Assembly (NCBI GenBank): GCA_009777235.1
Contig: WRMH01000015.1
Coordinates: 1 to 64,000 of the forward strand
DNA from: Oscillospiraceae bacterium
Lineage (GTDB): Bacteria; Bacillota; Clostridia; Oscillospirales; Oscillospiraceae
Reading direction: 5' to 3'
Length of the DNA stretch: 64,000 bases
In this document: positions 1 to 64,000 of the stretch, piece by piece
Layout: every line of letters starts with the position of its first letter
Numbering within the stretch: the stretch's first letter is position 1
The notes under the pieces: model-generated
What the model was told of the DNA's origin: nothing
Databases searched by the model: none
Seen by the model: the letters and a program-made list of their open reading frames with translations, nothing else
Program-made: the position numbers and the translations under genes

Positions 1-263
1 ATTAACTCATAGGCATTATCAAGGTTGTTGCTTATACTATAAAATATCTCGCTGTACTCTTTCAGATATTCAGCAGCTTTAATGTTTTCACCATTGAGTT
101 GGATAATAAAATCACAAAGTTGCGTTGCAGTCTCGGCACAATCCGACAAAAGGGAGTTTAAAGTCTGCATATCTTTTTTAAAAAAGATTTTTTGCATTTC
201 CGAATTGGCTTCACTTAATGATTTAACTATATCAAGCATCATTTCTTTGTGGAGTTTCCTCAT
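1..263 (-). CDS. Hypothetical protein, C-terminus outside the window
   Basis: This minus-strand reading frame is open to the window edge and gives 87 residues beginning MRKLHKEMMLDIVKSLSEAN. The ATG at 263 is preceded by AAAGG with 7 bases of spacing, which is better placed than an in-frame ATG five codons upstream (278). The visible part is soluble, mostly helical and rich in Glu, Lys and Asn, with no membrane segment or signal peptide. I do not recognise the family. It reads as an N-terminal helical domain of a longer protein. The alternative forward-strand frame over the same bases has no ribosome binding site and poor composition, so the minus frame is preferred. Confidence 0.6.
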   Translation of the reverse strand, partial: MRKLHKEMMLDIVKSLSEANSEMQKIFFKKDMQTLNSLLSDCAETATQLCDFIIQLNGENIKAAEYLKEYSEIFYSISNNLDNAYEL

Positions 264-299
264 ATACTTACCTTTCATCAAAACATAGCATTTTGTTTT

Positions 300-335
300 G
301 CCCAGTCTCAAAAGGTACACCTTTTGAGACTGGGC
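300..335. repeat. Hairpin F1: perfect inverted repeat with AAAAGGT/ACCTTTT core
   Basis: Two 17-base arms starting GCCCAGTCTCAAAAGGT are separated by only two bases (AC), and the right arm is followed by TGTTTTCG. The inner AAAAGGT/ACCTTTT core is shared with the hairpins at 435-474 and 2167-2198, while the outer arms differ. No forward gene ends just upstream, so a terminator role is uncertain. It lies 37 bp upstream of the minus-strand gene at 1-263 and could act in its leader. Confidence 0.6.
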
Positions 336-434
336 TGTTTTCGTTGAAATAATACGACTTTCGCACAAAAAAATGTAAAATTGGTAAAATTTTTGTTGCA
401 TTTTGCTTAAGTTATGTGATAAAATCACCAAGCT

Positions 435-474
435 CAACATCGTTCCAAAAGGTGTACCTTTTGGAACGGTGTTG
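435..474. repeat. Hairpin F2: same core as F1
   Basis: Arms beginning CAACATCGTTCCAAAAGGT and ending GGAACGGTGTTG pair with one G-T wobble around a GT loop. The pairing can be extended imperfectly to about 421-488 (AAAATCACCAAGC with GCTTATGATTTTGGT). The core matches F1 and F3. No gene is coded in 264-559; this stretch holds F1, F2 and the direct repeat at 506-526. Confidence 0.55.
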
Positions 475-505
475 CTTATGATTTTGGTAAAAATCATTAT
501 AGTTA

Positions 506-526
506 ATATTTTAGCGGATGGCGTAA
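506..526. repeat. 21-bp direct repeat, left copy
   Basis: The 21 bases running ATATTTTAGCGG to ATGGCGTAA are repeated exactly at 2002-2022. The two copies enclose the scar ORF at 560-670 and the DUF4143 ATPase gene, about 1.5 kb apart. A third, partial copy (ATTTTAGCGGATG) lies at 1981-1993. Closely spaced terminal motifs of this sort occur at ends of some insertion sequences such as the IS21 family, but no transposase is present, so that origin is only a guess. Confidence 0.7.
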
Positions 527-559
527 TATACTGCTAATTGAGAGAAAGGTTTCAGTAAA

Positions 560-670
560 ATGGTATATTATAAACGATTTGCCGATAAACTCCTCGCCGA
601 GCAGATGGAAATCAAGGAGGAGGAGGATGGTGGTATTGGCGTGCGTCCTGCAATGTGGTTGAATCTGTAA
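560..670 (+). pseudogene. 36-codon deletion scar joining an ATPase N-terminus to a DUF6273-type C-terminus
   Basis: The ORF has an ATG at 560 and AGAAAGGT about 9 bases upstream. Its first half (YKRFADKLLAEQMEIK) resembles the usual start of AAA+/DUF4143 ATPases, just before the Walker A segment. Its last ten residues (GVRPAMWLNL) match the conserved end of clostridial DUF6273 proteins. The simplest reading is that two different genes were fused by a deletion that removed everything between them. Both family matches are from memory and rest on short segments. A functional small protein is possible but unlikely. Confidence 0.45.
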
Positions 671-695
671 TTAGGAAATCGTTTTGTGACGTTCT

Positions 696-1820
696 CTACA
701 GCAGAAAATCCGTAAAATTATCTCTGCTGACAGCCGTAAACAAACTGCCGGGATAAGCCGTTTGGAACGCTTTTGGCTGTTTTGCTTTCGCAGACGGATT
801 CCATTTAAACTCATATGCCGACAAATGACCATCTATTTCTTCGATATAATCTATTTCTTGCTGAGCCTGTGTGCGCCAAAACCACGCATTGGCATAACTC
901 CCGCTATATTTATTACGTTTAAAGCGTTCGCTCACAAGAAAATTCTCCCATAGTTTACCCACATCATCCCGCAGCTCAATGGGGCGAAAATCCGCGATAA
1001 GCGCGTTGCGGATTCCGTTGTCAGTAAAGTAGATTTTACGGCTTGCTTTTAATTCATTCCGTAAATTTCGCGAATATGAACCAAGTCTGAATATGACAAA
1101 TGTCTGCTCCAAGACAGTAATATACTTATCTACAGTTTTTATGTCGAGTCCGCACAGTTGACCAAGCTCCGTGTATGACACTTGAGAACCGACTTGAAAC
1201 GCCAGCGCGCGAAGCAGGCGTGTAAGATGCTCCGATTTTTTTATCTTCTCAAGCGCGAGAATGTCTTTGTAAAGATAACTATCAGTCAGTTCCTGCAATA
1301 ATCGGCGTTCCTCGCCGGGAGAACTTACTATATCAGGATAGTACCCATACACAAGCCTATGCAAAAGTAAGTTGGTTTCCGTAAGCAATCCGTGATGTGA
1401 GGTCATTTCCGAAAAAGAAAGCGGAAATAGCGTAAATTGCAGTTTGCGCCCGGTCAGCGGCTCGGCCGTCCTGTTTGCCAAATCGAGTGAGGAGCTTCCT
1501 GTCGCGACGACTTTTATATGAGGGATATTATCAATAATGAGCTTTAGCACGATACCAATGTCAGGTATGCGCTGTGCCTCATCAACTACTATAATATTAT
1601 GCTTGCCGATTATGACGCGCAATTGCTCCACGCTCTGTGCCGTCAACAATAAACGAGTGTTGGATTCATCGCCGCTTAGCCACAACACATCGCTATCTTC
1701 CGCAAACAACGAACGCAATAGAGTCGTTTTACCAACCTGACGCGCCCCAAGCAAAATAACGGCTTTCTTGCCGGAGGTTATTTCATTGCGAATACTCTCT
1801 TCAATAGCTCGGGAAATCAT
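696..1820 (-). CDS. AAA+ ATPase with C-terminal DUF4143 domain
   Basis: The protein has 374 residues, normal for the family. A P-loop lies near residues 24-34 (GARQVGKTTLL), a Walker B-like acidic segment follows at VVDEAQRIP near residue 78, and a polar tract with TGSSSLDL near 107 fits sensor 1. The C-terminal half carries DUF4143 marks: DNGIRNALI, WENFLVSERFKR and the FWRT...EIDYIEE segment, which resembles a nuclease-like fold. Such ATPases are common accessory genes of unclear role, sometimes discussed as toxin-antitoxin or defence components. The gene is alone, has its own promoter with a palindrome over the -35 box, and lies between 21-bp direct repeats, which suggests mobility. Confidence 0.85.
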   Translation of the reverse strand: MISRAIEESIRNEITSGKKAVILLGARQVGKTTLLRSLFAEDSDVLWLSGDESNTRLLLTAQSVEQLRVIIGKHNIIVVDEAQRIPDIGIVLKLIIDNIPHIKVVATGSSSLDLANRTAEPLTGRKLQFTLFPLSFSEMTSHHGLLTETNLLLHRLVYGYYPDIVSSPGEERRLLQELTDSYLYKDILALEKIKKSEHLTRLLRALAFQVGSQVSYTELGQLCGLDIKTVDKYITVLEQTFVIFRLGSYSRNLRNELKASRKIYFTDNGIRNALIADFRPIELRDDVGKLWENFLVSERFKRNKYSGSYANAWFWRTQAQQEIDYIEEIDGHLSAYEFKWNPSAKAKQPKAFQTAYPGSLFTAVSRDNFTDFLL

Positions 1821-1883
1821 ATCAAAACATTCCTTTCCGCTTCATATAGGTTTGCATAAATGAAGACTTTTCATCTAAATACG

Positions 1884-1915
1884 ATAATAACACATAAATT
1901 CAAGGATTGCAATCC
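1884..1915 (-). promoter_or_regulatory. Promoter of the DUF4143 ATPase gene with palindromic -35
   Basis: Read on the minus strand, TTGCAA (1907-1912) and TATTAT (1884-1889) are separated by 17 bases, about 65 bases before the start codon. The -35 box is the centre of a perfect 12-base palindrome, GGATTGCAATCC (1904-1915), so a repressor binding there would block transcription directly. Confidence 0.5.
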
Positions 1916-2001
1916 ACAAATTTATGAATATTTAAGGAATAGGCTGCAAATATAAAAGCGGGGGGTATGTTACGGTTAACATTTTAGCGGATGAAACCCT
2001 C

Positions 2002-2022
2002 ATATTTTAGCGGATGGCGTAA
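2002..2022. repeat. 21-bp direct repeat, right copy
   Basis: This is an exact copy of 506-526, preceded 21 bases upstream by a 13-base partial copy at 1981-1993 (ATTTTAGCGGATG). The stretch 1821-2452 contains no gene I can support: it holds the ATPase promoter, these repeats, hairpin F3, and imperfect inverted repeats near 2234-2257 and 2250-2291 (CTTATTATGAC with GTCATCATAAG). Confidence 0.7.
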
Positions 2023-2166
2023 CCACCGCTGAAAGACTGCGTTTTGCAAACGATTATATGACGCTTTAATCACTCTTCCGTTGCGTCTGCTTTCTCTTCC
2101 TGCTTGCTTATCAGCGTTTTTCCACCTCAAAGAACTTGTCAAAACACGCTTTATCGCCCGCATTAG

Positions 2167-2205
2167 CAACACCGTCCAAAAGGTACATCTTTTGGAACTT
2201 TATTT
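2167..2205 (+). terminator. Hairpin F3 with T-run
   Basis: GTCCAAAAGG (2174-2183) pairs with CTTTTGGAAC (2189-2198), and the forward strand then reads TTTATTTTTTT, as in an intrinsic terminator. The core is the same as in F1 and F2, and the flank CAAC(A/T)CCG also matches F2. No forward gene upstream is recognisable, so it may be the tail of a deleted gene. Confidence 0.5.
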
Positions 2206-2397
2206 TTTTGGTGTTTGTTTATGTTTTGCCGCCCCATAAGTTACGGGACAACTTATTATGACGATGTCCGACAAGCTTAAAAGTCATCATAAGAAATATG
2301 TCAAGATAAAAAAAGACGAGGAAAAATAGAAGAGACTATCTTTGCTCGTGCTTTGCCTACGAAGAAATTTAAATGCAGACAAATGGGTTTGCATAGC

Positions 2398-2424
2398 AAA
2401 CGGACACCGAGATGGTGTCCGTTT
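2398..2424. terminator. Hairpin downstream of the Rpn remnant
   Basis: An 11-base perfect stem, AAACGGACACC with GGTGTCCGTTT, has a GAGAT loop. It sits 29 bases beyond the stop of the Rpn-like remnant on the minus strand, so it probably served as its terminator. The T-run is short on both strands. Confidence 0.5.
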
Positions 2425-2452
2425 ATTTGTCCGGCGGGTAAAATGATGTGAA

Positions 2453-2737
2453 TTAAACCGCTTCGACTGCATCGCGAGCCATGCCGGTAAGTTTCATTAT
2501 CGTGTCGGTATCCATGCCCATACTTTTCGCGTTCCGGGCAATCTCAATCGTTTTCCCATCCACCATCGCCGCAACATCCCGGCGACCCTTTTCGCGGCGT
2601 TCAAACATATCGCGGGCTTTCTCGTCGGCGGACAGTTCGCGCAGCTTGACGGCCGCGCGTTTTATCTGTGGATTTCTTTGTGCTACCATGTCCAACTCCT
2701 CCTCCGTTTCGGCGGCGATAAACTTCGCCCAATCATA
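2453..2737 (-). pseudogene. C-terminal remnant of an Rpn-family PD-(D/E)XK nuclease/transposase
   Basis: The readable frame runs from an in-frame stop at 2738-2740 to the stop at 2453 and begins YDWAKFIAAETEEELDMVAQ. That segment and the following NPQIKRAAVKLRELSADEKAR...FERREKGRRD are typical of the C-terminal linker of Rpn (recombination-promoting nuclease) proteins, which are about 280-300 residues long. The catalytic N-terminal domain is missing. A possible shifted fragment (GDKYAVIDIN) lies just upstream at about 2740-2775. A methionine at 2695 would start an 80-residue ORF, but the homology clearly extends before it. The remnant looks decayed rather than functional. Confidence 0.65.
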
Positions 2738-2946
2738 TTAATGTCAATGACGGCGTACTTATCACCGACCATTATATTATGAACAAAAACTCTCCGCAAC
2801 GAAAATTTTTATAAGGCCGTCGCAAGTAAATTCTCAAAATAAGAGCAACAGGGGCGTAGGGAGAGGCATTTAATCTGAAAAATATTGCAGGCGCAATGTT
2901 TTAATGTTACAATGAAAAAAACGTCGCACGAAAGAGGTTGCATCTA

Positions 2947-3486
2947 ATGGTCGATAATCAGATTACGCCCGAACAACTGGATCATGCGCTTGCAAAGCTA
3001 AAGGATACAATCTCAAAGCAATCCCCTAAAAAGCAGGCTATCCTCATAAAATGGATTACAAACTGGAGCCGGTACATCATGCTGGAGGACACCTTTAAGC
3101 CGGATTATGTACCACGGTATAGACGCGGGGATATTGTCTATGTGGACTTTGGATTCAATGTTGGTAACGAATATGGCGGTATCCACTATGCGGCGGTGCT
3201 GGAACACGATAACCACAAAACAAGCGGAAATATCATGGTAATACCGCTTACTTCATTAGAAGCAGGGAAAACATCTGCCGATGTTGCGAGAGCAGATTTA
3301 TACTTGGGTAGTGGTATTATCCCGTGGACACCATTTGATACAGTTGCAAAGCCCTCCCAAATAAGAGCGGTCAGTAAAATGCGGATTATCAAACCACTTA
3401 GGAAAGGCGATAAATGGGCGCGGTTAACACCTGAACACTTGGATGCCATCGACGAGAAAATTAAACAGGCAATCACAAAAAAGTAA
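2947..3486 (+). CDS. MazF/PemK-like toxin-family protein with N-terminal extension
   Basis: The protein has 179 residues from the ATG at 2947, which follows GAAAGAGG with about 9 bases of spacing. A TTG three codons upstream lies too close to that site. The C-terminal ~120 residues match the PemK/MazF endoribonuclease fold: RYRRGDIVYVDFG, then the GGIHYAAVLEHDN segment, VIPLTS, and a late helix (LTPEHLDAIDEKI). The first ~60 residues are a helical extension not found in short MazF toxins, which are about 110 residues. No MazE-type antitoxin precedes it. Longer solitary versions occur in Firmicutes and may be housekeeping or inactive, so I do not assume toxicity. Confidence 0.75.
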   Translation: MVDNQITPEQLDHALAKLKDTISKQSPKKQAILIKWITNWSRYIMLEDTFKPDYVPRYRRGDIVYVDFGFNVGNEYGGIHYAAVLEHDNHKTSGNIMVIPLTSLEAGKTSADVARADLYLGSGIIPWTPFDTVAKPSQIRAVSKMRIIKPLRKGDKWARLTPEHLDAIDEKIKQAITKK

Positions 3487-3590
3487 GTGTTTACATATCC
3501 GACGAGGAGTGTTATAATAGCGGTGTAGTTTGTAAAAGCTAATTCTGCCCCTTGCGGGCCAAACAAAATTGATTCTGCCTTTCGCGGGCC

Positions 3591-3622
3591 GGGAACGCCG
3601 GGTTTATACCCGGCGACTTCCC
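3591..3622 (+). terminator. GC-rich hairpin after the MazF-like gene
   Basis: CGCCGGGT (3596-3603) pairs with ACCCGGCG (3608-3615) around TTAT, extended by GGGAA with TTCCC, then CATTTTAG. Two near-identical 20-base stretches ending in GCGGGCC (3541-3560 and 3571-3590) precede it. The rest of 3487-3778 shows no gene. Confidence 0.4.
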
Positions 3623-3778
3623 ATTTTAGACTGTATTCTTGTCTATTTATCAAAGAACGAGGACACCCGCACAAGCATCCTCACCCACAGTCTCCCCTAT
3701 CGCTGTTTCTCCAATGCCGCTACGCAGCCTATCTGTCAAAAGAGGCTACGGACAATACATTATCAACTTTCGGTCAAT

Positions 3779-5221
3779 TTAAAAAACAGCATCCCACGCC
3801 GCAAGCGCCAAGTCTGTGCAAAGGTCAATCATGCCGCTTTCAAGGCGGGCAATGGACGCGCCCGTTGTTATCACAACAACGCCTCGGTTGGGATTTGTTT
3901 GATAGACATATTGCGCGTATATGCCATACGAGCTGCCCGTATGCCAGTAAAACCCTTCATTGTCAATAAAACCGCCCACCGAATATCTTGTCGCCAGCCC
4001 TTGCATATAATCATAGCCCTCCACATTCGCGTCGTGAAACTCCTGCGTAGACTCGGCGGATAAAATCATAACGTCGTCAAAGCTCCCCTCGCTTCCGAGC
4101 ATAGCTAATATCCTTGCAAAATCGAACGCGCTTATCGTCAAGCTTCCGTGCGCTAAATGCAAATCATTGCCCGGAATGTCGGACTGTTCTATGCCAAGCT
4201 GAGATTGTACGGAGCGGGACGGCGTATGATCGCTGTCGTATATGACCGCAATCTCATGTGCCGCGTCTATATTCGCGGCTACAAACGCCGCGTCTATCCC
4301 GAGCGGCTCAAAAATAATTTCACGAGACAGGGTATCTAAAGTCTTTCCCGTGACCCTCTCGCACATAGAGCCCAATACAGCATATCCGAAATTTGAATAC
4401 TCAAAAAAAGTTCCCGGTTTGTTTCTGCGATATGACGAACCTCTTTCTATCAAATACTTCACAGGCTCCGATGAGTTTCTGTCACGCGACACCTGATATG
4501 CTCCCGAGTCAAATATTGATGAAGTATGCTGCATTAACATTCGCGTTGTGATGGGTGTGTCCGGAAAATGTACATTTCTTACCTCATACCCAAAATAATT
4601 TGAAACGTCGGTATCTAAGTCAATATATCCTTCATCAACAAGGTATAAAGCGCAAATCGCGACTATTACCTTAGATAATGAAGCCACGCGAAACTTCGTG
4701 TCAGTCATCGCTTCACGTTTTGCCTCAATATCCGCATGACCGTACTCGTATGTAAAATACTCGCCCGTATCTCCGTCATAGACAACCAAACTTACCGCCG
4801 CGCTGTTGTACGCGCTCGATATTTGATCAAGTATTTCGGGCATATCGGACATAGCCTCCGATATATCAATCCTTTTCGCGTCAAAAGGCGAGAGCGGGCC
4901 GGTCGGCAGGCTTCGGGCATTTAGGTTGTTTTGATTGTCATCGTTTGCGTTTGGCGTTGGGGCATCGCTGCCCGCCGCGTCATTTTGATCGCCCGATTGA
5001 TCTGTGTTTTGGAGGCCGTCGCCATTATCGTCAAAAGGCGCGGGAGATAAATACGGTATGTCTCCGCTCAAATTTTTGGAAATTATCATAAACCACGGCA
5101 CTGCCGCTAAGATAATAATCGCACAAAGCACCACAATTGCCGCGCCGGCTTTTCCGTTTTTATTTTTAATTAAATCAATTGTCAAACGAATTGCCACGTC
5201 TTTTTTGCCTCTATCTGTCAT
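3779..5221 (-). CDS. Membrane-anchored serine hydrolase, beta-lactamase/penicillin-binding (class C-like) family
   Basis: The product has 480 residues. One membrane segment lies near residues 25-50 (GAAIVVLCAIIILAAVPWF), followed by an Asp/Asn-rich linker and an extracellular beta-lactamase-fold domain. The catalytic motifs are visible: SxxK in ASLSKVI, the Tyr-Ser-Asn motif in FEYSNFGY and HTG in YWHTGSSYG. Members act as D-alanyl-D-alanine peptidases or esterases, and true beta-lactamase activity cannot be inferred. The reading frame extends upstream to 5356, but those 45 codons derive from a duplicated piece of the metallophosphoesterase gene. I chose ATG 5221 because the equivalent ATG overlaps the intact phosphoesterase stop at 11720-11723, showing the ancestral start. 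Confidence 0.85.
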   Translation of the reverse strand: MTDRGKKDVAIRLTIDLIKNKNGKAGAAIVVLCAIIILAAVPWFMIISKNLSGDIPYLSPAPFDDNGDGLQNTDQSGDQNDAAGSDAPTPNANDDNQNNLNARSLPTGPLSPFDAKRIDISEAMSDMPEILDQISSAYNSAAVSLVVYDGDTGEYFTYEYGHADIEAKREAMTDTKFRVASLSKVIVAICALYLVDEGYIDLDTDVSNYFGYEVRNVHFPDTPITTRMLMQHTSSIFDSGAYQVSRDRNSSEPVKYLIERGSSYRRNKPGTFFEYSNFGYAVLGSMCERVTGKTLDTLSREIIFEPLGIDAAFVAANIDAAHEIAVIYDSDHTPSRSVQSQLGIEQSDIPGNDLHLAHGSLTISAFDFARILAMLGSEGSFDDVMILSAESTQEFHDANVEGYDYMQGLATRYSVGGFIDNEGFYWHTGSSYGIYAQYVYQTNPNRGVVVITTGASIARLESGMIDLCTDLALAAWDAVF

Positions 5222-5373
5222 ATGTTTTCTACTTTCTGCGGCGTAAAGTTTATATAGTCTGCAAATTCCGTGCGACTCAAAAAAGGCTTTCATCTTAGAT
5301 GCGGTAGTCCACCAATAATCATGATTTCCTTTCAGCACGACCTTTTTTCCGGGCAAGTTATCTATGAATCTAA
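5181..5373 (-). repeat. Duplicated, internally deleted piece of the metallophosphoesterase/hydrolase junction
   Basis: This 193-base block is nearly identical to 11683-11764 joined to 12121-12234. It contains the start of the serine hydrolase, the last codons of the phosphoesterase, and a phosphoesterase internal segment (GKKVVLKGNHDYWW). The two parts are joined at a shared TGC, consistent with a microhomology deletion of about 360 bases. Together with the intact copy it flanks the segment 5374-11682, which carries the RTX/GLUG and DUF5050 genes. Confidence 0.85.
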
Positions 5374-8300
5374 TGGTTCAAAAATCGCAATGAGAATAAT
5401 ATCCACAGTTGCAATGAAACTGTATTCCATGTCGGTACTAATGATGTTTCCATTTTCATCCTGCCAATGCATGAACAACCAACCGTCACTCAATATGGCT
5501 GTGGCTGTTATCGTTTCGCCAACAAGTATGTCATTTTCAATTTCACTATCTGGTAATATAATTAAAACTGTAATATTAACATCATCGATACCCTCCGACT
5601 CCACGCCGTCTTTGTCAGGCAGCTCCATGCCCCTCAGTACAGGATAGCCCGCCTCGCCCATTTCCCAAACGTCCTCGAAGTCCCATCCGACATATGTGGT
5701 GATGTCTGACATCTGTGCCGTGCTGCGCCCTTCGGCACTCCCGTTCGTGAGCGGTACCAAATCCTTGTTGAAGTAGCTGCTCACTACCGTCCCGCCGGTG
5801 CCGCGGAAGCCCTTGGTGTGCGTAGATGTCGTATAGCAGTTCTCAACCCTGCCGCTTGTTGCCGATGCCCACCCTAAGAAACCGGCTGTGTTGTTGATGC
5901 TGTTGTTGCTGATGCTGCTCCCTAATACATTCCCCGTTGAGTAGCAGTCCTTTACAAGGCTTGTTGATACAATGCCTCCAACAAATCCGCCTACTTCCGA
6001 TGTGCCTTCCACATTCCCCGTGGCGTAGCACTGCTCTATCCTATCGGTAATTGAATACCCGACAAACCCACCGGTACACGAAGTGCCTTTCACTTCGGCG
6101 GTCGCAAATGACCTGAGTATCCTGCCCGTGCTGTTAACGCCGACAAACCCACCGGTATAGTTCTTGCCGCTTACCAAGAGCCCGCCGGTGACTGAGCTGC
6201 CGATGATCCGCCCGCCGCTGTTTCTACCGACAAACCCGCCGATGTAGCAGCTGCTCGTCCCTCCGGCTGTGACCGTTCCTCCCATTACGGATACATCACT
6301 TATCACGCCGCTGTTCTGACCCGCTAAACCGCCAACGTAGCTGCGACCCGTTACTTGGACATTTTCTAAGGTTAGATTCTTTACCAGCCCGTTAGTGTTG
6401 CCAAACATGCCGACGTAATCTTGCTCTGGCAGATTGACCGTAAGGTTGCTGATGGTATGCCCGTTGCCGTCTAAAATTCCGTTGAACGGGCGGCTGTTTG
6501 TCCCTATCGGAGTCCATGCCACACCGCTTAAATCAATGTCTGCCGTTAGCCGGTATTTTCCCATAATGTTGCTCTGGATCGCCGCAAGCCCTTCCGCCGT
6601 GCTGACTTCTATGTATTCCACGCCGTCCTTGTCAGGCAGCTCCATGCCCCTCAGTACAGGGTAGCCTCCCTCGCCCATTTCCCAAACGTCATCGAAGTCC
6701 CATCCGGCATATGTGGTGATGTCTGACATCTGTGCCGTGCTGCGCCCTTCGGCACTCCCGTTCGTGAGCGGTACTAAATCCTTGTTGAAGTAGCTGCTCA
6801 CCACCGTCCCGCCGTTGCTGCGTAAACCGTTGATGTGCGTAGATATCGTGTAGCAGTTCTCAACCCTCTCGGAGTTCGACAATATTCTTCCTACGAAACC
6901 GGCTACGTTGTTGCCGCTCCCTAATACATTCCCCGTTGAGTAGCAGTCCTTCATAAGGCTGGTTGATGTAACGTACCCAACAAATCCGCCTACTTCCGAT
7001 GTGCCTTCCACATTCCCCGTGGCGTAGCACTGCTCTATCCTATCGTTACTTGAATACCCGGCAAAACCGCCAACGTACGAAGTGCCTTTCACTTCGGCGG
7101 TCGCAAATGACCTGAGTATCCTGCCCGCGCTGTTAACGCCGACAAACCCGCCCGTGTAGTTCTTGCCGCTTACCAAGAGCCCGCCGGTGACAGAGCTGCC
7201 GATGATCCGCCCGCCGCTGTTTGTACCGACAAACCCGCCGATGTAGCAACTGCTCGTCCCTCCGGCTGTGACCCTTCCTCCCATTACGGATACATCACTT
7301 ATCGCGCCGCTGTTCTGACCCGCTAAACCGCCGACGTAGCTGCGACCCGTCACTTGGACGTTTTCTAAGGTTAGATTCTTTACCATACCCTGCGTGTACC
7401 CGAACATGCCGACGTAATCTTGGCCGATTACAGTTATGTCCTTCAATGTCAAATTCTTTACAGAACCTCTGTTATATCCGAAGAAGCCGACATAATCTTG
7501 CGTTGGCCGATCAATATTCAAGTTGTGAATGGTAAAACCATTACCGTCAAGCACCCCAGTAAACGGACGGCTGTTTGTCCCGATAGGTATCCAGTTTATC
7601 CCGCTAAGGTCAATGTCCGCAACCAAACGGTATGGCATAAACAAGCCATTACGGATTTCCATAAGTTCCTCAGCAGTTCCAATCTCTATAACCTCAAACA
7701 AGTCGCTCAGAGAGATGGTGCTGCCATCCGAAAAAACAATGCTGTAATGAGTTGTCAAAGCAAAATTCTTAAGAATAATCTTGCCGGAGCCATTGACAAT
7801 GCTGATTATCAAATCGGTATCGGCTGATGTAACCAGAATCTCATTTTGATTTATTCCGTCCAGAAGGAATATTGTGTTGCCGGCGCCTTCGTTATTGCCG
7901 CTTTCGTCAATAATCGTGTTTGTGCCGAAGTCCCTGCCTAAGAAGTATATATTGTCGCCCATACCGCTTCTTATGGTGTTATTCCCACTTTTAACCCAGA
8001 ATATATTGCCTGCATTCGCCCCTACAAGATTATCGTTTCCGGCAGTTCCGAAAACCATGTTCTTATCCGCCATGTCAACGAGCATACCATATCTGACGTT
8101 CTCTTGGGCAAGCGGGTTTCTGAGGCTATCCATGTCGACGTGTTCAAGTAAAGTCAGCGCGTACATATTTGTGATAAAGCTAATAATCAGCTTTTCGTCT
8201 TGCGCTTGATTTTTCGATATCTCCCAAATAATCTGATCCGCGACATCGGTCATATCAAAAAGCAAACCGTCATTCGTTTCGATTGGGTTCATTTGAGCGT

Positions 8301-10557
8301 AAAGATGATCATAATGTGTCTGTGCCATCAGGGATGCATAAATGGCATTGATGATGTCATCAAACCCTCTGTTAATAACCGCCATCGCATTTGCCCCCGT
8401 ACCGCCGGCGTAGCTTTCTGCTGCCAACACTTCCATTGCCGCCAGATTGCTATTTTTTCCCGTCCAACGGTGGATGATTTGCGGAATCAAGGCTCTCCGC
8501 ACAGAATCATTCTGCTCCCCGGCAAACTGCTCGACCAGCCCTTGAAGCTGCCCTCCGGTATCCCGCATCATGGCTTGATGCAAACTATAAATTGTACCAA
8601 AACCGCGTATATCCGGCAGTAGGCTTACTTCCTCACTGACGGGGACTTGCCCATTGGCGATAGAATCTATCGCGTCTTTTGCAAACCAAACGTCAACGAT
8701 ATCGCGAATTTCCCAGTCTGCCATTGTTACCGTGCTGATTTGCAAATGATGATTGCCTTGCGCGTCAATGATATCTATGCCTTCGTAATCAAGGTTAATG
8801 GAAACAATGCCGAGTTCCTCCGGTGTATACAATTCGCCCGTCTCAGATATTCCGTTGCTGTTTTTATCGATCCATACATAGACTTCGCTCCATGCTTCGT
8901 CATTGGCATCAAAAACACCGTCTTCATTGCTGTCCAAATTTTTTAGCGCTTCAAAGCCGTTTGCGGCCAAAAGCCCATTTTGGAGCAGTGTGTTGTCGCC
9001 GAATAACTGCCGGCCATTGGTTATATTTCCGTTACCGTTGATATCACGTACCAAAAGGCCGCTGTTGGGGCCGACCCAGCCGGTTTTGATTTTAAACCCA
9101 TTTCCTGCATGGTCAAAATACACGCCGCTGTTCAGCGAAAGGGTATCAATACCATTTCCGTCCAAATCGATGATCAGCGGGGATATTGCCTTGCTGCCGG
9201 CGTTAAATGTTCTTGGGATTTCACCCACACGGATGCTGACGACTTTACCTGTTAAGTCCTTCATTTTTGTGCTTATTTTATTTAAATCGGCCAATACATT
9301 TTCCGGTGTATCGCCCGATACTGACTTTTTGTCAGACTCTATTGACTCGCTGTCTCGGATAGCTGCAATATGATAAGTGCATTTTCTGTCTATGCTATCC
9401 ACTACATAGACCAGAAGGCCGTTGTTCTCATTCCCTTGCACTCTGTATGTGTGGATCAATTCGTAGCTTGTAGAACCCCATGGGAGCCATGAAGTTTTTG
9501 AACGGTAAATTTGATAGGAAGTAGCCCCCTCCACAGCCGGCCAACTCAGTACAGTTTGTTTGCCGGAGTCATCATCTGCTATGGTGACGCTCAGGACAGG
9601 TTTGCTCAGCGGATTTGCCGCACGATATTCATCGCGTTCTTTTAGATAATCGATGAATATCTGAAACTCGCCGTCAAGCTCAGCGATTTGGGCGGTAATG
9701 CTATCTTTCAAAGCAAAAACTGTTTCACTTTGCGGAGTGTTGTTAAGGAGATAGATAAGGGGCAAATAATCCCCGCTCGCCGAAATAAAATCGCTTAGCG
9801 CTATGCGCATATTTACAAGCTGCTCTCTCTGCTGATAGTAATTATCAAGTTGTGTATACATCCCGGACGTTTGAAACAAATCTTCAATTGTCTCGCAAAG
9901 GGATGGCTGATATTCTCCAAATGCCTCAATAAAAATGGTGAGGTAAGTTTCATTTTTTATACGCACAAGCTCAAGCAGATCTTTCACGGGTCCCTGCAGC
10001 AAAGCGTTGCCTATGTCAACCGGCACGGCTATGATATGCCCTAAGCCCGGCGCAACGAATTTTAACGTGTTGCTGAACATGTTGAAAAAGCTGCTTGCGC
10101 TTCCTACATAGTCAACCAATGCCGCATATTGATTTTCAGGAAAGGCGTTTTTATATATGTTATAACGAAAGATTAGATTTCCTAAGTCAGTAGCTGTATC
10201 TGTAACAAAAAGCAAGTTTCCTAAATATGTACCCATGTTGTTTCCAAACGCTTCATTTATGCCTAAGATTGCGGCTTCCATTACTAAATCGTTCGGCTGC
10301 GCGTCACGAATACTGTTGAGCAAATCCAACGCGCTCAGCGAAGAATTATGCGCACCTGAATCAAGCGCCATCTGTGCCAGTAATTGAAATAATTCCGCTT
10401 GGCTTTGAACACTTTGCAAAGCCTCTTGTTCTTCAGGCGTAAATTCGAAATCGTCGGAGGTATTGGCTTTTGCGGATGGTGCAAAGGAAAGCGACAGTGC
10501 GATAATTGTTGCGAGTACCAGAGCGCAGCCCATTATGCGGCTTATATGTTTTTTCAT
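5362..10557 (-). CDS. Secreted 1731-residue RTX-like/GLUG-repeat surface protein
   Basis: A signal peptide (residues 1-31, ending PSAKA) leads a helical region to about 310 and a fibronectin-III-like domain at about 318-410 (TVLSWPAVEGATSYQIYRS). Next comes the Asp/Gly-rich module common in RTX adhesins at about 460-610 (IIDLDGNGIDTLSL, LVRDINGNGNITNGRQLFGD, DSNEDGVFDANDE), a likely Ca2+ binder. An RTX-like stretch starts near 839 (GTAGNDNLVGANAGN). From about 990 to 1650 are two near-identical blocks of GLUG motifs (YVGGLAGQNSG, YIGGFVG). The C-terminal ~65 residues resemble an InlB-type B repeat (FMHWQDENGNIIST). There is no LPXTG, SLH or dockerin anchor. RTX modules are uncommon in this phylum. 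The last codons and stop come from the duplicated phosphoesterase piece. Role inferred: adhesion or surface matrix. Confidence 0.85.
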   Translation of the reverse strand: MKKHISRIMGCALVLATIIALSLSFAPSAKANTSDDFEFTPEEQEALQSVQSQAELFQLLAQMALDSGAHNSSLSALDLLNSIRDAQPNDLVMEAAILGINEAFGNNMGTYLGNLLFVTDTATDLGNLIFRYNIYKNAFPENQYAALVDYVGSASSFFNMFSNTLKFVAPGLGHIIAVPVDIGNALLQGPVKDLLELVRIKNETYLTIFIEAFGEYQPSLCETIEDLFQTSGMYTQLDNYYQQREQLVNMRIALSDFISASGDYLPLIYLLNNTPQSETVFALKDSITAQIAELDGEFQIFIDYLKERDEYRAANPLSKPVLSVTIADDDSGKQTVLSWPAVEGATSYQIYRSKTSWLPWGSTSYELIHTYRVQGNENNGLLVYVVDSIDRKCTYHIAAIRDSESIESDKKSVSGDTPENVLADLNKISTKMKDLTGKVVSIRVGEIPRTFNAGSKAISPLIIDLDGNGIDTLSLNSGVYFDHAGNGFKIKTGWVGPNSGLLVRDINGNGNITNGRQLFGDNTLLQNGLLAANGFEALKNLDSNEDGVFDANDEAWSEVYVWIDKNSNGISETGELYTPEELGIVSINLDYEGIDIIDAQGNHHLQISTVTMADWEIRDIVDVWFAKDAIDSIANGQVPVSEEVSLLPDIRGFGTIYSLHQAMMRDTGGQLQGLVEQFAGEQNDSVRRALIPQIIHRWTGKNSNLAAMEVLAAESYAGGTGANAMAVINRGFDDIINAIYASLMAQTHYDHLYAQMNPIETNDGLLFDMTDVADQIIWEISKNQAQDEKLIISFITNMYALTLLEHVDMDSLRNPLAQENVRYGMLVDMADKNMVFGTAGNDNLVGANAGNIFWVKSGNNTIRSGMGDNIYFLGRDFGTNTIIDESGNNEGAGNTIFLLDGINQNEILVTSADTDLIISIVNGSGKIILKNFALTTHYSIVFSDGSTISLSDLFEVIEIGTAEELMEIRNGLFMPYRLVADIDLSGINWIPIGTNSRPFTGVLDGNGFTIHNLNIDRPTQDYVGFFGYNRGSVKNLTLKDITVIGQDYVGMFGYTQGMVKNLTLENVQVTGRSYVGGLAGQNSGAISDVSVMGGRVTAGGTSSCYIGGFVGTNSGGRIIGSSVTGGLLVSGKNYTGGFVGVNSAGRILRSFATAEVKGTSYVGGFAGYSSNDRIEQCYATGNVEGTSEVGGFVGYVTSTSLMKDCYSTGNVLGSGNNVAGFVGRILSNSERVENCYTISTHINGLRSNGGTVVSSYFNKDLVPLTNGSAEGRSTAQMSDITTYAGWDFDDVWEMGEGGYPVLRGMELPDKDGVEYIEVSTAEGLAAIQSNIMGKYRLTADIDLSGVAWTPIGTNSRPFNGILDGNGHTISNLTVNLPEQDYVGMFGNTNGLVKNLTLENVQVTGRSYVGGLAGQNSGVISDVSVMGGTVTAGGTSSCYIGGFVGRNSGGRIIGSSVTGGLLVSGKNYTGGFVGVNSTGRILRSFATAEVKGTSCTGGFVGYSITDRIEQCYATGNVEGTSEVGGFVGGIVSTSLVKDCYSTGNVLGSSISNNSINNTAGFLGWASATSGRVENCYTTSTHTKGFRGTGGTVVSSYFNKDLVPLTNGSAEGRSTAQMSDITTYVGWDFEDVWEMGEAGYPVLRGMELPDKDGVESEGIDDVNITVLIILPDSEIENDILVGETITATAILSDGWLFMHWQDENGNIISTDMEYSFIATVDIILIAIFEPLDS
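5601..7640 (-). repeat. Tandem 1017-bp repeat inside the GLUG region
   Basis: The block 5601-6617 recurs at 6618-7634 with a period of 1017 bases (339 codons); for example CCACGCCGTC lies at 5601 and 6618. Most of the unit is almost identical at DNA level, including silent sites, while its far end (upper coordinates) has diverged. Each unit encodes a lead-in (YRLTADIDLSG, IGTNSRPF.G.LDGNG) and about seven GLUG motifs, closing with WDF.DVWEMGE.GYPVLRGMEL. The pattern indicates a fairly recent duplication or ongoing gene conversion. Confidence 0.85.
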
Positions 10558-10618
10558 TTTTAAATCCCCATTTTTTTGTTATTGCGTTATACTTCTTCTT
10601 CGCTGCCTGCTTACTTTA

Positions 10619-11605
10619 TTATGTCATTTCTTCATGATCTGTGCCATCGGTGCGTATGCGGAACATTCGAAAATCAGACACAAACTTGATGCTTTCATGT
10701 TCATGCATATAAAAAACCCAATCTCCCGCAACATTAATACCAACACAAGGATTGTCGCTTAGTTTCTCTCTTTCTGTGCCGTCAATCCGCATTTTATACA
10801 GCCGGCTGTTATCGCTATGGTTAGAGTAATATATCCACTCATTTGAAACATTTATTGAATAACTGCTATCAGAGCTTATCTGCTCACGTTCTGAGCCGTC
10901 AATCCGCATTTTATAAATGAGTGGGGTTTCTTCGATGTAATTAGTGTAATATATCCATCCGTCTACTACATTAATCGTTCCGACAATGTCATCGCTCAAA
11001 AGAGTTCGGTCAGTACCGTCAGTCCGAATTCTATATAGATGCCGATCTTCTCTTTTACTGTAATATATCCAATCATCCACTACATTGACTTGCAAGCTGT
11101 CATCATCGTTTAATTTTTCACGTTCGGTGCCGTCTGTTCGGATTTTATATATATTGTTATTCTCCCTTAAATTTATATAGTAAATCCAGTCCCCCACGAC
11201 ACTTATATCGGAACTGGCGTCTCTGTCAATATTTTCCATTCCCGTTCCATCTATTTTCATTCTTTGCGTTCCTGAAACACTTGTAAAGTAAATCCAATCT
11301 CCTACAATGTTGAGTCTTAAGGAACCGCCATCTCTAACTTTTACTTGGCCTGTTCCGTCAGTACGCATTTTGTAAAGACTGAAAGCGAATGTATTTTCGG
11401 AACGCTTGCTATAAATGTTATAATAAATCCAGTCGCCGCTCTGCGCCACCGTTCCTCCATTAACAATATTCCCCACAGTATTGCCCCTTTGCCAAGGGTC
11501 AATAGCGGGGGCATTGTCCCACGGCTTCCACAGGAATACGGTCAGGGCTAACGCGATAACAACGACCGCGCCGGAGATGATAAAGATGAGTTTTTTTGAG
11601 AGCAT
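10619..11605 (-). CDS. Membrane-anchored DUF5050 beta-propeller protein
   Basis: The protein has 328 residues. An N-terminal membrane anchor (residues 5-27, LIFIISGAVVVIALALTVFLW) is followed by repeats of about 40 residues with the pattern VGDWIYY...LYKMRTDGTE.EKL. This is the DUF5050 signature, a predicted six-bladed propeller outside the membrane. Six or seven repeats can be counted. The ATG at 11605 follows AGGAGAA with 8 bases of spacing. It lies 61 bases upstream of the RTX/GLUG gene in the same direction, and both sit inside the inserted segment, so the two probably arrived and are expressed together. No catalytic motif is visible; a binding or sensing role is a guess. Confidence 0.85.
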   Translation of the reverse strand: MLSKKLIFIISGAVVVIALALTVFLWKPWDNAPAIDPWQRGNTVGNIVNGGTVAQSGDWIYYNIYSKRSENTFAFSLYKMRTDGTGQVKVRDGGSLRLNIVGDWIYFTSVSGTQRMKIDGTGMENIDRDASSDISVVGDWIYYINLRENNNIYKIRTDGTEREKLNDDDSLQVNVVDDWIYYSKREDRHLYRIRTDGTDRTLLSDDIVGTINVVDGWIYYTNYIEETPLIYKMRIDGSEREQISSDSSYSINVSNEWIYYSNHSDNSRLYKMRIDGTEREKLSDNPCVGINVAGDWVFYMHEHESIKFVSDFRMFRIRTDGTDHEEMT

Positions 11606-11642
11606 GGATAAGTTCTCCTAAAATTTTATTATGGAATGTAAG

Positions 11643-11723
11643 TTATCTGTTTCCTGTAATTATAGTCAGAATGATTCGCACTGTCAAACGAATTGCCGTG
11701 TCTTTTGTGCTCTTATCTGTCAT
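11643..11723 (-). pseudogene. Truncated start of the serine hydrolase gene
   Basis: The ATG at 11723 overlaps the phosphoesterase stop (ATGA) and begins MTDKSTKDTAIRLT, matching MTDRGKKDVAIRLT of the intact hydrolase at 5221. The match ends after about 14 codons, and a stop follows at codon 27. It marks the point where the ancestral phosphoesterase-hydrolase operon was interrupted. Confidence 0.75.
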
Positions 11724-12427
11724 ATGGTTTCTACTTTCTGCGGCGTAAAGTTTATATAGTCTGCCGAAATTATATCATATTTAATTCCCCCGGTCACGCC
11801 CCGGACGGCAAGGCGGTGTCCGTGCCCGTGCAAATGCCCGTAAAAACAGCGTGTCACTCCAAAATCATTCATCGCCGATATAAGGCCGTCGCATACGGTA
11901 TGCTGATGGCGGGGCGGATAATGAAAAAAGCATATCCGCTCGGCGTCTTTCGGCGATATTGCCTCCGCCGCGCGAAGAGATGCGCGAAGCCGTCCTATTT
12001 CCCTATCCATGATTTTGTTGTTTTCATCATCCGTCAAGCTATCGTCACGCAGCCAGCCGCGTGTACCGCATATGGCTGCATTTTCGCGAAAATAAGAATT
12101 GTTGTGCAAAATGTCTATACTGCAAATTCCGTGCGACTCAAAAAAGGCTTTCATCTTAGATACGGTGGTCCACCAATAATCATGATTTCCTTTCAGCACG
12201 ATCTTTTTTCCGGGCAAGTTATCTATAAATCTAAAATCCTCCAAGCTCTCTTCAAGCGTCATGCCCCATGAAATATCCCCGCACAAAACACAGGTATCGT
12301 TTTCATCAAGAACCTTAAAGCCTTCCGATAACTTCTCCAAATAATTTTCCCATCCGCCGCCAAACACATCCATCGGCTTGTCCGTGGTGAGCGACAGGTG
12401 CAAGTCTCCTATCACATAAAGCGCCAA
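11720..12427 (-). CDS. Calcineurin-like metallophosphoesterase
   Basis: The protein has 235 residues and the full set of metal-binding motifs of the family: GDLHL (residues 7-11), GDISWG (about 50), GNHDYWW (about 80), an HYPP segment and GHLHGHGH near 200. The closest group known to me is the COG1768-type phosphohydrolases of Firmicutes, whose substrate is unknown. Translation appears to start at TTG 12427, with GGAGG nine bases upstream inside the end of thrC, so it is coupled to thrC (5-base gap). Its 3' end once overlapped the serine hydrolase gene. Confidence 0.88.
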   Translation of the reverse strand: MALYVIGDLHLSLTTDKPMDVFGGGWENYLEKLSEGFKVLDENDTCVLCGDISWGMTLEESLEDFRFIDNLPGKKIVLKGNHDYWWTTVSKMKAFFESHGICSIDILHNNSYFRENAAICGTRGWLRDDSLTDDENNKIMDREIGRLRASLRAAEAISPKDAERICFFHYPPRHQHTVCDGLISAMNDFGVTRCFYGHLHGHGHRLAVRGVTGGIKYDIISADYINFTPQKVETI

Positions 12428-12432
12428 TTTGC

Positions 12433-13923
12433 TCAGCCTCCCAAAAATTCAGCTACTGCGGATTTCATTTCTTTTTTATCTATGGCGGTTGTAAAACGCG
12501 GTCTTGCTTGCCTGAGCGCGAGCAGCGGCAAAGGCGCGGGTACACCCGTGAGCTTTGAGAGCATATCTATTTGCTCTGCGCCGCCCGCTCTGCAACTTTG
12601 CCCCAGAGCCGTAAGTACGCTTTGGCAAAACTTAAACGGGCTTGCCGTTGACACAACGACGGCAGGTGTCAGATCACCGCTTCGCGCCCTGTAATCCTTT
12701 AAGGCTTTATACGCCACCGCCGTATGAGTGTCTATGAGATAACTTTCATTGCGAAACGTGTCGTCAATAGTGCGCAGCGTATCTTCTTCATCGCAATATC
12801 CCGAGACAAATATATCCCGAATTTTACGAAGCACAGAAGGCGCGACGTCATAGCATCCTTTGTCGGTCAGCGCCGCCATATACGACCGGACGGCATCGCC
12901 GTCTTTATCGGACAGCTCATAAAGCAGCCTTTCGAGATTGCTCGATATCAATATGTCCATTGACGGTGAAACTGTCGTATAAAACGCCCTGTTTTTGTCG
13001 TATGTTCCGGTATTGATAAATTGCCTGAGAACATCGTTCCGGTTTGAAGCGCAAATCAGCTTGTTTATGGGCAGTCCCATCATATAAGCGTAATACGCGG
13101 CCAATATATTCCCGAAATTTCCCGTCGGCACGCAAAAATTTATCTTCTCTCCGAGTTTGATTTCTTCTTTGGCAAGCAAGTCGCAATATGCCGACACATA
13201 ATAAGCAATTTGGGGCACTAACCTGCCCCAGTTTATGGAGTTTGCCGAAGTCAGAAAGTATCCGCGTTTACTAAGCCCTGCCGATAATATGTTGTCGGAA
13301 AATATTTCTTTTACCGCGCTTTGAGTATCGTCAAAATTGCCTTTAACTGCCGCGACATTTACATTTTTACCCGCCTGTGAGGTCATTTGCAGCTCCTGTA
13401 TATCCGAAACTCCGTCTTTCGGATAAAACACCATTATACGAGTGCCCGGCACATCGCGAAAGCCTTCGAGCGCGGCCTTGCCCGTGTCGCCCGAGGTCGC
13501 GACCAAGATACACGCCTCGCGTTTTTCGCCGATTTTATTCAGCGAAGCCGTCAGCAAATGCGGCATCACCTGCAACGCCATGTCTTTAAACGCGCATGTC
13601 GGCCCGTGCCACAGCTCGAGAAAATAGGTGTTGTGCCCGGTTTTGCATATAACGGCGGCAAGGTCAGAGTCAAAACGTCCGCGATCGTAGGCCGCGTCCG
13701 TGAAACTTTTAAGCTCGTCCGGGTCAAATCCGTCCAAAAACAAGCCCATTGTATACGCGGCGCGTTCGCTATAAGACATTTTTGCAAGCCTTTTTATATC
13801 TCCTTGCATAAAGACCGGAAAGGATTCGGGCACAAAGAGCCCTCCGTCCTTTGAAATCCCCAAAGCAATTGCTTCTGCCGCGTCCGTTTTTGAAAAGTCG
13901 CCCCTTGTGCTCTCGTATTTCAT
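12433..13923 (-). CDS. thrC: Threonine synthase
   Basis: The enzyme converts O-phosphohomoserine to threonine with pyridoxal phosphate. The 496-residue length fits the long bacterial form. The N-terminus (YESTRGDFSKTDAAEAIALGIS.DGGLFVPE) is typical, the PLP lysine lies in WHGPTCAFKDMALQ near residue 110, and the phosphate-binding stretch is LVATSGDTGKAALEGF. No other threonine biosynthesis gene is in the window, and I see no T-box in the 53-base gap upstream. The start follows GGGGTGATCACAG. The metallophosphoesterase is directly downstream. Confidence 0.95.
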   Translation of the reverse strand: MKYESTRGDFSKTDAAEAIALGISKDGGLFVPESFPVFMQGDIKRLAKMSYSERAAYTMGLFLDGFDPDELKSFTDAAYDRGRFDSDLAAVICKTGHNTYFLELWHGPTCAFKDMALQVMPHLLTASLNKIGEKREACILVATSGDTGKAALEGFRDVPGTRIMVFYPKDGVSDIQELQMTSQAGKNVNVAAVKGNFDDTQSAVKEIFSDNILSAGLSKRGYFLTSANSINWGRLVPQIAYYVSAYCDLLAKEEIKLGEKINFCVPTGNFGNILAAYYAYMMGLPINKLICASNRNDVLRQFINTGTYDKNRAFYTTVSPSMDILISSNLERLLYELSDKDGDAVRSYMAALTDKGCYDVAPSVLRKIRDIFVSGYCDEEDTLRTIDDTFRNESYLIDTHTAVAYKALKDYRARSGDLTPAVVVSTASPFKFCQSVLTALGQSCRAGGAEQIDMLSKLTGVPAPLPLLALRQARPRFTTAIDKKEMKSAVAEFLGG

Positions 13924-13976
13924 CTGTGATCACCCCATTTGTTAATATATTGCCCCGCAAATCATAAGACTCCCGC

Positions 13977-14366
13977 TCAAAAGGCGTTTTCTATGTGAGT
14001 TATCTCCGGTATGGCAGCTTTAGTGTTTTGCGGCGTATATATCTCTATGACGTCAAATCGTGGCTGAAGTTTCGTCGGCCTTGTCATCAGCCAATATTTT
14101 GCCGCTTTGATAATCTTGGCTTGCTTTGCCTTGCCGACATATTCACGCGCATACGCGAAATCTGAGTTTTTCCTTGTCTTGACTTCGACAAAAAGAAGAT
14201 ATTTTTCGTTTTGCATTATCAAGTCAATTTCGCCAAAACGAGTGCGATACCCCTTAAAAACCGTGGCGTAGCCTTTTTTCATCAGGTACTCGTGCGCCCT
14301 CTGCTCGCCCCATAAGCCAAGACTCCGCGAGATGGCGCTTTTTTGCGTGTTCATGGTTTTATTCAT
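13977..14366 (-). CDS. yraN: YraN/UPF0102 family endonuclease-like protein
   Basis: The 129-residue protein has the family signature LGLWGEQRAHEYLMKKGY, then RTRFGEIDLI and FVEVKTRK, which form the (D)...(E)xK core of a Holliday-junction-resolvase-like fold. Its start overlaps the rnhB stop by 4 bases, so it is translationally coupled. The position next to rnhB is the usual Firmicutes arrangement. The function is not established. Confidence 0.92.
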   Translation of the reverse strand: MNKTMNTQKSAISRSLGLWGEQRAHEYLMKKGYATVFKGYRTRFGEIDLIMQNEKYLLFVEVKTRKNSDFAYAREYVGKAKQAKIIKAAKYWLMTRPTKLQPRFDVIEIYTPQNTKAAIPEITHIENAF

Positions 14367-14941
14367 AGCTTATGCCGCTTTCTTATAAATGTCTGCCTGT
14401 GTATTTTTGAAGGCCCATGTTCATTCAGCCTTTCATAATGCAGCTTTGTCCCATAGCCTTTATGCTTATCAAACGCGTACTGCGGATAAATCTCGGACAT
14501 TCTTATCATATGGTTATCTCTGTAAACCTTGGCTAATATGGATGCCGCCGCTATGGACGGAGATTTGCCGTCACCGCCGACAACGCATTTGCACACGCAT
14601 TTTATGCCTTTGCTTTGATTGCCGTCAATGAGCGTCATATCCGGGATAATATCAAGATTTGAGATAGCCCGGTTCATAGCCAAATATGTAGCGTTTAAGA
14701 TGTTTAGATTATCTATCTCTTCGCAGTCCGCCAATCCTATCGCATAGGCCAAGGCGCATTTGATTATTTCATCGTAAAGCCCTGCGCGTTTATTTGCGGA
14801 CAGCTTTTTTGAGTCATCCAAACCGGGTATTTCCATTTCATACGGCAAAATAACCGCCGCCGCCACAACCGGCCCCGCTAAAGGCCCTCTGCCCGCTTCA
14901 TCTACGCCGCAGATTGTGCCATATCCCTCTTCTATAAGCAT
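14363..14941 (-). CDS. rnhB: Ribonuclease HII
   Basis: The 192-residue protein removes RNA from RNA-DNA hybrids and misincorporated ribonucleotides. The active-site segment GVDEAGRGPLAGPVVAAAV lies at residues 13-31, with further acidic residues in LIDGN and the Ser-Ile-Ala-Ala-Ala-Ser segment SPSIAAASILAKVYRD. The C-terminal YPQYAFDKHKGYGTKLHYE stretch is conserved. GGAG lies nine bases before the ATG at 14941. It is in the run lepB-rbgA-rnhB-yraN. Confidence 0.95.
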   Translation of the reverse strand: MLIEEGYGTICGVDEAGRGPLAGPVVAAAVILPYEMEIPGLDDSKKLSANKRAGLYDEIIKCALAYAIGLADCEEIDNLNILNATYLAMNRAISNLDIIPDMTLIDGNQSKGIKCVCKCVVGGDGKSPSIAAASILAKVYRDNHMIRMSEIYPQYAFDKHKGYGTKLHYERLNEHGPSKIHRQTFIRKRHKL

Positions 14942-15007
14942 CCGCTCAATCTCCCAATTTATGCCGCTCTCCCCCTTGCTCTATACGCTTTGCGCGTTTC
15001 GTCTGCG

Positions 15008-15856
15008 CTAAGACGGCTCTTCTAAAGTAATTCTTCCGAGTTTGCCGCCGCGAAACTCGTCGAGTATAGCAACTGCCATGCGCAGCGTGTCATATTCGCC
15101 TCCCGCAATTAAAAAACCGCGTTTCTTTGCCGCTTCGGTCAAAAGTTCATGTCCGCCTGCGTCTTTTGGTATGTCAATCTTGTATCTTTCCGTGATTTTA
15201 TCAGGATAATATTGAGCGAGGCGTGACATAAAGGCCGCTCCGAGCGATTCTATATCCATTACTTCATCGCGTATCGCCCCCGTGAACGCAAGATTTTCTC
15301 CGACTGTTTGGTCTTCAAATTTCGGCCACAGCACCCCCGGAGTATCGAGAAGTTCAATGCCGCTTTCTATGTTTATCCATTGTTTTCCGCGAGTAACGCC
15401 CGGCCTGTCCGATGTTTGGGCCGCTCTTCGCCCCGCCGCTCTGTTTATCAGCGATGATTTGCCAACATTGGGTATTCCGACAACCATGAGGCGCAGGCTC
15501 CTTCCTGTTTGACCTTTTTGCGTATACGCGGCAAGTTTATCAGATAGCAGCAATCGGGCGGCTGCCGGTAACGCGTCAACGCCTTTGCCGCTCTTGCAAT
15601 CTGTTTTTATCACACCCGCTCCGGCATTTTTGAAATGAGCTACCCATTTTTTGCTCATGTCGGCATCCGCCTGGTCTATTCTGTTGAAAATTATAAGGCG
15701 CGGTTTATTTCCCATCAGCTCGTCAATATCCGGGTTGCGGCTCGATATTGGAATACGCGCATCAATGACTTCGCACACGGCATTGACCAATTTCATATTC
15801 TCCAAAATAAGCCTGCGCGTTTTGGCCATATGACCCGGAAACCATTGAATAATCAT
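15008..15856 (-). CDS. rbgA: Ribosome biogenesis GTPase RbgA (YlqF)
   Basis: This is a circularly permuted GTPase needed for late assembly of the 50S subunit. The motifs appear in permuted order: the N-terminal WFPGHMAKTRR signature, G4 in IIFNRIDQAD, G1 in GIPNVGKSSLINR near residue 130, and G3 in LLDTPGVLWP near 170. A C-terminal helical region follows. The ATG at 15856 overlaps the lepB stop (ATGA). An upstream in-frame start at 15880 would lie within lepB and add eight unconserved residues. The length is 282 residues, normal for the family. Confidence 0.95.
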   Translation of the reverse strand: MIIQWFPGHMAKTRRLILENMKLVNAVCEVIDARIPISSRNPDIDELMGNKPRLIIFNRIDQADADMSKKWVAHFKNAGAGVIKTDCKSGKGVDALPAAARLLLSDKLAAYTQKGQTGRSLRLMVVGIPNVGKSSLINRAAGRRAAQTSDRPGVTRGKQWINIESGIELLDTPGVLWPKFEDQTVGENLAFTGAIRDEVMDIESLGAAFMSRLAQYYPDKITERYKIDIPKDAGGHELLTEAAKKRGFLIAGGEYDTLRMAVAILDEFRGGKLGRITLEEPS

Positions 15857-16596
15857 TTGACCACTCCAAACCTGCCCCAATCACGCGGCTCTCCAAAATT
15901 ATCGCCCGGTATCAAGATGAATACGACCTTTCCCAAAACATATCGCGTATCAACAAGGCCCACGTCAGCATGTCTGCTGTCTGTTGATCTTCCCCTGTTA
16001 TCTCCCATGACAAAGATCATTCCCTCCGGTATTGTAAGCGGCCCTGTAAAATGCTCCCTGTCGGTCGTTTTCATATTGATATACGGCTCGGACAGCAAAA
16101 TCCCGTCAACATAAACGTCCCCTACAGTAAAGTCTATGTCAATGGTTTGACCTCCCACCGCAATAACGCGCTTTACAAGCGGCACATTGTTAAATCTTGC
16201 CTCATTGGGCGAATGAAACACAATAATATCGCCGGCTTGCGGGGTGTAAAACAAGCTATACATTAAAACTCTGTCGCTGTTTTTTAGAGTCTGGTTCATT
16301 GAACTGCCAACTACGCCAATAGTCCTGCCCACAAAAACAAATATCAATATACCGCAAATCAAAGCGCTTACAAAGCATTGTATCCAGTCGTACACCTCCA
16401 TCCGCGCTTTTTTCTTCACGTCGGCTTTATCTTCTTTCTCATCTTCTTTGCTCTCTTTTGCCTCACTGCCGGGCATGGGAGAACCGGAATCATCGTCTTT
16501 TGAAGCGTCATCGCCGGGCGTAATGGAGGCGAGCGCGTCAATATCCGGCGTATCAAATTTGTCATCAAGTGCTTTGTGGTTTTCAGGTTTGGTCAT
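15853..16596 (-). CDS. lepB: Signal peptidase I
   Basis: The enzyme cleaves Sec and Tat signal peptides at the outer membrane face. The protein is 247 residues: an unusual acidic, Ser/Asp-rich cytoplasmic extension of about 70 residues, one membrane helix (residues 78-100), then the catalytic domain. The Ser nucleophile is in VVGSSMNQTL and the Lys base is in PLVKRVIAVGGQ. The MGDNRGRSTDSRH segment (box E) is intact. The gene is coupled to rbgA by a 4-base overlap. In most Firmicutes rplS precedes this run; here rplS lies about 6.8 kb away on the other strand. Confidence 0.93.
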   Translation of the reverse strand: MTKPENHKALDDKFDTPDIDALASITPGDDASKDDDSGSPMPGSEAKESKEDEKEDKADVKKKARMEVYDWIQCFVSALICGILIFVFVGRTIGVVGSSMNQTLKNSDRVLMYSLFYTPQAGDIIVFHSPNEARFNNVPLVKRVIAVGGQTIDIDFTVGDVYVDGILLSEPYINMKTTDREHFTGPLTIPEGMIFVMGDNRGRSTDSRHADVGLVDTRYVLGKVVFILIPGDNFGEPRDWGRFGVVK

Positions 16597-16640
16597 AATT
16601 TTTCTCCCGGGCAGCGAGAACCAGCAATGGGCGGTATGCT

Positions 16641-17801
16641 TTAGCTGCTCAATCCTTTGCTCAAATTTTCTATCTTTTCCATAATGCGTATTGCTTCTTC
16701 GCCCTCGGCGGGTATAGGCTGATAGTTGTTATATCTTTCCCTAAATGCCGAAGAGGTGTGCGCAGGTATTATATGTGTCACATTATCTTCTATAAAAAGG
16801 CCGTCATAAAAGGTGAATGTTTGGCTAAAAACGTAGGCGTCAAACCCGACCTGCGGGTAGCGCGATCCGCCAAAGCTGAAATTTCCGAGCGAGTACACGA
16901 TGTTTCTGCCGTTATAAACCTCGATTCCTTGAATACTGTGCGGGTGAGCGCCGAGCACAAGATGAGCGCCGTGATCTATTGCGTGGCGTCCGTTTGTCTG
17001 CTGTGTTTTAGTCGGCGTGAGCGACTGCTCCACGCCCCAATGAAAATACGCGATAATCAGCTCGGCTCCGTTTTCTTTCAGCTCATCAATAGCCGTTTCA
17101 ATCTCTTTTTTTATTACATTAAATCCGACTAACCCAAACAATCCTACCTTTATGCCTTTGATTTCAATAACTGTGTTAAATTCATTGCCGAAAAACACAA
17201 CTCCGGCATTTTCGAGCGTTTCAACCGTGTCCATATATCCGGCTCTGTGAAAATCCAAAGTATGGTTATTTGCTATTGAAACCGCGTCTACCCCCGAAGA
17301 GGTGAGCACATTTACCATATGCGGCGGCGCGCGAAAATTAAAATTATCTTTCCTGCTGTTTGTTGACTCGGTGAGTGTTCCTTCCAAGTTTACTATAGTC
17401 AAATCATCTTCTTTAAAAATCTGCTTAAAATGCTTTAGAAAATATTCGTACTCGCCGCCTTGTTCTTCAAACTCTCTCATATACCAGCCATATGTCGGCC
17501 CCGTGTAATTTCCTCCGATCGTGACATCCCCCGCCCCTGTAATTGTTATGGTGACTGTGGGGTCGGGCGTCGGCTCGGGGGTGGGCTCTGGCGTCGGTGT
17601 GGGTTCGGGTGTGGGAGTGGGCGTAGGTTCCGGCGTCGGCGTGGGCGCAGTTTCGGTCGCTAATATATTTGCGTTATCGGGCATATCATTTTGAGGCGGG
17701 ATAACGGCTTTGTTCCCGGCGAGCATAGATGGCATGGCCAATAAAGTCAAACTTATCGTCATTAGAGCTATAGTCCGTAATACGGTATGCTTCTTGCTCA
17801 T
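16641..17801 (-). CDS. CapA-family (poly-gamma-glutamate capsule type) metallophosphatase-like exported protein
   Basis: The 386-residue product has a signal or anchor segment near the N-terminus (TIALMTISLTLLAMPSML) and a Pro-Thr-Glu linker of about 40 residues. A CapA/PgsA domain follows, with GAGDVTIGG, IVNLEGTLT, SIANNHTLDF, the YFHWGVE segment, LVLGAHPHSIQG and SLGNFSFGG. CapA proteins are calcineurin-like folds linked to polyglutamate capsules, but no pgsB/C genes are here and many CapA proteins have unknown roles. The ATG at 17801 follows GGAG by 12 bases; the upstream TTG at 17819 overlaps that site. The linker resembles the one in the PQQ protein at 18758-20509. Confidence 0.85.
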   Translation of the reverse strand: MSKKHTVLRTIALMTISLTLLAMPSMLAGNKAVIPPQNDMPDNANILATETAPTPTPEPTPTPTPEPTPTPEPTPEPTPDPTVTITITGAGDVTIGGNYTGPTYGWYMREFEEQGGEYEYFLKHFKQIFKEDDLTIVNLEGTLTESTNSRKDNFNFRAPPHMVNVLTSSGVDAVSIANNHTLDFHRAGYMDTVETLENAGVVFFGNEFNTVIEIKGIKVGLFGLVGFNVIKKEIETAIDELKENGAELIIAYFHWGVEQSLTPTKTQQTNGRHAIDHGAHLVLGAHPHSIQGIEVYNGRNIVYSLGNFSFGGSRYPQVGFDAYVFSQTFTFYDGLFIEDNVTHIIPAHTSSAFRERYNNYQPIPAEGEEAIRIMEKIENLSKGLSS

Positions 17802-17854
17802 GGCAGATATAAACTCCAAATCTCATTTTGCGCACACGCTCATTGTTTAATGTA

Positions 17855-18154
17855 TCATACATTAACTGCTTCTTGATAAGCAACACTATGCTTATACAGC
17901 ATTTCAGGTGCAATGTCTATCTCACCATCGTGCCATATCACAACGCCATGTTCTACCTGTGCAGATTTGAACACTTGAATGTCCTCTAATGGGCGAAAAG
18001 CCGGATATTCTAATAAGGCTGACGCATCATACAGCCGCTTCTCTCCTGTGCTAAATGTAAGTAAAAGTATCATATCGTCTAGTGCGATAACTTTTTCGAT
18101 TTCAATTTCAGGTGCAAATTCTCCGGCATACGCAATTTTGTCAATTACATACAT
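17855..18154 (-). CDS. DUF2442 domain protein
   Basis: The 99-residue protein has the family pattern LLLTFSTGEKRLYDASALLEYPAFRPL followed by HGVVIWHDGEIDIAPEMLY. It follows a DUF4160 gene with a 27-base gap and its own GGGAGGAG site. DUF4160 and DUF2442 genes are often paired and are listed as possible toxin-antitoxin pairs; no activity can be read from the sequence. Confidence 0.85.
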   Translation of the reverse strand: MYVIDKIAYAGEFAPEIEIEKVIALDDMILLLTFSTGEKRLYDASALLEYPAFRPLEDIQVFKSAQVEHGVVIWHDGEIDIAPEMLYKHSVAYQEAVNV

Positions 18155-18181
18155 TCCAATACGCTCCTCCCTGTTGCTTTT

Positions 18182-18445
18182 TTACATCGGTTTAATTTTG
18201 TCAAAATGTTCTCCGCGAACAGCTTTGTTCCATGCCGCATAGGCTTCTTCTTCGTGCAATGCAAGCCATCCGACAACTATTTTTAATTGCTTGTATGGCA
18301 ATGAACCGGCAAGCAACTCTCCATCTATGGCTACAGAGGCTTTGTACTCTCCAAAGAATACATGGACATGCGGCTTGTGATGCTGACCTATGTCGCTAAA
18401 CAGCATCTTAACGACCATCCCTGCAAATCTGCATAATTCCGGCAT
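18182..18445 (-). CDS. DUF4160 domain protein
   Basis: The 87-residue protein has the conserved segments MPELCRFAGMVVKMLFSD, HHKPHVHVFFGEYKASVAIDG and LVGWLALHEEEAYAAW-like text (VVGWLALHEEEAYAAWNKA). The ATG at 18445 follows GGAGG with 8 bases of spacing, so the frame extension to 18463 is not used. It is the first gene of a two-gene unit with DUF2442, with a promoter about 140 bases upstream. Confidence 0.85.
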   Translation of the reverse strand: MPELCRFAGMVVKMLFSDIGQHHKPHVHVFFGEYKASVAIDGELLAGSLPYKQLKIVVGWLALHEEEAYAAWNKAVRGEHFDKIKPM

Positions 18446-18582
18446 AACTAAACCTCCATTCATCTGCGATAGATGCTTGTTTGTACTAAGCTCATATCAG
18501 GGCTGTTTTGGTAAATGACAATACTTCGTATCGTTGTGAATGAGGTATCTTTTTATCGGAAAAAGTAATCATTCAATCTTTT

Positions 18583-18616
18583 AATTATATCATAGCATTT
18601 TTCAAATAATTGTCAA
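18583..18616 (-). promoter_or_regulatory. Candidate promoter for the DUF4160-DUF2442 pair
   Basis: On the minus strand a TTGACA (18611-18616) precedes an extended -10, TGATATAAT (TATAAT at 18583-18588). Spacing is 22 bases, longer than ideal, but the TG extension would compensate. The rest of 18446-18757 has no gene; a short stem GTCGCATA/TATGCGAC lies at about 18648-18673, downstream of the PQQ gene. Confidence 0.4.
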
Positions 18617-18757
18617 TAAAATCGCACCGCAGTAGGGAATATGTCGCATAACATTCTATGTATGCGACGTTTTGCCAGCCCGAATAAAAACCGGCGCAGC
18701 AAGGCTATGATTGGCAAAATGTGGGTGGCGTGAGGTATGCTCATTAGTCTCCCGGCA

Positions 18758-20509
18758 TCACGATACGCGTATTCCATAAATACGCTGCCCTCTTGTCCCC
18801 ACAATGATAGTGTTGCCGAACGCCGCGGGCGAGGCTTCTACATTTGACCCCAGATTGATCGTATCCAATATATCCCCCGTGCTGCCTCTCACCAAATACA
18901 TTCTGCCGACCGAGTCGCACACCACGACATATCCCCTGCCGTCATCCGTATATATATCAATCGGAGAGCTCCAGCCATAATTCGGCAGCAGCTTCTCCCA
19001 TATAACCTCGCCCGAATGTTTGTCAAGCGCCACAAGCGCTCCGCCCGCGTTCATGCCGCGTAGTTTTCCCACCCAAAACACCACAAGGTCAGACATATTT
19101 TCCTTTCCCAATATAGGTGTGGCAAGATTTCCTCCGGCCAAGCCCGGCTCGGCATAACATGGGTATGAATATTCCCATAATAACTCTCCGTTTTCCGCGT
19201 TTAGCTTGCGGATATACGCTGTTCCGCTCGTCCCTTGCCCTCTTGTGTCAACCTTAGAGCCGGTATATAACGCCAACATTTGCGTATCTTCTTCCCACTC
19301 CAAAACGATTGTGGAGTCGGTGTCGTCCGTGCAGTCGCGAATCCATATTGGCGTAAATGTCATCAAATCAATGCACTGCACCACGCCGTTGTTGTCTGAT
19401 ATAAACATATAGTGCGAAAAAATTGACGGAGAGCTTTCTATACCCATTTGCCTGTTTATGCTGTTTCTGTAACGATACCTGACTATTTGGGGGTCTACCG
19501 ATATTTCGCCGTCATTATTGTAATTCGTGTTCAATTTCACATTATATATGACACCGTTTTCACCGCACAAAAACATTCGGTCGTTTTGCGCGTCAAAGAG
19601 CGGATTGGAATCAAAAGCCGCCCATGTGCGGTGCGCAAAGCTGTCGCGCCCGTTTATAAAGTAAAGCTCTGAAAAATCTATGAGCGAGAAAATATAATAA
19701 CCAAATCTGCCGCCCGCAACATCGCCCTGACCGACATAGAGCAGTGGATAGCCTCTCGGGTCAACGGTGACGCCTCCTTTTATCGGCTCTCCGATGTTCA
19801 TTCTGTTGCGCGTCGGCTTTCCGTCTTCCAAGTCGAAGAAGTAAATATACCCGTCCATAGCGCCCTGTATTACTTCAACCAAGCCCTCTTTTTCTTTTTT
19901 CTCCGGCAATATGTTCATTTGCTGCAATGTATCAAAATCCCATTTTACGATAGCCGGCTGCCCCGGCCAGCCAACGCCTGTCCAAAAAGACAGGCTTGTC
20001 TGCAATCCGCCGGTCCCCACACGGTATAGCTCCGTAAGTTTTCCCTGCGTAATATCCGCAGTGCCGTATGTGGGCGCGCTGCGGAAATTATTGCCGCGAA
20101 ATGTTGTGACACCCTCAATGCTCGTATATATATCGGGCAGCGAGAAAAAAATCTGCTCGGCGTTGTTGTACTCGCTTACCGTTTCTCCGCCGGCCCGTAT
20201 ATCATGTTGGAATCGAATGCTCTCCGGGTCGGTTTCCGAAATAAAGTGCGGATCAAACAATTCCCACGGATCGGGCGGAGGCGGCGGAGTCGGCGTGGGT
20301 GTGGGCGTAGGCTCTGGCGTAGGCGCAGGCGTCGGAGACGGTGTGGGTAAAGGCGTGGGGGTATCTTGCACCTGTGACGGGGTTGGCATCGTTTTTATCT
20401 CTCCCGGATCATCCCCTTGTGTTTCAAACATAATCGGAGGAGGCGCAACAAGCATTGTCATCACAAATGCAAATAAGATCGCTATGTAGAGTAACCCATT
20501 TTTTTTCAT
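18758..20509 (-). CDS. Secreted PQQ-like beta-propeller protein
   Basis: The protein has 583 residues with an N-terminal signal or anchor (LLYIAILFAFVMTMLVAPP), a Pro-Thr linker of about 40 residues and a propeller domain. It has PQQ-repeat-type segments such as GYPLLYVGQGD, GVVQCIDLMTFTPIWIRD, LNAENGELLWEY and LDKHSGEVIWEK. The C-terminus ends in NTIIVGTRGQRIYGIRVS. It is a clear paralogue of the gene directly upstream (shared TTFRGNNFR segment and the same ending) and overlaps it by 4 bases. BamB-like or ligand-binding roles are possible. There are no cofactor ligands to support a PQQ dehydrogenase. Confidence 0.8.
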   Translation of the reverse strand: MKKNGLLYIAILFAFVMTMLVAPPPIMFETQGDDPGEIKTMPTPSQVQDTPTPLPTPSPTPAPTPEPTPTPTPTPPPPPDPWELFDPHFISETDPESIRFQHDIRAGGETVSEYNNAEQIFFSLPDIYTSIEGVTTFRGNNFRSAPTYGTADITQGKLTELYRVGTGGLQTSLSFWTGVGWPGQPAIVKWDFDTLQQMNILPEKKEKEGLVEVIQGAMDGYIYFFDLEDGKPTRNRMNIGEPIKGGVTVDPRGYPLLYVGQGDVAGGRFGYYIFSLIDFSELYFINGRDSFAHRTWAAFDSNPLFDAQNDRMFLCGENGVIYNVKLNTNYNNDGEISVDPQIVRYRYRNSINRQMGIESSPSIFSHYMFISDNNGVVQCIDLMTFTPIWIRDCTDDTDSTIVLEWEEDTQMLALYTGSKVDTRGQGTSGTAYIRKLNAENGELLWEYSYPCYAEPGLAGGNLATPILGKENMSDLVVFWVGKLRGMNAGGALVALDKHSGEVIWEKLLPNYGWSSPIDIYTDDGRGYVVVCDSVGRMYLVRGSTGDILDTINLGSNVEASPAAFGNTIIVGTRGQRIYGIRVS

Positions 20510-22233
20510 GAGATTTTCACACCTTTGATTTGCTGACCTTTTGTCCCCACGACAATTATGTTCTCATAAACTGCGGGAGAGGCTTCCGTAAAAGAGCCCA
20601 GTGAAATTATATCGCAAAGCTCACCCGACAAACCGTCTAAAAGCAGCATATCCCCGTTTGACGTCACATAGACAATGTATCCCTTGCCGTTTTCGCTGTA
20701 TACGCACACAGGCGAGCTCCACGAATAATCATTTGTGCCGTACTCCCATACGACGCTTCCCGTATTTTTATCAATGGCCGCCAAAATCCCCCCGTTCATG
20801 GTCGGCGTCCTGGCAATCGGAACAAAGATGAGGTTTTCCAAATCATGTTTGCCTGAGGCAATGGTTGCCTGAACGCCGCCCGAGACACCGGACGATGTGT
20901 AGCAGGTATAGTTTACTTGCCAGATTATTTCTCCCGTGATCGCGTCAATTTTCCAGACAGGTACGGTTGCGGAGGAATCCATCGGCGCGCGCCATCCTCC
21001 GTGAAAACTTGTGCTGATGTAAATGTATGGGTGATCATTTTCAATCGTCAGTACCGGAGAGCTGTTTGAATCATCCAATATATCTTGCACCCACACCGGG
21101 GTTAATGTGTTGATGTCAAGGCAAATCAAATATCCGGCGTTATCCGCAAAAAAGGCATATCCCCCGTAAATGGCCGCGCTGCTCTCAATACCGTACCAAT
21201 AATTGCCTTCCCTCTCGTGGCGATTTCCGGTAAAACGCCATTTTACTAATTCCATAGGAGCTACGCTCACCGTTCCAAATCTTGAATTGTAACTGCTGTT
21301 TAAGTCCAAAATATACAAAAGGCCATTTTCACTGGGGTATATGAGCCTGTCATTATCGGCGTCTATGAGCGGAGATGAGTCTGCGTAAGAGTGGCTGTCC
21401 GGCAAGGTGCGCGGCGCGAAGCCGTCGTCGTTTCCGAAAGTATAAAGCACACTGCCGTCAATAAGGCTGATAATAAAAATACGTGCAACCCCCTCATAGC
21501 TGTCATATCCGGCGCCGACATACAGCAAAGGGTAGCCCCTCGGGTCTATCGTTCCGCAGCCTTTGAACGTCCAACCGATGTACAGTTTGTCGCGGGTGTC
21601 CTTGCCCGTTTCAAGCTCTTGGAAATAAATATAACCGTCCATTGCGGGGTATATGACCTCGATCAGTTTGTCTTGTTCTCTTGCCCAATCGTACATATTC
21701 ATAAACGCCCGTGTTTCTGTCGGCCAGCTTACGATATTCGGCTGCCCGGTCCAGCCATGCCCCGGCCACTGGGCGCCGTCCGGCGCCGCTAAGGAAGCCG
21801 TTTGCCTTGACCATATTTCGCTTATTTCGGCGTTATCTATTTGCGCCCGTCCATAAGAGGCGCTGTCTCTGAAATTATTGCCGCGAAATGTCGTTATGCC
21901 GTCTATAACCGCTTCTGCATATAAATCCGCAATATCAAAGCTCGTATGCGGCGAAAACTCATAGCTGTCTAAAATCTGACCGCCCGCCATAATTGAAGTT
22001 GACGAGAGGAACTTATCGGGGTTTGTGCTCTCGGCGGCGCGCGGGGTTATCGGCGACGGTTTTGGCGTTATTTGAACATTCGGCTCATGCGTCGCGTTAT
22101 CGCCGGGGACATCACCACTGTTAGTATCGCCGCTGTCCGCGCCGTTAGCACATGCTGTCACGGCATACAAAAGCACAGTCAATATCAGTGTCAATTTTAA
22201 AATCGAGTACGGTTTAATTTTCATAGGCTTCAT
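20506..22233 (-). CDS. PQQ-like beta-propeller lipoprotein
   Basis: The 575-residue protein starts with a lipoprotein signal, the lipobox being LYAVTAC with Cys near residue 28. After a short polar linker comes a PQQ-like propeller with GYPLLYVGAGYD, SLIDGSVLYTFG, DINTLTPVWVQD, IDAITGEIIWQV and IDKNTGSVVWEY. It has overlaps of 4 bases with both neighbours, so the three genes are made as a translationally coupled set. The downstream paralogue differs in having a longer Pro-Thr linker and no lipobox. Confidence 0.85.
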   Translation of the reverse strand: MKPMKIKPYSILKLTLILTVLLYAVTACANGADSGDTNSGDVPGDNATHEPNVQITPKPSPITPRAAESTNPDKFLSSTSIMAGGQILDSYEFSPHTSFDIADLYAEAVIDGITTFRGNNFRDSASYGRAQIDNAEISEIWSRQTASLAAPDGAQWPGHGWTGQPNIVSWPTETRAFMNMYDWAREQDKLIEVIYPAMDGYIYFQELETGKDTRDKLYIGWTFKGCGTIDPRGYPLLYVGAGYDSYEGVARIFIISLIDGSVLYTFGNDDGFAPRTLPDSHSYADSSPLIDADNDRLIYPSENGLLYILDLNSSYNSRFGTVSVAPMELVKWRFTGNRHEREGNYWYGIESSAAIYGGYAFFADNAGYLICLDINTLTPVWVQDILDDSNSSPVLTIENDHPYIYISTSFHGGWRAPMDSSATVPVWKIDAITGEIIWQVNYTCYTSSGVSGGVQATIASGKHDLENLIFVPIARTPTMNGGILAAIDKNTGSVVWEYGTNDYSWSSPVCVYSENGKGYIVYVTSNGDMLLLDGLSGELCDIISLGSFTEASPAVYENIIVVGTKGQQIKGVKIS

Positions 22234-23129
22234 TCAAAATGTATATGATTGTTTATATGTTCGGCACAAAAGCAATGATAACCGTTGCATTTCGAGCAAT
22301 AACGAAAATCCAGCTCGGGACTGTCCGTATCAGTTTTGCCGCATACGGCGCACTTGTGGCGGTACGATTTGTTTTCAATGTCGCGTTTTGCTTGCTTGGC
22401 GGCCTTTTTGAAGTTTACCACCTGATGCGATGCTTTGTATTTCATCGGGCGCAAATTTGAAAGCAGGTCGCTTCCGCATATAAGCGCGAAATTCAACAGC
22501 GCGACAAGCGGCAAAACTGCCAATATAAAATTTCCCGAAGCCATGTAGGCAATTATGTTAAGCAGAAAAAATCCGGCGTTTATCAAAGCCGCCCATTTCA
22601 TTTTGATGGGAATGATGAGCATAAGCCTGATGGTAAAGTCGGGAAAAAGCGCGGCAAAGGCAAAAAACATAGAAAGATTGAGATACATCGGGATCAAAAA
22701 CAGGTAGCCATAGTACATGACTCCTCCAACAGTCCCGTATGTGGCGTTTAGTATAAACCATACAATGAAACCGAAAACTACGTGCAATGCCATGCCAAAC
22801 AGGTAATATATGGTAAATTTGCCCTTACCCCATTCTCTTTCGAGCGCACTGCCGATAAAATAGTAAAAATATAGTGCTATAAGCGTAAAGAGCATATCGC
22901 TAAGAGCGAACCCGGCATTGATCGGAATAAACACCCATGTTACCAGCCTCCATATTTCCCCGCGCATTATATACCCGGGGTGAAATGCCAAAAATTCAAT
23001 GAGGTTCATTCCGTTTCCAAAAAAATACACCAAGCCCGACAAAATGACAACATAAATCATCAGCTTTGAAATCCCGAAATTGCGGTGCGTTTGGCAAAAT
23101 CTATCTATAAGGCGGCAGAGCGCTTTCAT
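22230..23129 (-). CDS. Rhomboid-like multi-pass membrane protein with C-terminal zinc-binding motif
   Basis: The 299-residue protein has six or so membrane segments. A rhomboid/derlin-like pattern is visible in GEIWRLVTWVFIP and ALYFYYFIGSALEREWGKGKF, as in the DUF1751-type group. The rhomboid protease GxSG serine motif is not evident; the nearest segment reads GTVGGVMYYG, so I predict no protease activity. The last ~45 residues carry CAVCGKTD and RYCSKCNGYHCFCAEHINNHIHF, a Cys/His cluster likely to bind zinc. It is first in the coupled set with the two PQQ propellers and is preceded by the promoter/hairpin element at 23205-23303. Confidence 0.7.
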   Translation of the reverse strand: MKALCRLIDRFCQTHRNFGISKLMIYVVILSGLVYFFGNGMNLIEFLAFHPGYIMRGEIWRLVTWVFIPINAGFALSDMLFTLIALYFYYFIGSALEREWGKGKFTIYYLFGMALHVVFGFIVWFILNATYGTVGGVMYYGYLFLIPMYLNLSMFFAFAALFPDFTIRLMLIIPIKMKWAALINAGFFLLNIIAYMASGNFILAVLPLVALLNFALICGSDLLSNLRPMKYKASHQVVNFKKAAKQAKRDIENKSYRHKCAVCGKTDTDSPELDFRYCSKCNGYHCFCAEHINNHIHFE

Positions 23130-23204
23130 CTATCCAAATAACCCCTTTAAATATATTGCGATTATTATATCATGTTCGCGGAGCGAATATGATATAATAT
23201 GTCA

Positions 23205-23303
23205 TATTTTTCGGTTGCTGCGTAAGCAGCGAGAAAAATGACTAAAATCGCCCGTATAATAATCGCTTGCGATTATTATATCATATTGAAAATTTTCTTG
23301 CAA
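23205..23303 (-). ncRNA. Promoter plus two-hairpin leader element D1
   Basis: On the minus strand TTGCAA (23298-23303) and TATAAT (23275-23280) are 17 bases apart. The -10 is the left arm of an inverted repeat (23255-23280, stem AATCG/CGATT, loop CAAG) whose right arm mirrors it as ATTATA. A linker GATTTTAGTC follows, then a second hairpin (about 23206-23238): TTTTC-TC-GCTGC-TTAC-GCAGC-AACC-GAAAA. The same architecture with paired base changes lies before nrdR (52196-52292). A further inverted repeat (ATATCAT..TTCGC/GCGAA..ATGATAT, about 23167-23195) lies between this element and the rhomboid-like gene. I do not recognise a known RNA family. Confidence 0.5.
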
Positions 23304-23369
23304 TTCATAAAAGCGTGTGCTATCATACTCTGGCGTGCTTGATTTATAGCTTATTTGGAGGTAACAACG

Positions 23370-23729
23370 ATGGATTTAATTAAATCGCTTAGCGAGGAAT
23401 ATATGAAAGCGGATCTTCCGCCTATGAATGTGGGCGATACGGTCAGAGTCACTGTCCGTATCAAAGAAGGCAACCGTGAAAGAAACCAATCCATGGAAGG
23501 CATAATTATCGCGAGAAAACACGGCGGCATCAGCGAAACCATTACCGTCAGGCGCATATCTTACAATGTTGGCGTTGAAAAGGTTTTCCCCATTCATTCG
23601 CCGTCAATTGTTTCGATTGAGACTGTCCGCCGCGGCAAAGTCAGAAGGTCAAAGCTATATTACCTCAGAGACAAGATCGGTAAGAAAGCAAAGGTCAAAG
23701 AAAGACTCGGCGCGGGCAAAGTTTCGTAA
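23370..23729 (+). CDS. rplS: Ribosomal protein L19
   Basis: The 119-residue protein matches L19 throughout: MNVGDTVRVTVRIKEG, MEGIIIARKHGGISETITVRRIS, GVGVEKVFPIHSPSI-like text (NVGVEKVFPIHSPSI) and VRRGKVRRSKLYYLRDKIGKKAKV. The ATG at 23370 follows GGAGG by 9 bases; the in-frame start at 23355 is upstream of that site. The gene stands alone, with divergent or convergent minus-strand neighbours, whereas in many Firmicutes it precedes lepB-rbgA. Confidence 0.97.
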   Translation: MDLIKSLSEEYMKADLPPMNVGDTVRVTVRIKEGNRERNQSMEGIIIARKHGGISETITVRRISYNVGVEKVFPIHSPSIVSIETVRRGKVRRSKLYYLRDKIGKKAKVKERLGAGKVS

Positions 23730-23793
23730 GTCTTAGCCAGCTTGCCTGTGAAATTACATATCAAAAGTGCGCTCTATTTCACGTCAAACATCA

Positions 23794-25713
23794 CTAATCA
23801 AACACGAAGCCGATGTTGTCATAGTATATATAGCCAGAGTAGTCACACTCATTATCTTCATTGTTGTAGAGCGCCAAGATAATATTGCGCACGCGCAAAG
23901 AAACGCTGCCCGAATACTCCTTTGTCGTAAACGGGATATTTAGCGTATATTTACGTAGCGCCGCGCCGTTTGCACCCGTTATAAGCTCTCCGCCGTTTAT
24001 CGGGTCTATCGTAACGCGCCCGGCGTCCACTTCGTGCCAGTACGACCCGCCGTCCGGTACGAGAACGACCGCCAGTTGCAAATCTCCAACGGTGGCTTTT
24101 TCATCTTCGAGAAAAATCTCCATCTCATATGCTGTTATCTTCTCGCACTCCTCGACGGGCAAAGCGTTTCTCGGCCAATGCGGCGATCCGAGCCGCGCAC
24201 CGTCCTCCCACTCATTAAAGCCTCCTGTGGTGAATGTAAACGGGAACATGAGAGACTCGGTTTGCGCAATGCCGACAGACAGATGCGCGTTTTCTATACG
24301 CGATCCGCCATCCTTTGCCCAGCCCTCCCTCGTTTGGGATTCAAACGTAAACGGCAAGCTGACAAAATCGCTCGGCATATCCTGCGGCAAATATTGAACG
24401 TCTCCGTTATGCAGGGCGTCATCGGGAGTATGTGCAACCTGCAAATCCGCCGTATACATCGGAACGTCCGCGCCCTTTATCCCCGCTCTGTAAAAACGTC
24501 CCGAAATGGTCATTTCACTGTCGCCCCACGCGCCGTCCGGGTATGAGGACGCTTCGTTGGTAAAGGCCGCCGACACCTCATATTTTGTCGCCGCCGACCA
24601 CGCGCACCAGCTAATGCCTTTATCTTGCATATATTCAGTCCAGCGCAGCGCAAAGTCAATATAAGGACCGCCGTCGCCGGAGGCGGTGCTTGTCCCCCAC
24701 TCCGTGCAGAAAACAGCCAAGCCGTTAGATAGGGCACTATCAACCATTTCCCTCAGCCAGTATGAACCCACCGTGCCGTCAGCGTTTTGCGTATAGCCCG
24801 TATCGTGCGTGCCCGCATAAAAATGCATCGTGTACATAGTATTTGCGTCGGCGATCGGGTCATTTACCGGGCCGTCAACATATTGACTCCAGTTATCCGT
24901 GCCGCAAATTATAATGCCTGCGGCGTCATACTCGCGAATGACATTTATCACGCTCTCAAAATACGGCTTTAGCCGCTCGCTCCACACGCTAAAACGGTCA
25001 TTATGAGTGCCGAGCCTGTTCGGTTCATTGGCCGGCTCATAGAGCACATTTCCCAAACTGCCGTATTTTTGCGCTATATACGCAAAAAACACCTGCGGCC
25101 CCGTAAAATCCGGGTTTTCGTCGCGGAGCTTTATAAACTCCGCGGGCATATCCGGGTCATCAAGCCCCGCCGTCAGATACGACTCGTCCGTCGGGTCGCC
25201 GGGAGTAAGCACATGCCAGTCAACCAATACATACAGCCCCCGCGCCGCCGCAAGCTCTATCCCAAGCTCCACCCTTTCGAGTATGCGGCTCGGATTGCTC
25301 CCGTATCCGCCCTCATTTACATACATTGCAAGCCTGATAATATCGCACTGCCAATCATTTGCCAGCACGTCAAATGCTTCATCCGTCAGCAGCCAATATC
25401 CCTCGCCCCATTGCAGGCCAAAAGAGCTCATACCCTTTAGCTGCACAGGGTTTGCGTTTTGGTCGCAAAGCTGTCCGTTTAAAACCTGAAGCGTTCCGTA
25501 TCTCCCAAAAGGAGTATCCGCCAAATGTGGCGGTATATCCGGCGTCGTGTCTGCCGGGTCATTAGTGCCCGCCGGATCGCCCGTGTTTATAAGCGGCGTT
25601 TCTGATTTGTCCGCATCCTCGCCGCCGCTGCATGACGTTTGCAAAAATATTCCGCAAAGCAGCATTATTATCAGGGCAATAAACGCCGGCAGCCTGTGTA
25701 GCTTTTCTTTCAT
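23794..25713 (-). CDS. GH5-family glycoside hydrolase lipoprotein (endoglucanase type)
   Basis: The 639-residue product is predicted to be a surface lipoprotein (lipobox LQTSC near residue 28) with an Asp/Thr/Pro linker. A GH5 catalytic barrel follows at about residues 75-390. The LKGMSSFGLQWGEGYW start is typical of GH5_2 endoglucanases, the acid/base Glu is in VLYEPANEPN, the His-Tyr segment is MHFYAGTHD, and the nucleophile Glu is in VFCTEWGTS. The C-terminal ~220 residues form a beta-rich module that is probably carbohydrate binding. Of two adjacent ATGs (25716 and 25713) the second is better spaced from GAGGAG. Substrate is inferred as beta-glucan or a related polymer. Confidence 0.88.
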   Translation of the reverse strand: MKEKLHRLPAFIALIIMLLCGIFLQTSCSGGEDADKSETPLINTGDPAGTNDPADTTPDIPPHLADTPFGRYGTLQVLNGQLCDQNANPVQLKGMSSFGLQWGEGYWLLTDEAFDVLANDWQCDIIRLAMYVNEGGYGSNPSRILERVELGIELAAARGLYVLVDWHVLTPGDPTDESYLTAGLDDPDMPAEFIKLRDENPDFTGPQVFFAYIAQKYGSLGNVLYEPANEPNRLGTHNDRFSVWSERLKPYFESVINVIREYDAAGIIICGTDNWSQYVDGPVNDPIADANTMYTMHFYAGTHDTGYTQNADGTVGSYWLREMVDSALSNGLAVFCTEWGTSTASGDGGPYIDFALRWTEYMQDKGISWCAWSAATKYEVSAAFTNEASSYPDGAWGDSEMTISGRFYRAGIKGADVPMYTADLQVAHTPDDALHNGDVQYLPQDMPSDFVSLPFTFESQTREGWAKDGGSRIENAHLSVGIAQTESLMFPFTFTTGGFNEWEDGARLGSPHWPRNALPVEECEKITAYEMEIFLEDEKATVGDLQLAVVLVPDGGSYWHEVDAGRVTIDPINGGELITGANGAALRKYTLNIPFTTKEYSGSVSLRVRNIILALYNNEDNECDYSGYIYYDNIGFVFD

Positions 25714-25823
25714 CATATACTCCTCATATTTTTATTTATTTAAGACACCTACGACACCCTGTGATAAACTGCCGTTTTTATGATTTTAGCGCGATTTTGG
25801 CTACTTTGAGACGTAAACACCGT

Positions 25824-26558
25824 TTATCCATATTGAGCCAAAGAACTGATGACGAGCATCAGCGCCGACCCTATTATCATGCCGATTATCGCGCTATATA
25901 CATACTGTCTGGCTCTTTTCAAGAGCGCGGTTATAAGGCGCGATCCGCCAATCAAACCCGCGAGCATACCTATACCTATGGGTATTATAACGCCAAAATC
26001 GAGATTAACCACGGCGGCGACGGTTGTTTCGTATATCCCGAAAACCATAAGGACGAAAGCTCCCGACACCCCGGGTATAATTGCGGTAATTCCTGCCATA
26101 GCGGAGCAGGCAATCAGCGCGAATAAATTTATCTCTCCGCCGACGCCGGACAGCCCGAGACTCTCAAATATAAATATCGTTATAACCGCCGCATATCCGA
26201 GCAAGGCGGGAATAAGGCAGATCGGCGAGACGGGTCTGTCTTTGAAGCCTGTTTTCATGACGGATGGAAGCCCCGCGCATATCAAGACCGCAATCGCCAT
26301 ATATGTCGCAAACTGAAAGTGTAAAAGCAAGTATGCGATTGCGTGAGCCAGTCCCACAAGTCCCGCCGCCGCGCCCGCCGCAAATACAGCCAAAAAGAAA
26401 AGGTTTTCTTTTATTGTTTTTATATCAAGCGACAATGCCTTGCAGACCGTTTCATAAGAGCCGCAAATTACAAGGACTGATCCCCCGCTGATTCCGGGTA
26501 TCGCCGTCGCGACGCCATATGCAACGCCGCTGAAAAAACCAATTATATTCCGCTTCAT
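25824..26558 (-). CDS. popT: DUF368/PopT-type undecaprenyl phosphate translocase
   Basis: The 244-residue protein has about eight membrane segments and the paired family motifs AIPGISGGSVLVICGSYE (residues 19-36) and AIIPGVSGAFVLMVFGIYE (near 165). DUF368 proteins (PopT) have been shown in other bacteria to recycle undecaprenyl phosphate across the membrane for cell-wall synthesis. The assignment to that activity is by family. It lies downstream of hppA, separated by a strong hairpin. Confidence 0.85.
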   Translation of the reverse strand: MKRNIIGFFSGVAYGVATAIPGISGGSVLVICGSYETVCKALSLDIKTIKENLFFLAVFAAGAAAGLVGLAHAIAYLLLHFQFATYMAIAVLICAGLPSVMKTGFKDRPVSPICLIPALLGYAAVITIFIFESLGLSGVGGEINLFALIACSAMAGITAIIPGVSGAFVLMVFGIYETTVAAVVNLDFGVIIPIGIGMLAGLIGGSRLITALLKRARQYVYSAIIGMIIGSALMLVISSLAQYG

Positions 26559-26602
26559 TATATGCCGCTTTCACCTCAAGTCATGTCCTCGCAAACACGC
26601 TG

Positions 26603-26662
26603 TTTCATCCTCTTTTCCCATCCGCTTCGGAGTATGGATCATGGACGGAAAAGAGGATGAAA
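26603..26662 (-). terminator. Long inverted repeat between hppA and popT
   Basis: Sixteen-base arms (TTTCATCCTCTTTTCC at 26603-26618 with its complement at 26647-26662) enclose a smaller stem, ATCC...GGAT. The repeat lies 15 bases beyond the hppA stop and could end or attenuate its transcript. A T-rich tract follows only loosely on the minus strand. Confidence 0.55.
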
Positions 26663-26676
26663 GCATTTTGTCCGAA

Positions 26677-28776
26677 CTAAAATATAGAAACGTTAAGAAA
26701 CATTGTTGCCGTCAGCGATGCGACGAGTGAAACCACTGTGATTTGCGTGTTGATGGACGGACCGGCAGTATCTTTGAACGGGTCGCCAACGGTATCGCCT
26801 ATGACGGCCGCTTTATGCGCATCCGAGCCTTTTCCGCCGTTATGGCCGCTCTCAACGTATTTTTTAGCGTTATCCCATAAGCCTCCTGCGTTGGACATAA
26901 ACAAGGCAAGCAGCAATCCTGCCACGATGTTGCCCGTAAGGAATCCGCCAATGGCCTGGACGCCGCCGATAAATCCGACAGCCAGCGTTATAAGAATCGC
27001 CATGAGACCTGCCGGGATAAGCTCGCGGAGCGCACCGACGGTTGCAATCTCGATGCTGCTGGTGTAATCGGGCGTTTGCGAACCGTCAATGATGCCGGGT
27101 CTTTCTTTAAACTGACGGTGTATGTCCGCAATCATGCGCTGTGCATTTTTGTCAACACCCCGTATGAGCATAGCCGAGAACACAGCCGGAATAGCCGCGC
27201 CCACTAACATACCGAAAAATACGGTGGGTTCCATGATGTCAAGAGTGGTTATGATGTCTTTTCCCATCTCCAAAGCCGCCTCATTTACCTCGCTCAAAAA
27301 CGCACCCAAAAGCGCGATGACCGTGAGACCCGCGGCTCCGATGGCAAATCCCTTTGTGATAGCTTTTACCGTGTTGCCCGCCGAGTCAAGCTCATCTGTA
27401 ATATTCAGCACTTCCTCACCCAGCTCACCCATCTCCGCCATGCCTCGCGCATTATCTACTATCGGACCGTAGGCATCGTTAGATATGATCATGCCTACGA
27501 TGGACAGCATACCTACAGCAGCCATTGCAATGCCATAGAGAGCGCCTATGGGGAATCCAAACATGAGCTCGCCGCCGCCGATGTCTGCGCACAGCTTGTA
27601 GGCTATGAGAGCTGACGCGCCTATTCCGATAAGCGCCGGTAAAACACTGATTAGGCTGTATGAGAAGCCCGAAAGTATTGTCAGCGCAGGGCTTGTTTCT
27701 GATGCTTTGGCGGTGTTCTGTACAGGTTTTTTACCGTCGTCGGTAAAATAATCCGTCGTAATGCCTATGATGACGCCTACGGCCAAACCGACCATGCTCG
27801 CGCCCCATATACGCCAATCAAAATTGAGAAAGTACGTGGCGATTGCTGTCAGGGCGGCAAAAATCGCGGTCGTGGAGTAGGTCAGGTTATTTAGCGCGGA
27901 GGTCGGCCCTTTTTTACCCATGCGGGCAAGAAATACGCCGACGATAGACGCAAACAAACCGATGGACGCATAGCACAAAACCATGATCGAATATACTTTG
28001 TCGGTCGAATTTTTGTCGAGTACCGCAGCAAGCACGAGAGCCGCCGCTATTGAAGCTATGCTGGAGTCAAACAGATCGGCGCCCATTCCTGCCACGTCGC
28101 CGACATTATCACCGACATTGTCGGCGATGACGGCGGGGTTGCGCGGGTCGTCCTCTGGAATGCCAAGCTCGACCTTGCCGACCAAGTCGGCGGATAGATC
28201 GGCGGTCTTGGTAAAGATACCGCCGCCCGCTTTGGCAAAGAGCGCGAGCGAGCTTGCTCCAAAGCTAAAGCCCAAGAGCGCGGTGGTATTGCCCGTGATG
28301 AGCAAAATAAGAGCGGTGCCTAAAAGCGTGGAGCCGACGACTGCCATGCCCATTACCGCACCGCCGCGAAATCCCGCGAGAAACGCCGGCCCGATACCTC
28401 TTCTGGCGGCCTCGGCGGTTTTGATGTTGGCAATCGTGGCCACTCTGATACCTATCAGACCTGCCATGCCCGAAAAAACATTGCCCGCCAAATATGATAT
28501 GGCCATGACGATGTTTTCTTCGTATCCGCCGTTCCAAATAGGAGTCGGCAAAAACAAGAGTATCAGCAAGGCTACCGCACCGGCAAATTTAGCCAGCATT
28601 ATGTATTCCTTACGCAGAAAAGTGTGGGCGCCGTCACGAATGAGCTTGCCCACTGTTGCGATTTTTTCGTTCTCTGACGGTTGCTTCTTTATCCAAGCAA
28701 ACAACCATGCCACAAACGCGAAAGTCAGTAACGAAACAGCGATTGAAATGTAACTGTATAGGTCCAGCGGGTTCAT
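26677..28776 (-). CDS. hppA: Membrane-bound ion-pumping pyrophosphatase, K+-independent type
   Basis: The 699-residue protein couples pyrophosphate hydrolysis to ion pumping and has about 16 membrane segments. The substrate-binding and catalytic motifs are intact: DLSADLVGKVE, DDPRNPAVIADNVGDNVGDVAGMGADLFDS, NDAYGPIVDNARGMAEM and SGHNGGKGSDAHKAAVIGDTVGDPFKDTAGPS. The GNTVKAITKG segment has Lys where K+-dependent enzymes carry Ala, pointing to a K+-independent, proton-pumping enzyme; that is a family rule, not a measurement. An imperfect hairpin (28801-28840) lies in the leader, just upstream of the GGAGG site. Confidence 0.95.
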   Translation of the reverse strand: MNPLDLYSYISIAVSLLTFAFVAWLFAWIKKQPSENEKIATVGKLIRDGAHTFLRKEYIMLAKFAGAVALLILLFLPTPIWNGGYEENIVMAISYLAGNVFSGMAGLIGIRVATIANIKTAEAARRGIGPAFLAGFRGGAVMGMAVVGSTLLGTALILLITGNTTALLGFSFGASSLALFAKAGGGIFTKTADLSADLVGKVELGIPEDDPRNPAVIADNVGDNVGDVAGMGADLFDSSIASIAAALVLAAVLDKNSTDKVYSIMVLCYASIGLFASIVGVFLARMGKKGPTSALNNLTYSTTAIFAALTAIATYFLNFDWRIWGASMVGLAVGVIIGITTDYFTDDGKKPVQNTAKASETSPALTILSGFSYSLISVLPALIGIGASALIAYKLCADIGGGELMFGFPIGALYGIAMAAVGMLSIVGMIISNDAYGPIVDNARGMAEMGELGEEVLNITDELDSAGNTVKAITKGFAIGAAGLTVIALLGAFLSEVNEAALEMGKDIITTLDIMEPTVFFGMLVGAAIPAVFSAMLIRGVDKNAQRMIADIHRQFKERPGIIDGSQTPDYTSSIEIATVGALRELIPAGLMAILITLAVGFIGGVQAIGGFLTGNIVAGLLLALFMSNAGGLWDNAKKYVESGHNGGKGSDAHKAAVIGDTVGDPFKDTAGPSINTQITVVSLVASLTATMFLNVSIF

Positions 28777-28800
28777 TTATCTACCTCCGGTATATTAGTT

Positions 28801-28840
28801 GCATACCTAAGTCGCGATGGTCATATCGCGGTAGTTATGC
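28801..28840 (-). promoter_or_regulatory. Imperfect hairpin in the hppA leader
   Basis: GCATA.CTA and CGCGAT on one side pair with ATCGCG and TAG.TATGC on the other, with small bulges. It ends 25 bases before the hppA start codon on the minus strand. It could be a leader structure or a protein-binding site; nothing further is visible in 28841-28914. Confidence 0.35.
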
Positions 28841-28914
28841 ACAGTACATAAAATATCACTACAGCCGCCGTTTGTCAATATGAAATTGCCCTGTTTTGAA
28901 ATTATGTGCAACAA

Positions 28915-30444
28915 TTACGTCAGGATTACCGTTGAGTATGGCGGGATAAAGAGCGTATCATCGTCAATGCTTGCTTCTTCTCCCGTCGCCGTAGCATAAC
29001 CGCCAACCGCAAGCCCCGCCTCCGGCAAAGCTATCCGTGCGGCATCTCCAGTCAAGTTGTGCATCACTATAACGCTTCCGGTGCGGATCGCGCAAATGCC
29101 TTTGTTATCTACAGCGACTTTTGATATTTCGCCGTCGTAAATATCTTGAAAGAATGATTTGAGCACAAGTATTGCGCGATAGTAGTTGAGCAGGCTGTCG
29201 GGGTCTTGCAATTGCTCGGCTGCCCCAAATTCCGGCACTCTGTCATTTGTTGCGCCTATCGGATTTCGGGTCATTCCCTCAGTATCCTGCGACGACCAAT
29301 ACATCGCGGTGCGCTTGTTTTCGTCTATGCCCGATCCCGTCATGCCTATTTCCTCGCCGTAATAGATAAACGGATTGCCCGGCAGCATAAGATATATCGC
29401 CGCCGCGAGTTTTCTCTTGTTTATATCCGTGATAAAGCCCGCGCTGCGCCCGTTATCATGGTTTGACAAAAACATACTGTCAAAAGCATCCGGGTTTCGC
29501 AGCCGAATTTCATTATTGTAGCGCACTATTTCATCGGCGAGCTTATCACCGTCTTCGCTTTTGAGCGCCGCGTTTATCTTGCCGTCATGATTGGAAAAGG
29601 GGAAATTAAACAAGGAAAGCCCGGTTTCAAAATACGGCATGATCACATTTTCATTGCTCCACACCTCGCCTACAAGAAAAACGTCCTCACGGATTTCCTT
29701 ACAAACATTGACAAACCACGACCAAAACTCCAAGTTCTTTTCCGTGGCGACGCCAAAAATATGCATAACGGCGTCAAGCCTAAAGCCCGCCGCGCCCTTT
29801 TCTAACCAGAACCTTGCGATTTCGGCTATTTCGGCGCGCAGATTTTCGTCACTCAAATTAAGGTCAGGCATTTGATCCCAAAAATACGCCTCATAATACA
29901 ATCCTCCAACCGTCGGATAGTACCCTCCGCTCTGCGGATTGTCGGTAAAATTATAATAGTTTTGGTAATACGGCTCTGCGCCGTTTGCGATTTCTTCTTT
30001 TGCCGCAACAAACCATGGATGCTGCGTTGAGGTGTGATTTAGCACCAAATCAATGATTACATTTATATCGCGGTCGTTTGCCTCCGCGATGAGCTCTTCA
30101 AAGTCTTGCATTGTCCCATAGGCAGGGTCTATGGCATAATAGTCCGTCACATCGTATTTATGGTATGTCGGCGACGGGTGTATCGGCATGAGCCATATGC
30201 CTTGCACCCCGAGGCAATCCTTGCCGTCCGGGTTATTCAAATAATCGAGCTTTGAAATTATGCCTTGCAGGTCTCCCATGCCGTCGCCGTCGCTGTCATA
30301 AAACGATCCGACAAAAATCTCATAATATGTGCGATTTTTTGCTGTATGCTCCGGCGTTCCGCCTCTCGGGATTTCAATCCCGCATCCGGCAAGGAGCGAT
30401 AAAATAAGCGCCAAAATAAGCAGCTTTGCAATTTTACGTTTCAT
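28915..30444 (-). CDS. GH13 alpha-amylase-family lipoprotein
   Basis: The 509-residue product starts with a lipoprotein signal (lipobox LSLLAGC). The GH13 signature regions are present in order: region I DLVLNHTS, region II GFRLDAVMH with the nucleophile Asp, region III LVGEVWSN with the acid Glu, and region IV FLSNHD. A short beta domain closes the protein. The start at 30444 follows GAGGTAATTAT; the longer frame to 30645 runs through the non-coding repeats B1 and C1 and is not protein. It is downstream of the galactan operon but separated from it by 331 bases of repeat DNA, so co-regulation is uncertain. It probably acts on starch-like oligosaccharides. Confidence 0.92.
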   Translation of the reverse strand: MKRKIAKLLILALILSLLAGCGIEIPRGGTPEHTAKNRTYYEIFVGSFYDSDGDGMGDLQGIISKLDYLNNPDGKDCLGVQGIWLMPIHPSPTYHKYDVTDYYAIDPAYGTMQDFEELIAEANDRDINVIIDLVLNHTSTQHPWFVAAKEEIANGAEPYYQNYYNFTDNPQSGGYYPTVGGLYYEAYFWDQMPDLNLSDENLRAEIAEIARFWLEKGAAGFRLDAVMHIFGVATEKNLEFWSWFVNVCKEIREDVFLVGEVWSNENVIMPYFETGLSLFNFPFSNHDGKINAALKSEDGDKLADEIVRYNNEIRLRNPDAFDSMFLSNHDNGRSAGFITDINKRKLAAAIYLMLPGNPFIYYGEEIGMTGSGIDENKRTAMYWSSQDTEGMTRNPIGATNDRVPEFGAAEQLQDPDSLLNYYRAILVLKSFFQDIYDGEISKVAVDNKGICAIRTGSVIVMHNLTGDAARIALPEAGLAVGGYATATGEEASIDDDTLFIPPYSTVILT

Positions 30445-30466
30445 ATAATTACCTCTTTTTAATTCA

Positions 30467-30768
30467 AATTTCCCCGCCTCTACTCCTTCGCTTCCTTCGC
30501 TGTCATAAAACATTCCTCCCCGAACCACTGCGTTCATCCGTGCGCAGACGGTTCGGACGCTCCGCATCCATGCTACGCTCTCGGAATGATTGAGGCAACC
30601 TCCAAAAACCCTATCTCGGCAATCTGCCGTTGATTTTTCCGCCATACTTCGTTAAATTTCCTTGAAATAAAGCAATTATTCCTGCAAAAATTTGCCTTGT
30701 ATGGCAAAAAAATCATTCGTCATCTTGCTCGTTCAGGGTTTTCGGAGGTTGCCTTTATGACCGCTTGC
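30467..30768 (-). repeat. Repeat B1 carrying the insert C1
   Basis: Repeat B is a non-coding unit whose conserved core, on its own strand, runs from TCATTCCGAGAGCGGAGCATGG to GGAGGAATG.TTTATGACAGCG, with inner GAACC/GGTTC pairing and mirrored ends GTCATAAAAT / ATTTTATGAC. This copy is on the minus strand. Its outer end is split by the 160-bp element C1 (30594-30753). Together they fill the 331-base gap between the GH53 and GH13 genes. Confidence 0.8.
30594..30753. mobile_element. MITE-like element C1, 160 bp
   Basis: The ends are inverted repeats of 19 bases with one mismatch (GGCAACCTCCAAAAACCCT and AGGGTTTTCGGAGGTTGCC). The interior has no ORF of its own. A second copy of exactly the same length lies at 58625-58784, inserted at the equivalent point of another B repeat. 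It has the form of a miniature inverted-repeat element, with no transposase in the window. Confidence 0.75.
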
Positions 30769-30775
30769 AGAATTC

Positions 30776-32746
30776 CTACTCTGCGGGGTTTAGCATAAAG
30801 TCGTCTATTGTGCCCCAGCCGCCGTTTGAGCGCACATATACGCCCACCGTGATCTCGCCAGAACTCGTGACGATTCCTTCGATTACAGGCTGCTGCCAAT
30901 TGACCCAGCCGTCAACAAACGTGTCGGCGCGGTACTCTTCGCCGTCGGCGCGGGCATAGATATAGATTTCATCGTCCGCTGTATCGCCGCCTTGCAAAAA
31001 TACCGCAAAATTATATGAACCCGGGCGCAAGCCCGAAACCGACTGCTCTATAGTAAACTCGACATATGACGCGTCCCAGAAATGGACGGCAAACCTGCCG
31101 CTTTTGGCGTCCGTGGTTTTCTCCTGAAAACGCAATTGCTCCGTGTCTCCGATGTTGTCAAAGACCCACATCGTCCTGTCGTCATCTTCAAAGCTATGGT
31201 TGTCAAGATAGTTTTCCTCTTCCATACTCACATAGCAAGTCACGGATAGACCCTGCGCCGTGCCGCTTACAGCATACACCCCCACAGGGCTTTCGGATAT
31301 ATCACTCAGCTCCTGTACTGTCGCATCCCATATAACCGGCACATCTTCCACAGTGCCATCATTAAATATTGCCGTTACGTACTGCGGCAGCGTTATGGGA
31401 TTTGTAAGGCGCACGGAGATATACGCGTTTGACACCTCATCGAGCCTGCGCTCCGTCACAGAGCCTATATAACAATATGTAAATACCTTTAGCGACGGCA
31501 GCGGATGGCCCGTTGCGTCAAAAAGAGCCTGATTGTCACATGCGCTGCCCCCAAACCACAGGCCGGCATCGTCCGGGTCATACTCGGCGGCATAGCTTGA
31601 CGCCCAGCCGCTTCCATATCTCTCCCACAAGGCGGAGCGCTCTTCCCATGAAGCTCCCGGCACGGGTATCCATCCCGGTTCCCAATAAAACACGCCCAGT
31701 GCGGCGTCGCCGAGCGACGCTACAGCCTCCACAACATCACGGATCGCTCTTGCCTGCCCCTGCACGGTCAGCGGATAGGGCTTTTCAAATACCGCGCCCT
31801 CGCCTATCGTGTTGGCGTGTCCGTCAAAATCTTCCCAGCTATACGCGTAGGCGATCTCCGCGACCATGACTTTTTTGTCAAACTGCGAGGCTACAGCTCC
31901 GAGCTGCGCCGCCAGATTCTCTAAGCTGCCGTGCCAGAACGGATAATATGAGGAGGCAAAAACGTCATAATCAACATTATTTACCTCGAGCAGCCTCGCG
32001 GCCTGCACAAAGTCGCGGGACTCCGGATTTGTCCAATGCGCGGCGATTTGAATTTGCAAATCACGGGCAGCGGCGGTATCCCGCACTGCCTTTGCCGCCG
32101 ACGCCATGAGCGGTCCTATGCGCGGCCACGCGGTTTCGCCGCAAAAAGCGCCCGTCGTCTCATTGCCTATCTGTACCATACCGACATCAGCCCCGCCGTC
32201 AATCAGCGTGTTTAAGCTATCTGCCGTATAGTCGTAGATGGCCGTGACCTTTTCGTCTATATCCATGCCCGCCCACGCTTTTGGAGCTTGCTGCTTGGCG
32301 GGGTCCGCCCAAAAATCGGAATAATGAAAATTCACAAGGGTCTTCATGCCGTATTCGGCGGCGCGTACTCCAAGCGCGAGCGCGGCGGAAATATCGCAGC
32401 TGCCGCCGCCGTAACCGTTGCCGTATGCGTCATACGGGTCATTCCACACACGCACGCGGATATAGTTAAACCCGCTGAGGCTAAGGGTGCTGAGCATATC
32501 GCGCTCATTGCCGTCACAATCAAAAAACACCGTGCCGCTCGCTTCCAATGCAAGCAGACTTGACACATCCGCCCCGCGTATGAAGTCAAGCGGCAGACCC
32601 TCCACTGGCGAGATGAGCAAATCGCTCTCGGCCGGCCCTTCACCCGGCCACGCGGAGTTTTCGCTACCCTTTGTACCGCACGCCGCGCATATAAAGACGG
32701 CAAGCGTCAAAACAAGCAAAATAATTATATAACGCGCTCGCTTCAT
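30776..32746 (-). CDS. ganB: Endo-beta-1,4-galactanase, GH53, with Ig-like and CBM modules
   Basis: The 656-residue product starts with a lipoprotein signal (ICAAC near residue 22). The GH53 barrel runs from about 50 to 400: DFIRGADVSSLLALE, YIRVRVWNDPYD, NFHYSDFWADPAKQ, the acid Glu in MVQIGNETTGAF and the nucleophile Glu in VMVAEIAYAYSW, then the VFYWEPGWIPV segment. A bacterial Ig-like domain (about 430-500) and a C-terminal beta module of the CBM61 type (galactan binding) follow. The start codon shares one base with the ganQ stop. The gene order matches ganS-ganP-ganQ-(ganA)-ganB of Bacillus, without the ganA beta-galactosidase. Confidence 0.92.
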   Translation of the reverse strand: MKRARYIIILLVLTLAVFICAACGTKGSENSAWPGEGPAESDLLISPVEGLPLDFIRGADVSSLLALEASGTVFFDCDGNERDMLSTLSLSGFNYIRVRVWNDPYDAYGNGYGGGSCDISAALALGVRAAEYGMKTLVNFHYSDFWADPAKQQAPKAWAGMDIDEKVTAIYDYTADSLNTLIDGGADVGMVQIGNETTGAFCGETAWPRIGPLMASAAKAVRDTAAARDLQIQIAAHWTNPESRDFVQAARLLEVNNVDYDVFASSYYPFWHGSLENLAAQLGAVASQFDKKVMVAEIAYAYSWEDFDGHANTIGEGAVFEKPYPLTVQGQARAIRDVVEAVASLGDAALGVFYWEPGWIPVPGASWEERSALWERYGSGWASSYAAEYDPDDAGLWFGGSACDNQALFDATGHPLPSLKVFTYCYIGSVTERRLDEVSNAYISVRLTNPITLPQYVTAIFNDGTVEDVPVIWDATVQELSDISESPVGVYAVSGTAQGLSVTCYVSMEEENYLDNHSFEDDDRTMWVFDNIGDTEQLRFQEKTTDAKSGRFAVHFWDASYVEFTIEQSVSGLRPGSYNFAVFLQGGDTADDEIYIYARADGEEYRADTFVDGWVNWQQPVIEGIVTSSGEITVGVYVRSNGGWGTIDDFMLNPAE

Positions 32747-33606
32747 CAGCCCTTCACCGCGCCGCCGGTTATTCCCTCAACATAGAACTTTTGCATGATC
32801 ACAAACAGCACCGATATAGGTATTGAAATGAGCAGGCCGCCCGCGCAAAACCGCGCAAAATGCGTGTTGATAAATGATCTGTCAAGCATTCTGTAAAGCC
32901 CTATTGCCACCGTCCAGTCTGTGGCTATGCCGGAGTTTAGGATGATGGACGCAAACATGAAGTCCATCCACGGCGCTAAAAACGCGCTGATGACCGTATA
33001 TACTATGATCGGTTTTGACAGCGGTATAATGATAAACCAAAACACCTGCATCTCCGTAGCGCCGTCAATTCGCGCCGATTCGCTGAGTGTCTCGGAAATC
33101 GTGTCAAAAAAGCCCTTTGCGATCAGATACCCAAGTCCCGAGCTGCCCGAATAAATAAGCACAAGCCCCCAGTGATTGTTGGTCAGCCCGAATGTACGCA
33201 GTATGAAATATACAGCTATCATCGCCAAAAATCCGGGAAACAAACCGAGTATAACGCCAATGCTCATCAAAGACCTGCGCCCGTGAAAGCGCATACGGCT
33301 CATAGCATAGCTTACCATAAGCACGAATGAGCTTGCCACAATACATGAGAATATGGCAATTTTTAGCGTATTCGCAAACCATACCGGAAATCTCGCGACG
33401 GTATCCGAGGTGTCAAAAAGGAGCACCCGGAAATTTTCCAAAGTATAGCTGTCCGGGAAAAATTTGCGGATATTAAGACCCGGAAATTCGGAAAAAGCGT
33501 TGAACACCAACCATACGATCGGAGCCAGCCATACCAGCACCAAAAGTAAAAGAAATAGATGACGGAGCGTCAAGGACATAATTTGCAGTTCTTTATATTT
33601 TCTCAT
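32746..33606 (-). CDS. ganQ: Galacto-oligosaccharide ABC transporter permease, MalG type
   Basis: The 286-residue membrane protein has six segments and the EAA loop SESARIDGATEMQVFWFIIIPLSKP, where the cytoplasmic ATPase docks. It ends GITGGAVKG as MalG-type permeases do. It overlaps ganP by 4 bases and ganB by 1. The sugar specificity is inferred from the linked GH53 galactanase. No ATPase gene is nearby, so a shared MsmX-type ATPase encoded elsewhere is expected. Confidence 0.88.
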   Translation of the reverse strand: MRKYKELQIMSLTLRHLFLLLLVLVWLAPIVWLVFNAFSEFPGLNIRKFFPDSYTLENFRVLLFDTSDTVARFPVWFANTLKIAIFSCIVASSFVLMVSYAMSRMRFHGRRSLMSIGVILGLFPGFLAMIAVYFILRTFGLTNNHWGLVLIYSGSSGLGYLIAKGFFDTISETLSESARIDGATEMQVFWFIIIPLSKPIIVYTVISAFLAPWMDFMFASIILNSGIATDWTVAIGLYRMLDRSFINTHFARFCAGGLLISIPISVLFVIMQKFYVEGITGGAVKG

Positions 33607-35060
33607 AGCTGGAACTTATCCTCCTTATTACGGCCAATTACAAGGTTAAAGGCGATGAGCGTAAATACCGCGCAAACGACAAAGACCATTATGCCTATTA
33701 CGGAAGCCATTTTGTAGTCATATTGTTCCTGCGTCAGCCTGTGCAGCCACGTGACCAACAAGTCAATCTCCTTGGCGTTGACAGCGGCAAGCGCCTGATC
33801 GGTCGTTGTATATATATCCTGCGTCAACAGGTATATAACATTGAAATTGTTAATGTTATGGACAACCTGCGTGATCATGAAAGGCGCGGTGACAAAGAGC
33901 ATATACGGCATCGTTATGTATATGTATTGTTTGAACGGGCTTGCGCCGTCAATTTTCGCGCTCTCATAAAGCTCCTTTGGTATGTTCATCAAAACACCGG
34001 TCGCGATAAGCATTGTAAACGGGATTCCTATCCAGATGTTGATCAAAATGACCATCACTTTCGCCCAATTGGGGTCTGTAAGGAAAGGTATAAAGTCGAG
34101 ATGCGCCGGCGACAGGCCGATGTTTTGCAAAAACGAGGTGAGTCCGATGTCAGCGGCAAGCGTGTTTGCAATGCCCTGCCTTGCGAAAAAGTTACGCACT
34201 ATGAGCAAGGTGACAAATTGCGGCACGGCGATTGATACGATAAAGCCCGTGCGCCAGACACGCTTTAGCTTTGTTTTCGCGTTGTTGATAAACGAGGCGA
34301 GCATAATCCCGAGGAAAAAGTTTGAAAACGTCGCCGCAAACGCCCATATAAGCGTCCATGACAAAACCTTGCCGAACGCATATCCGAACGATGAGGCAAT
34401 GTTATTTGAAAACAGCGCCTTGAAGTTTTCCAATCCGACCCATGTAAACAACGACGCCGGAGGCATGTGAAGCTGATCGTAGTTTGTAAACGCCACCGTT
34501 ATCATTATAATAAGCGGCACTATGGTAAAAAGCACAATGCCAAGGCACGGAAAGGTGAGCAAGGTAATATGAAACCGTTCGTCTTTGGCGGAGCGCACGT
34601 CGTCAAGGAATGTGTGGATATGCAAGCCTGATTTTGCGCGAAGCTCCAAGGCGCGCACGTTTCGGATATTGCGCAGGTAAAACATAAACGCGACAGCCAA
34701 GACAATAATGGATACAACGCCAAAGAGCAGTATCTGGAAAGAATGGTCATAGTCGTTGATCTCGTTTTTCATTGTCTCGAAATTAAATACGGGCGCGTAT
34801 TCCACCGAGCCGAGCGTACCGATCCTCGATAAGTAATGACGCCCAAACCCACCCGCAAAAAGAATAATGACAGCTTGAAACAGCGTCACTATTATACCCT
34901 TGATTATTTGTTTTCGCCTAAAATATCCCGCCCCCATGACCAAAGCGGATAATTTAACAAAAATATCGCCTTCAATAAAATCTGTCACCACACCTTTGAA
35001 GAAGCCTGTTATCGCCCCTAAGGGATTTTTCTTCTCGATTCGAGCTACTGTTCCGGTCAT
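33603..35060 (-). CDS. ganP: Galacto-oligosaccharide ABC transporter permease, MalF type
   Basis: The 485-residue protein is longer than many MalF-type subunits because of an N-terminal part with two extra membrane segments (about residues 60-80 and 105-130). The permease domain follows from about 170, with the EAA loop KELYESAKIDGASPFKQYIY near 370. The ATG at 35060 follows GGAAGGAGC by 7 bases; the in-frame start at 35078 overlaps that site. It is coupled to ganQ by a 4-base overlap and separated from ganS by a hairpin. Confidence 0.88.
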   Translation of the reverse strand: MTGTVARIEKKNPLGAITGFFKGVVTDFIEGDIFVKLSALVMGAGYFRRKQIIKGIIVTLFQAVIILFAGGFGRHYLSRIGTLGSVEYAPVFNFETMKNEINDYDHSFQILLFGVVSIIVLAVAFMFYLRNIRNVRALELRAKSGLHIHTFLDDVRSAKDERFHITLLTFPCLGIVLFTIVPLIIMITVAFTNYDQLHMPPASLFTWVGLENFKALFSNNIASSFGYAFGKVLSWTLIWAFAATFSNFFLGIMLASFINNAKTKLKRVWRTGFIVSIAVPQFVTLLIVRNFFARQGIANTLAADIGLTSFLQNIGLSPAHLDFIPFLTDPNWAKVMVILINIWIGIPFTMLIATGVLMNIPKELYESAKIDGASPFKQYIYITMPYMLFVTAPFMITQVVHNINNFNVIYLLTQDIYTTTDQALAAVNAKEIDLLVTWLHRLTQEQYDYKMASVIGIMVFVVCAVFTLIAFNLVIGRNKEDKFQL

Positions 35061-35217
35061 GCAAATTGCTCCTTCCATTACCTGTAATCTTCGCAGCCGC
35101 CGTTATCTCGCGCTGATATGATATTTTTGGTTTTCGTTGCGTTGGCTAAAAGCCGTTGATGTTTTTACTTTAATGTATCAATTCGCCCGGCACCGATATA
35201 GGCGGAAGTAAGAGCTT

Positions 35218-35261
35218 AAAAGGAAGACTGCATTTGCAGTTTGGACTGCAGTCTTCCTTTT
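35218..35261 (-). terminator. Hairpin between ganS and ganP
   Basis: AAAAGGAAGACTGCA pairs perfectly with TGCAGTCTTCCTTTT around 14 bases, with T-rich flanks on both strands. It lies 28 bases after the ganS stop on the minus strand. Such partial terminators often let the binding protein be made in excess over the permeases. Confidence 0.75.
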
Positions 35262-35289
35262 TTAGCGAGGTTACATCCCGTTGCCTTTG

Positions 35290-36561
35290 TTAGCCCATTA
35301 TGCCGTTTACGGTATTGTCGAGCAGTTCCTGAAGCGGAATGTTTTCGGGATTGCCTTGTACGATGATTTCACCGAGGGTTCCCATCGGTCCCCAATAGTT
35401 GCCGCCCGGGGCAAAGAACGCGGAAAATTCCGCCTGCGCTCCGAGAGCGGAGATCGCTGGATCGGCCTGCACTTCCGGCAGCTTGCTCGCTTCGATGTTT
35501 GAAGGTCCTTGAGCTCTCAGCTCGAAACGAATCTGCTGGCTTTCCTGATTGGTGAGGAAATCCGCAAGCTCCATTGCCCATCCGGCGTTTTCGCTAAACG
35601 CGTTGACTCCGACGAGCTTATGGCCGACTACGCCGCCCATTTGTACCTGCACTCCGCCAACCGTAAATGTCGGCAGCTTTGCCGCTGCGTAGTTTTCTCC
35701 CCATGCCCCGCTGGCATTGTTGCCGTTCCACGGGCCGTTGACGCCTGCCACCACAGAGCCGTCGTTTATGCCTGTGACGAACTCGTCATTGTTGAGAGCC
35801 TTAAAGCCGGGGTTTGCCGCGATGTCGAGCATCGCCTGGACGACGGCCGTGCCGCCGGCTTCGTTGATGTTGATAATGGTGCTCAGACCGTCATCGTCAA
35901 GATAAGCGTCAAAGCCCGCGCCTCTGAAGAAAGCAATGTTGTACCATGCTCCCTGCATTTCAAAAGCGACAAACTTGCCGGCAGCAGCCGCGACTTCCAT
36001 CATTTTGTCAAAAGACTGTACGTCAGACGCGCTAAAGACCGAGCTGTCGTAGAACATGAAGTAGCCGTTATCGGCGGTGAGCGGGTAAGCGTACAGCTTG
36101 CCGTTTACCGTCGCCGCGCCCACGGAGCTTGCGACATTTCTTGTGGCAATGTCAGCCGCGTTGAGCAAAACTTCCTGAAGCGCGCCCGCCATATAGAGTT
36201 CCATGATCTGGTCGTCGGCAAACGTGAATACGTCCGCCGCCGCGAGCGGGTCTGTGAGAATCGTGTCTTTTGCCGTCCCTTCGGATTCGACGCCGATGTT
36301 GATTGTCAGGTTGACCCGGTCTGCGACCGACGCGATGAACGCGTCCGATCTCTCGCGGAGCATTGTCTGATCTTCTTCACCCCCCCACAGTGTGAGGGTC
36401 ACGTCTTCGATTGTGCCGCCCGGAACCGCGCCCGGGGTCGGGGTAGCCGCGCTGCCTCCGGGAGTGGGCGTCGCGTCGCCGCTGCCGTCATCACCGCAGG
36501 CCGCCAGTATGCCGAGCATCATCATCATGCCCAAGGCGAGAGCCAGTATACGTTTTTTCAT
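35290..36561 (-). CDS. ganS: Sugar-binding lipoprotein of the galactan ABC transporter
   Basis: The 423-residue protein has a lipoprotein signal (lipobox GILAAC), a Gly/Thr/Pro linker and a family 1 solute-binding fold: VTLTLWGGEED at the start, VFTFADDQIMELYMAGAL, GKLYAYPLTADNGYFMFYD, GVNGPWNGNNASGAWGENY and SENAGWAMELADFLTNQESQ. Its order with two permeases and a GH53 enzyme supports galacto-oligosaccharide uptake. The start follows AGGAGG. The promoter TTGCAA-17-TATATT is about 100 bases upstream. Confidence 0.9.
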   Translation of the reverse strand: MKKRILALALGMMMMLGILAACGDDGSGDATPTPGGSAATPTPGAVPGGTIEDVTLTLWGGEEDQTMLRERSDAFIASVADRVNLTINIGVESEGTAKDTILTDPLAAADVFTFADDQIMELYMAGALQEVLLNAADIATRNVASSVGAATVNGKLYAYPLTADNGYFMFYDSSVFSASDVQSFDKMMEVAAAAGKFVAFEMQGAWYNIAFFRGAGFDAYLDDDGLSTIININEAGGTAVVQAMLDIAANPGFKALNNDEFVTGINDGSVVAGVNGPWNGNNASGAWGENYAAAKLPTFTVGGVQVQMGGVVGHKLVGVNAFSENAGWAMELADFLTNQESQQIRFELRAQGPSNIEASKLPEVQADPAISALGAQAEFSAFFAPGGNYWGPMGTLGEIIVQGNPENIPLQELLDNTVNGIMG

Positions 36562-36652
36562 TATTTACCTCCTAAAGTTGCTTTTCAAAATTTGAGTTTC
36601 TATTGTAACCCCTTTACAACGCGTATATACCTATACGATATGTAACAACAGT

Positions 36653-36681
36653 AATATACCATACAACATTTCACATTGCAA
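36653..36681 (-). promoter_or_regulatory. Promoter of the gan operon
   Basis: On the minus strand TTGCAA (36676-36681) and TATATT (36653-36658) have 17-base spacing, followed by a leader of about 85 bases before ganS. No clear operator palindrome is visible in the leader. Confidence 0.55.
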
Positions 36682-36723
36682 CCCAAATTTTTAACCTTAT
36701 ATGAATTGCATTTAAGGTTGAGC

Positions 36724-36860
36724 CCCAGACCCTTGCGCTCGAAAGGCTGTTTTTTATCCCTACGCTCAGACAAGAGGCGCATCCATGCGCCTAACTCGCG
36801 CGCTCCGCGTCCATGCTCCGCTTACGGGATAAAATTACAGCCTTCCTCACCGGGTCTGGG
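36724..36860. repeat. Repeat A1: 137-bp unit with inverted ends
   Basis: The left end reads CCCAGACCCTTGCGCTCG then AAAGGCTGTTTTTTATCCC. The right end reads GGGATAAAATTACAGCCTT then CCTCACCGGGTCTGGG. The ends pair over about 35 bases, with an inner hairpin GGCGCATCCATGCGCC. It lies between the divergent gan and second-transporter operons, in the 514-base gap that otherwise holds the two promoters. Related copies are at 56100-56216 and, partly, 46958-46988. Confidence 0.7.
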
Positions 36861-36933
36861 TAATAATTTTTGCATCCGTTTTTCAACTGTTTATACATTT
36901 TACACAATATTTGCGCATACTAAATAATTTTTC

Positions 36934-36975
36934 TTGACATTTAGTTGTAATCTATTGTAAACTGCACGAAGTGCA
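36934..36975 (+). promoter_or_regulatory. Promoter and candidate operator of the second sugar transporter
   Basis: TTGACA (36934-36939) is followed about 16 bases later by TGTAAA, a weak -10. Directly after lies the palindrome TGCACGAAGTGCA (36963-36975), in the position of a repressor site over the transcription start. A further CATTTG...CAAATG inverted pair follows in the leader. Confidence 0.4.
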
Positions 36976-37075
36976 TTTGTTTTGCTCTCCGCAAAGGCAA
37001 ATGTACGCTGTGTAACTTAAATTTCTTGGGGAATTTAGGTTGAAAAAACAAAATTTTTAACATGGAGGAAAAAAA

Positions 37076-38491
37076 ATGAAAAAAACCCTCGCATTACTAT
37101 TGGCAGCCTTTATGCTGATAGGAATCTTGGCGGCATGTGGCGGCGACGAGGCCGAGGAAGCCCCCGGCATCAAAGAAGTCACAAACAACGACCCCTATGT
37201 CGCGCCCTCAGGACCGCGCGGCGCCGGGCAAACAATCAACCTGTGGAGCTTCACAGAAGAGCTCCCGAACGCGGTGCTTCGTTTCAAAGAGCTCAACCCC
37301 GATTTCCAGTATGAAATCAACGTAAGCATCTACAGCGATCAGGAAGGCCTGTATGAGGACATGCTAAACCAGGCTCTCAGCACCGGCGGCGCGAACGCCC
37401 CCGACATCTTCGTAGTCGAGCAGGGATTCGTAGTCAACTATTCTAAGTTTGACTTTGCCGATTTCGCCCTGCCCTACCAAGAACTCTTTGGTTCGAGCCT
37501 TGAAGGTTTCCTGAGCAACGCCGACATCGGCAACTTCATTAAGGAAGCGGGCACCAACCAATACGGCCATTTGGTGGGACTCGGCTACCAATCCACAGGC
37601 AGCGCGTTCATCTACCGCAAAGATTTAGCTGAGCAAATCTGGGGCGCGGGCGACCCCGCCACGGTCTACAGCAAAATCGGCCCCGGCTGGGATAAGTTTC
37701 TCGAAGCCGCCGCCGAAGCAAAGGCAGAGGGCATTTCCATCCTCTCCGGCGAAGGCGACCTCTGGCAGGCCATCCGCCAATCCCCCAGCCAGTGGGTAGT
37801 GGACGGCAAGCTCGTTATTGACGATCAGCGTTTGTCATATCTTGACATCGGCTATGAGTTCTATAACAACAACTACACCAACAAATCCGCCGCATGGCAG
37901 GAGGCTTGGTGGGCTGACATGAGCGGAACGGGCCTTGCTCCCGTACTCGGCTACCTCGGTCCGGCATGGCTCATCAACTATTGCATGGCCGACGGCGACA
38001 ACCCGGGCGACACCTTCGGCAACTGGCAAATTTGCGAGCCCCCCGTGGGATTTGCATGGGGCGGTTCATGGTCAATAGCAAACGCTCAGGGCAATGAAGA
38101 TGTCCGCGCCGGCGTTGCGGAGATCATCCACTGGATCACCCTTGACACAACCGACACCGGCCTCCAGTACAACTGGGCAAACGGCACTCTGTACGAAAAC
38201 TTTGACGACGAAGGCAATCTCGTCGCGGGCACGAAGGATGCCGTTGCTTCCGGCAACGTCATGGCAAGATCAGACGGTTCGATTGCTTACCTCGGCGGTC
38301 AGAATATGTTTGACATATTCGTACCGGCAGGCGTCAACGGCAGAGCCTCAGGCTGGGGTCCGTATGACAGAGCCATCAATGAAGCATTTAGCGACCAGGC
38401 GACTCAATACTTCAGCGGCGCCAAAACCAAAGATGAAGCCATCGCGGCCTTTAAGCAGGTCGTACTTGACTCGCTCGACATCGGAAGCTAA
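37076..38491 (+). CDS. Extracellular sugar-binding lipoprotein of an ABC transporter
   Basis: The 471-residue protein has a lipoprotein signal (GILAAC), then a family 1 solute-binding fold: INLWSFTEELPNAVLRFKELNP, NAPDIFVVEQGFV, YGHLVGLGYQSTGSAFIYRKDLAE and VGFAWGGSWSIANAQ. The start follows GGAGG. Two permease genes follow, after a strong hairpin at 38520-38545. The sugar cannot be read from the sequence. The transporter diverges from the gan operon, which suggests a related plant or microbial glycan. Confidence 0.88.
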   Translation: MKKTLALLLAAFMLIGILAACGGDEAEEAPGIKEVTNNDPYVAPSGPRGAGQTINLWSFTEELPNAVLRFKELNPDFQYEINVSIYSDQEGLYEDMLNQALSTGGANAPDIFVVEQGFVVNYSKFDFADFALPYQELFGSSLEGFLSNADIGNFIKEAGTNQYGHLVGLGYQSTGSAFIYRKDLAEQIWGAGDPATVYSKIGPGWDKFLEAAAEAKAEGISILSGEGDLWQAIRQSPSQWVVDGKLVIDDQRLSYLDIGYEFYNNNYTNKSAAWQEAWWADMSGTGLAPVLGYLGPAWLINYCMADGDNPGDTFGNWQICEPPVGFAWGGSWSIANAQGNEDVRAGVAEIIHWITLDTTDTGLQYNWANGTLYENFDDEGNLVAGTKDAVASGNVMARSDGSIAYLGGQNMFDIFVPAGVNGRASGWGPYDRAINEAFSDQATQYFSGAKTKDEAIAAFKQVVLDSLDIGS

Positions 38492-38519
38492 CATCACAAG
38501 CGCAAGACTATAGCTCTAT

Positions 38520-38545
38520 CGGGGCGGCGATTATCCGCCGCCCCG
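38520..38545 (+). terminator. GC-rich hairpin between binding protein and permease genes
   Basis: CGGGGCGGCG pairs with CGCCGCCCCG around six bases, followed by TGTGCTTTTAT. As in the gan operon, it lies directly after the binding-protein gene and probably lowers transcription of the permeases. Confidence 0.8.
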
Positions 38546-38585
38546 TGTGCTTTTATCAAATCTCACTGTAAGGGGTTTTAAGTTT

Positions 38586-39569
38586 ATGGAAAAAAGAATC
38601 AAAGGCGTCAGCTACGCAAAATACGGATATATATTTTGTATTCCGTTTGTTTTGGGGTTTTCCCTTTTTATGTTATATCCGCTCGTACACACCATTGTCA
38701 TAAGTTTTTCCAATTATGAAGGCGCCAGCAGATATCTGTCCGGCAGGTTTTCCGTACTCGACAATCCGCTTGCCAACTACACTCGCCTTATCACCGAAAA
38801 TCGGCTTTTTTGGACATCTCTCAGCAACACCCTAAAAATTTGGATAATCAACTTTATCCCGCAAATCGTGCTTGCCCTCGTACTCACCGCATGGTTTACC
38901 AACCGCAGAAACAAGATAAGAGGCAAAGGTCTCTTTAAGGTTCTGTTCTATATGCCAAATATCATAACGGCCGGTTCGATCGCGATCTTATTCTCCGCGC
39001 TCTTTTCTTTTCCCATAGGCCCTGTAAACTATCTTCTCGAATTGATTGGTGTTCGGGAAGCTCCCATAAATTTCACCATATCACTGTCGGCTTCACAATA
39101 TATTGTCGCCTTTATCCAATTTTGGATGTGGTACGGATACACAATGCTGATACTAACCTCCGGCGTCCTTGGTTTAAACCCCGAAATTTTCGAAGTCTCC
39201 GAGATTGACGGGGCAAACGGTATACAACAGTTCTTTTTCATAACGCTGCCAAACCTTAAAACCATTTTGCTTTATATGCTCGTAACCAGTATTGTCGGGG
39301 GGCTGACAATGTTTGATATACCAATGCTCTTTAACGACGGAGGTCCCGACAGCGCCACGACGACCTTATCTATATTCATCTACAGACAGGCATTTAGCGG
39401 CTCGTTTTTACTTAACCGCGCCGCCGCCGCCAGTATGCTCGCATTTATATTGATAGCTGTATTATCTGTCGGGGTATTTTACCTGCTTCGCGACAAAGAC
39501 GCCGCGCGGCTGAAAAAAGAGGAAAAAGCCCTAAGGCGCGCACTTGAGGCTGAAAGGAGGGCCGGCTAA
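38586..39569 (+). CDS. Sugar ABC transporter permease, MalF/UgpA type
   Basis: The 327-residue protein has six membrane segments and the EAA loop PEIFEVSEIDGANGIQQFFFITLPNLK. A charged C-terminal tail (DKDAARLKKEEKALRRALEAERR) follows. The ATG at 38586 follows AAGGGG by 11 bases; the frame extends 13 codons upstream without homology. It shares one base with the next permease gene. Confidence 0.88.
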   Translation: MEKRIKGVSYAKYGYIFCIPFVLGFSLFMLYPLVHTIVISFSNYEGASRYLSGRFSVLDNPLANYTRLITENRLFWTSLSNTLKIWIINFIPQIVLALVLTAWFTNRRNKIRGKGLFKVLFYMPNIITAGSIAILFSALFSFPIGPVNYLLELIGVREAPINFTISLSASQYIVAFIQFWMWYGYTMLILTSGVLGLNPEIFEVSEIDGANGIQQFFFITLPNLKTILLYMLVTSIVGGLTMFDIPMLFNDGGPDSATTTLSIFIYRQAFSGSFLLNRAAAASMLAFILIAVLSVGVFYLLRDKDAARLKKEEKALRRALEAERRAG

Positions 39570-40417
39570 TGGAACATAAATCTATCGGCTCACGTTTTTT
39601 TAAAGCACTTGTTTACACCGTCTGTATCACACTCGGGCTTATGAGCGTATATCCCTTTTTTGTCATGTTCTTAAATGCCACACGCAGCTCAAACGAGATA
39701 CGAGTACAGGCAGTACCGTTTCTCCCCTCGTCATTTCTTCAGCTCAATATGGACATTATCACAAAAAGCAAGCAGTTTAACCCCATGCTCGGCTTTCGCA
39801 ACTCCTTGATAGTCGCCGGCGGCACCGTGTTTTGCTCCATATATTTCTCGTGCCTCACGGCATACGCGCTCACAGCCTACAACTGGAAAATGCGGCAGCC
39901 TTTCTTCACGTTTATTATGGCTGTAATGATGATACCCGGTCAAATCGTGACTATCGGTTTTTATTCAATGATGTGGCAGCTTGGCTTTATTGACAGCTAC
40001 TTGCCGCTCATCTTGCCCGCCGTCGCCTCACCCACCATCGTTTTCTTCATGCGCCAGTATTTGCTCGCGACGTTCTCTCTTGACATAGTAAATTCCGCGA
40101 GAATTGACGGCGCGGGCGAGTTTAGCATATTTAACCGCATCGTGCTGCCTATGATGAAGCCGGCGATAGCAACGCAAACCATCTTTGTCTTTGTCGGGAG
40201 CTGGAACGCCCTCTTCCTCCCCCGCGTGCTTTTGTCAACCGACAGCAAGTTTACGATGCCCATAATGGTATCTCTCCTGCGCGGCAACATATACGCTACG
40301 GAGTTTGGCGCAATATATCTTGGTATTTCAATGTCTGTCATACCTATTTTCATTGTATACTTTACGCTCTCCAAATACATCATCTCCGGCATCCAGCTCG
40401 GCGGCGTAAAGGAATAA
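39569..40417 (+). CDS. Sugar ABC transporter permease, MalG/UgpE type
   Basis: The 282-residue protein has six membrane segments and the EAA loop DIVNSARIDGAGEFSIFNRIVLPMMKP, ending ISGIQLGGVKE. AGGAGG lies just upstream, within the end of the previous gene. There is no ATPase gene in this unit either. A hairpin with a T-run follows. Confidence 0.88.
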   Translation: MEHKSIGSRFFKALVYTVCITLGLMSVYPFFVMFLNATRSSNEIRVQAVPFLPSSFLQLNMDIITKSKQFNPMLGFRNSLIVAGGTVFCSIYFSCLTAYALTAYNWKMRQPFFTFIMAVMMIPGQIVTIGFYSMMWQLGFIDSYLPLILPAVASPTIVFFMRQYLLATFSLDIVNSARIDGAGEFSIFNRIVLPMMKPAIATQTIFVFVGSWNALFLPRVLLSTDSKFTMPIMVSLLRGNIYATEFGAIYLGISMSVIPIFIVYFTLSKYIISGIQLGGVKE

Positions 40418-40419
40418 CG

Positions 40420-40470
40420 GTGTGGTAGGTCCGCACTCGTATTTGAACGCAGTCTAATCTGCCACACTTT
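40420..40470 (+). terminator. Terminator of the second sugar transporter operon
   Basis: GTGTGGTAG (40420) pairs with CTGCCACAC (ending 40467), then TTTTAT. The loop is about 30 bases. It separates this operon from the convergent GDPD gene. Confidence 0.5.
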
Positions 40471-41318
40471 TATCGGCGGTTTGGAGTAAATCTCGCGGAG
40501 GGCTTGAAATTTTCAAATATTATTATGTCGTTTTCCTTTTGGCATTTTTCAAGCTCGTCTGCGGATTTTACCGTCCATACGGCCTTGATTGGCTTCATTA
40601 TCATACACAGCTTTACAATAAGCGGGTAAGGCTCGTTGCTGTACGCGATAAAATGCGGGCGCGATATGATGTTACCCATCAAATTGCCGAGCAAAACGGT
40701 AATCAGCTTTGGCGTTTCGTCGTTCCTTACGGGATTTGAGAGCTGACCGCGCAAAACCTTTGGCTCATTTTTCTTAAACCATGCCATGATCCGGGGGTCA
40801 AAGCTCTCGACGCACCAATGCCCTCCATAGCTTTTCAAAATCTCCGCTGCCTTTTTGCACAGCGCGGCATATCTCACGCCCGGGTACTTTAGCTCCACAA
40901 TGACTGGTGTGTCCTTTAGAACATTTAAGGCTTCGGTGAGCGTCGGTATTTTTTCGCCGGTGCCAAACAAACGCATCTCCGACAGCTCGCTGTATTCCAA
41001 ATCGCCGACCGATTTATTTACCGAGCATACGCGGGCAAAGTCATCATCATGAAAGACGATAACCTGCTCATCTTTGGTGAGCCGTATGTCAAGCTCAACC
41101 CCATACCCCCTATCGCGGGCGGCGGCAAACGCGGCCAGCGAATTTTCCGGTATGCGCTGATCCTCGCTGTGTAAGCCCCGGTGGGCGCAGTGCAAGCCAT
41201 AAAATTTCGTCGCCGCCAAAGCTGCCTCACGCGGCACTATTCCGGGAGCTGTGCACACTATAATAATCGCAAGCGGGGTAAAAATAACCGCGCAAACAAT
41301 AAGAATGATCCAAACCAT
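40470..41318 (-). CDS. Glycerophosphodiester phosphodiesterase
   Basis: The 282-residue protein has an N-terminal membrane anchor (WIILIVCAVIFTPLAIIIV) and a GDPD catalytic barrel. The conserved His and Arg are in CAHRGLHSEDQRIPENSLAAF, the metal ligands in GVELDIRLTKDEQVIVFHDDDFARV, and the second acidic site in VIVELKYPG. Members hydrolyse glycerophosphodiesters to glycerol-3-phosphate and an alcohol; the membrane anchor suggests a lipid- or teichoic-acid-related substrate, which is an inference. Confidence 0.9.
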   Translation of the reverse strand: MVWIILIVCAVIFTPLAIIIVCTAPGIVPREAALAATKFYGLHCAHRGLHSEDQRIPENSLAAFAAARDRGYGVELDIRLTKDEQVIVFHDDDFARVCSVNKSVGDLEYSELSEMRLFGTGEKIPTLTEALNVLKDTPVIVELKYPGVRYAALCKKAAEILKSYGGHWCVESFDPRIMAWFKKNEPKVLRGQLSNPVRNDETPKLITVLLGNLMGNIISRPHFIAYSNEPYPLIVKLCMIMKPIKAVWTVKSADELEKCQKENDIIIFENFKPSARFTPNRR

Positions 41319-41355
41319 AATTGCTTACATTTCCGGCTCTCTTTTACTTTTGTTT

Positions 41356-41381
41356 ACGGTCTTTCGAGCCGAAAAGACCGT
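41356..41381 (-). terminator. Hairpin after the unrecognised 425-residue gene
   Basis: ACGGTCTT pairs with AAGACCGT, extended by mismatched bases around a small loop. It lies 20 bases beyond the stop of the upstream minus-strand gene and before the GDPD gene. Confidence 0.55.
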
Positions 41382-41400
41382 CGTTGTTTGAAGTTTGCGT

Positions 41401-42678
41401 TCAAGTCTTGGACTCATCAGTCCATGACAGTTCTTGTATCTCTTGACCGAAATCACCTCTTAAATATCTTTCCTTATCGCGTTCTTTTTCGTAAAAGCCC
41501 ACTCTTCCGCCATAATATTCCTCCCAGTTTGAAAGCTCTCCAAAGGCGCTTATGAGCAAATTGTAGTTATTTTGTATTGAAAGGGCTACTTTTTTCAAAA
41601 CGAGCGTGCCTATGTCAAGCGCGGGTAAATACGGCATATCTGTTTTTGCCGCCGGATATACCTTTTCTCTTGCCATACTGTCAAGCCACGAGCGCATATC
41701 TTGGTTAAATTCATGTAAGTTTTGTCCGCGTCCGCCAATTTTAAGCGCGTCTAAATCCAGTTGGGCGGTCTTTTTGATATTATTTACCATAATTATTACC
41801 GCCATGCCATACAAGAAGTCGTCGCCGCTGATATACCCCAGCTCGGGCTGATAGTATTGCTTATACACCGGCCTTGATTTGCTGATGATCGTGTTATGGT
41901 TATCAATGGATTTTGCCATGTTTGACACTATCTTTGCAAATTCAGAATCGGCGGGCATTTTGCGTATCATTCTTTCAACAAACAGCATTTTTGATATGCA
42001 GGTGCAGGTCAGCAAAAAGTCAAACAGATAGATAAGGGCGTCCTTATAGTTATCGCTAAGGTGGTCGAGCTTATAATTTCTCCTTGAGGCTGAAATCTCT
42101 TCCCCTCCCGACAGTGCGGATATGTATTTGACGGATTCAAATGTATCAATTGTCTGGCATACTTTATCTATATAGGTCTTAGCTTGCAGAGATGATCGTC
42201 TCAAACGCTTGGCAAGCCACATATTTTTCTTTGGGAAAGAGTCGCTGACGCCTCTTTTTACGAATACGACCGTGCGGCGCATATATTTTTTTATAATTTT
42301 TTTGTAATATGATTTATTCAGGAGTTTATTTATTTGCCCTATATCCGCCGCGTAATATGTATCTTTGAGAAACTTGAGCAAGACCGGCTTTATATTTGTT
42401 TTTTCAAGAGCCTTGATATATGGGGATGCGGCTTTTGCGTTTGTGTCACTGAGCATGATGGCTATCGCGCTCACGGTTATCATATCAAGGTCGTCAAATT
42501 GACGCAAAACGGCGGCTTCAAACTCGCCGTCTCTTCCCCCAAAGAGGCGGCAATCACCGCGTTTTGTCAAAGTCCAAACGCCCGGCTGCTCGGCGTTTGC
42601 CGGGTTGTCTGCTGCCTGTCTATTATTTGACCGTTTGGCACTTTCCATAATTTTTGAAAAAATTCCGCTAAGTTTCAT
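41401..42678 (-). CDS. Unrecognised 425-residue soluble protein
   Basis: I do not recognise this family. The protein is predicted to be cytoplasmic and largely helical, without signal peptide or membrane segment. The N-terminal ~40 residues are polar and Asn/Ala-rich. The rest has repeated basic helices (SYYKKIIKKYMRRTVVFVKRG, MWLAKRLRRSSLQAKTY) and a middle segment with DHLSDNYKDALIYLFDFLLTCTCIS. The start is uncertain: ATG 42678 has no ribosome binding site but sits where a transcript from the promoter at 42686-42715 would begin. An ATG at 42687 overlaps the -10. Base composition resembles the neighbours, and it has its own terminator, so it is a real, singly transcribed gene. Confidence 0.7.
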   Translation of the reverse strand: MKLSGIFSKIMESAKRSNNRQAADNPANAEQPGVWTLTKRGDCRLFGGRDGEFEAAVLRQFDDLDMITVSAIAIMLSDTNAKAASPYIKALEKTNIKPVLLKFLKDTYYAADIGQINKLLNKSYYKKIIKKYMRRTVVFVKRGVSDSFPKKNMWLAKRLRRSSLQAKTYIDKVCQTIDTFESVKYISALSGGEEISASRRNYKLDHLSDNYKDALIYLFDFLLTCTCISKMLFVERMIRKMPADSEFAKIVSNMAKSIDNHNTIISKSRPVYKQYYQPELGYISGDDFLYGMAVIIMVNNIKKTAQLDLDALKIGGRGQNLHEFNQDMRSWLDSMAREKVYPAAKTDMPYLPALDIGTLVLKKVALSIQNNYNLLISAFGELSNWEEYYGGRVGFYEKERDKERYLRGDFGQEIQELSWTDESKT

Positions 42679-42685
42679 GGTATAC

Positions 42686-42715
42686 ATTGTATCATATTTA
42701 CATGATATGTGTCAT
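42686..42715 (-). promoter_or_regulatory. Promoter giving an apparently leaderless transcript
   Basis: On the minus strand ATGACA (42710-42715) and TACAAT (42686-42691) are 18 bases apart. The expected start point, about seven bases after the -10, coincides with the ATG at 42678. No AGGAGG-like sequence lies between. Confidence 0.45.
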
Positions 42716-42744
42716 ATTTTTTTGGAAAATATTACCGACCACAG

Positions 42745-42775
42745 GAGGAATTGTTTAATAATTAAACAATTCCTC
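42745..42775. repeat. Hairpin E1 (GAGGAA...TTCCTC)
   Basis: GAGGAATTGTTTAAT pairs with ATTAAACAATTCCTC. The flank on the right reads AAAGCGTTGCAAT. A near-copy with compensatory arm changes lies at 52085-52125. It is 75 bases downstream of the P-type ATPase stop on the minus strand and may be its terminator, although the T-run is poor. Confidence 0.6.
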
Positions 42776-42849
42776 AAAGCGTTGCAATAAGCGGGTGCTA
42801 ATGTGTAAATAACGCAATTTCGCTACAGAGCGGCCTCTAATGAATCAAA

Positions 42850-45342
42850 TCAGCGGCTTCTTCCCATCGCAAACGCCGAGTAGCCCCCTATCGCTATTGC
42901 GGCAAAGAGCGCGCACACTAAAATTTGATCTATCGAAAGCGGGATAACACTAAAAAATTCACCCAGAAAAGGCAAATAAATAATCGTTAAAAGCAAAATC
43001 AACGAAATCAGCACCGTAATGCCGAGAGGTTTGTTTTTATATATAAATCCGCTCTCTCTCATATTTTTTTCGCGCTTTGCCGAATATGCCGTAAACAGCT
43101 CTCCGGCGGCCAAGGTCAAAAAACACATGCTCATCGCGACCGTCTGCTCTGTCACTCCGTCCGGCCGGGCTGCTATGTAAAGCCCGTATAAAAACGCCCC
43201 AATCGTGCCCGCGCAAATCATGGCGCCCCTTATCAGCGCCGAGCCGATAGTTTTTCTGTTTATCGGAACTTCGTTTGGATTTCGCGGCTTTCTCATCATT
43301 ATTTGGGCATCTTTGCTTTGCGCGCAAAGCGCAAATACCGGAAAAAACTCCGTCACGAGAGAAATCAGCAGCAACTGCACGGCGATAAGCGGCAATGGCA
43401 AGGCGAAAATCACCGACAGCAAAATAAACATTATTCTGCCAATATTGCAGCTTAGGATATATCCGGCGGCTCTTTTAATGTTGCCATACATCATTCTGCC
43501 ATACTCTACGGCCTTTACCGCGTCGGCGAAATTATCATCAATAAGTATCATATCCGCCGCCTTTTCAATACCTTCATTAAAATCGCCTACGGCTTTTCCC
43601 ATTGCGATTGCAATATCCGCTTTTTCCATTGCCGCCGCGTCGCGCATATCATCCCCAATCAGCGCGACTATATCATTATTTTCTTTTATCGCTCGAATGA
43701 TACGCGCTTTCTGCTCCGGTGCCGCCCGCGCAAATACATTTACGGTTTTCACTTTATCGCGCAGCGCATCGTCCGTGAGCATATCAATTTCACGCCCGTC
43801 AAGCACCTCATCTCTGCTTATGATTATTCCGAGTTTATACGCAGCAGCAGCCGCCGCGCTTTTATGCTCGCCGGTTATCATTTTAATATTTATGCCCGCC
43901 ATCTGACAGTCCTTTACAGACCCCCTCATAGCTTTGCGCAGCGGGTCTGCAATGCCCATCATTCCCACAAAGACAAGGTCCTCTTCGGCATTATCAAGCT
44001 GCGAAACATCATTATACACCTTGTACGCAAATGCCAATACACGCAGCCCCTCGGACGCAAGTTCTTCGCTTCTTTGCATGAGTTTTATCCTGACAGGCTC
44101 GGAAATATGGACGACCTCTCCGTCAAGATAAACATATGATGAGCGGCTTATTATTTCCTCCGGCGCGCCTTTTGTATTCATAATGACCCGGCTGCCGTCT
44201 GCATTGCAGGTTGACATCATTTTGCGCACAGGGTCAAAAGGTATCTCCAAAATACGTCTGCGCACACTGTTTAGCCCGTCTTTGTCGTGGCCAAGTTTTG
44301 CTCCGAGGACAAGCATCGCCCCCTCCGTAGGCTCTCCCGAAATCATTGACTTTTTTTCGTCATAGCTTGCGTTGTTGCACAGCACTGATATTTCCGTCAT
44401 AAGGGAAACATTTCTTGTAAGCATTATGTCCGAAACTACGTGTCCCTTTGCCCTATAGCCCACGCCTGTCACATCGTAAACATTCACGCTGTCGGCTACT
44501 TTGACGACAGTCATAATATTTTCGCTAAAAGTGCCTGTCTTGTTTGCGCAAATAACGGTTGCTTTGCCAATGGCCTCGACAGAACCAAGTTTTCTGACAA
44601 GTATGTTCTCTTTTGCCATCTTCTTCACGCCGATTGCCGATATCATCGCCGACGCTTTTGTCATACCCGATGGGATCGCCGCCACCGCAAGGGAAAACAC
44701 CAAAAGCAGCAGCTCTAATATCGGCCGCTGCTGCCCTATATTTGCTAAGTTGTAGAGTATGCCTATCACGAAAATCAACGCGCATACGGCTATGGACAGT
44801 ATGTAAAGAGTCCTTGCCATGACGGTCAGGCTGCCTTTTTGCTCTGCTTTCTCATATGCGTCAGCGGTCATTTCTACATGAGCGTTTCCTGCCGCTTCTA
44901 TAGCAGCATCCGCAGTCACCTCTCTGGGAGCTATAGCTGTCGCTCCTATAGAAGCGACAGTGAGCTCGCTTTCTGGCGCTTGCCCGTTTCGCTTTTCCGT
45001 TACCTTTTGCGCTGACAGCTTGCCCGTCTCTTTTATGGCGTTTTTTGCCTTTTTCTCAAAAATTATCCCCAAGAGTATCTTGATCGCCAAAATCGAAATG
45101 ATGACTATGGTGTTTCTTATGTCGCTTTGAGTCAATCCCGACACAATAGACAGCGCGGCCAAAATAAGCACCGGTATATCCACAAACCGATTTATGACAC
45201 GCCGCACAAACGGCTTTTGCCTGCCGTGCGTTTTTCTTTGCGGCTTTGGTTCTTCTTCACTCAGTCCGGTATCGGTGTCTGTGTTTGCGTCATGCCGCAA
45301 AGGAGCTTGCTTTTCATCTATCGCGCCGTCTTGTGGATTCAT
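42850..45342 (-). CDS. P-type ATPase homologue lacking all catalytic signatures (predicted inactive)
   Basis: The 830-residue protein has the full P2-type layout: ten or so membrane segments, nucleotide-binding and phosphorylation domains. The phosphorylation motif DKTGT is NKTGT (residues 267-271, Asn codon AAC). The membrane PEGL is PSGM (224-227), the TGD of the P-domain is TGE (490-492), and GDGxNDAPAL is GDDMRDAAAM (563-572). The actuator domain between the second and third membrane segments is only about 80 residues and has no TGES. KGAPEE (391-396) of the nucleotide domain remains. Hence no phospho-intermediate should form. Yet the ORF is uninterrupted and lies 27 bases after asnS, probably co-transcribed. 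It could have a regulatory or scaffold role. Confidence 0.88.
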   Translation of the reverse strand: MNPQDGAIDEKQAPLRHDANTDTDTGLSEEEPKPQRKTHGRQKPFVRRVINRFVDIPVLILAALSIVSGLTQSDIRNTIVIISILAIKILLGIIFEKKAKNAIKETGKLSAQKVTEKRNGQAPESELTVASIGATAIAPREVTADAAIEAAGNAHVEMTADAYEKAEQKGSLTVMARTLYILSIAVCALIFVIGILYNLANIGQQRPILELLLLVFSLAVAAIPSGMTKASAMISAIGVKKMAKENILVRKLGSVEAIGKATVICANKTGTFSENIMTVVKVADSVNVYDVTGVGYRAKGHVVSDIMLTRNVSLMTEISVLCNNASYDEKKSMISGEPTEGAMLVLGAKLGHDKDGLNSVRRRILEIPFDPVRKMMSTCNADGSRVIMNTKGAPEEIISRSSYVYLDGEVVHISEPVRIKLMQRSEELASEGLRVLAFAYKVYNDVSQLDNAEEDLVFVGMMGIADPLRKAMRGSVKDCQMAGINIKMITGEHKSAAAAAAYKLGIIISRDEVLDGREIDMLTDDALRDKVKTVNVFARAAPEQKARIIRAIKENNDIVALIGDDMRDAAAMEKADIAIAMGKAVGDFNEGIEKAADMILIDDNFADAVKAVEYGRMMYGNIKRAAGYILSCNIGRIMFILLSVIFALPLPLIAVQLLLISLVTEFFPVFALCAQSKDAQIMMRKPRNPNEVPINRKTIGSALIRGAMICAGTIGAFLYGLYIAARPDGVTEQTVAMSMCFLTLAAGELFTAYSAKREKNMRESGFIYKNKPLGITVLISLILLLTIIYLPFLGEFFSVIPLSIDQILVCALFAAIAIGGYSAFAMGRSR

Positions 45343-45369
45343 AAACGATACAACCTTTCCTCTCTCGCG

Positions 45370-46722
45370 CTAAAACTCAGCCGAACCGACAGTTCTCGGA
45401 AACGGAATAACATCCCTTATGTTGGACACGCCCGTCAGATACATGAGAAGCCTCTCAAAGCCCAGACCAAATCCGGCGTGTTTTGTCCCCCCATAACGCC
45501 TCAAATCCATGTACCACCAATAAGTATTTTTGCATAGACCCATTTCTTCAATACGCGCCTCAAGCACATCCGCGCGTTCTTCGCGCTGGCTGCCTCCGAT
45601 AAGCTCTCCGACGCCCGGCACAAGCAAGTCCATTGCGGCCACAGTTTTTCCATCATCGTTAAGGCGCATATAAAATGCCTTGATCTCTTTCGGATAATCT
45701 GTCACAAATACAGGCTTTTTGAAGTGTTTTTCGGAAAGATACCGCTCATGCTCTGTTTGAAGGTCACACCCCCAAGTAGCGGGATATTCAAAGCGTTCCT
45801 TTGACTTTTCGAGTATTTCTATTGCCCGCGTGTAAGTCACATGAGCAAATTCGGAGTCTACAAGCGCGTTTAACCGCTCAAGCAATTCATTGTCAACAAA
45901 CTTATTTAAAAATTCAATCTCAAACTTGCACTGCGAAAGTATCTTTTCAATGATGTATTTGAGCATATCTTCCGCCAACTGCATATCATCGTTTAAATCG
46001 GAAAAAGCGATCTCAGGCTCTATCATCCAAAATTCCGCCACGTGCCGCGCCGTATTTGAGTTTTCGGCGCGAAATGTGGGTCCGAATGTATATACCTTGC
46101 CAAAGGCGAGCGCGTAGGCTTCCGCGTTTAGTTGACCCGACACGGTAAGTCCGGCTTTTTTGCCGAAAAAATTCTCCATATGCTCCGTTTCGACGTTAAA
46201 CATCTCCCCCGCTCCCTCCGCGTCGGAGCAAGTGATGATCGGGGTGTGGACATATATAAATCCGCGCTCTGCAAAAAATGAGTGGATTGCGTGCGATGTC
46301 ACCGAACGGATGCGAAATACCGCCGAAAAAAGATTTGTGCGAGGCCGCAGATGAGCTATTGTGCGTAAAAATTCCTGTGAATGACGCTTCTTTTGGAGCG
46401 GATAGTCGGGCGTTGATTCCCCCTCCACCACGACTTCATTTGCCAATATCTCAAAAGGCTGCTTTGCCTCGGGGGTCAGCTTTAAAATACCCGTGGCAAC
46501 AAAAGACGCCCCGGTATTTTGACCGGCAAGCTGTGCATAATTTGGCAAGCTCTGCTCTTGCAGCACGATTTGAACGGGCTTAAAGCAGCTTCCGTCATTT
46601 AGCTCGATAAACCCAAACGCTTTCATATCGCGTATCGCTCTCGCCCAACCGCACACCGTAACCTCGCGATCTTTGTAGCTCTCGCTGTTGTCATATAATT
46701 CTTTTACAGTTACCTTTATCAT
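45370..46722 (-). CDS. asnS: Asparaginyl-tRNA synthetase
   Basis: The 450-residue class IIb enzyme charges tRNA-Asn. The N-terminal OB-fold anticodon domain ([25 protein letters not shown]) is followed by the catalytic domain with [21 protein letters not shown] (motif 2) and [27 protein letters not shown] (motif 3). The [11 protein letters not shown] context is specific to the Asn enzyme. The ATG at 46722 follows GAGG by 5 bases; an in-frame GTG at 46728 is too close. No T-box leader is visible in the upstream 387-base gap, which is filled mainly by repeat DNA. Confidence 0.95.
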
Positions 46723-46773
46723 GCGCACCTCAATATATTATGTGATTGCTTTATAGTACATTTTATGTCTTTT

Positions 46774-46957
46774 AACAAAAGCATACGTCTCCCACCTCTA
46801 CTCCTGCGCTGTCATAAAATCATTCCTCCCCGAACCACTGCGTCATCCTTGCTCAGACGGTTCGGACGCTCCGCATCCATGCTCCGCTCTCGGAATGAAT
46901 TTTATGACCGCTTTGTGGTGAGTTATATTATAACCAAAATCAGTGAAAAGTACAAGT
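46774..46957 (-). repeat. Repeat B2, uninterrupted copy
   Basis: This minus-strand copy lies between the divergent asnS and comEC genes. Read on its own strand it begins with ACTTTTCACTGATTTTGGTTAT-type sequence containing TATAAT, passes the conserved core (CATTCCGAGAGCGGAGCATG, GGAGGAATG.TTTTATGACAGCG) and ends in a TTTTGTTAA tail. Its outer end continues directly into an A-type end at 46958. Because B contains a TATAAT it could carry an outward promoter. Confidence 0.8.
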
Positions 46958-46988
46958 GCGACCCGGTGAGGAAGGCTGTTTTTTGTGG
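46958..46988. repeat. Partial A-type repeat end (A3)
   Basis: GCGACCCGGTGAGGAAGGCTG followed by TTTTTTGT matches the right-hand end of repeats A1 and A2 in reverse orientation. Only one end is present. The rest of the gap up to comEC has no gene. Confidence 0.6.
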
Positions 46989-47109
46989 ATTTTTCAACGC
47001 GCAAACGTGTATTGATATGTAGAAAAGCAATGTGATAGCATTTTTGCACTGCCACCTAAAAGAAGGCGGCAACGAATTATTCAAAAGATTACAACGGAGT
47101 TATATCACC

Positions 47110-49392
47110 ATGCGAAAACTTGCCGCTTTTGCTATTGGCTTTTCTTTTGCTATCATAATATCGCATTACATTCTTCCACATAGTGCCCTGCCCTTTATTG
47201 CCGCCGCCTGCTTTGTACTATTCGCGGCCGCAATCTTCCTTGCCGCAAAACTTCATATCGGGGCAAATCTCCGTATGCGCATTGCCCTTTTGCTTATTTC
47301 ATTGTCGCTCGGCTTTATATGGAGCTTTACATATACCGCGATATTTGTAAAACCGTTATGGGAACTGCAAGAAAAAGAAGTAAGCGCAAAAGCCGTTGTT
47401 CTTGATTTTCCCGCCGAGCGGGACCCCGACGGCTTTCGCGTTGACGTTAAGATACAAATAGACGGTTATCCGGCTGCCGGAGCGCGTCTTTATTACTATA
47501 ATCAGGCCGCGCTCTCGCCCGGCGATGTCATACAGATTTCCGCAAAGCTCCGCCGCTCCGACATAACAAGCGAGGGCGAGCGTTATGACACGCAAGTCTC
47601 TAAAGGCATATTTCTTAGCGGCTATGTGAGCGGAAATATTGACATTATATCAAACGGCGGCGGCTTTTTGCATATTCCCAAACGGTTTGCGCAGAGCCTG
47701 TCAGACAAAACCCGTGAGGTGTTTTCCGAAGAGACATCCCCTTTTATTGCCGCCTTGCTCTTGGGCAAACGCGACGACCTGTTTCGCGACGCCGCCTTGA
47801 ACGCGTCATTATCGGCATCGGGCATTATACACGTCGTTTCTGTCTCCGGTATGCACATATCGTTTCTTATGGGATTTCTCGGCATAGTCATAAAAAATAA
47901 AAGGCTGTTTGCCATATACGCAATACCCATACTCTTCTTTTTTATGGCAATGACCGGATTTACCTCCTCCGTGACACGGGCGGGCATTATGCAGATATTT
48001 ATTATTGTCGCTCCGCTAATAAGGCGCGAGGGCGACTCTCTCACCTCGCTTTCCGCCGCCGTGCTGCTGCTTCTTCTCATCAACCCTTATTCGTGCGCTT
48101 CGGTCGGCTTTCAATTATCATTTGCCGCGACGCTTGGAATAATACTTTTCACCTCGCGCATACACCAAGCCTTTTCCGACATCACACACGGAAAAAAGAT
48201 TGCAAAGAATAAGGCGGCAAAAGGCATTATAAACTATGTATCGTCGAGCATATCAACGACCATAGGCGCGTTGTCTCTCACTTTGCCCTTATCCGTTATA
48301 CATTTCGGCTATATTTCCCTTATATCGCCGATAACAAATCTTTTTACGGTAGGCATTATATCACTTGTTTTCCCTATCGGGTTGATCGCGGCGTTTATCT
48401 CATACATTTCACCCTTTTTGTCGGGCTTCCTTAGCGTGCCCGTAGACTTTGCCGTGATCTATGTAATAAGCGCGGCGCGTATTTTGTCGTCAATCCCCTA
48501 CTGTGTTGTTTACGCGTCAAATACGCATATTTTGTTTTGGCTCGCATATGTCTACTCGCTATTTATCATAATGCCTCTCTTGAAAGCGCGGCCGCGCCAA
48601 TATATTTTGCCCGTGTGCATATCGGTCATGCTCCTTTTTGCCGTAATACTCACATCAATTGTCATACCGGTATCTTCGGAAGATACCGTGACGGTTTTGG
48701 ATATTGGTCAAGGGCTTTGCGTTGTGGTGGCCTCCGGCGAAAACACGATGGTAGTTGATTGCGGCAGCAGCTCTACAAGCAAAGCCGGTGCGATAGCCCA
48801 TGAGTATTTATTAAGTCTTGGAAAGACCGCGATAGATTTAATGGTTATCACGCACTTTCACGCAGACCATATAAACAGCGTTGAGTTTTTGCTTGGCCGG
48901 GTCAATATATCCGCTTTGGCCGTGCCTTGGCGGGACGGCTCATATTACGGCAAAGAGATAATAGAGCTTGCAAGACGGTACGGAACTGATATAATATATG
49001 TCACCGAGGTTCTTTCTTTGACCATTGGCAATCTTGAGGTGACTTTATACCCTCCGCCGGGGGGCGGCGATGAGAACGAAACAGGGCTAACGATCCTCAC
49101 GACCGGAGCCATAACCTCTTTGATAACGGGTGATATGGGTTCGTTTACCGAAAGAATACTGCTGCGTTACTATACCCTGCCAGAGCTTGATTTGCTCGTC
49201 GTCGGTCATCATGGCTCTCGCTACTCGACATCACCTGAGCTTCTAAACGCGCTCTTGCCAAAAATAGCGGTTATTTCCGTGGGACGCAACAGCTTTGGTC
49301 ATCCGCACCCTGATACGCTAAACCGTTTATGGCGCGTTGGCGCGGCGGTATACCGCACCGATGAGCAAGGACATGTTGTAATCGGCGGATAG
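47110..49392 (+). CDS. comEC: ComEC/Rec2 DNA-uptake channel with metallo-beta-lactamase domain
   Basis: The 760-residue protein forms the membrane channel for single-stranded DNA in transformation. It has the three usual parts: an N-terminal OB/DUF4131 region after two membrane segments, the Competence domain (LLLGKRDDLF, ASGIIHVVSVSGMHISFLMG, FTSSVTRAGIMQI) with several helices, and a C-terminal metallo-beta-lactamase domain (VLDIGQGLCVVV, VVDCGSSS, ITHFHADHINSVEFLL, VVGHHGSRYSTSPELL). The ATG at 47110 follows GGAG by 10 bases; the frame continues upstream without homology. No other competence genes are in the window. holA follows directly, as is common. Confidence 0.93.
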   Translation: MRKLAAFAIGFSFAIIISHYILPHSALPFIAAACFVLFAAAIFLAAKLHIGANLRMRIALLLISLSLGFIWSFTYTAIFVKPLWELQEKEVSAKAVVLDFPAERDPDGFRVDVKIQIDGYPAAGARLYYYNQAALSPGDVIQISAKLRRSDITSEGERYDTQVSKGIFLSGYVSGNIDIISNGGGFLHIPKRFAQSLSDKTREVFSEETSPFIAALLLGKRDDLFRDAALNASLSASGIIHVVSVSGMHISFLMGFLGIVIKNKRLFAIYAIPILFFFMAMTGFTSSVTRAGIMQIFIIVAPLIRREGDSLTSLSAAVLLLLLINPYSCASVGFQLSFAATLGIILFTSRIHQAFSDITHGKKIAKNKAAKGIINYVSSSISTTIGALSLTLPLSVIHFGYISLISPITNLFTVGIISLVFPIGLIAAFISYISPFLSGFLSVPVDFAVIYVISAARILSSIPYCVVYASNTHILFWLAYVYSLFIIMPLLKARPRQYILPVCISVMLLFAVILTSIVIPVSSEDTVTVLDIGQGLCVVVASGENTMVVDCGSSSTSKAGAIAHEYLLSLGKTAIDLMVITHFHADHINSVEFLLGRVNISALAVPWRDGSYYGKEIIELARRYGTDIIYVTEVLSLTIGNLEVTLYPPPGGGDENETGLTILTTGAITSLITGDMGSFTERILLRYYTLPELDLLVVGHHGSRYSTSPELLNALLPKIAVISVGRNSFGHPHPDTLNRLWRVGAAVYRTDEQGHVVIGG

Positions 49393-49429
49393 GGTCTGAG
49401 TAATAACTTTAACATACAAGCAGGTTGAA

Positions 49430-50461
49430 ATGGGATATACAAAGAGCAAAATAAGTGACAACACCTCATACGACAGCCTACGCGCCGCTTTGAAAAACGG
49501 CAATATAGCCGGGTGCTATGTTTTTCACGGGCGCGAGCGTTATCTTCTTTGGACGGCTATTCAAAACCTGCGGAAGCTGCTGTGTCCCGACGGTCTTGAC
49601 AGCTTTAATTATAAAAGATTCGACGGAAAGCAACTCGAAATAGATAAATTGGAAGAAGCGGTTGAAACCTTTCCTGCCTTTGGCGAAAAAACGCTCATAG
49701 AGGTGCACGATTATGACATATTTTCCGGCGGCGACACGGCACGGCTTTGTAAAATACTTGAGGATATCCCCTCTTATGCGTGCGTTGCTTTTATCTATGA
49801 CACAATAGAATACAAAACGGACAACAGGCTCAAAACCACTCGGGAAATCCTAAAAAATGTTGATGTCGTCGAGTTTAACATTCAAGATGAAAAGAAAGTC
49901 ACCCATTGGATCATCAGGCACTTCCGCGACGCCGAAAAACATATATCTCCCGATGACGCTCAATATCTCGCGATGATTACCGACGGACTTTTAACCACGC
50001 TGCACGGTGAAATCAAAAAAATCTCCGCATACTCGCAAAACGCCGTTATCAGCAAATCTGATATTGACGCCGTCGTTATCCCTGCGCTTGACGCCGTGGC
50101 ATATATGCTCACCGATGCCGTGATCAAAAAAAGCAAAAGGCTTGCTTTGCAAAACCTTGATAAGCTCCTGCAAATGCGAGAAGCGCCGCATAAGCTGCTA
50201 TATTCCATATCCGCCCGGTTTCGCCAGCTTCTCGCGGCTCGCGTTTTCATAGATAATAATATAGGCAAGGCCGAATTTATGAAGGTTTGCTCTATTTCCC
50301 ATAACATACAGGCCGATAAGCTCTTTGATACGGCAAGAAAAACCTCGCTTTCATATTGCAAGAGGGCTGTCACCATGTGTTCTCTCGCCGCAAAAGAGCT
50401 AAACAGCACAGCCAATAATGAGGCGCGGATCACAGAGCTTGTGGTAATGCTGACTCTTTAA
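49430..50461 (+). CDS. holA: DNA polymerase III delta subunit
   Basis: The 343-residue protein is the clamp-loader delta subunit that opens the sliding clamp. The N-terminal segment GCYVFHGRERYLLWTAIQNLRKLL and the family text around LEEAVETFPAFGEKTLIEVHDYD are typical. The helical middle and C-terminal collar region (LLQMREAPHKLLYSISARFRQLLAAR, KARIT-like ending NSTANNEARITELVVML) fit. The gap after comEC is 37 bases and the two probably share a transcript. Confidence 0.9.
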   Translation: MGYTKSKISDNTSYDSLRAALKNGNIAGCYVFHGRERYLLWTAIQNLRKLLCPDGLDSFNYKRFDGKQLEIDKLEEAVETFPAFGEKTLIEVHDYDIFSGGDTARLCKILEDIPSYACVAFIYDTIEYKTDNRLKTTREILKNVDVVEFNIQDEKKVTHWIIRHFRDAEKHISPDDAQYLAMITDGLLTTLHGEIKKISAYSQNAVISKSDIDAVVIPALDAVAYMLTDAVIKKSKRLALQNLDKLLQMREAPHKLLYSISARFRQLLAARVFIDNNIGKAEFMKVCSISHNIQADKLFDTARKTSLSYCKRAVTMCSLAAKELNSTANNEARITELVVMLTL

Positions 50462-50497
50462 GGTTACATCAGTTAAATTAAGATAGGAGACTTTTAT

Positions 50498-51211
50498 ATG
50501 CTTGGCTCACATCTAAAGGCAAATGCCCGAAAACTCATGCTTGACAATGCACCCCGCATTTATTTTGTGACGGCTTTGTATGTGATATTGCTGGCTGTTT
50601 TGTCATATCTTAGATTTCGCCTGCCCGGTGATATTGACCTCGATGCCATGTATACCCGCCTTTCTTTGGGCGAGCTGCCAAGCCTTTCTATCATATATGT
50701 CAATTTCAGGCAATTTGGCGTGTTTCTGGCTCTTTTGCTTTTTATATTCACCCCCGTATTGGAAATCGGTTATATGGGCTACTGTTTGAAAATCAAACGC
50801 AAGCAGCAAACGCAATTCAAAGATATCTTTAACGGGTTTTTGTACTTTTTTAAGGTTATAAAGCTATTTCTCCTGATTGTTGTTTTCATATTATTGTGGG
50901 GGCTTCTGCTGATAATACCCGGTATCGTGGCCGCTTACAGATACCGTTTGGCTTACTACATATTCTTAGATGACTCGAGCAAAAGCGCGCTCTCTTGCAT
51001 CAGGGAGTCATCGGCTATGATGTTTGGAAGCAAGGTTGATCTTCTAATTATTGATCTATCTTTCATAGGCTGGTATATACTTGACGTTATTATTACTTTT
51101 TTAAATCCGCTTCCCATTGGTATACCCATCGTAACTCTCTGGCTCACCCCATACATGACTTTGACAAGGGCGGGTTTTTATGAGCATAAAATCGGCAGCC
51201 TTGCCGCATAA
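50498..51211 (+). CDS. DUF975 family membrane protein
   Basis: The 237-residue protein has about five membrane segments and the DUF975 marks: MLGSHLKANARKLM at the start, FKDIFNGFLYFFKVIKLFLLI, IIPGIVAAYRYRLAYYIFLDDS, CIRESSAMMFGSKVDLLIIDLSFIGW and the closing TRAGFYEHKI. GGAG lies 8 bases before the ATG. The role is unknown. Confidence 0.88.
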   Translation: MLGSHLKANARKLMLDNAPRIYFVTALYVILLAVLSYLRFRLPGDIDLDAMYTRLSLGELPSLSIIYVNFRQFGVFLALLLFIFTPVLEIGYMGYCLKIKRKQQTQFKDIFNGFLYFFKVIKLFLLIVVFILLWGLLLIIPGIVAAYRYRLAYYIFLDDSSKSALSCIRESSAMMFGSKVDLLIIDLSFIGWYILDVIITFLNPLPIGIPIVTLWLTPYMTLTRAGFYEHKIGSLAA

Positions 51212-51269
51212 CGCAATCTTTCCGCACGGCGCGTGATGTTTTTAACAAAATCAGTCGGAGCTTGTACTC

Positions 51270-51445
51270 ACCACTGATTTTGGCTATAATGTAACCCACG
51301 CGCAAAGCGGTCATAAAATTCATTCCGAGAGCGGAGCATGGATGCGGAGCGTCCGAACCGTCTGAGCAAGGATGACGCAGTGGTTCGGGGAGGAATGATT
51401 TTATGACAGCGAAGGAATAGAGGCGGGGGAATTACAATTTTGTTA
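51270..51445 (+). repeat. Repeat B3, uninterrupted copy
   Basis: This forward copy starts with ACTGATTTTGGCTATAATGT, a -10-like box, and has the mirrored ends GTCATAAAATTCATTCC / GGAATGATTTTATGAC around the core. It ends in TTTTGTTAAGAAG just before the ribosome binding site of the HD-domain gene. Just before it, CAAAATCAGT (51247) can pair with ACTGATTTTG at its left end. It fills the 259-base gap between the DUF975 gene and the HD gene and might supply the promoter of the latter. Confidence 0.8.
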
Positions 51446-51470
51446 AGAAGAGGAGGCTATCAAAAGTTAT

Positions 51471-52070
51471 ATGAACAGCAGCAAATACAGTTTTTTCGCC
51501 CTTATTTCCAGAATGAAATACATTACGCGATGGACTTTGATGCGCAATATCACGCCCGAAAACATAAGCGAACACTCTCACATGGTGGCGGTCATAGCTC
51601 ATGCTCTTGCCGTCATACGCCGCGACATCTATAAGATTGACATTGACCCGAACGCGGTGGCGGCAATGGCGATATATCACGACTCTTCGGAGATTTTTAC
51701 GGGAGACCTTCCGACGCCGATCAAATATTTTGACCCGGAAATAATGGGTTCATATAAGAAAGTTGAAGCCGTCGCGTCAGAAAAGCTGCTCACCGCGCTG
51801 CCAAACGAGCTTCGCTTTGAGTATTCAAAAATACTGTCGCCCGATCAAAGCAGCCGGGAATATAATTTAGTAAAGGCAGCCGATAAACTTGCCGCTTATA
51901 TCAAGTGCGTTGAGGAATGTGTATCGGGCAACCCCGAGTTTAAGCAGGCCGCAAAGCAATGCCGGGAAAAACTTGAGGCTTTAAACTGCGCCGAGGTTGA
52001 TTACTTTCTAAAGCACCTTATGCCCGCATTTGAGCTGACATTGGATGAATTAGACTTTTCGATTGATTGA
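51471..52070 (+). CDS. YfbR-like HD-domain 5'-nucleotidase
   Basis: The 199-residue protein resembles YfbR, a 5'-deoxynucleotidase acting on deoxynucleoside monophosphates. The metal ligands are in ISEHSHMVAVIAHALA (first His) and AAMAIYHDSSEIFTGDLPTPIKY (His-Asp), with a later Asp in VKAADKLAAYIKCVEE. RWTLMRN near the start is also typical. GAGGAGG lies 14 bases upstream of the ATG, longer than usual, but no alternative start is closer. A perfect inverted repeat follows the stop. Confidence 0.87.
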   Translation: MNSSKYSFFALISRMKYITRWTLMRNITPENISEHSHMVAVIAHALAVIRRDIYKIDIDPNAVAAMAIYHDSSEIFTGDLPTPIKYFDPEIMGSYKKVEAVASEKLLTALPNELRFEYSKILSPDQSSREYNLVKAADKLAAYIKCVEECVSGNPEFKQAAKQCREKLEALNCAEVDYFLKHLMPAFELTLDELDFSID

Positions 52071-52084
52071 AGAGGGTACGGTCG

Positions 52085-52125
52085 CGTTTGAGGAACTCTT
52101 TTAAAATTAAAGAGTTCCTCAAACG
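52085..52125 (+). terminator. Hairpin E2 after the HD gene
   Basis: CGTTTGAGGAACTCTTT pairs with AAAGAGTTCCTCAAACG, a 17-base perfect stem. It is followed by ATTGCAAT. It is a homologue of the hairpin at 42745-42775, with compensatory changes in the middle of the arms. It lies 15 bases beyond the HD gene stop. Confidence 0.65.
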
Positions 52126-52195
52126 ATTGCAATTGCTACATTCCTTGTGAGAAAGCGAGTAAGGCTACTCTTTCACCGTATACAACAAATTTAGC

Positions 52196-52292
52196 TGTAC
52201 AAAATATACAAAATATGCTATAATGACCGCGAGCGGTTATTATAGCAATGATTTTAGTCCTTTTCCTCGCCGCTGACGCGGCAACCGGAAAT
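52196..52292 (+). ncRNA. Promoter plus two-hairpin leader element D2 of the nrdR operon
   Basis: TGTACA (52196-52201) and TATAAT (52219-52224) are 17 bases apart. The -10 is the left arm of an inverted repeat at 52219-52244 (stem ACCG/CGGT, loop CGAG, mirrored ATTATA). After GATTTTAGTC comes hairpin 2 at 52261-52291: TTTCC-TC-GCCGC-TGAC-GCGGC-AACC-GGAAA. Compared with D1 (23205-23303) the internal loop TC/AACC is kept, while three stem positions change on both sides. The nrdR start is 31 bases further on. The family is unknown to me. Confidence 0.5.
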
Positions 52293-52322
52293 GTTTGTGT
52301 CAGAAAGGAATGAGCTGTATAG

Positions 52323-52775
52323 ATGAAATGCCCTTTTTGCGGATTTGCCGAAAGTAAAGTAGTAGATTCAAGGCCGGCGGAGGAAGGCGCCACAATACGC
52401 CGCCGCAGGGAATGTCTTAGTTGCCAAAAACGCTTTACCACATATGAAATTATGGAAAGATTGCCGCTTATCGTAGTAAAGAAAGATGGCAGCAGACAAA
52501 CATTCGATAAGCAAAAACTCATCAACGGTATGCTCAGAGCCTGTGAAAAACGCCCCGTGCCTCTCATTGAGCTTACCACGGTTGCGGACGAAATCGAACA
52601 AGACCTCCAAAACTCATTAGAGCGTGAAATAAAAACCACAGGTATCGGAGAGATGATAATGGGCAAATTAAAAGCCCTTGACGAAGTCGCGTATGTCAGA
52701 TTTGCCTCGGTTTACCGCCAATTCCGTGACATCAACTCTTTTATGGATGAACTAAACAGACTGCTAAAAGATTAG
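52323..52775 (+). CDS. nrdR: Transcriptional regulator NrdR
   Basis: The 150-residue protein represses ribonucleotide reductase genes in response to ATP/dATP. The zinc ribbon is [15 protein letters not shown]...[16 protein letters not shown] (residues 3-42), and the ATP-cone follows from about 49 ([21 protein letters not shown]...). The length is standard. The gene opens a four-gene unit with three V-ATPase-like stalk genes, the first starting about 11 bases after its stop. Confidence 0.96.
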
Positions 52776-52786
52776 GGGTGATTAGC

Positions 52787-53104
52787 TTGTCGGCTGATGC
52801 AATAAAGCGTATTCTTGCCGCTGAGTATGAGGGCAATCAAGTAAAGATTATCGTTCATGATAGATCAAAAGAATCTATCGCCGCTGTACACGCTGAGTGT
52901 GAAAAAAATGCAGCGGACGTACTTAGCAGGGCGAAAACCGAAATCGAGCAACTAAAGCACGCGACCGACCGCAAAGCGATGGATGCGGCTGCCGACCTTG
53001 CTTCCACAACGGAAAACCGCCTTGCCGCCATGAGCGCCCGCGCTGAGAAACGCCTTGATATGGTTGCCGAACGTATTTACGAAAGGATCGTGAACATCGA
53101 ATGA
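52787..53104 (+). CDS. V-type ATPase subunit G/H-like coiled-coil protein
   Basis: The 105-residue protein is almost entirely coiled coil, Ala/Glu/Lys-rich (AECEKNAADVLSRAKTEIEQLKHA), ending AERIYERIVNIE. It resembles bacterial and archaeal V/A-type ATPase subunit G (AtpH/NtpF type), which pairs with subunit E as peripheral stalk. AGGGGTGA lies 5 bases before TTG 52787, favouring it over an in-frame GTG at 52778 that overlaps the site. The stop overlaps the next start (ATGA). Coiled coils match easily, so the call rests mostly on the neighbours. Confidence 0.6.
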   Translation: MSADAIKRILAAEYEGNQVKIIVHDRSKESIAAVHAECEKNAADVLSRAKTEIEQLKHATDRKAMDAAADLASTTENRLAAMSARAEKRLDMVAERIYERIVNIE

Positions 53105-53532
53105 GTCAAATGAAAAAGCTCACACTCGCAGCTTCGCACACGGATATCGTAAATATCATAAGCGAACTGATTTTGCTTGAATGTCTTGAGCCGACCGAAC
53201 CTATTATTGAGCTTGACCCGCCGGAGCTTACAAGCCTGCTGCGGCGCGAGGTCATGGAGCTTTCCGATTATGGCGCGAACTATGAGAGCATTGTAGTCTT
53301 TGCCACCCAATACACCTATATACTCTCGGGCTGGCTGCCCGTTGAATATGAATCCGAGCTTACCACCATGCTCGGAACCCATATATGCGCGTGGGACATA
53401 ATAGACCCATACCCATACGACTATGACGATATACCCGTGCTGCTCAAGTTTCCGCAGCTTTTTACAAAGATGAGAAGCGGCGGCCGAAGAGTGTTCGAGC
53501 CCTTATCAAAAGCAAACGGCCCATCATATTGA
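53101..53532 (+). CDS. Miniature V-type ATPase subunit I-like protein without membrane domain
   Basis: The 143-residue protein resembles only the cytoplasmic part of subunit I (AtpI/NtpI, normally about 600-680 residues). Its start MKKLTLAASHTDIVNIISELILLECLEP matches the N-terminal strand-helix that begins MxKlxL. The later TYILSGWLPVEYESELTTML and DIPVLLKFPQLFTKM match the GWVP and (V)PVLLKNPK segments. The intervening coiled coil of roughly 150 residues is missing, as are all seven or so membrane helices that form the ion half-channel. The gene is intact, in frame, and coupled to the G-like gene by a 4-base overlap. Confidence 0.6.
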   Translation: MSQMKKLTLAASHTDIVNIISELILLECLEPTEPIIELDPPELTSLLRREVMELSDYGANYESIVVFATQYTYILSGWLPVEYESELTTMLGTHICAWDIIDPYPYDYDDIPVLLKFPQLFTKMRSGGRRVFEPLSKANGPSY

Positions 53533-53541
53533 GTCAAATTA

Positions 53542-53624
53542 TAAACCGCTTATCATTTCACAGGCGAGAGACGGTAAGCATACGCGCTCATAATTATTTG
53601 TGTCGCCTGTGAAATGGCGGTTTA
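53542..53624. repeat. Inverted repeat between the I-like and E-like genes
   Basis: TAAACCGC and ATTTCACAGGCGA (53542-53567) pair with TCGCCTGTGAAAT and GCGGTTTA (53603-53624), with a small bulge. The loop is 35 bases. It occupies the place where the proteolipid (K/c) subunit gene lies in complete V-ATPase operons, and its right arm covers the leader of the E-like gene, so it may limit that gene's translation. The region between the arms codes nothing visible. Confidence 0.65.
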
Positions 53625-53626
53625 AT

Positions 53627-54043
53627 ATGCAAAATCTCGACAAAATACTTTTACACATCAAAACCGAATCCGAAAACGAATGTAAGGCTATCGCAATGAA
53701 GGCCAATAATGATTGCCGCCGGCTCCGCTCGGAGTATTCCAAAAAAGAGCAAGATGATTATTGGAATTATGTAAACACCGGAACGAAAGAAATTGATAAG
53801 CGGGCAGGAGAACTCGCGGCTCTTGCAGCCGAAGAAGCAAAAAAGAAGGTTTACGCTGTGCAGCAATACATGATTGACAGAGTCTTGGCGCTGGCCGCGA
53901 GAAAGCTGTCGGCATTGCCGACCCGCGCATACAACGACATCCTCGAAAAGTTCAAGATAGAGCCGGGTCTAAAGCCGGAGTTTCTGGTGGAACATTTTAG
54001 GGAAGACCTCACCCCCAGCGTCACAAGAGCACTATTTGACTAA
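53627..54043 (+). CDS. Shortened V-type ATPase subunit E-like protein
   Basis: The 138-residue protein begins with a long charged helix (MQNLDKILLHIKTESENEC, then KAIAMKANNDCRRLRSEYSKK), as in subunit E of V/A-type ATPases (normally about 190-200 residues). It ends LTPSVTRALFD, like the conserved RPEIA.LLF ending. About 50 residues of the globular C-terminal domain between these parts are missing. The start codon ATG 53627 has only a weak ribosome site (GGCGG); an in-frame GTG at 53600 lies inside the inverted repeat. A strong terminator follows, and no subunits C, F, A, B or D are downstream. Confidence 0.6.
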   Translation: MQNLDKILLHIKTESENECKAIAMKANNDCRRLRSEYSKKEQDDYWNYVNTGTKEIDKRAGELAALAAEEAKKKVYAVQQYMIDRVLALAARKLSALPTRAYNDILEKFKIEPGLKPEFLVEHFREDLTPSVTRALFD

Positions 54044-54067
54044 TCCCCTATCAAAGCGCACTACGAT

Positions 54068-54103
54068 AATCCGGTATGCCCAAAAGACATACCGGATTTT
54101 TCA
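54068..54103 (+). terminator. Terminator of the nrdR operon
   Basis: AATCCGGTATG pairs with CATACCGGATT around nine bases, followed by TTTTC. It lies 24 bases after the E-like stop, ending the unit before the convergent foldase gene. Confidence 0.85.
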
Positions 54104-54135
54104 ATGCCCGACGCCCTGTGTGAAAGGCCGTTTGC

Positions 54136-55320
54136 CTATCTCTTATTTACCAGAAAGAACGCAAAATGACGGATAGGCATACCGGTAGCGTCCGTTATAT
54201 CCCGCACCCACGCGCTATGACTGTCGCTTCGCAATATATTGTCTACATATTCCCGATAGTCCCCGTTATCACGCGATACAAAAAGCAAGATTGCCGAGCC
54301 GCTGCTCACCTCTATAACGGTAGTATCTCCTGCTCTCCGCTCCGGCGCCGTCAACCATTCTGCAAAATCAGCACTCAGGCTGCTGCCTCTCCAATCCTCT
54401 ACAAGAGTGGAATCAGGCTCTGCAAATCTCTCTTCATCGTAGCTTTGCGCAGCCGAAATAAAATCATCTTCATTGCTGATTGTTTCTTCAAGCCCCAGCG
54501 CCTCGTCATGAGCGTCTGATTTGGCCTGCTCTATGGCGGCTTCCATATCCTCTACATCGTCATCAGGCGTTTGGTAGGCGACGGTAAATGTTCTATAGCT
54601 GAAAAGATCAATGCTGTCCGCGTTTTCTTCGTAATACTCATCAATTTGCGCATCGGTATACTCAAAATTGCTGCGGGTATATTCGCTATATAGCTCGGCT
54701 AACGCGACAAACTCGAGAATATTTTTATACACCCTCATATTGATATTGTCGCCAAATCCTAAATAAAACTGTAAAAAAGCATCCGCGGAAATATTCTCGT
54801 TTTTTGCCTCCTCACGGATAGCTTCAAACTCGGCGTCAAGAGCCGCATAATCCTCGTCGGTGAGCGCGAAATCATTTTCTTTCGCCTCATTATATAAGCC
54901 GGTAATGCGCCGCATACTTGTGTAAGTAGTCTCGGTAAATATGTCATCCCATGTTATATCGCGCATCTCCCCCGTTTCTTCGTCAACAAAAACATCTACC
55001 ACCTGACTGCTAAAAGGCCGATTTAAATCAGGCGTCGGATAACCAATCTGTGAATAGAAGTTGACGTATTCAATGAGCTGAGAGTTAAAGAAATATTCAT
55101 ACTCGGCCGCTGAAAAATCAACTCCGTCTATTGATACGACGGGCAGCGTCCGTTGCAGCCATCCTGAATTAGCTATCAAGGCGGTCAAAAAAAGCAGCAA
55201 AAACACCGATGTTATCCATATGGAAATTGATCTTACTTTCTTTTTTGCCCTTTCTTCTTTTTGCGCCCGCTCCTGCTTACGTTTTGACTTGTCTGTCTTT
55301 GAATCAAACATTCCGCTCAT
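54136..55320 (-). CDS. Membrane-anchored SurA/PrsA-like foldase
   Basis: The 394-residue protein has a charged cytoplasmic N-terminus (TDKSKRKQERAQKEERAKKK), one membrane helix (about 33-55) and an extracellular helical domain like SurA_N/trigger-factor chaperones (FSAAEYEYFFNSQLIEYVNFYSQIG, YTDAQIDEYYEEN). The C-terminal part (EDDFISAAQSYDEERFA...EWLTAPERRAGDTTVIEVSSGSAILLFV) resembles a parvulin domain in outline, but it is irregular and I cannot point to its active-site residues. A role in folding exported proteins is inferred. The DNA upstream carries the 6S RNA gene in the same direction. Confidence 0.75.
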   Translation of the reverse strand: MSGMFDSKTDKSKRKQERAQKEERAKKKVRSISIWITSVFLLLFLTALIANSGWLQRTLPVVSIDGVDFSAAEYEYFFNSQLIEYVNFYSQIGYPTPDLNRPFSSQVVDVFVDEETGEMRDITWDDIFTETTYTSMRRITGLYNEAKENDFALTDEDYAALDAEFEAIREEAKNENISADAFLQFYLGFGDNINMRVYKNILEFVALAELYSEYTRSNFEYTDAQIDEYYEENADSIDLFSYRTFTVAYQTPDDDVEDMEAAIEQAKSDAHDEALGLEETISNEDDFISAAQSYDEERFAEPDSTLVEDWRGSSLSADFAEWLTAPERRAGDTTVIEVSSGSAILLFVSRDNGDYREYVDNILRSDSHSAWVRDITDATGMPIRHFAFFLVNKR

Positions 55321-55365
55321 AAATTTTTTCTATCCTTTTGTTTTTTTCACGTTAATATATGAATA

Positions 55366-55567
55366 TGTTTCCCCGCTTTTGCCGTGTAAGCCAATTTATA
55401 ACCTGCACCAGAGGGCAGGTGGGTCGCCTCCTTCCTGTTTCTCTGCTTCCAACTTCCAAACCATGACCGGCATGATTCGGGAGGCCTGCAATTCACAGGG
55501 AGAGTAGGGCATCCCTTATAAGAAATGTGGGTTTAAAAAGACCTATCACGAACAAAGCAGGGAACAT
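55366..55567 (-). ncRNA. ssrS: 6S RNA
   Basis: The minus strand folds as 6S RNA, the RNA polymerase regulator. The 5' end TTCCCTGCTTTGTTCGTG pairs with the 3' end CACGGCAAAAGCGGGGAA in a closing stem of about 18 positions with two mismatches and two wobbles. Between them are the conserved-looking GGCGACCCACCT on the 3' side and a long, interrupted central stem. The length of about 200 nucleotides is normal. No ORF crosses it. The alternative, SRP RNA, was considered because of GGAAGCAG at about 55443, but its domain IV motif is not intact. The boundaries are estimated from the stem. Confidence 0.72.
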
Positions 55568-55603
55568 TTCACCCTTTTAGTACGTCAAACTGACGACTTG
55601 CTT

Positions 55604-55909
55604 TTATTCTTCCTCTTCCGCGTCGTCTTCTTCGTCTTCTTCGTCGTCAAAAAGGCGCTCTATAAAAAGACCGTACAGCTCTTCTTCAAAGGCGGCGTCA
55701 TCAATGGATGTCAAGAGTTCTTCTCCGTTCTCTTCAAGAACCTTGAGTATCACAAGACCGTAATCGTCATCATCTTCATCCATCTCTGCCGGCAAGAACG
55801 CCATATAGAACGCGTCGTCTACTTCAATAGTGTCTAAATGCTCAAGTACATGGTCATTGCCGTCCTCGTCAGATATCGTAATTATATCATTTCCAAAATC
55901 ACTGCTCAT
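55604..55909 (-). CDS. DUF1292 family acidic protein
   Basis: The 101-residue protein has the DUF1292 pattern IITISDEDGNDHVLEHLDTIEVDDAFYMAFLPA...DYGLVILKVLEENGEELLTSIDD and a strongly acidic C-terminal tail (EDEEDDAEEEE). This small cytoplasmic family is widespread in Firmicutes, often next to ruvX or mutS2-type genes, and its function is unknown. Here it lies just upstream of 6S RNA in the same direction. Confidence 0.92.
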   Translation of the reverse strand: MSSDFGNDIITISDEDGNDHVLEHLDTIEVDDAFYMAFLPAEMDEDDDDYGLVILKVLEENGEELLTSIDDAAFEEELYGLFIERLFDDEEDEEDDAEEEE

Positions 55910-56099
55910 ATACGTTTATTTCTCGTTTTCTTTCATACTTTTTGCCTTATTAAACAGGCACTGCGGGCACGGCACAGAAAAACATACAACTCCAAATCCG
56001 CGCTGTTTTGTACTATATTGAAAAATACCATAAAATATGATAAAATGCAAGATGTATTTTCATCACGCACTTTTACTTGGGGATAACACTTGTGCATTT

Positions 56100-56216
56100 G
56101 CGACCCTTGCGCTCGAAAGGCTGTTTTTTATCCCTACGCGGGGACAAGGAGTGAACTCGGCGCGCTCCGCGCAGGCGACGGCGAACGCACCGTCGCTCAC
56201 TTCCTCACCGGGTCGC
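56100..56216. repeat. Repeat A2: 117-bp unit with inverted ends
   Basis: The left end GCGACCCTTGCGCTCGAAAG then GCTGTTTTTTATCCCTACG is the same as in A1, and the right end is CTTCCTCACCGGGTCGC. The outermost bases are GCGACCC/GGGTCGC here and CCAGACCC/GGGTCTGG in A1, so both ends change together. The interior differs and holds its own hairpin, GCGACGG...CCGTCGC. It fills most of 55910-56243, the gap upstream of the penicillin-binding protein gene; no other feature is evident there. Confidence 0.7.
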
Positions 56217-56243
56217 AAGTAACATACCGTCACGGAGGTCATC

Positions 56244-58604
56244 GTGGACACTGTCAAAACAAAACGCGTCGCAAAAAAAATTATAAAGACCGGATTTTGG
56301 ATTGTCAGCGATCTTTTCTTTCTCGGTCTTAAAATCGTCGGGACGCTTGTTCTCATTGCCATTGCGACCTGCGTTATCTTTGCCAGCTTTTTTATTGACT
56401 ATGTAAAAAATGATATAGCCGTAAATCTGGAAGTAAACCCGGCGGACTTTTCTCTTAGCCGTTCGAGCAGGATTGTCACCATTGACCCCAATAGCGGGCG
56501 TCAGATCGAACTATCTACCATACTCAGCACGGAATTTCGCAGATGGGTAGATTATAAAGAACTTCCCGAGCACTTGATCAATGCGGTTGTTGCAATCGAA
56601 GACCACCGCTTTTTCTCTCATAGCGGAGTTGATTGGTATAGAACCTTCGGCGCGTTTATGAATATGTTCCTCGGTATGCGCGATACCTTTGGAGGTTCGA
56701 CAATAACGCAGCAACTCATAAAAAACCTGACTAATGAGGACGACATTACCGTTCAAAGAAAGCTGCAGGAAATTTTCAGAGCGCTTGAATACGAAAGGCA
56801 CTTTAGCAAGGAAGAGGTGCTGGAACTATATCTCAATCTTGTCTATTTTGGAAATAGCTGTTATGGGATCGGCGCCGCCGCGCACTTTTATTTCAATAAG
56901 GAAGTCTCGGAGCTTACGCTTCCTGAAGCCGCCGCCATTATCAGCATAACAAATAATCCCTCTTTATATAGCCCCTATGCCGACAGGCAGGCAAACAAGG
57001 AAAGACAGGAGACCGTTCTTTGGAGAATGTACGATCTCGGCTACATCAAGACCGAACAGGAATATAGGCAAGCGCTTCGCGCAACACTTCACTTCCAGCG
57101 CGGTGTTGACGAATCCTCAACTGAGGTCATCTACTCTTATTTTGAAGAAGTCGTTATGAGAGACGCAATAAATGAAATGATGATGCAGCTTGGCGTTTCG
57201 GAGCAAGTGGCAAGAAGATATTTAAATTCCGGCGGTTTGACCATAGTCGCGACGATAAATCCCGAAATGCAGGCTATCGTGGACAATATCTATCGCTATC
57301 CCGAAAAACTGCCCGAAGTTACCGGTTCAAACCAGCAATTGCAATCTGGAATTATAGTTGCAGACCCGTATACGGGTGAAATACTCGCGCTTTCCGGGGG
57401 CGTGGGCTTTAAGACAAGAAATCTTCCGCTAAATCGCGCCACGCAGACGCGCAGACCGCCCGGCTCTGCCATAAAGCCCCTGTCCGCCTACGCCCCGGCG
57501 TTGGATTTAGGGCTGCTGACGCCCGATACGACATATAACGACGACAAGGACGCGGTGCTTTCCGGCACTGAATGGATGCCCAGAAATGTTACCCGCGATT
57601 GGTATGGCGTCGTCACGGTCAGACAGGCTCTTCGCGCATCTATCAACACCGTAGCGGCTATGGTTGTTGACCAACTGACACCCACCACATCTTTTCTGTT
57701 TATGAGAGATATACTCGGCTTTGCGCTCGACCCGGCAGATGAGGATTACGCGCCGCTTGCCGCCGGTCAGCTCACTTGGGGTGCTACCGTCCGAGAGATG
57801 GCATCCGCGTATACGATGTTTCCAAATGCCGGAAAGCGAGTTGAGCTGCGTTCTTTCTCAATGATTTACGACTATAACGGAGATGTGCTTTTAGATAACA
57901 GGGTATCCCGCTCGATTGACGCAATAAGCGACGTTTCGGCATATTGGATGACCGATATGCTTGTTGATGCTGTGACCTCGGGCACGGGCGGTTCCGCGAG
58001 CCTCAGCGCGAGTATGCCGGTCGCCGGCAAAACCGGCACATCCTCAGATAACAAGGATCGTTGGTTTGTGGGATATACCCCATACTATCTGGCCGCTGTA
58101 TGGACCGGTTATGACACCCCGCTTGAAATGAAATCCTCCGGCAATCCCGCCGCCCAAATCTGGAGAATGATCATGGGTCCTATTCACGAAAACTTGGAGT
58201 CGAGAGCTTTCAGTATGCCTATAAATGTTGAGCTGCCCACTGTATCAAGCCCTTGGGAACTCATAAAATCATCATATACTGTCAGATGTGTTGATACAGA
58301 GGGCGAGATACTGCATGAAATAACCGAAGAGTCAACCGTGGGCGCGGAGGTTATGGCGGATGCCCCGGATATCCCCGAATACACGCTTCTCGGGCAATCC
58401 TTTGCGGCTGTCGAGATTTCCGCCGACCCAAGCAGAAACATCATCACTTTCGTATATGAATCGGACATACCGGAGGAAACACCGCCTCCCGACGATATTT
58501 TGCCCCCCGACGGTTTGCCTCCCGATGGTTTGCCCCCCGATGGTTTACCGCCTGACGGTTTGCCGCCCGATGATACGCCCCCGCCGGAACCCCCTCTTCC
58601 ATAA
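56244..58604 (+). CDS. Class A penicillin-binding protein (glycosyltransferase/transpeptidase)
   Basis: The 786-residue protein polymerises and cross-links peptidoglycan. One membrane helix (about 30-55) precedes the GT51 domain with the catalytic Glu in AIEDHRFFSHSGVDW and GGSTITQQLIKNLTNE, then RKLQEIFRALEYERHFSKEEVLELYLN. The transpeptidase domain has SxxK in RPPGSAIKPL, SxN in RASINTVAA and KTG in AGKTGTSSDNKDRWFVGYTP. The tail contains tandem PPDGL units from a 15-base DNA repeat (about 58500-58570) and ends in prolines. Translation starts at GTG 56244, 5 bases after GGAGG. Confidence 0.95.
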   Translation: MDTVKTKRVAKKIIKTGFWIVSDLFFLGLKIVGTLVLIAIATCVIFASFFIDYVKNDIAVNLEVNPADFSLSRSSRIVTIDPNSGRQIELSTILSTEFRRWVDYKELPEHLINAVVAIEDHRFFSHSGVDWYRTFGAFMNMFLGMRDTFGGSTITQQLIKNLTNEDDITVQRKLQEIFRALEYERHFSKEEVLELYLNLVYFGNSCYGIGAAAHFYFNKEVSELTLPEAAAIISITNNPSLYSPYADRQANKERQETVLWRMYDLGYIKTEQEYRQALRATLHFQRGVDESSTEVIYSYFEEVVMRDAINEMMMQLGVSEQVARRYLNSGGLTIVATINPEMQAIVDNIYRYPEKLPEVTGSNQQLQSGIIVADPYTGEILALSGGVGFKTRNLPLNRATQTRRPPGSAIKPLSAYAPALDLGLLTPDTTYNDDKDAVLSGTEWMPRNVTRDWYGVVTVRQALRASINTVAAMVVDQLTPTTSFLFMRDILGFALDPADEDYAPLAAGQLTWGATVREMASAYTMFPNAGKRVELRSFSMIYDYNGDVLLDNRVSRSIDAISDVSAYWMTDMLVDAVTSGTGGSASLSASMPVAGKTGTSSDNKDRWFVGYTPYYLAAVWTGYDTPLEMKSSGNPAAQIWRMIMGPIHENLESRAFSMPINVELPTVSSPWELIKSSYTVRCVDTEGEILHEITEESTVGAEVMADAPDIPEYTLLGQSFAAVEISADPSRNIITFVYESDIPEETPPPDDILPPDGLPPDGLPPDGLPPDGLPPDDTPPPEPPLP

Positions 58605-58612
58605 ACGCAAAA

Positions 58613-60224
<1,612 letters not shown>

Positions 60225-60277
60225 TTATTTAATAATGTATTGTACCTATAAATTGTCCGCCGCTTTTTCTTTGCTTT

Positions 60278-61813
60278 TTACATTGATTTTACTATCAAAG
60301 ACTCGCCCGACATCACATCCGGCTTTGCTATATCCAAAAGCTCAAGGAGCGTCGGCGATATATCGGCGAGCCTGCCTTGTTTTAGCTTCGCGTCAATCCC
60401 GCATATAATAAACGGTACGGGATTTGTGCTATGCGCGGTGTGCGGGCTGACGCCGTCCTCGGCAATCATGATCTCCGCGTTGCCGTGATCTGCCGTGACA
60501 ACAAGATATCCTCCCACTTGCGAAACCGCGTCTTTAATCTTGCCGAGACATATATCAACTGTTTGGACAGCCTTGTATGCGGCTTCATAAATACCGGTAT
60601 GCCCCACCATGTCACAGTTTGCAAAGTTGCATATAATGAGGTCATGCTTACGGGAGAGTATCTCGGCTGTCACCGCGTCGGCGACCTTGTATGCGGACAT
60701 CTCCGGTATCTTGTCATATGTGGGATATTCTTTTGGCGAAGGGATAAGAATACGCTCTTCATTTTTAAACGGAGCTTCAACACCGCCGTTAAAAAAGAAA
60801 GTAACATGCGCGTATTTTTCCGTTTCGGCTATCCTAAGCTGCCCCAATCCCGCCTGCGCGATTATCTCGCCCAATGTCTGGTTGGGAAAGTGCGGCGGAT
60901 ATGCCACAGATACGCCCTTTATTGTCTCATCATACTGCGTCATGCAGACATAGGTGAGCGGAAAGCGTCCGTTTTTTCGCTCAAATCCGTTAAAATCATC
61001 ATCCACAAATGCCCGCGTGATCTCTCTTGCCCTGTCGGGTCGAAAGTTGAAAAATATGACCGAATCACCGGATTTCATCATGCCGTCTTTGTCGCATACG
61101 CAAGGTTTGACAAATTCGTCAAATACCTTGTTGTCATATGAAGATTGCATGGCCGCCGCCGGATCGGGCTGATAATCTCCCTTTCCGAAAACAATGGCGT
61201 TATACGCCTCTTCTACGCGCTCCCACCTGTTGTCACGATCCATGGCATAGAAGCGGCCCATAATAGTCGCTATCTTGCCGGCTCCGATTTCATTACATTT
61301 TTTTTGAAGGTCTCTTATATATCCTTTTCCCGAATTTGGCGGGACATCGCGGCCATCCATAAAGCAGTGAATGTATACTTTTGATAAGCCGCTTCGCTTC
61401 GCAAGTTCTAAAAGTCCGTAGAGATGGTCTGTGTGGCTGTGGACGCCGCCGGGTGAAACAAGTCCCAAAAAGTGCAGCGAGCCATTATTTTTTTTGCATG
61501 AATCCATCGCCATACAAAGCGTCTTGTTGTCGTAGAATGTGCCAAGCGATATATCGCGTGAGATCATCGGCAAATCCTGATATACCACGCGGCCGGCTCC
61601 GATATTTGTATGACCGACCTCGCTGTTTCCCATCTGCCCGTCGGGAAGCCCCACATCCTCGCCCGACGCGGAAAGAGTCGTGTTCGGACAAGTCCTGAAA
61701 AGCTCGTCCAATATGGGCGTCGGCGCGTTGTAAACCGCGTTTCCCGCTCCCGGCGGAGCTATCCCATATCCATCCATAATAACCATAACTGTCTGCTTGC
61801 TGATAATAGACAC
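60278..61813 (-). CDS. gpmI: 2,3-bisphosphoglycerate-independent phosphoglycerate mutase
   Basis: The 511-residue enzyme interconverts 3- and 2-phosphoglycerate using two Mn2+ and a Ser nucleophile. The first metal Asp is in MVIMDGYGIAPPG, the nucleophile is in GQMGNSEVGHTNIGAGR (near residue 62), VHSHTDHLYGLL and FMDGRDVPPNSG bind substrate, and ITADHGNAE-type text (VVTADHGNAEIM) and HTAHSTNPVPFI give the second metal site. The start is assigned to GTG 61813, which lies unusually close to the AAGAAGAGG site, so initiation a few codons later is possible. Confidence 0.96.
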   Translation of the reverse strand: MSIISKQTVMVIMDGYGIAPPGAGNAVYNAPTPILDELFRTCPNTTLSASGEDVGLPDGQMGNSEVGHTNIGAGRVVYQDLPMISRDISLGTFYDNKTLCMAMDSCKKNNGSLHFLGLVSPGGVHSHTDHLYGLLELAKRSGLSKVYIHCFMDGRDVPPNSGKGYIRDLQKKCNEIGAGKIATIMGRFYAMDRDNRWERVEEAYNAIVFGKGDYQPDPAAAMQSSYDNKVFDEFVKPCVCDKDGMMKSGDSVIFFNFRPDRAREITRAFVDDDFNGFERKNGRFPLTYVCMTQYDETIKGVSVAYPPHFPNQTLGEIIAQAGLGQLRIAETEKYAHVTFFFNGGVEAPFKNEERILIPSPKEYPTYDKIPEMSAYKVADAVTAEILSRKHDLIICNFANCDMVGHTGIYEAAYKAVQTVDICLGKIKDAVSQVGGYLVVTADHGNAEIMIAEDGVSPHTAHSTNPVPFIICGIDAKLKQGRLADISPTLLELLDIAKPDVMSGESLIVKSM

Positions 61814-61865
61814 CTCTTCTTTCAGTCACTCATCCGCACTGTTTGGTCTCGCGGTATATTTACCG

Positions 61866-62639
61866 TTATTGGTTTGCAGCATTGACTATGACGGCAAACG
61901 CCTCCGGTTTTAAAGACGCCCCGCCGATGAGCCCTCCGTCAATATCCGGCTGCGCCAATAAATCACGCGCGTTTTTGTCATTCATAGAACCGCCGTACAA
62001 AATAGATACGCCGTCCGCCGATGCTTTGCCGTATAACCCGGAGATTACCTCGCGGATCGCCTTACATACTTCCCCGGCATCTTCGGGCGTCGCCGTTTTT
62101 CCTGTGCCGATCGCCCAAACAGGCTCATACGCTATAACAATACGCGAGAGTTCTTCTTTTGATACGCCTTTTAGGGCGATTTTTGTCTGCATGGCCACGA
62201 GGTCAAAGGTTACGCCGTTTTCGCGCTGCTCGAGGGTTTCTCCGACGCATACTATTGGTATCAGCGATGTTTTGAGCGCGGCTAAGGTTTTCTCGTTTAC
62301 GGTTTTGTCTGTTTCCCCATAATACTCCCGTCTTTCACTGTGACCGATGATCACATACTGCGTGTGGCTATCGCATAGCTGCGCGGCGGAAACCTCTCCC
62401 GTATACGCCCCTTGCGCGTGCTGGCTCACGTTTTGCGCCCCCACTTTTACTCCGGTATCTCCAAACGCCAAAACAGCCGACGGCAGCATGACAAACGGCG
62501 CGCAAATCACAACTTCGCACCATTTCTCAAATCCGGGTATAAGGGGGAGCAATGCGTCGGCAAATGCCCCTGTCTCTGACGGGAGCGAATTCATCTTCCA
62601 GTTTCCCGCAATTACTGTTTTTCTTAAATCTCTATTCAT
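61866..62639 (-). CDS. tpiA: Triosephosphate isomerase
   Basis: The 257-residue enzyme interconverts dihydroxyacetone phosphate and glyceraldehyde-3-phosphate. The catalytic Lys is in AGNWKMN, the His in IIGHSERREYYGE, the Glu in AYEPVWAIGTGKTAT, and the phosphate loop in ILYGGSMNDKNA and DGGLIGGASL. AAGGAG lies 6 bases before the ATG. The gap to pgk is 24 bases. Confidence 0.97.
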   Translation of the reverse strand: MNRDLRKTVIAGNWKMNSLPSETGAFADALLPLIPGFEKWCEVVICAPFVMLPSAVLAFGDTGVKVGAQNVSQHAQGAYTGEVSAAQLCDSHTQYVIIGHSERREYYGETDKTVNEKTLAALKTSLIPIVCVGETLEQRENGVTFDLVAMQTKIALKGVSKEELSRIVIAYEPVWAIGTGKTATPEDAGEVCKAIREVISGLYGKASADGVSILYGGSMNDKNARDLLAQPDIDGGLIGGASLKPEAFAVIVNAANQ

Positions 62640-62663
62640 GTTTCTCCTTACTTTCGCGCATCA

Positions 62664-63875
62664 TTACGCGTCTAATAAACATACTATGCCCGGCAGCGCT
62701 TTGCCTTCCATAAATTCAAGCGAAGCTCCGCCTCCCGTTGAAATATGCGTGATCTTATCCGCCACTCCAAATTTGCGCACGGCCGCGGCGGAATCGCCGC
62801 CGCCAATTACCGATATGGCATTTGAATTTGCAACGGCGGAAGCTATGCAACGCGTGCCCTCGGCAAATTTTGAAAACTCGAAAACCCCCATAGGCCCGTT
62901 CCAGACTATCGTTCCGGCGTCTTTTATCTCATTTACAAACTCGCCAATGGCCGCAGGGCCGATATCCATCGCCATCATGCCGTCCTCTATCGCTCCGCTG
63001 TCCACGACAACCGGATCGACATCATTTGAAAACTCGGCTCCCGCGACGGAATCTACCGGCAGCAATAGTTTTACTCCGCGTTCCTTCGCTTCGGCCTTGC
63101 ATTTTAGCACGGACGAGAGCTGCTCGTCTTCGCACAGGGAATTGCCTATTTTGCCGCCCTCGGCCTTGAAAAATGTATATGCCATGCCGCCTCCGATAAT
63201 GACGGTATCGGCGATTTTGAGCAGATTTGAAATAACCGCCAGCTTATCTGATACTTTGGCTCCGCCAAGTATCGCCACAAGCGGTCTTTTGGGGTCGGAA
63301 ATCGCGCCGCCGATGTACTTTAGTTCTTCATTTAATAAAAATCCCGAAACGGCGGGCAAAAAGCGCGACACGCCCTCTGTGGAAGCGTGAGCCCTATGCA
63401 CGCTGCCAAAAGCGTCGGACACAAATATATCCGCCATCGAAGCGAGCTTCTTTGCAAATTCGGGGTCATTTTTTTCTTCTTCGGGGTGAAAACGTGTATT
63501 TTCGAGCAGCATGATTTCACCCGGCTTTATGTTTTGAGAGAGCGTCATAGCGTCGTCCCCGATAACGTCCTTTGACATTTTTACGGGTCTGTTCAAATGC
63601 TTTGAAAGACAGTCCGCCACATCGCAAAGAGAAAACTCCGGCTTAAACTCGCCTTTTGGCCTGCCAAAGTGTGAACACGCGATAACAGCCGCGCCATTGT
63701 CAAGCAGATAGTTAATCGTCGGGAGCGCGGCCACTATGCGCCCTTCGTCTCTGATTTTTCCCGTTTCTTTATCAACAGGCACATTAAAATCGCAGCGCAA
63801 TAAGACCTTCTTCCCCTTTACGTCTATATCCGCCACGCTTTTTTTGTTATATGCCCTCGTATTGTCTTTGCTCAT
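62664..63875 (-). CDS. pgk: Phosphoglycerate kinase
   Basis: The 403-residue enzyme makes ATP from 1,3-bisphosphoglycerate. Substrate-binding segments are LLRCDFNVPVD, ACSHFGRPKGE, LENTRFHPEEEKND and HRAHASTEGVS. Nucleotide-side segments are LGGAKVSDKL, GPMGVFEF and VIGGGDSAAAV. ATG 63875 follows AGGAGGG and gives a normal N-terminus; the frame extends 24 codons upstream without homology. It is first of the glycolytic run visible here. A gap gene may lie beyond the window edge but cannot be seen. Confidence 0.97.
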   Translation of the reverse strand: MSKDNTRAYNKKSVADIDVKGKKVLLRCDFNVPVDKETGKIRDEGRIVAALPTINYLLDNGAAVIACSHFGRPKGEFKPEFSLCDVADCLSKHLNRPVKMSKDVIGDDAMTLSQNIKPGEIMLLENTRFHPEEEKNDPEFAKKLASMADIFVSDAFGSVHRAHASTEGVSRFLPAVSGFLLNEELKYIGGAISDPKRPLVAILGGAKVSDKLAVISNLLKIADTVIIGGGMAYTFFKAEGGKIGNSLCEDEQLSSVLKCKAEAKERGVKLLLPVDSVAGAEFSNDVDPVVVDSGAIEDGMMAMDIGPAAIGEFVNEIKDAGTIVWNGPMGVFEFSKFAEGTRCIASAVANSNAISVIGGGDSAAAVRKFGVADKITHISTGGGASLEFMEGKALPGIVCLLDA

Positions 63876-63902
63876 ATTCCCTCCTAAATTAACTGTATTA
63901 CG

Positions 63903-63947
63903 CATTGCCGGCAATGTTTTAGTATTGCGCGAGGCTTCACGCGTCAA
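63903..63947 (-). promoter_or_regulatory. Promoter and candidate operator of the pgk-tpiA-gpmI-eno run
   Basis: On the minus strand TTGACG (63942-63947) and TACTAA (63919-63924) are 17 bases apart. The expected start point falls inside the 14-base perfect palindrome CATTGCCGGCAATG (63903-63916), a position suited to a repressor. It does not resemble the CggR operator known from Bacillus. Confidence 0.45.
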
Positions 63948-64000
63948 AAAGCAATATCAATAATAACATATCATCGCGTGATTGTCACTATGAAACCGTC

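Follow-up and report, generated by a model that had tools for sequence, protein, structure and literature searches.

Do three short genes downstream of nrdR in a draft Oscillospiraceae genome represent the debris of a V/A-type ATPase operon, or a peripheral stalk that is kept without its motor? The stretch analysed, here called the window, comprises 64,000 nucleotides: positions 1-64,000 of contig WRMH01000015.1 from Oscillospiraceae bacterium GCA_009777235.1 (G000:C15:1-64000). The genome, here called the own genome (G000), is a 2.63 Mb draft of 58 contigs and is 92% complete. The features of the locus are as follows.

52323..52775, + strand: nrdR (TIGR00244, 6e-62), the upstream neighbour; context and no constant part of the system
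52787..53104, + strand: mini G, a V-ATPase subunit G-like stalk helix
53101..53532, + strand: mini I, soluble remnant of V-ATPase subunit I; 143 aa, without membrane domain
53101..53295, + strand: mini I segment corresponding by alignment to the N-terminus of full I (residues ~1-66, G003 numbering)
53296..53451, + strand: mini I segment corresponding by alignments to residues ~281-332 of full I (G003 numbering)
53452..53532, + strand: mini I segment corresponding to the C-terminal tail of full I (~615-641, G003 numbering)
53542..53624, + strand: long hairpin in the I-E spacer of the own genome (-37.1 kcal/mol, z -5.2, 0/200 shuffles as good)
53627..54043, + strand: mini E, V-ATPase subunit E with one internal deletion (junction near 53953/53954)
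54068..54102, + strand: terminator-like hairpin and T run after E, by folding

An earlier note, made from the sequence alone, had described three intact small genes after nrdR resembling V-ATPase subunits G, I and E, with an ATGA overlap and a strong terminator. All three reading frames exist and are open, and the ATGA overlap is real, lying between mini G and mini I. The terminator also holds: the region 54044-54110 folds at -17.7 kcal/mol (z -4.5), better than all 200 shuffles. The hairpin after mini E is not among the calls of a simple consensus terminator scan. The frames of mini G and mini E are also open from GTG 52778 and GTG 53600, respectively; TTG 52787 lines up with the starts of relatives, and alignment to relatives makes TTG 52787 (G) and ATG 53627 (E) the likely start codons.

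The spacer hairpin of the own genome has about 30 pairs and adjoins the start of mini E, and a pattern from one of its arms occurs once in the window. This hairpin may set the E:I ratio, or it may be an inserted repeat. Between ORF ends, the I-E gap ranges from -89 to +83 nt in the 14 copies of this short operon, or mini-operon, described below. Downstream, on the minus strand, are a prsA-like neighbour (54136-55320; 394 aa here, 518-536 aa in those mini-operon relatives having it) and a 6S RNA (55366-55566; 78 bits, exceeding the Rfam gathering score).

Family and profile matches bear out the resemblance to G, I and E: by these comparisons mini E and mini I are confirmed as trimmed V/A-ATPase subunits, and mini G is probably subunit G. 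Mini E exceeds its Pfam cut-off; I, weak as a single sequence, is recognised through its set of homologues, and G, weak in the same way, gains some matches through its own set. For mini E, the vATP-synt_E family (PF01991) is matched at 29.0-29.3 bits against a cut-off of 24.2; 13/14 mini E proteins match it at E <= 0.01, and the profile-profile match reaches 2e-36 (13 of 14 rows used by the program). Mini G of the window alone gives no convincing family match, and Pfam V-ATPase_G (PF03179) is matched by 7/14 mini G proteins at E <= 0.1 (best 1.9e-5); the mini G profile matches a solved G structure at 1.8e-3, and the gene occupies the position of G in intact operons. Mini I of the window alone matches no Pfam family up to E 10 and NCBIfam subunit I weakly (E 0.007), and one NCBIfam subunit I model is matched by 8/14 mini I proteins (E <= 0.01; best 5.9e-5). 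With E. hirae subunit I, the 14-row mini I profile aligns as three colinear pieces (3.5e-5), and it matches five full-length relatives at 4e-22 across 52 columns.

The deletions differ somewhat from the proposal that I and E keep both ends and have lost their middles. The ends of I are kept; mini I also retains inner residues ~281-332, between its N-terminus and the C-terminal tail (~615-641, G003 numbering), and apart from this tail has almost no aligned residues in the membrane part of full I. In mini E, the loss is indeed one clean deletion; the single block of ~61 residues lies in the C-terminal part in 14/14 copies, and the complete C-terminal domain of V-ATPase subunit E is lacking. Mini I has the proximal-lobe fold of the subunit I soluble domain; a Foldseek search of its model against the PDB returned nothing at E <= 0.001. 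Its N-terminal piece is colinear on 8wci and insignificant taken alone, and its C-terminal tail has low confidence in the single-chain model.

Hydrophobic periodicity is 96.2 degrees per residue in mini E and 97.0 in mini G, close to that of full E (95.8) and full G (98.0), with the heptad value of 103 weak in all four; 0/500 and 4/500 shuffles are as strong for mini E and mini G, respectively. A role in anti-phage defence was considered and rejected: in PADLOC, G matches GajB at 7.5e-4 and DndD at 9.3e-3, E matches PbeC at 4.5e-3 and I has no match, weak results that were taken for coiled-coil noise.

The motor is missing. Subunits A, B, C, D, F and K and the membrane domain of I are absent at the mini loci, as the earlier note had stated for K, the membrane part of I and the catalytic head; A, D and full I are missing genome-wide as well. 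PF01496 (subunit I) and PF01813 (rotor D) have 0 matches in the own genome, and a V-type A query gives three matches at 28-32% identity, F-type and FliI only. The genome-wide search covered I, D, A and the ATP-synt_ab family, and V-type K, C and F were looked at in the loci; with the I, D, A and ATP-synt_ab searches, nothing elsewhere in the genome completes a V-ATPase. A first scan of the genome contigs with mini I gave no match. The A/B head, rotor D and I half-channel that mark a functional V/A-type ATPase are thus lacking: the locus consists of V-ATPase stalk subunits, yet it fails the tests for a V-ATPase.

The own genome does encode other ATPases, and on the possibility of a complete enzyme elsewhere the answer is divided: an F-type operon is present; V-type A, D and full I are not. 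The three ATP-synt_ab matches fall in this operon and a flagellar one. By Pfam, the former encodes a, c, b, delta, alpha, gamma and beta, with a 164-aa frame, outside the Pfam scan, at the place of epsilon; the latter encodes FliG, FliH and a FliI-type ATPase. Several of G001, G002, G005-G011, G013 and G014 show two sets of F-type-like alpha/beta matches, one of which includes an alpha-like frame of 577-595 aa; a single set is present in the own genome.

The trio is widespread in its genus. A mini I search of 60 relatives gives 28 matches. Among 19 genomes of the genus, the own genome included, 14 carry the mini-operon (the own genome, G001, G002, G004-G011, G015, G016, G018), two a full V-ATPase (G003, on one contig; G014, on two) and two an intermediate (G012, G017); in one, G013 (64% complete), no mini-operon, intermediate or full operon was found. 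The operon order of the intact relative is G-I-K-E-C-F-A-B-D. All 14 mini copies are open, with the trio adjacent in 14/14, including where the surroundings differ, and G overlaps I in 12/14 by the ORF ends listed. By the figures listed, 9/14 mini-operon genomes are at least 90% complete, and 0/9 have a V-type A or D match. PF01813 (D) matches occur in 4/19 genomes (G003, G014, G017, G001), of which only G001 has the mini-operon. G001 (88% complete, 7% contamination) also carries a divergent V operon on another contig (L141, L142), whose I is 25% identical, as well as a D fragment, which may reflect a second system or else contamination.

In the family at large, 273 of 400 genomes drawn match the mini I profile, and among the matches listed all mini-length I frames (145-174 aa) are in this genus. 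Of the other short I frames, those of G365 (184 aa) and G158 (447 aa) are cut off by contig edges, and in G246 (421 aa) I is split across two overlapping frames; the 356-aa frame of G163 lies at a contig edge. The V operon of G246 (L147) otherwise looks intact. At E <= 1e-20 the own genome is the sole match among 394 order genomes and 391 class genomes, draws evidently without other mini-operon genomes. Names came with eight of the mini loci, all of them (8/8) from Oscillospiraceae MAGs. Three of their four sample codes (Emb289, Co191, Lab288) appear in the portions seen of a study of 589 higher-termite gut genomes (PMC7024585), and several mini-operon bacteria are known termite-gut dwellers.

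The position of nrdR is less regular, and the suggestion that it heads the operon as part of a functional unit finds no support: nrdR adjoins G in only 3/14 mini-operons (own, G008, G009), so it is not a general partner. It is separated or outside the fetched stretch in 10/14, and in 1/14 (G015) the contig starts too soon. A gene of ~290-330 aa on the opposite strand lies between nrdR and G in G002, G006 and G010, and in G001 together with one more gene; nrdR is ~1.3 kb away in G018 and on the other strand in G005 and G007, and was not found within the fetched stretch in G004, G011 and G016. In G016, the trio is flanked by transporter-like and oxidoreductase-like genes, named by eye. The opposite-strand gene upstream of G in several relatives has an RRFGDR-like motif near its start (L034, L035, L037, L041, L042, L045); in the window, no such gene separates nrdR from G. 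Because the intact operon of G003 also has nrdR upstream, 740 nt away, the neighbourhood is an inherited one. The constant part is the trio alone.

Three further loci, those of the intermediates G017 and G012 and of G027 from another genus, are reduced to different degrees.

INTERMEDIATES

G017 (85% complete; L049/L143) has G, an I of 357 aa, K, E, C and A, with B and a reduced D on another contig and no F between C and A. Its I consists of the soluble part and C-terminal tail, without membrane domain, and its K has lost a glutamate, taken to be the ion-binding residue, that is shared by all three intact K proteins used for comparison. G012 (96% complete; L050) has G, an I of 350 aa also lacking the membrane domain, E, A (568) and B (412); K, C, F and D are absent at the locus, and rotor D is absent genome-wide. 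The A proteins of both keep GxFGSGKT and CGER. Between the two, G, I, E, A and B have a dN/dS of 0.12-0.24, compared with 0.024 for rpoB; constraint is laxer than among the minis. With every candidate scored, neither genome has an F-type or FliI-like match; these cells, with a V head and no membrane subunit, are possibly without a working rotary ATPase. The locus of G027 (L053) encodes G, E, an I of 341 aa that lacks the membrane domain, and A and B that are shortened but open; in A, CGER has become CGAR. Since its genus mate G151 has a full operon, reduction in G027 is most simply independent. From these loci we infer one ordered path: full, G017-like, G012-like, mini.

Taken in aggregate, the data are probably best explained by a V/A-ATPase remnant from which the motor was removed in place, its stalk being reused as a soluble scaffold independent of any ATPase. 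E:G heterodimers make up the stalk of V/A-ATPases and are anchored to I/a through its soluble N-terminal part. By comparison with intact relatives, subunit I no longer has its membrane domain or the central portion of its soluble part, and ~61 residues are gone from the C-terminal part of E. E and G would still form a rigid right-handed rod, and mini I would supply the proximal lobe on which E:G rods stand in the parent enzyme. A review, as far as seen, describes right-handed stalk coils built on hendecad and quindecad motifs, and a collar, made by subunit a/I alone, that holds the stalks of A-ATPases (PMC6131620); given this collar and the right-handed periodicity, a soluble E:G rod on an I lobe is the most likely product. 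The deletions fit a scaffold because the parts facing lost subunits are gone and the mutually facing parts are kept. The G, I and E proteins would form one soluble complex without ATPase or ion channel. This would act passively, as a scaffold or tether; its free end, where E has been shortened by the portion expected to touch the catalytic head, may hold a different partner. We lean, by a little, towards a longer history as well: through living intermediates, a pump was turned into a soluble complex of stator parts only, under selection for a new function, the channel being lost first (as in G017), the rotor next (as in G012), the head last (14 species) and the stalk never, with the genus of G027 part-way independently.

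An unlikely alternative is that the trio serves another rotary or export ATPase, as regulator, stator or FliH-like adaptor of the F-type synthase or FliI. In design, V-type E and G are akin to F-type b and FliH, which lends this some appeal, as do the F-type-like matches in 14/14 mini-operon genomes and FliI-like matches (by length and matched range) in 12/14; both intermediates, moreover, keep the V-type head and have no F-type match. However, no FliI-like match occurs in G004, a mini-operon genome that is 98% complete, and FliI is therefore ruled out as a required partner. Furthermore, a FliH is already encoded in the own genome, as are b and delta in its F-type operon; the head-facing part of E is deleted; and the fetched stretches, read by ORF and a small reference set, contain no gene link to atp or fli.

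Returning to the stalk reused as a scaffold, the sequences of the 14 copies bear on whether all three proteins are retained. The E deletion occupies the same alignment columns in 14/14, and the mini genes form one clade (99/99; tree on shared columns, 20 genomes) that an rpoB tree neither resolves nor rejects (AU p 0.455). By NG86, dN/dS in the closest mini pair, G008-G009, is 0.027 for G, 0.088 for I and 0.029 for E (dS 0.7-1.6); in the next, G005-G011, it is 0.100, 0.077 and 0.068 (dS 1.1-2.6). The corresponding rpoB values are 0.035 and 0.037, and that of the prsA-like neighbour is 0.140 (G005-G011). For the remaining seven mini pairs examined, dS exceeds 1.5 or is infinite throughout, and the estimate therefore rests mainly on one pair. 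Across 398 codons, ~51 stops are expected per neutral substitution per site; 0 are seen in 14 copies. These comparisons make a strong case for retention of the trio under purifying selection.

It is quite improbable that no complex exists, one or two of the proteins acting singly (for example, as a coiled-coil spacer) while the others hitchhike. The models are of single chains, and mini I evolves faster than G and E in G008-G009 (0.088 versus 0.03), both points in favour of this reading; yet all three genes are constrained, they stay adjacent in every mini-operon, differing surroundings included, and G overlaps I in most. That the operon is decaying, with in-frame deletions surviving by chance in genes on their way out, is very doubtful: the large, apparently stepwise deletions, the laxer constraint on G012 and G017, and the residues lost from G017 K (the glutamate) and G027 A (the E of CGER) fit decay, but recent decay is rejected on the strength of the 14 open mini-operons, the identical E deletion and the dN/dS of one unsaturated pair and the next, with no stop among those expected. 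The earlier note's preference for retention over recent decay is supported by these observations and the single clade; the search that it proposed for the same short operon in relatives gives 14/19 genus genomes, with a dN/dS of 0.03-0.09 in the closest pair. The absence of any family match, and frameshifts without selection, were both sought as evidence to the contrary, and neither was found.

How does the trio compare with known systems? It shares with the V/A-ATPase peripheral stalk homologous subunits (for G, probably), the order G-I-E, right-handed periodicity and the proximal-lobe fold; it differs in lacking A, B, D, C, F, K and the membrane domain, the ~61 residues of E and the soluble middle of I. 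FliH-FliI also places a stalk-like coiled coil beside an ATPase. However, the own genome has separate FliH and FliI, G004 has the mini-operon without a FliI-like match, and mini E and G match V-ATPase E and G, FliH not being among the families listed. As an analogy, mycoplasmas come closest with their F1-like ATPases (Type 2/3 clusters; the gliding G1-ATPase of Mycoplasma mobile), in which, in the parts of the reports seen, rotary components are split from the ion pump and put to other use (PMC3369863, PMC11864180). Those systems keep the alpha/beta/gamma head, whereas the mini-operon keeps stator parts only and no ATPase. The ProAD survey, in the portion seen, reports many genomes with incomplete subunit sets and treats ABDIK as essential (PMC11738941); it describes missing genes, whereas the mini-operon is a retained, selected stalk remnant. 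The open-access literature on reduced, partial or reused bacterial V-ATPases yielded no account of such a unit.

Peripheral stalks are regarded as passive components, meaningful only when a motor is present. A selected stalk without one would mean that the stalk is useful alone, the trimmed proteins marking the sufficient part, and that matches to V-ATPase subunit families can occur in genomes without such an enzyme. The intermediates offer a rare record of the dismantling of a rotary machine. In these bacteria, the evidence suggests that the stalk was given a new job after loss of the whole engine; if so, this would be a stator exapted without any motor.

What the first reader, a model, noticed from the sequence alone, without database searches (positions are those of the whole stretch)
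52323..54103. V-ATPase peripheral stalk without a motor, in an operon with nrdR
Seen: three intact small genes follow nrdR with tight spacing and a strong terminator. By motif they resemble V/A-type ATPase subunits G, I and E. Known: complete clostridial operons run roughly I-K-E-C-F-A-B-D, with G near I. Here the ion channel (K and the membrane part of I) and the whole catalytic head are absent, and I and E keep both ends but have lost their middles. Inference: either a recently decayed operon in which frames happen to survive, or a retained stalk-like complex reused for something else, with nrdR at its head. The clean in-frame deletions and preserved ATGA overlap favour retention.
Basis: partly seen in the sequence, partly recalled or inferred. 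Interest (0 to 1): 0.78.

Follow-up and report, generated by a model that had tools for sequence, protein, structure and literature searches.

The report
Motor-less V-ATPase stalk, conserved operon
A group of uncultured bacteria has lost a whole rotary ion pump but still keeps, intact and under selection, the three proteins that once anchored it, so this static part of the machine probably has a job of its own.

Summary
After nrdR come three intact genes: a full-length subunit G, a 143-aa subunit I and a 138-aa subunit E. I and E lack their middles and keep both ends. The short I is the proximal lobe of the I/a cytosolic domain joined to I's C-terminal tail.

It is not recent decay. The trio, with the same cuts, occurs in 14 of 19 genomes of the window's genus (one clade, support 88/93; rpoB alone did not resolve this), under purifying selection (pN/pS 0.04-0.25 in three close pairs). 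No V-type A/B, C, D or membrane I was found in 13 of the 14; G001 also has a divergent V-ATPase, perhaps contamination.

Relatives give a series. G003 and G014 hold a complete operon. G017 and G012 lost the I membrane domain by a different cut, and G012 also K, C and D. G027, of another genus, keeps G-I-E before broken A/B. So the stalk outlasts the motor in probably three reductions.

Linkage to nrdR is incidental (adjacent in 3 of 14). Best explanation: a soluble EG coiled coil on an I lobe, kept for a motor-independent scaffold or regulatory role. The client is unknown.

The parts
52778..53104 (+). G-like subunit of the V/A-ATPase peripheral stalk, full length for this group (104 aa if it starts at TTG 52790, 108 aa from GTG 52778)
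   Evidence: Aligned over its length with G of the complete operons of G014 and G003 (47 and 40% identity); Pfam V-ATPase_G hits 5 of 18 aligned members but not the window's own
53101..53532 (+). I-like protein, 143 aa: proximal lobe of the subunit I/a cytosolic domain fused to the C-terminal tail of I; coiled coil, distal lobe and membrane domain absent
53627..54043 (+). E-like subunit, 138 aa: long N-terminal helix and C-terminal helices kept, about 61 residues of the globular domain missing
   Evidence: PF01991 29.0 bits; alignment A2; AF2 pLDDT 91, pTM 0.49, helix 2-95; profile hit to subunit E 2dm9 over 1-108, E 0.0018
53101..53104 (+). ATGA overlap of the G stop with the I start (likely translational coupling)
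   Evidence: G and I overlap by 1 or 4 nt in 12 of 14 short-operon genomes and in G014 and G003 (coordinates)
53554..53616 (.). perfect 14-bp inverted repeat, 35 nt apart, between I and E (function unknown)
54068..54101 (+). intrinsic-terminator-like hairpin (11-bp stem, 9-nt loop, T-run) after E
   Evidence: read directly from the sequence; not listed by the consensus scan
52323..52775 (+). nrdR, upstream and co-directional; ordinary gene, linkage not conserved, so a flank rather than a part
   Evidence: TIGR00244 208 bits; adjacent in 3 of 14 short-operon loci

Best explanation
The three genes are what is left of a complete V/A-type ATPase operon: the foot of the stator. G and E should form a coiled-coil heterodimer with one end on the isolated proximal lobe of subunit I, giving a soluble rod with a globular foot and no membrane anchor, rotor or ATPase. 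It is retained by selection because this unit has a role that does not need the motor, most likely as a scaffold or regulatory adaptor binding another protein or structure. SHOWN: homology, which parts are missing, absence of motor genes in the sampled assemblies, purifying selection in close pairs, shared architecture in 14 genomes that group together, and the reduction series. INFERRED: that the three still form a ternary complex, that the role is scaffolding or regulatory, and that it predates loss of the motor. UNKNOWN: the client.
For: Trio adjacent with open frames in 14 of 19 genus genomes, all 14 with the same I and E cuts. Short I appears as 103 database clusters of 138-193 aa, the window's own included. 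pN/pS 0.04-0.25 in three close pairs (nine gene tests, all Fisher p 3.5e-17 or less). Short genomes form one clade: SH-aLRT 96, 88/93. In 13 of the 14: no PF01496, PF01813 or PF01992; every strong PF00006 hit is F-type or the FliI-like third enzyme (FliI by TIGR03497 in G000). Complete ancestral operon at the corresponding locus in G003, and on two contigs in G014. Stalk also kept where the motor is dismantled by other cuts: G017 and G012 and G027, whose congener G151 has the full operon. I-like fold matches subunit I of 8wci, tail included. Rates of G, I and E covary beyond marker distance (r 0.73-0.79).
Against: Relative to markers the trio diverges 1.5-1.6 times faster than G, I and E of the one pair of complete operons, and the G012-G017 pair faster still, so constraint is somewhat relaxed. 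Over all 91 short pairs, where synonymous sites are near saturation, median pN/pS is 0.41-0.55. rpoB alone needs three changes for the short form and gives one clade in only 6% of bootstrap trees. Rate covariation of G with neighbours surA and PBP is nearly as high (0.69, 0.74). The window's G and I pass no curated cut-off alone. No expression, complex or phenotype data exist. G013 (64% complete) has no trio. No dedicated partner gene was found.
Confidence: 0.6

Rival explanations
1. A slowly decaying remnant: the motor became redundant beside an F-type ATPase, and these small genes are simply the last to go, with no current function.
For: Faster divergence than in the complete operons; stepwise losses in several lineages; an F-type ATPase is present in the short-operon genomes (G015: beta only).
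Against: No internal stop in G, I or E in any of 18 species; strong purifying selection in three close pairs; the same cuts persist through 14 species; in probably three lineages motor genes go and the stalk stays.
Confidence: 0.15
2. The three proteins still act, but separately or in altered partnerships (for example I-lobe with something else, G with E as a helical adaptor), not as the inherited ternary stator foot.
For: The I-lobe is predicted as a compact ferredoxin-like fold on its own; helical E and G are generic coiled-coil proteins.
Against: All three are kept together, in order, in 14 of 14 loci, with G-I overlap in 12 of 14; their rates covary.
Confidence: 0.15
3. The trio is an accessory stalk or regulator of another ATPase of the cell, such as the F-type ATPase or the flagellar export ATPase.
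For: The F-type ATPase is the obvious remaining rotary enzyme.
Against: The F operon of G000 has its own b and delta, over family cut-offs; G012 and G017 keep the stalk but gave no F-type hit; G004 has the trio but its only two ATP-synt_ab hits are F-type alpha and beta, so no FliI was seen; E has lost most of its head-facing globular domain.
Confidence: 0.08
4. A motor exists but was missed (assembly gaps or very divergent A/B/D/K), so the trio serves an ordinary V-ATPase.
For: The genomes are incomplete drafts; G001 has both the trio and a divergent V-ATPase. K (PF00137) and F (PF01990) were not searched genome-wide.
Against: Absence is consistent across 13 genomes, well-completed ones included (G002 and G004 98%, G018 96%); the short I has no membrane domain and E lacks its globular middle, so they could hardly couple a motor.
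Confidence: 0.04

Closest known systems
V/A-type (bacterial/archaeal) ATPase peripheral stalk: EG heterodimer on the collar made by subunit I/a (PMC6131620, passages seen)
   Same: Same three proteins by homology and synteny; proximal lobe fold of I and its C-terminal tail retained; E/G coiled-coil segments retained
   Different: No A, B, C or D found, no K or F in the operon and no membrane part; distal lobe of I and the middle of E deleted; no motor to hold still
Cytosolic N-terminal domain (aNT) of eukaryotic V-ATPase a-subunits as a regulatory hub (PMC10313074, passages seen)
   Same: Proximal lobe of the corresponding domain; there it is reported to bind regulators (ARNO, probably RAVE, phosphoinositides)
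   Different: There it is part of a working pump with a membrane domain; the passages seen gave no bacterial example
Flagellar/type III export stalk FliH/SctL (recalled, not tested)
   Same: A helical stalk, recalled as related to rotary-ATPase stators, serving a non-pumping role
   Different: FliH still serves an ATPase (FliI); the trio here has none, and no sequence link was tested

Membership tests
V/A-type ATPase (as a working complex) | Catalytic A and nucleotide-binding B subunits | tested here: not met
   PF00006 in G000: three hits, which are atpA, atpD and FliI by NCBIfam; none beside the trio
V/A-type ATPase (as a working complex) | Rotor subunits D and C | tested here: not met
   PF01813 and PF01992 match 4 of 19 genus genomes (G001, G003, G014, G017), not G000
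V/A-type ATPase (as a working complex) | Membrane domain of subunit I/a | tested here: not met
   No PF01496 hit in G000; window I is 143 aa and lacks the membrane region in the alignment
V/A-type ATPase (as a working complex) | Ion-binding ring subunit K | tested here: inconclusive
   Absent from the operon; genome-wide PF00137 search not run
V-type subunit E family (PF01991) | Score over the curated cut-off | tested here: met
   29.0 bits against 24.2
V-type subunit E family (PF01991) | Complete C-terminal globular domain | tested here: not met
   About 61 residues missing against G003, G014, G012 and G017
V-type subunit I cytosolic domain, proximal lobe | Sequence and fold match to a solved subunit I | tested here: met
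V-type subunit G | Homology to G of a complete operon | tested here: met
   40 and 47% identity to G of G003 and G014; PF03179 in 5 of 18 members, not the window's
Functional peripheral stalk complex | Physical EG-I ternary complex | not testable with these tools
   No multimer prediction or binding data available

The most novel reading that the evidence does not exclude
The V-ATPase stator of these Oscillospiraceae had a second, motor-independent job all along. Loss of the motor in probably three lineages has exposed it as a stand-alone soluble complex (EG coiled coil plus I lobe), a machine built from the static part of a rotary motor and without a counterpart that I know of.
Probability: 0.4. 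Interest if true: 0.9.

Novelty: new variant of a known kind. Interest (0 to 1): 0.74.

Why it matters
Rotary ATPases are normally seen as all-or-nothing machines. Here is a series of living intermediates in which channel, ring, rotor and catalytic head go and the peripheral stalk stays, trimmed to a minimal module and still under selection. If real, it separates stator from motor function, offers a small soluble complex for structural and genetic work, and raises the question of whether intact bacterial V-ATPases also carry a non-pumping function through their stalk.

Tried and rejected
Viral origin: one scan of viral contigs with P0027 found no relative. Tie to FliI: G004 has the trio but its only two ATP-synt_ab hits are F-type. 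F-type stalk replacement: G000 has its own atpF and atpH. Further family cases of a membrane-less I: G246 (frameshift in an otherwise full operon), G345 (in-frame stop in an otherwise full operon), and G158, G163, G188, G223 (cut by contig ends) were rejected; G168 (near a contig end) and G374 (match at base 57 of its contig) were not followed. Foldseek's best matches for the I-like model were other small alpha/beta proteins (CutA, ribosomal proteins, PstA), none at E 0.001 or better and no subunit I among the 50 rows shown. The E model was not compared by fold, as one long helix is uninformative. RpoB alone did not resolve whether the short form arose once; a concatenation of rpoB with neighbouring genes gave one clade. 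Literature: six searches, read as listings, and passages of two papers; one more paper was searched for ATPase terms and held none. None of the listings showed a motor-less stalk operon; subscription papers are not held, so this is weak evidence of absence in print.

Full report
WHAT IS THERE. The window holds nrdR (52323-52775), a G-like gene (to 53104; start GTG 52778 or, judging by relatives, TTG 52790), an I-like gene (53101-53532, ATGA overlap) and an E-like gene (53627-54043), then a hairpin with a T-run at 54068-54101. nrdR is a clear family member (TIGR00244, 208 bits). E passes its Pfam cut-off (PF01991, 29.0 against 24.2 bits). The window's I has only a weak hit to V-type subunit I (NCBIfam E 0.007), and the window's G has no V-ATPase hit, so their identity had to come from relatives.

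NO MOTOR IN THIS GENOME. The own genome (2.63 Mb, 58 contigs, 92% complete) has no PF01496 hit, no PF01813 and no PF01992. Its three PF00006 hits are atpA, atpD and FliI by NCBIfam, and the F operon has its own atpF and atpH, all over cut-off in at least one model; an epsilon-like frame follows beta (by eye). In the 13 other short-operon genomes each strong PF00006 hit was fetched and compared with V-type A/B and F-type references: all are F-type alpha or beta of one of two kinds, or the FliI-like enzyme, except one V-type A in G001. Two weak hits (G006 C7, G016 C32) matched none of the references. K (PF00137) and F (PF01990) were not searched genome-wide.

CONSERVATION. Of 19 genus genomes (the window's own and 18 others), 14 have the short I with open frames of 145-181 aa, 2 have full-length I (G003, G014), 2 have I of about 350 aa (G012, G017) and 1 (G013, 64% complete) has none. 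In all 14, G, I and E lie together; a profile of E finds E in 18 of 19, all but G013. The surA-like and DUF1292 genes of the window's locus are beside the trio in 10 of the 13 other short-operon loci. G and I overlap by 1 or 4 nt in 12 of 14. No internal stops occur in G, I or E of any of 18 species. In three close pairs (G008-G009, G005-G011, G002-G010) pN/pS is 0.04-0.25 for each gene, Fisher p between 3.4e-34 and 3.5e-17. Over all 91 short pairs, where synonymous differences are near saturation, median pN/pS is 0.41 (G), 0.55 (I) and 0.44 (E). Against full constraint: relative to markers the short pairs diverge 1.5-1.6 times faster than the single pair of complete operons, and the G012-G017 pair faster still. 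In the 5.8-billion-protein collection a profile of short I found 103 clusters of 138-193 aa, the window's own included (full-length I is outside the lengths searched). Named relatives are five Oscillospiraceae MAGs: Emb289P3bin50, Emb289P3bin58, Lab288P3bin200, Pal332_bin15 and Pal332_bin16. The prefixes Emb289 and Lab288 occur in the higher-termite MAG paper PMC7024585 (search listing only); that this genus lives in termite guts is therefore an inference.

A SERIES OF INTERMEDIATES. G017 has G-I(357)-K-E-C-A on one contig and B-D on another; its I matches G003 I at 1-330 and then 618-641. No F was seen in these stretches. G012 has only G-I(350)-E-A-B; no C or D was found genome-wide. Its A (568 aa) and B (412 aa, against 460 in G003) are near full length, and the P-loop and GER motif are present in A by eye (motifs recalled). 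A and B of the G012-G017 pair are under purifying selection (pN/pS 0.29, 0.22). G027, from another genus, has G-I(341)-E followed by a shortened A and B (360 and 295 aa), each matching only about the first half of the nucleotide-binding domain, with GER changed to GAR in A; its congener G151 has a full operon. The concatenated marker trees place the 14 short genomes in one clade (SH-aLRT 96; 88/93) and G012+G017 in another (100), with complete-operon genomes G003 and G014 outside both; deep order is not firmly resolved, and rpoB alone needs three changes for the short form. The short form keeps more of the tail upstream of the conserved F.PL than G012 or G017 do, so it is unlikely to descend from their cut. 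Hence probably three independent reductions, in each of which G, I (at least proximal lobe and tail) and E survive.

NRDR. Of 14 short-operon loci nrdR abuts G in 3 (G000, G008, G009); in 5 another gene lies between; in 2 it lies elsewhere on the other strand; in 4 it is not in the stretch fetched. The linkage is incidental.

MECHANISM. The described architecture (PMC6131620, passages) has EG rods anchored on the I/a collar, holding the head. Here the head-facing parts (E globular middle, A3B3) and the membrane-facing parts are gone, and what remains fits the foot of the stator. I infer a soluble EG rod on an I lobe that binds a client. Rate covariation of the three (partial r 0.73-0.79, 14 taxa) fits a complex but is little above that of G with surA or PBP (0.69, 0.74), so it is only suggestive. 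A link to the F-type enzyme is unlikely because G012 and G017 gave no F-type hit and yet keep the stalk.

CAVEATS. The genomes are drafts. G001 has both the trio and a divergent V-ATPase on other contigs and is 7% contaminated. The functional claim is inference.

Noticed in passing
L116 (G002 C50) 3143-4897: A second F-type operon whose alpha subunit (584 aa) carries a delta/OSCP C-terminal domain at its N-terminus (PF00213, 31.3 bits over cut-off), with no separate delta gene seen; homologous alphas occur in G001 and G005-G011.
   Followed up: partly
L115 (G003 C4) 9671-9916: In the main F-type operon of G003 the gene at the delta position is only 81 aa and matches just the C-terminal part of delta (PF00213 103-171 of 172).
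   Followed up: partly
L045 and L044/L048 (G012, G017): G012 (96% complete) and G017 (85%) gave only V-type A and B hits and no F-type or FliI hit, while their I has no membrane domain: they may lack any ion-translocating ATP synthase.
   Followed up: partly
L105 (G027) 7239-9205: Open but severely shortened A (GER to GAR) and B kept behind G-I-E: possible pseudoenzymes or decaying genes.
   Followed up: partly
window 52196-52247: Promoter-like site upstream of nrdR whose -10 overlaps a 14-pair palindrome, a possible operator; counts of such sites are no higher than in shuffles.
   Followed up: no
window 53554-53616: Perfect 14-bp inverted repeat 35 nt apart in the I-E gap; not checked for copies elsewhere.
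   Followed up: no
L030 10307-11023: A PilZ-domain gene (PF07238, 24.2 bits over cut-off 22.5) lies convergent with E; homologues sit beside E in several relatives, but not in the window.
   Followed up: partly
alignments A1 and A2: Cysteines at I-like positions 28 and 96 and E-like position 19 are invariant in all 18 sequences, full-length forms included.
   Followed up: no
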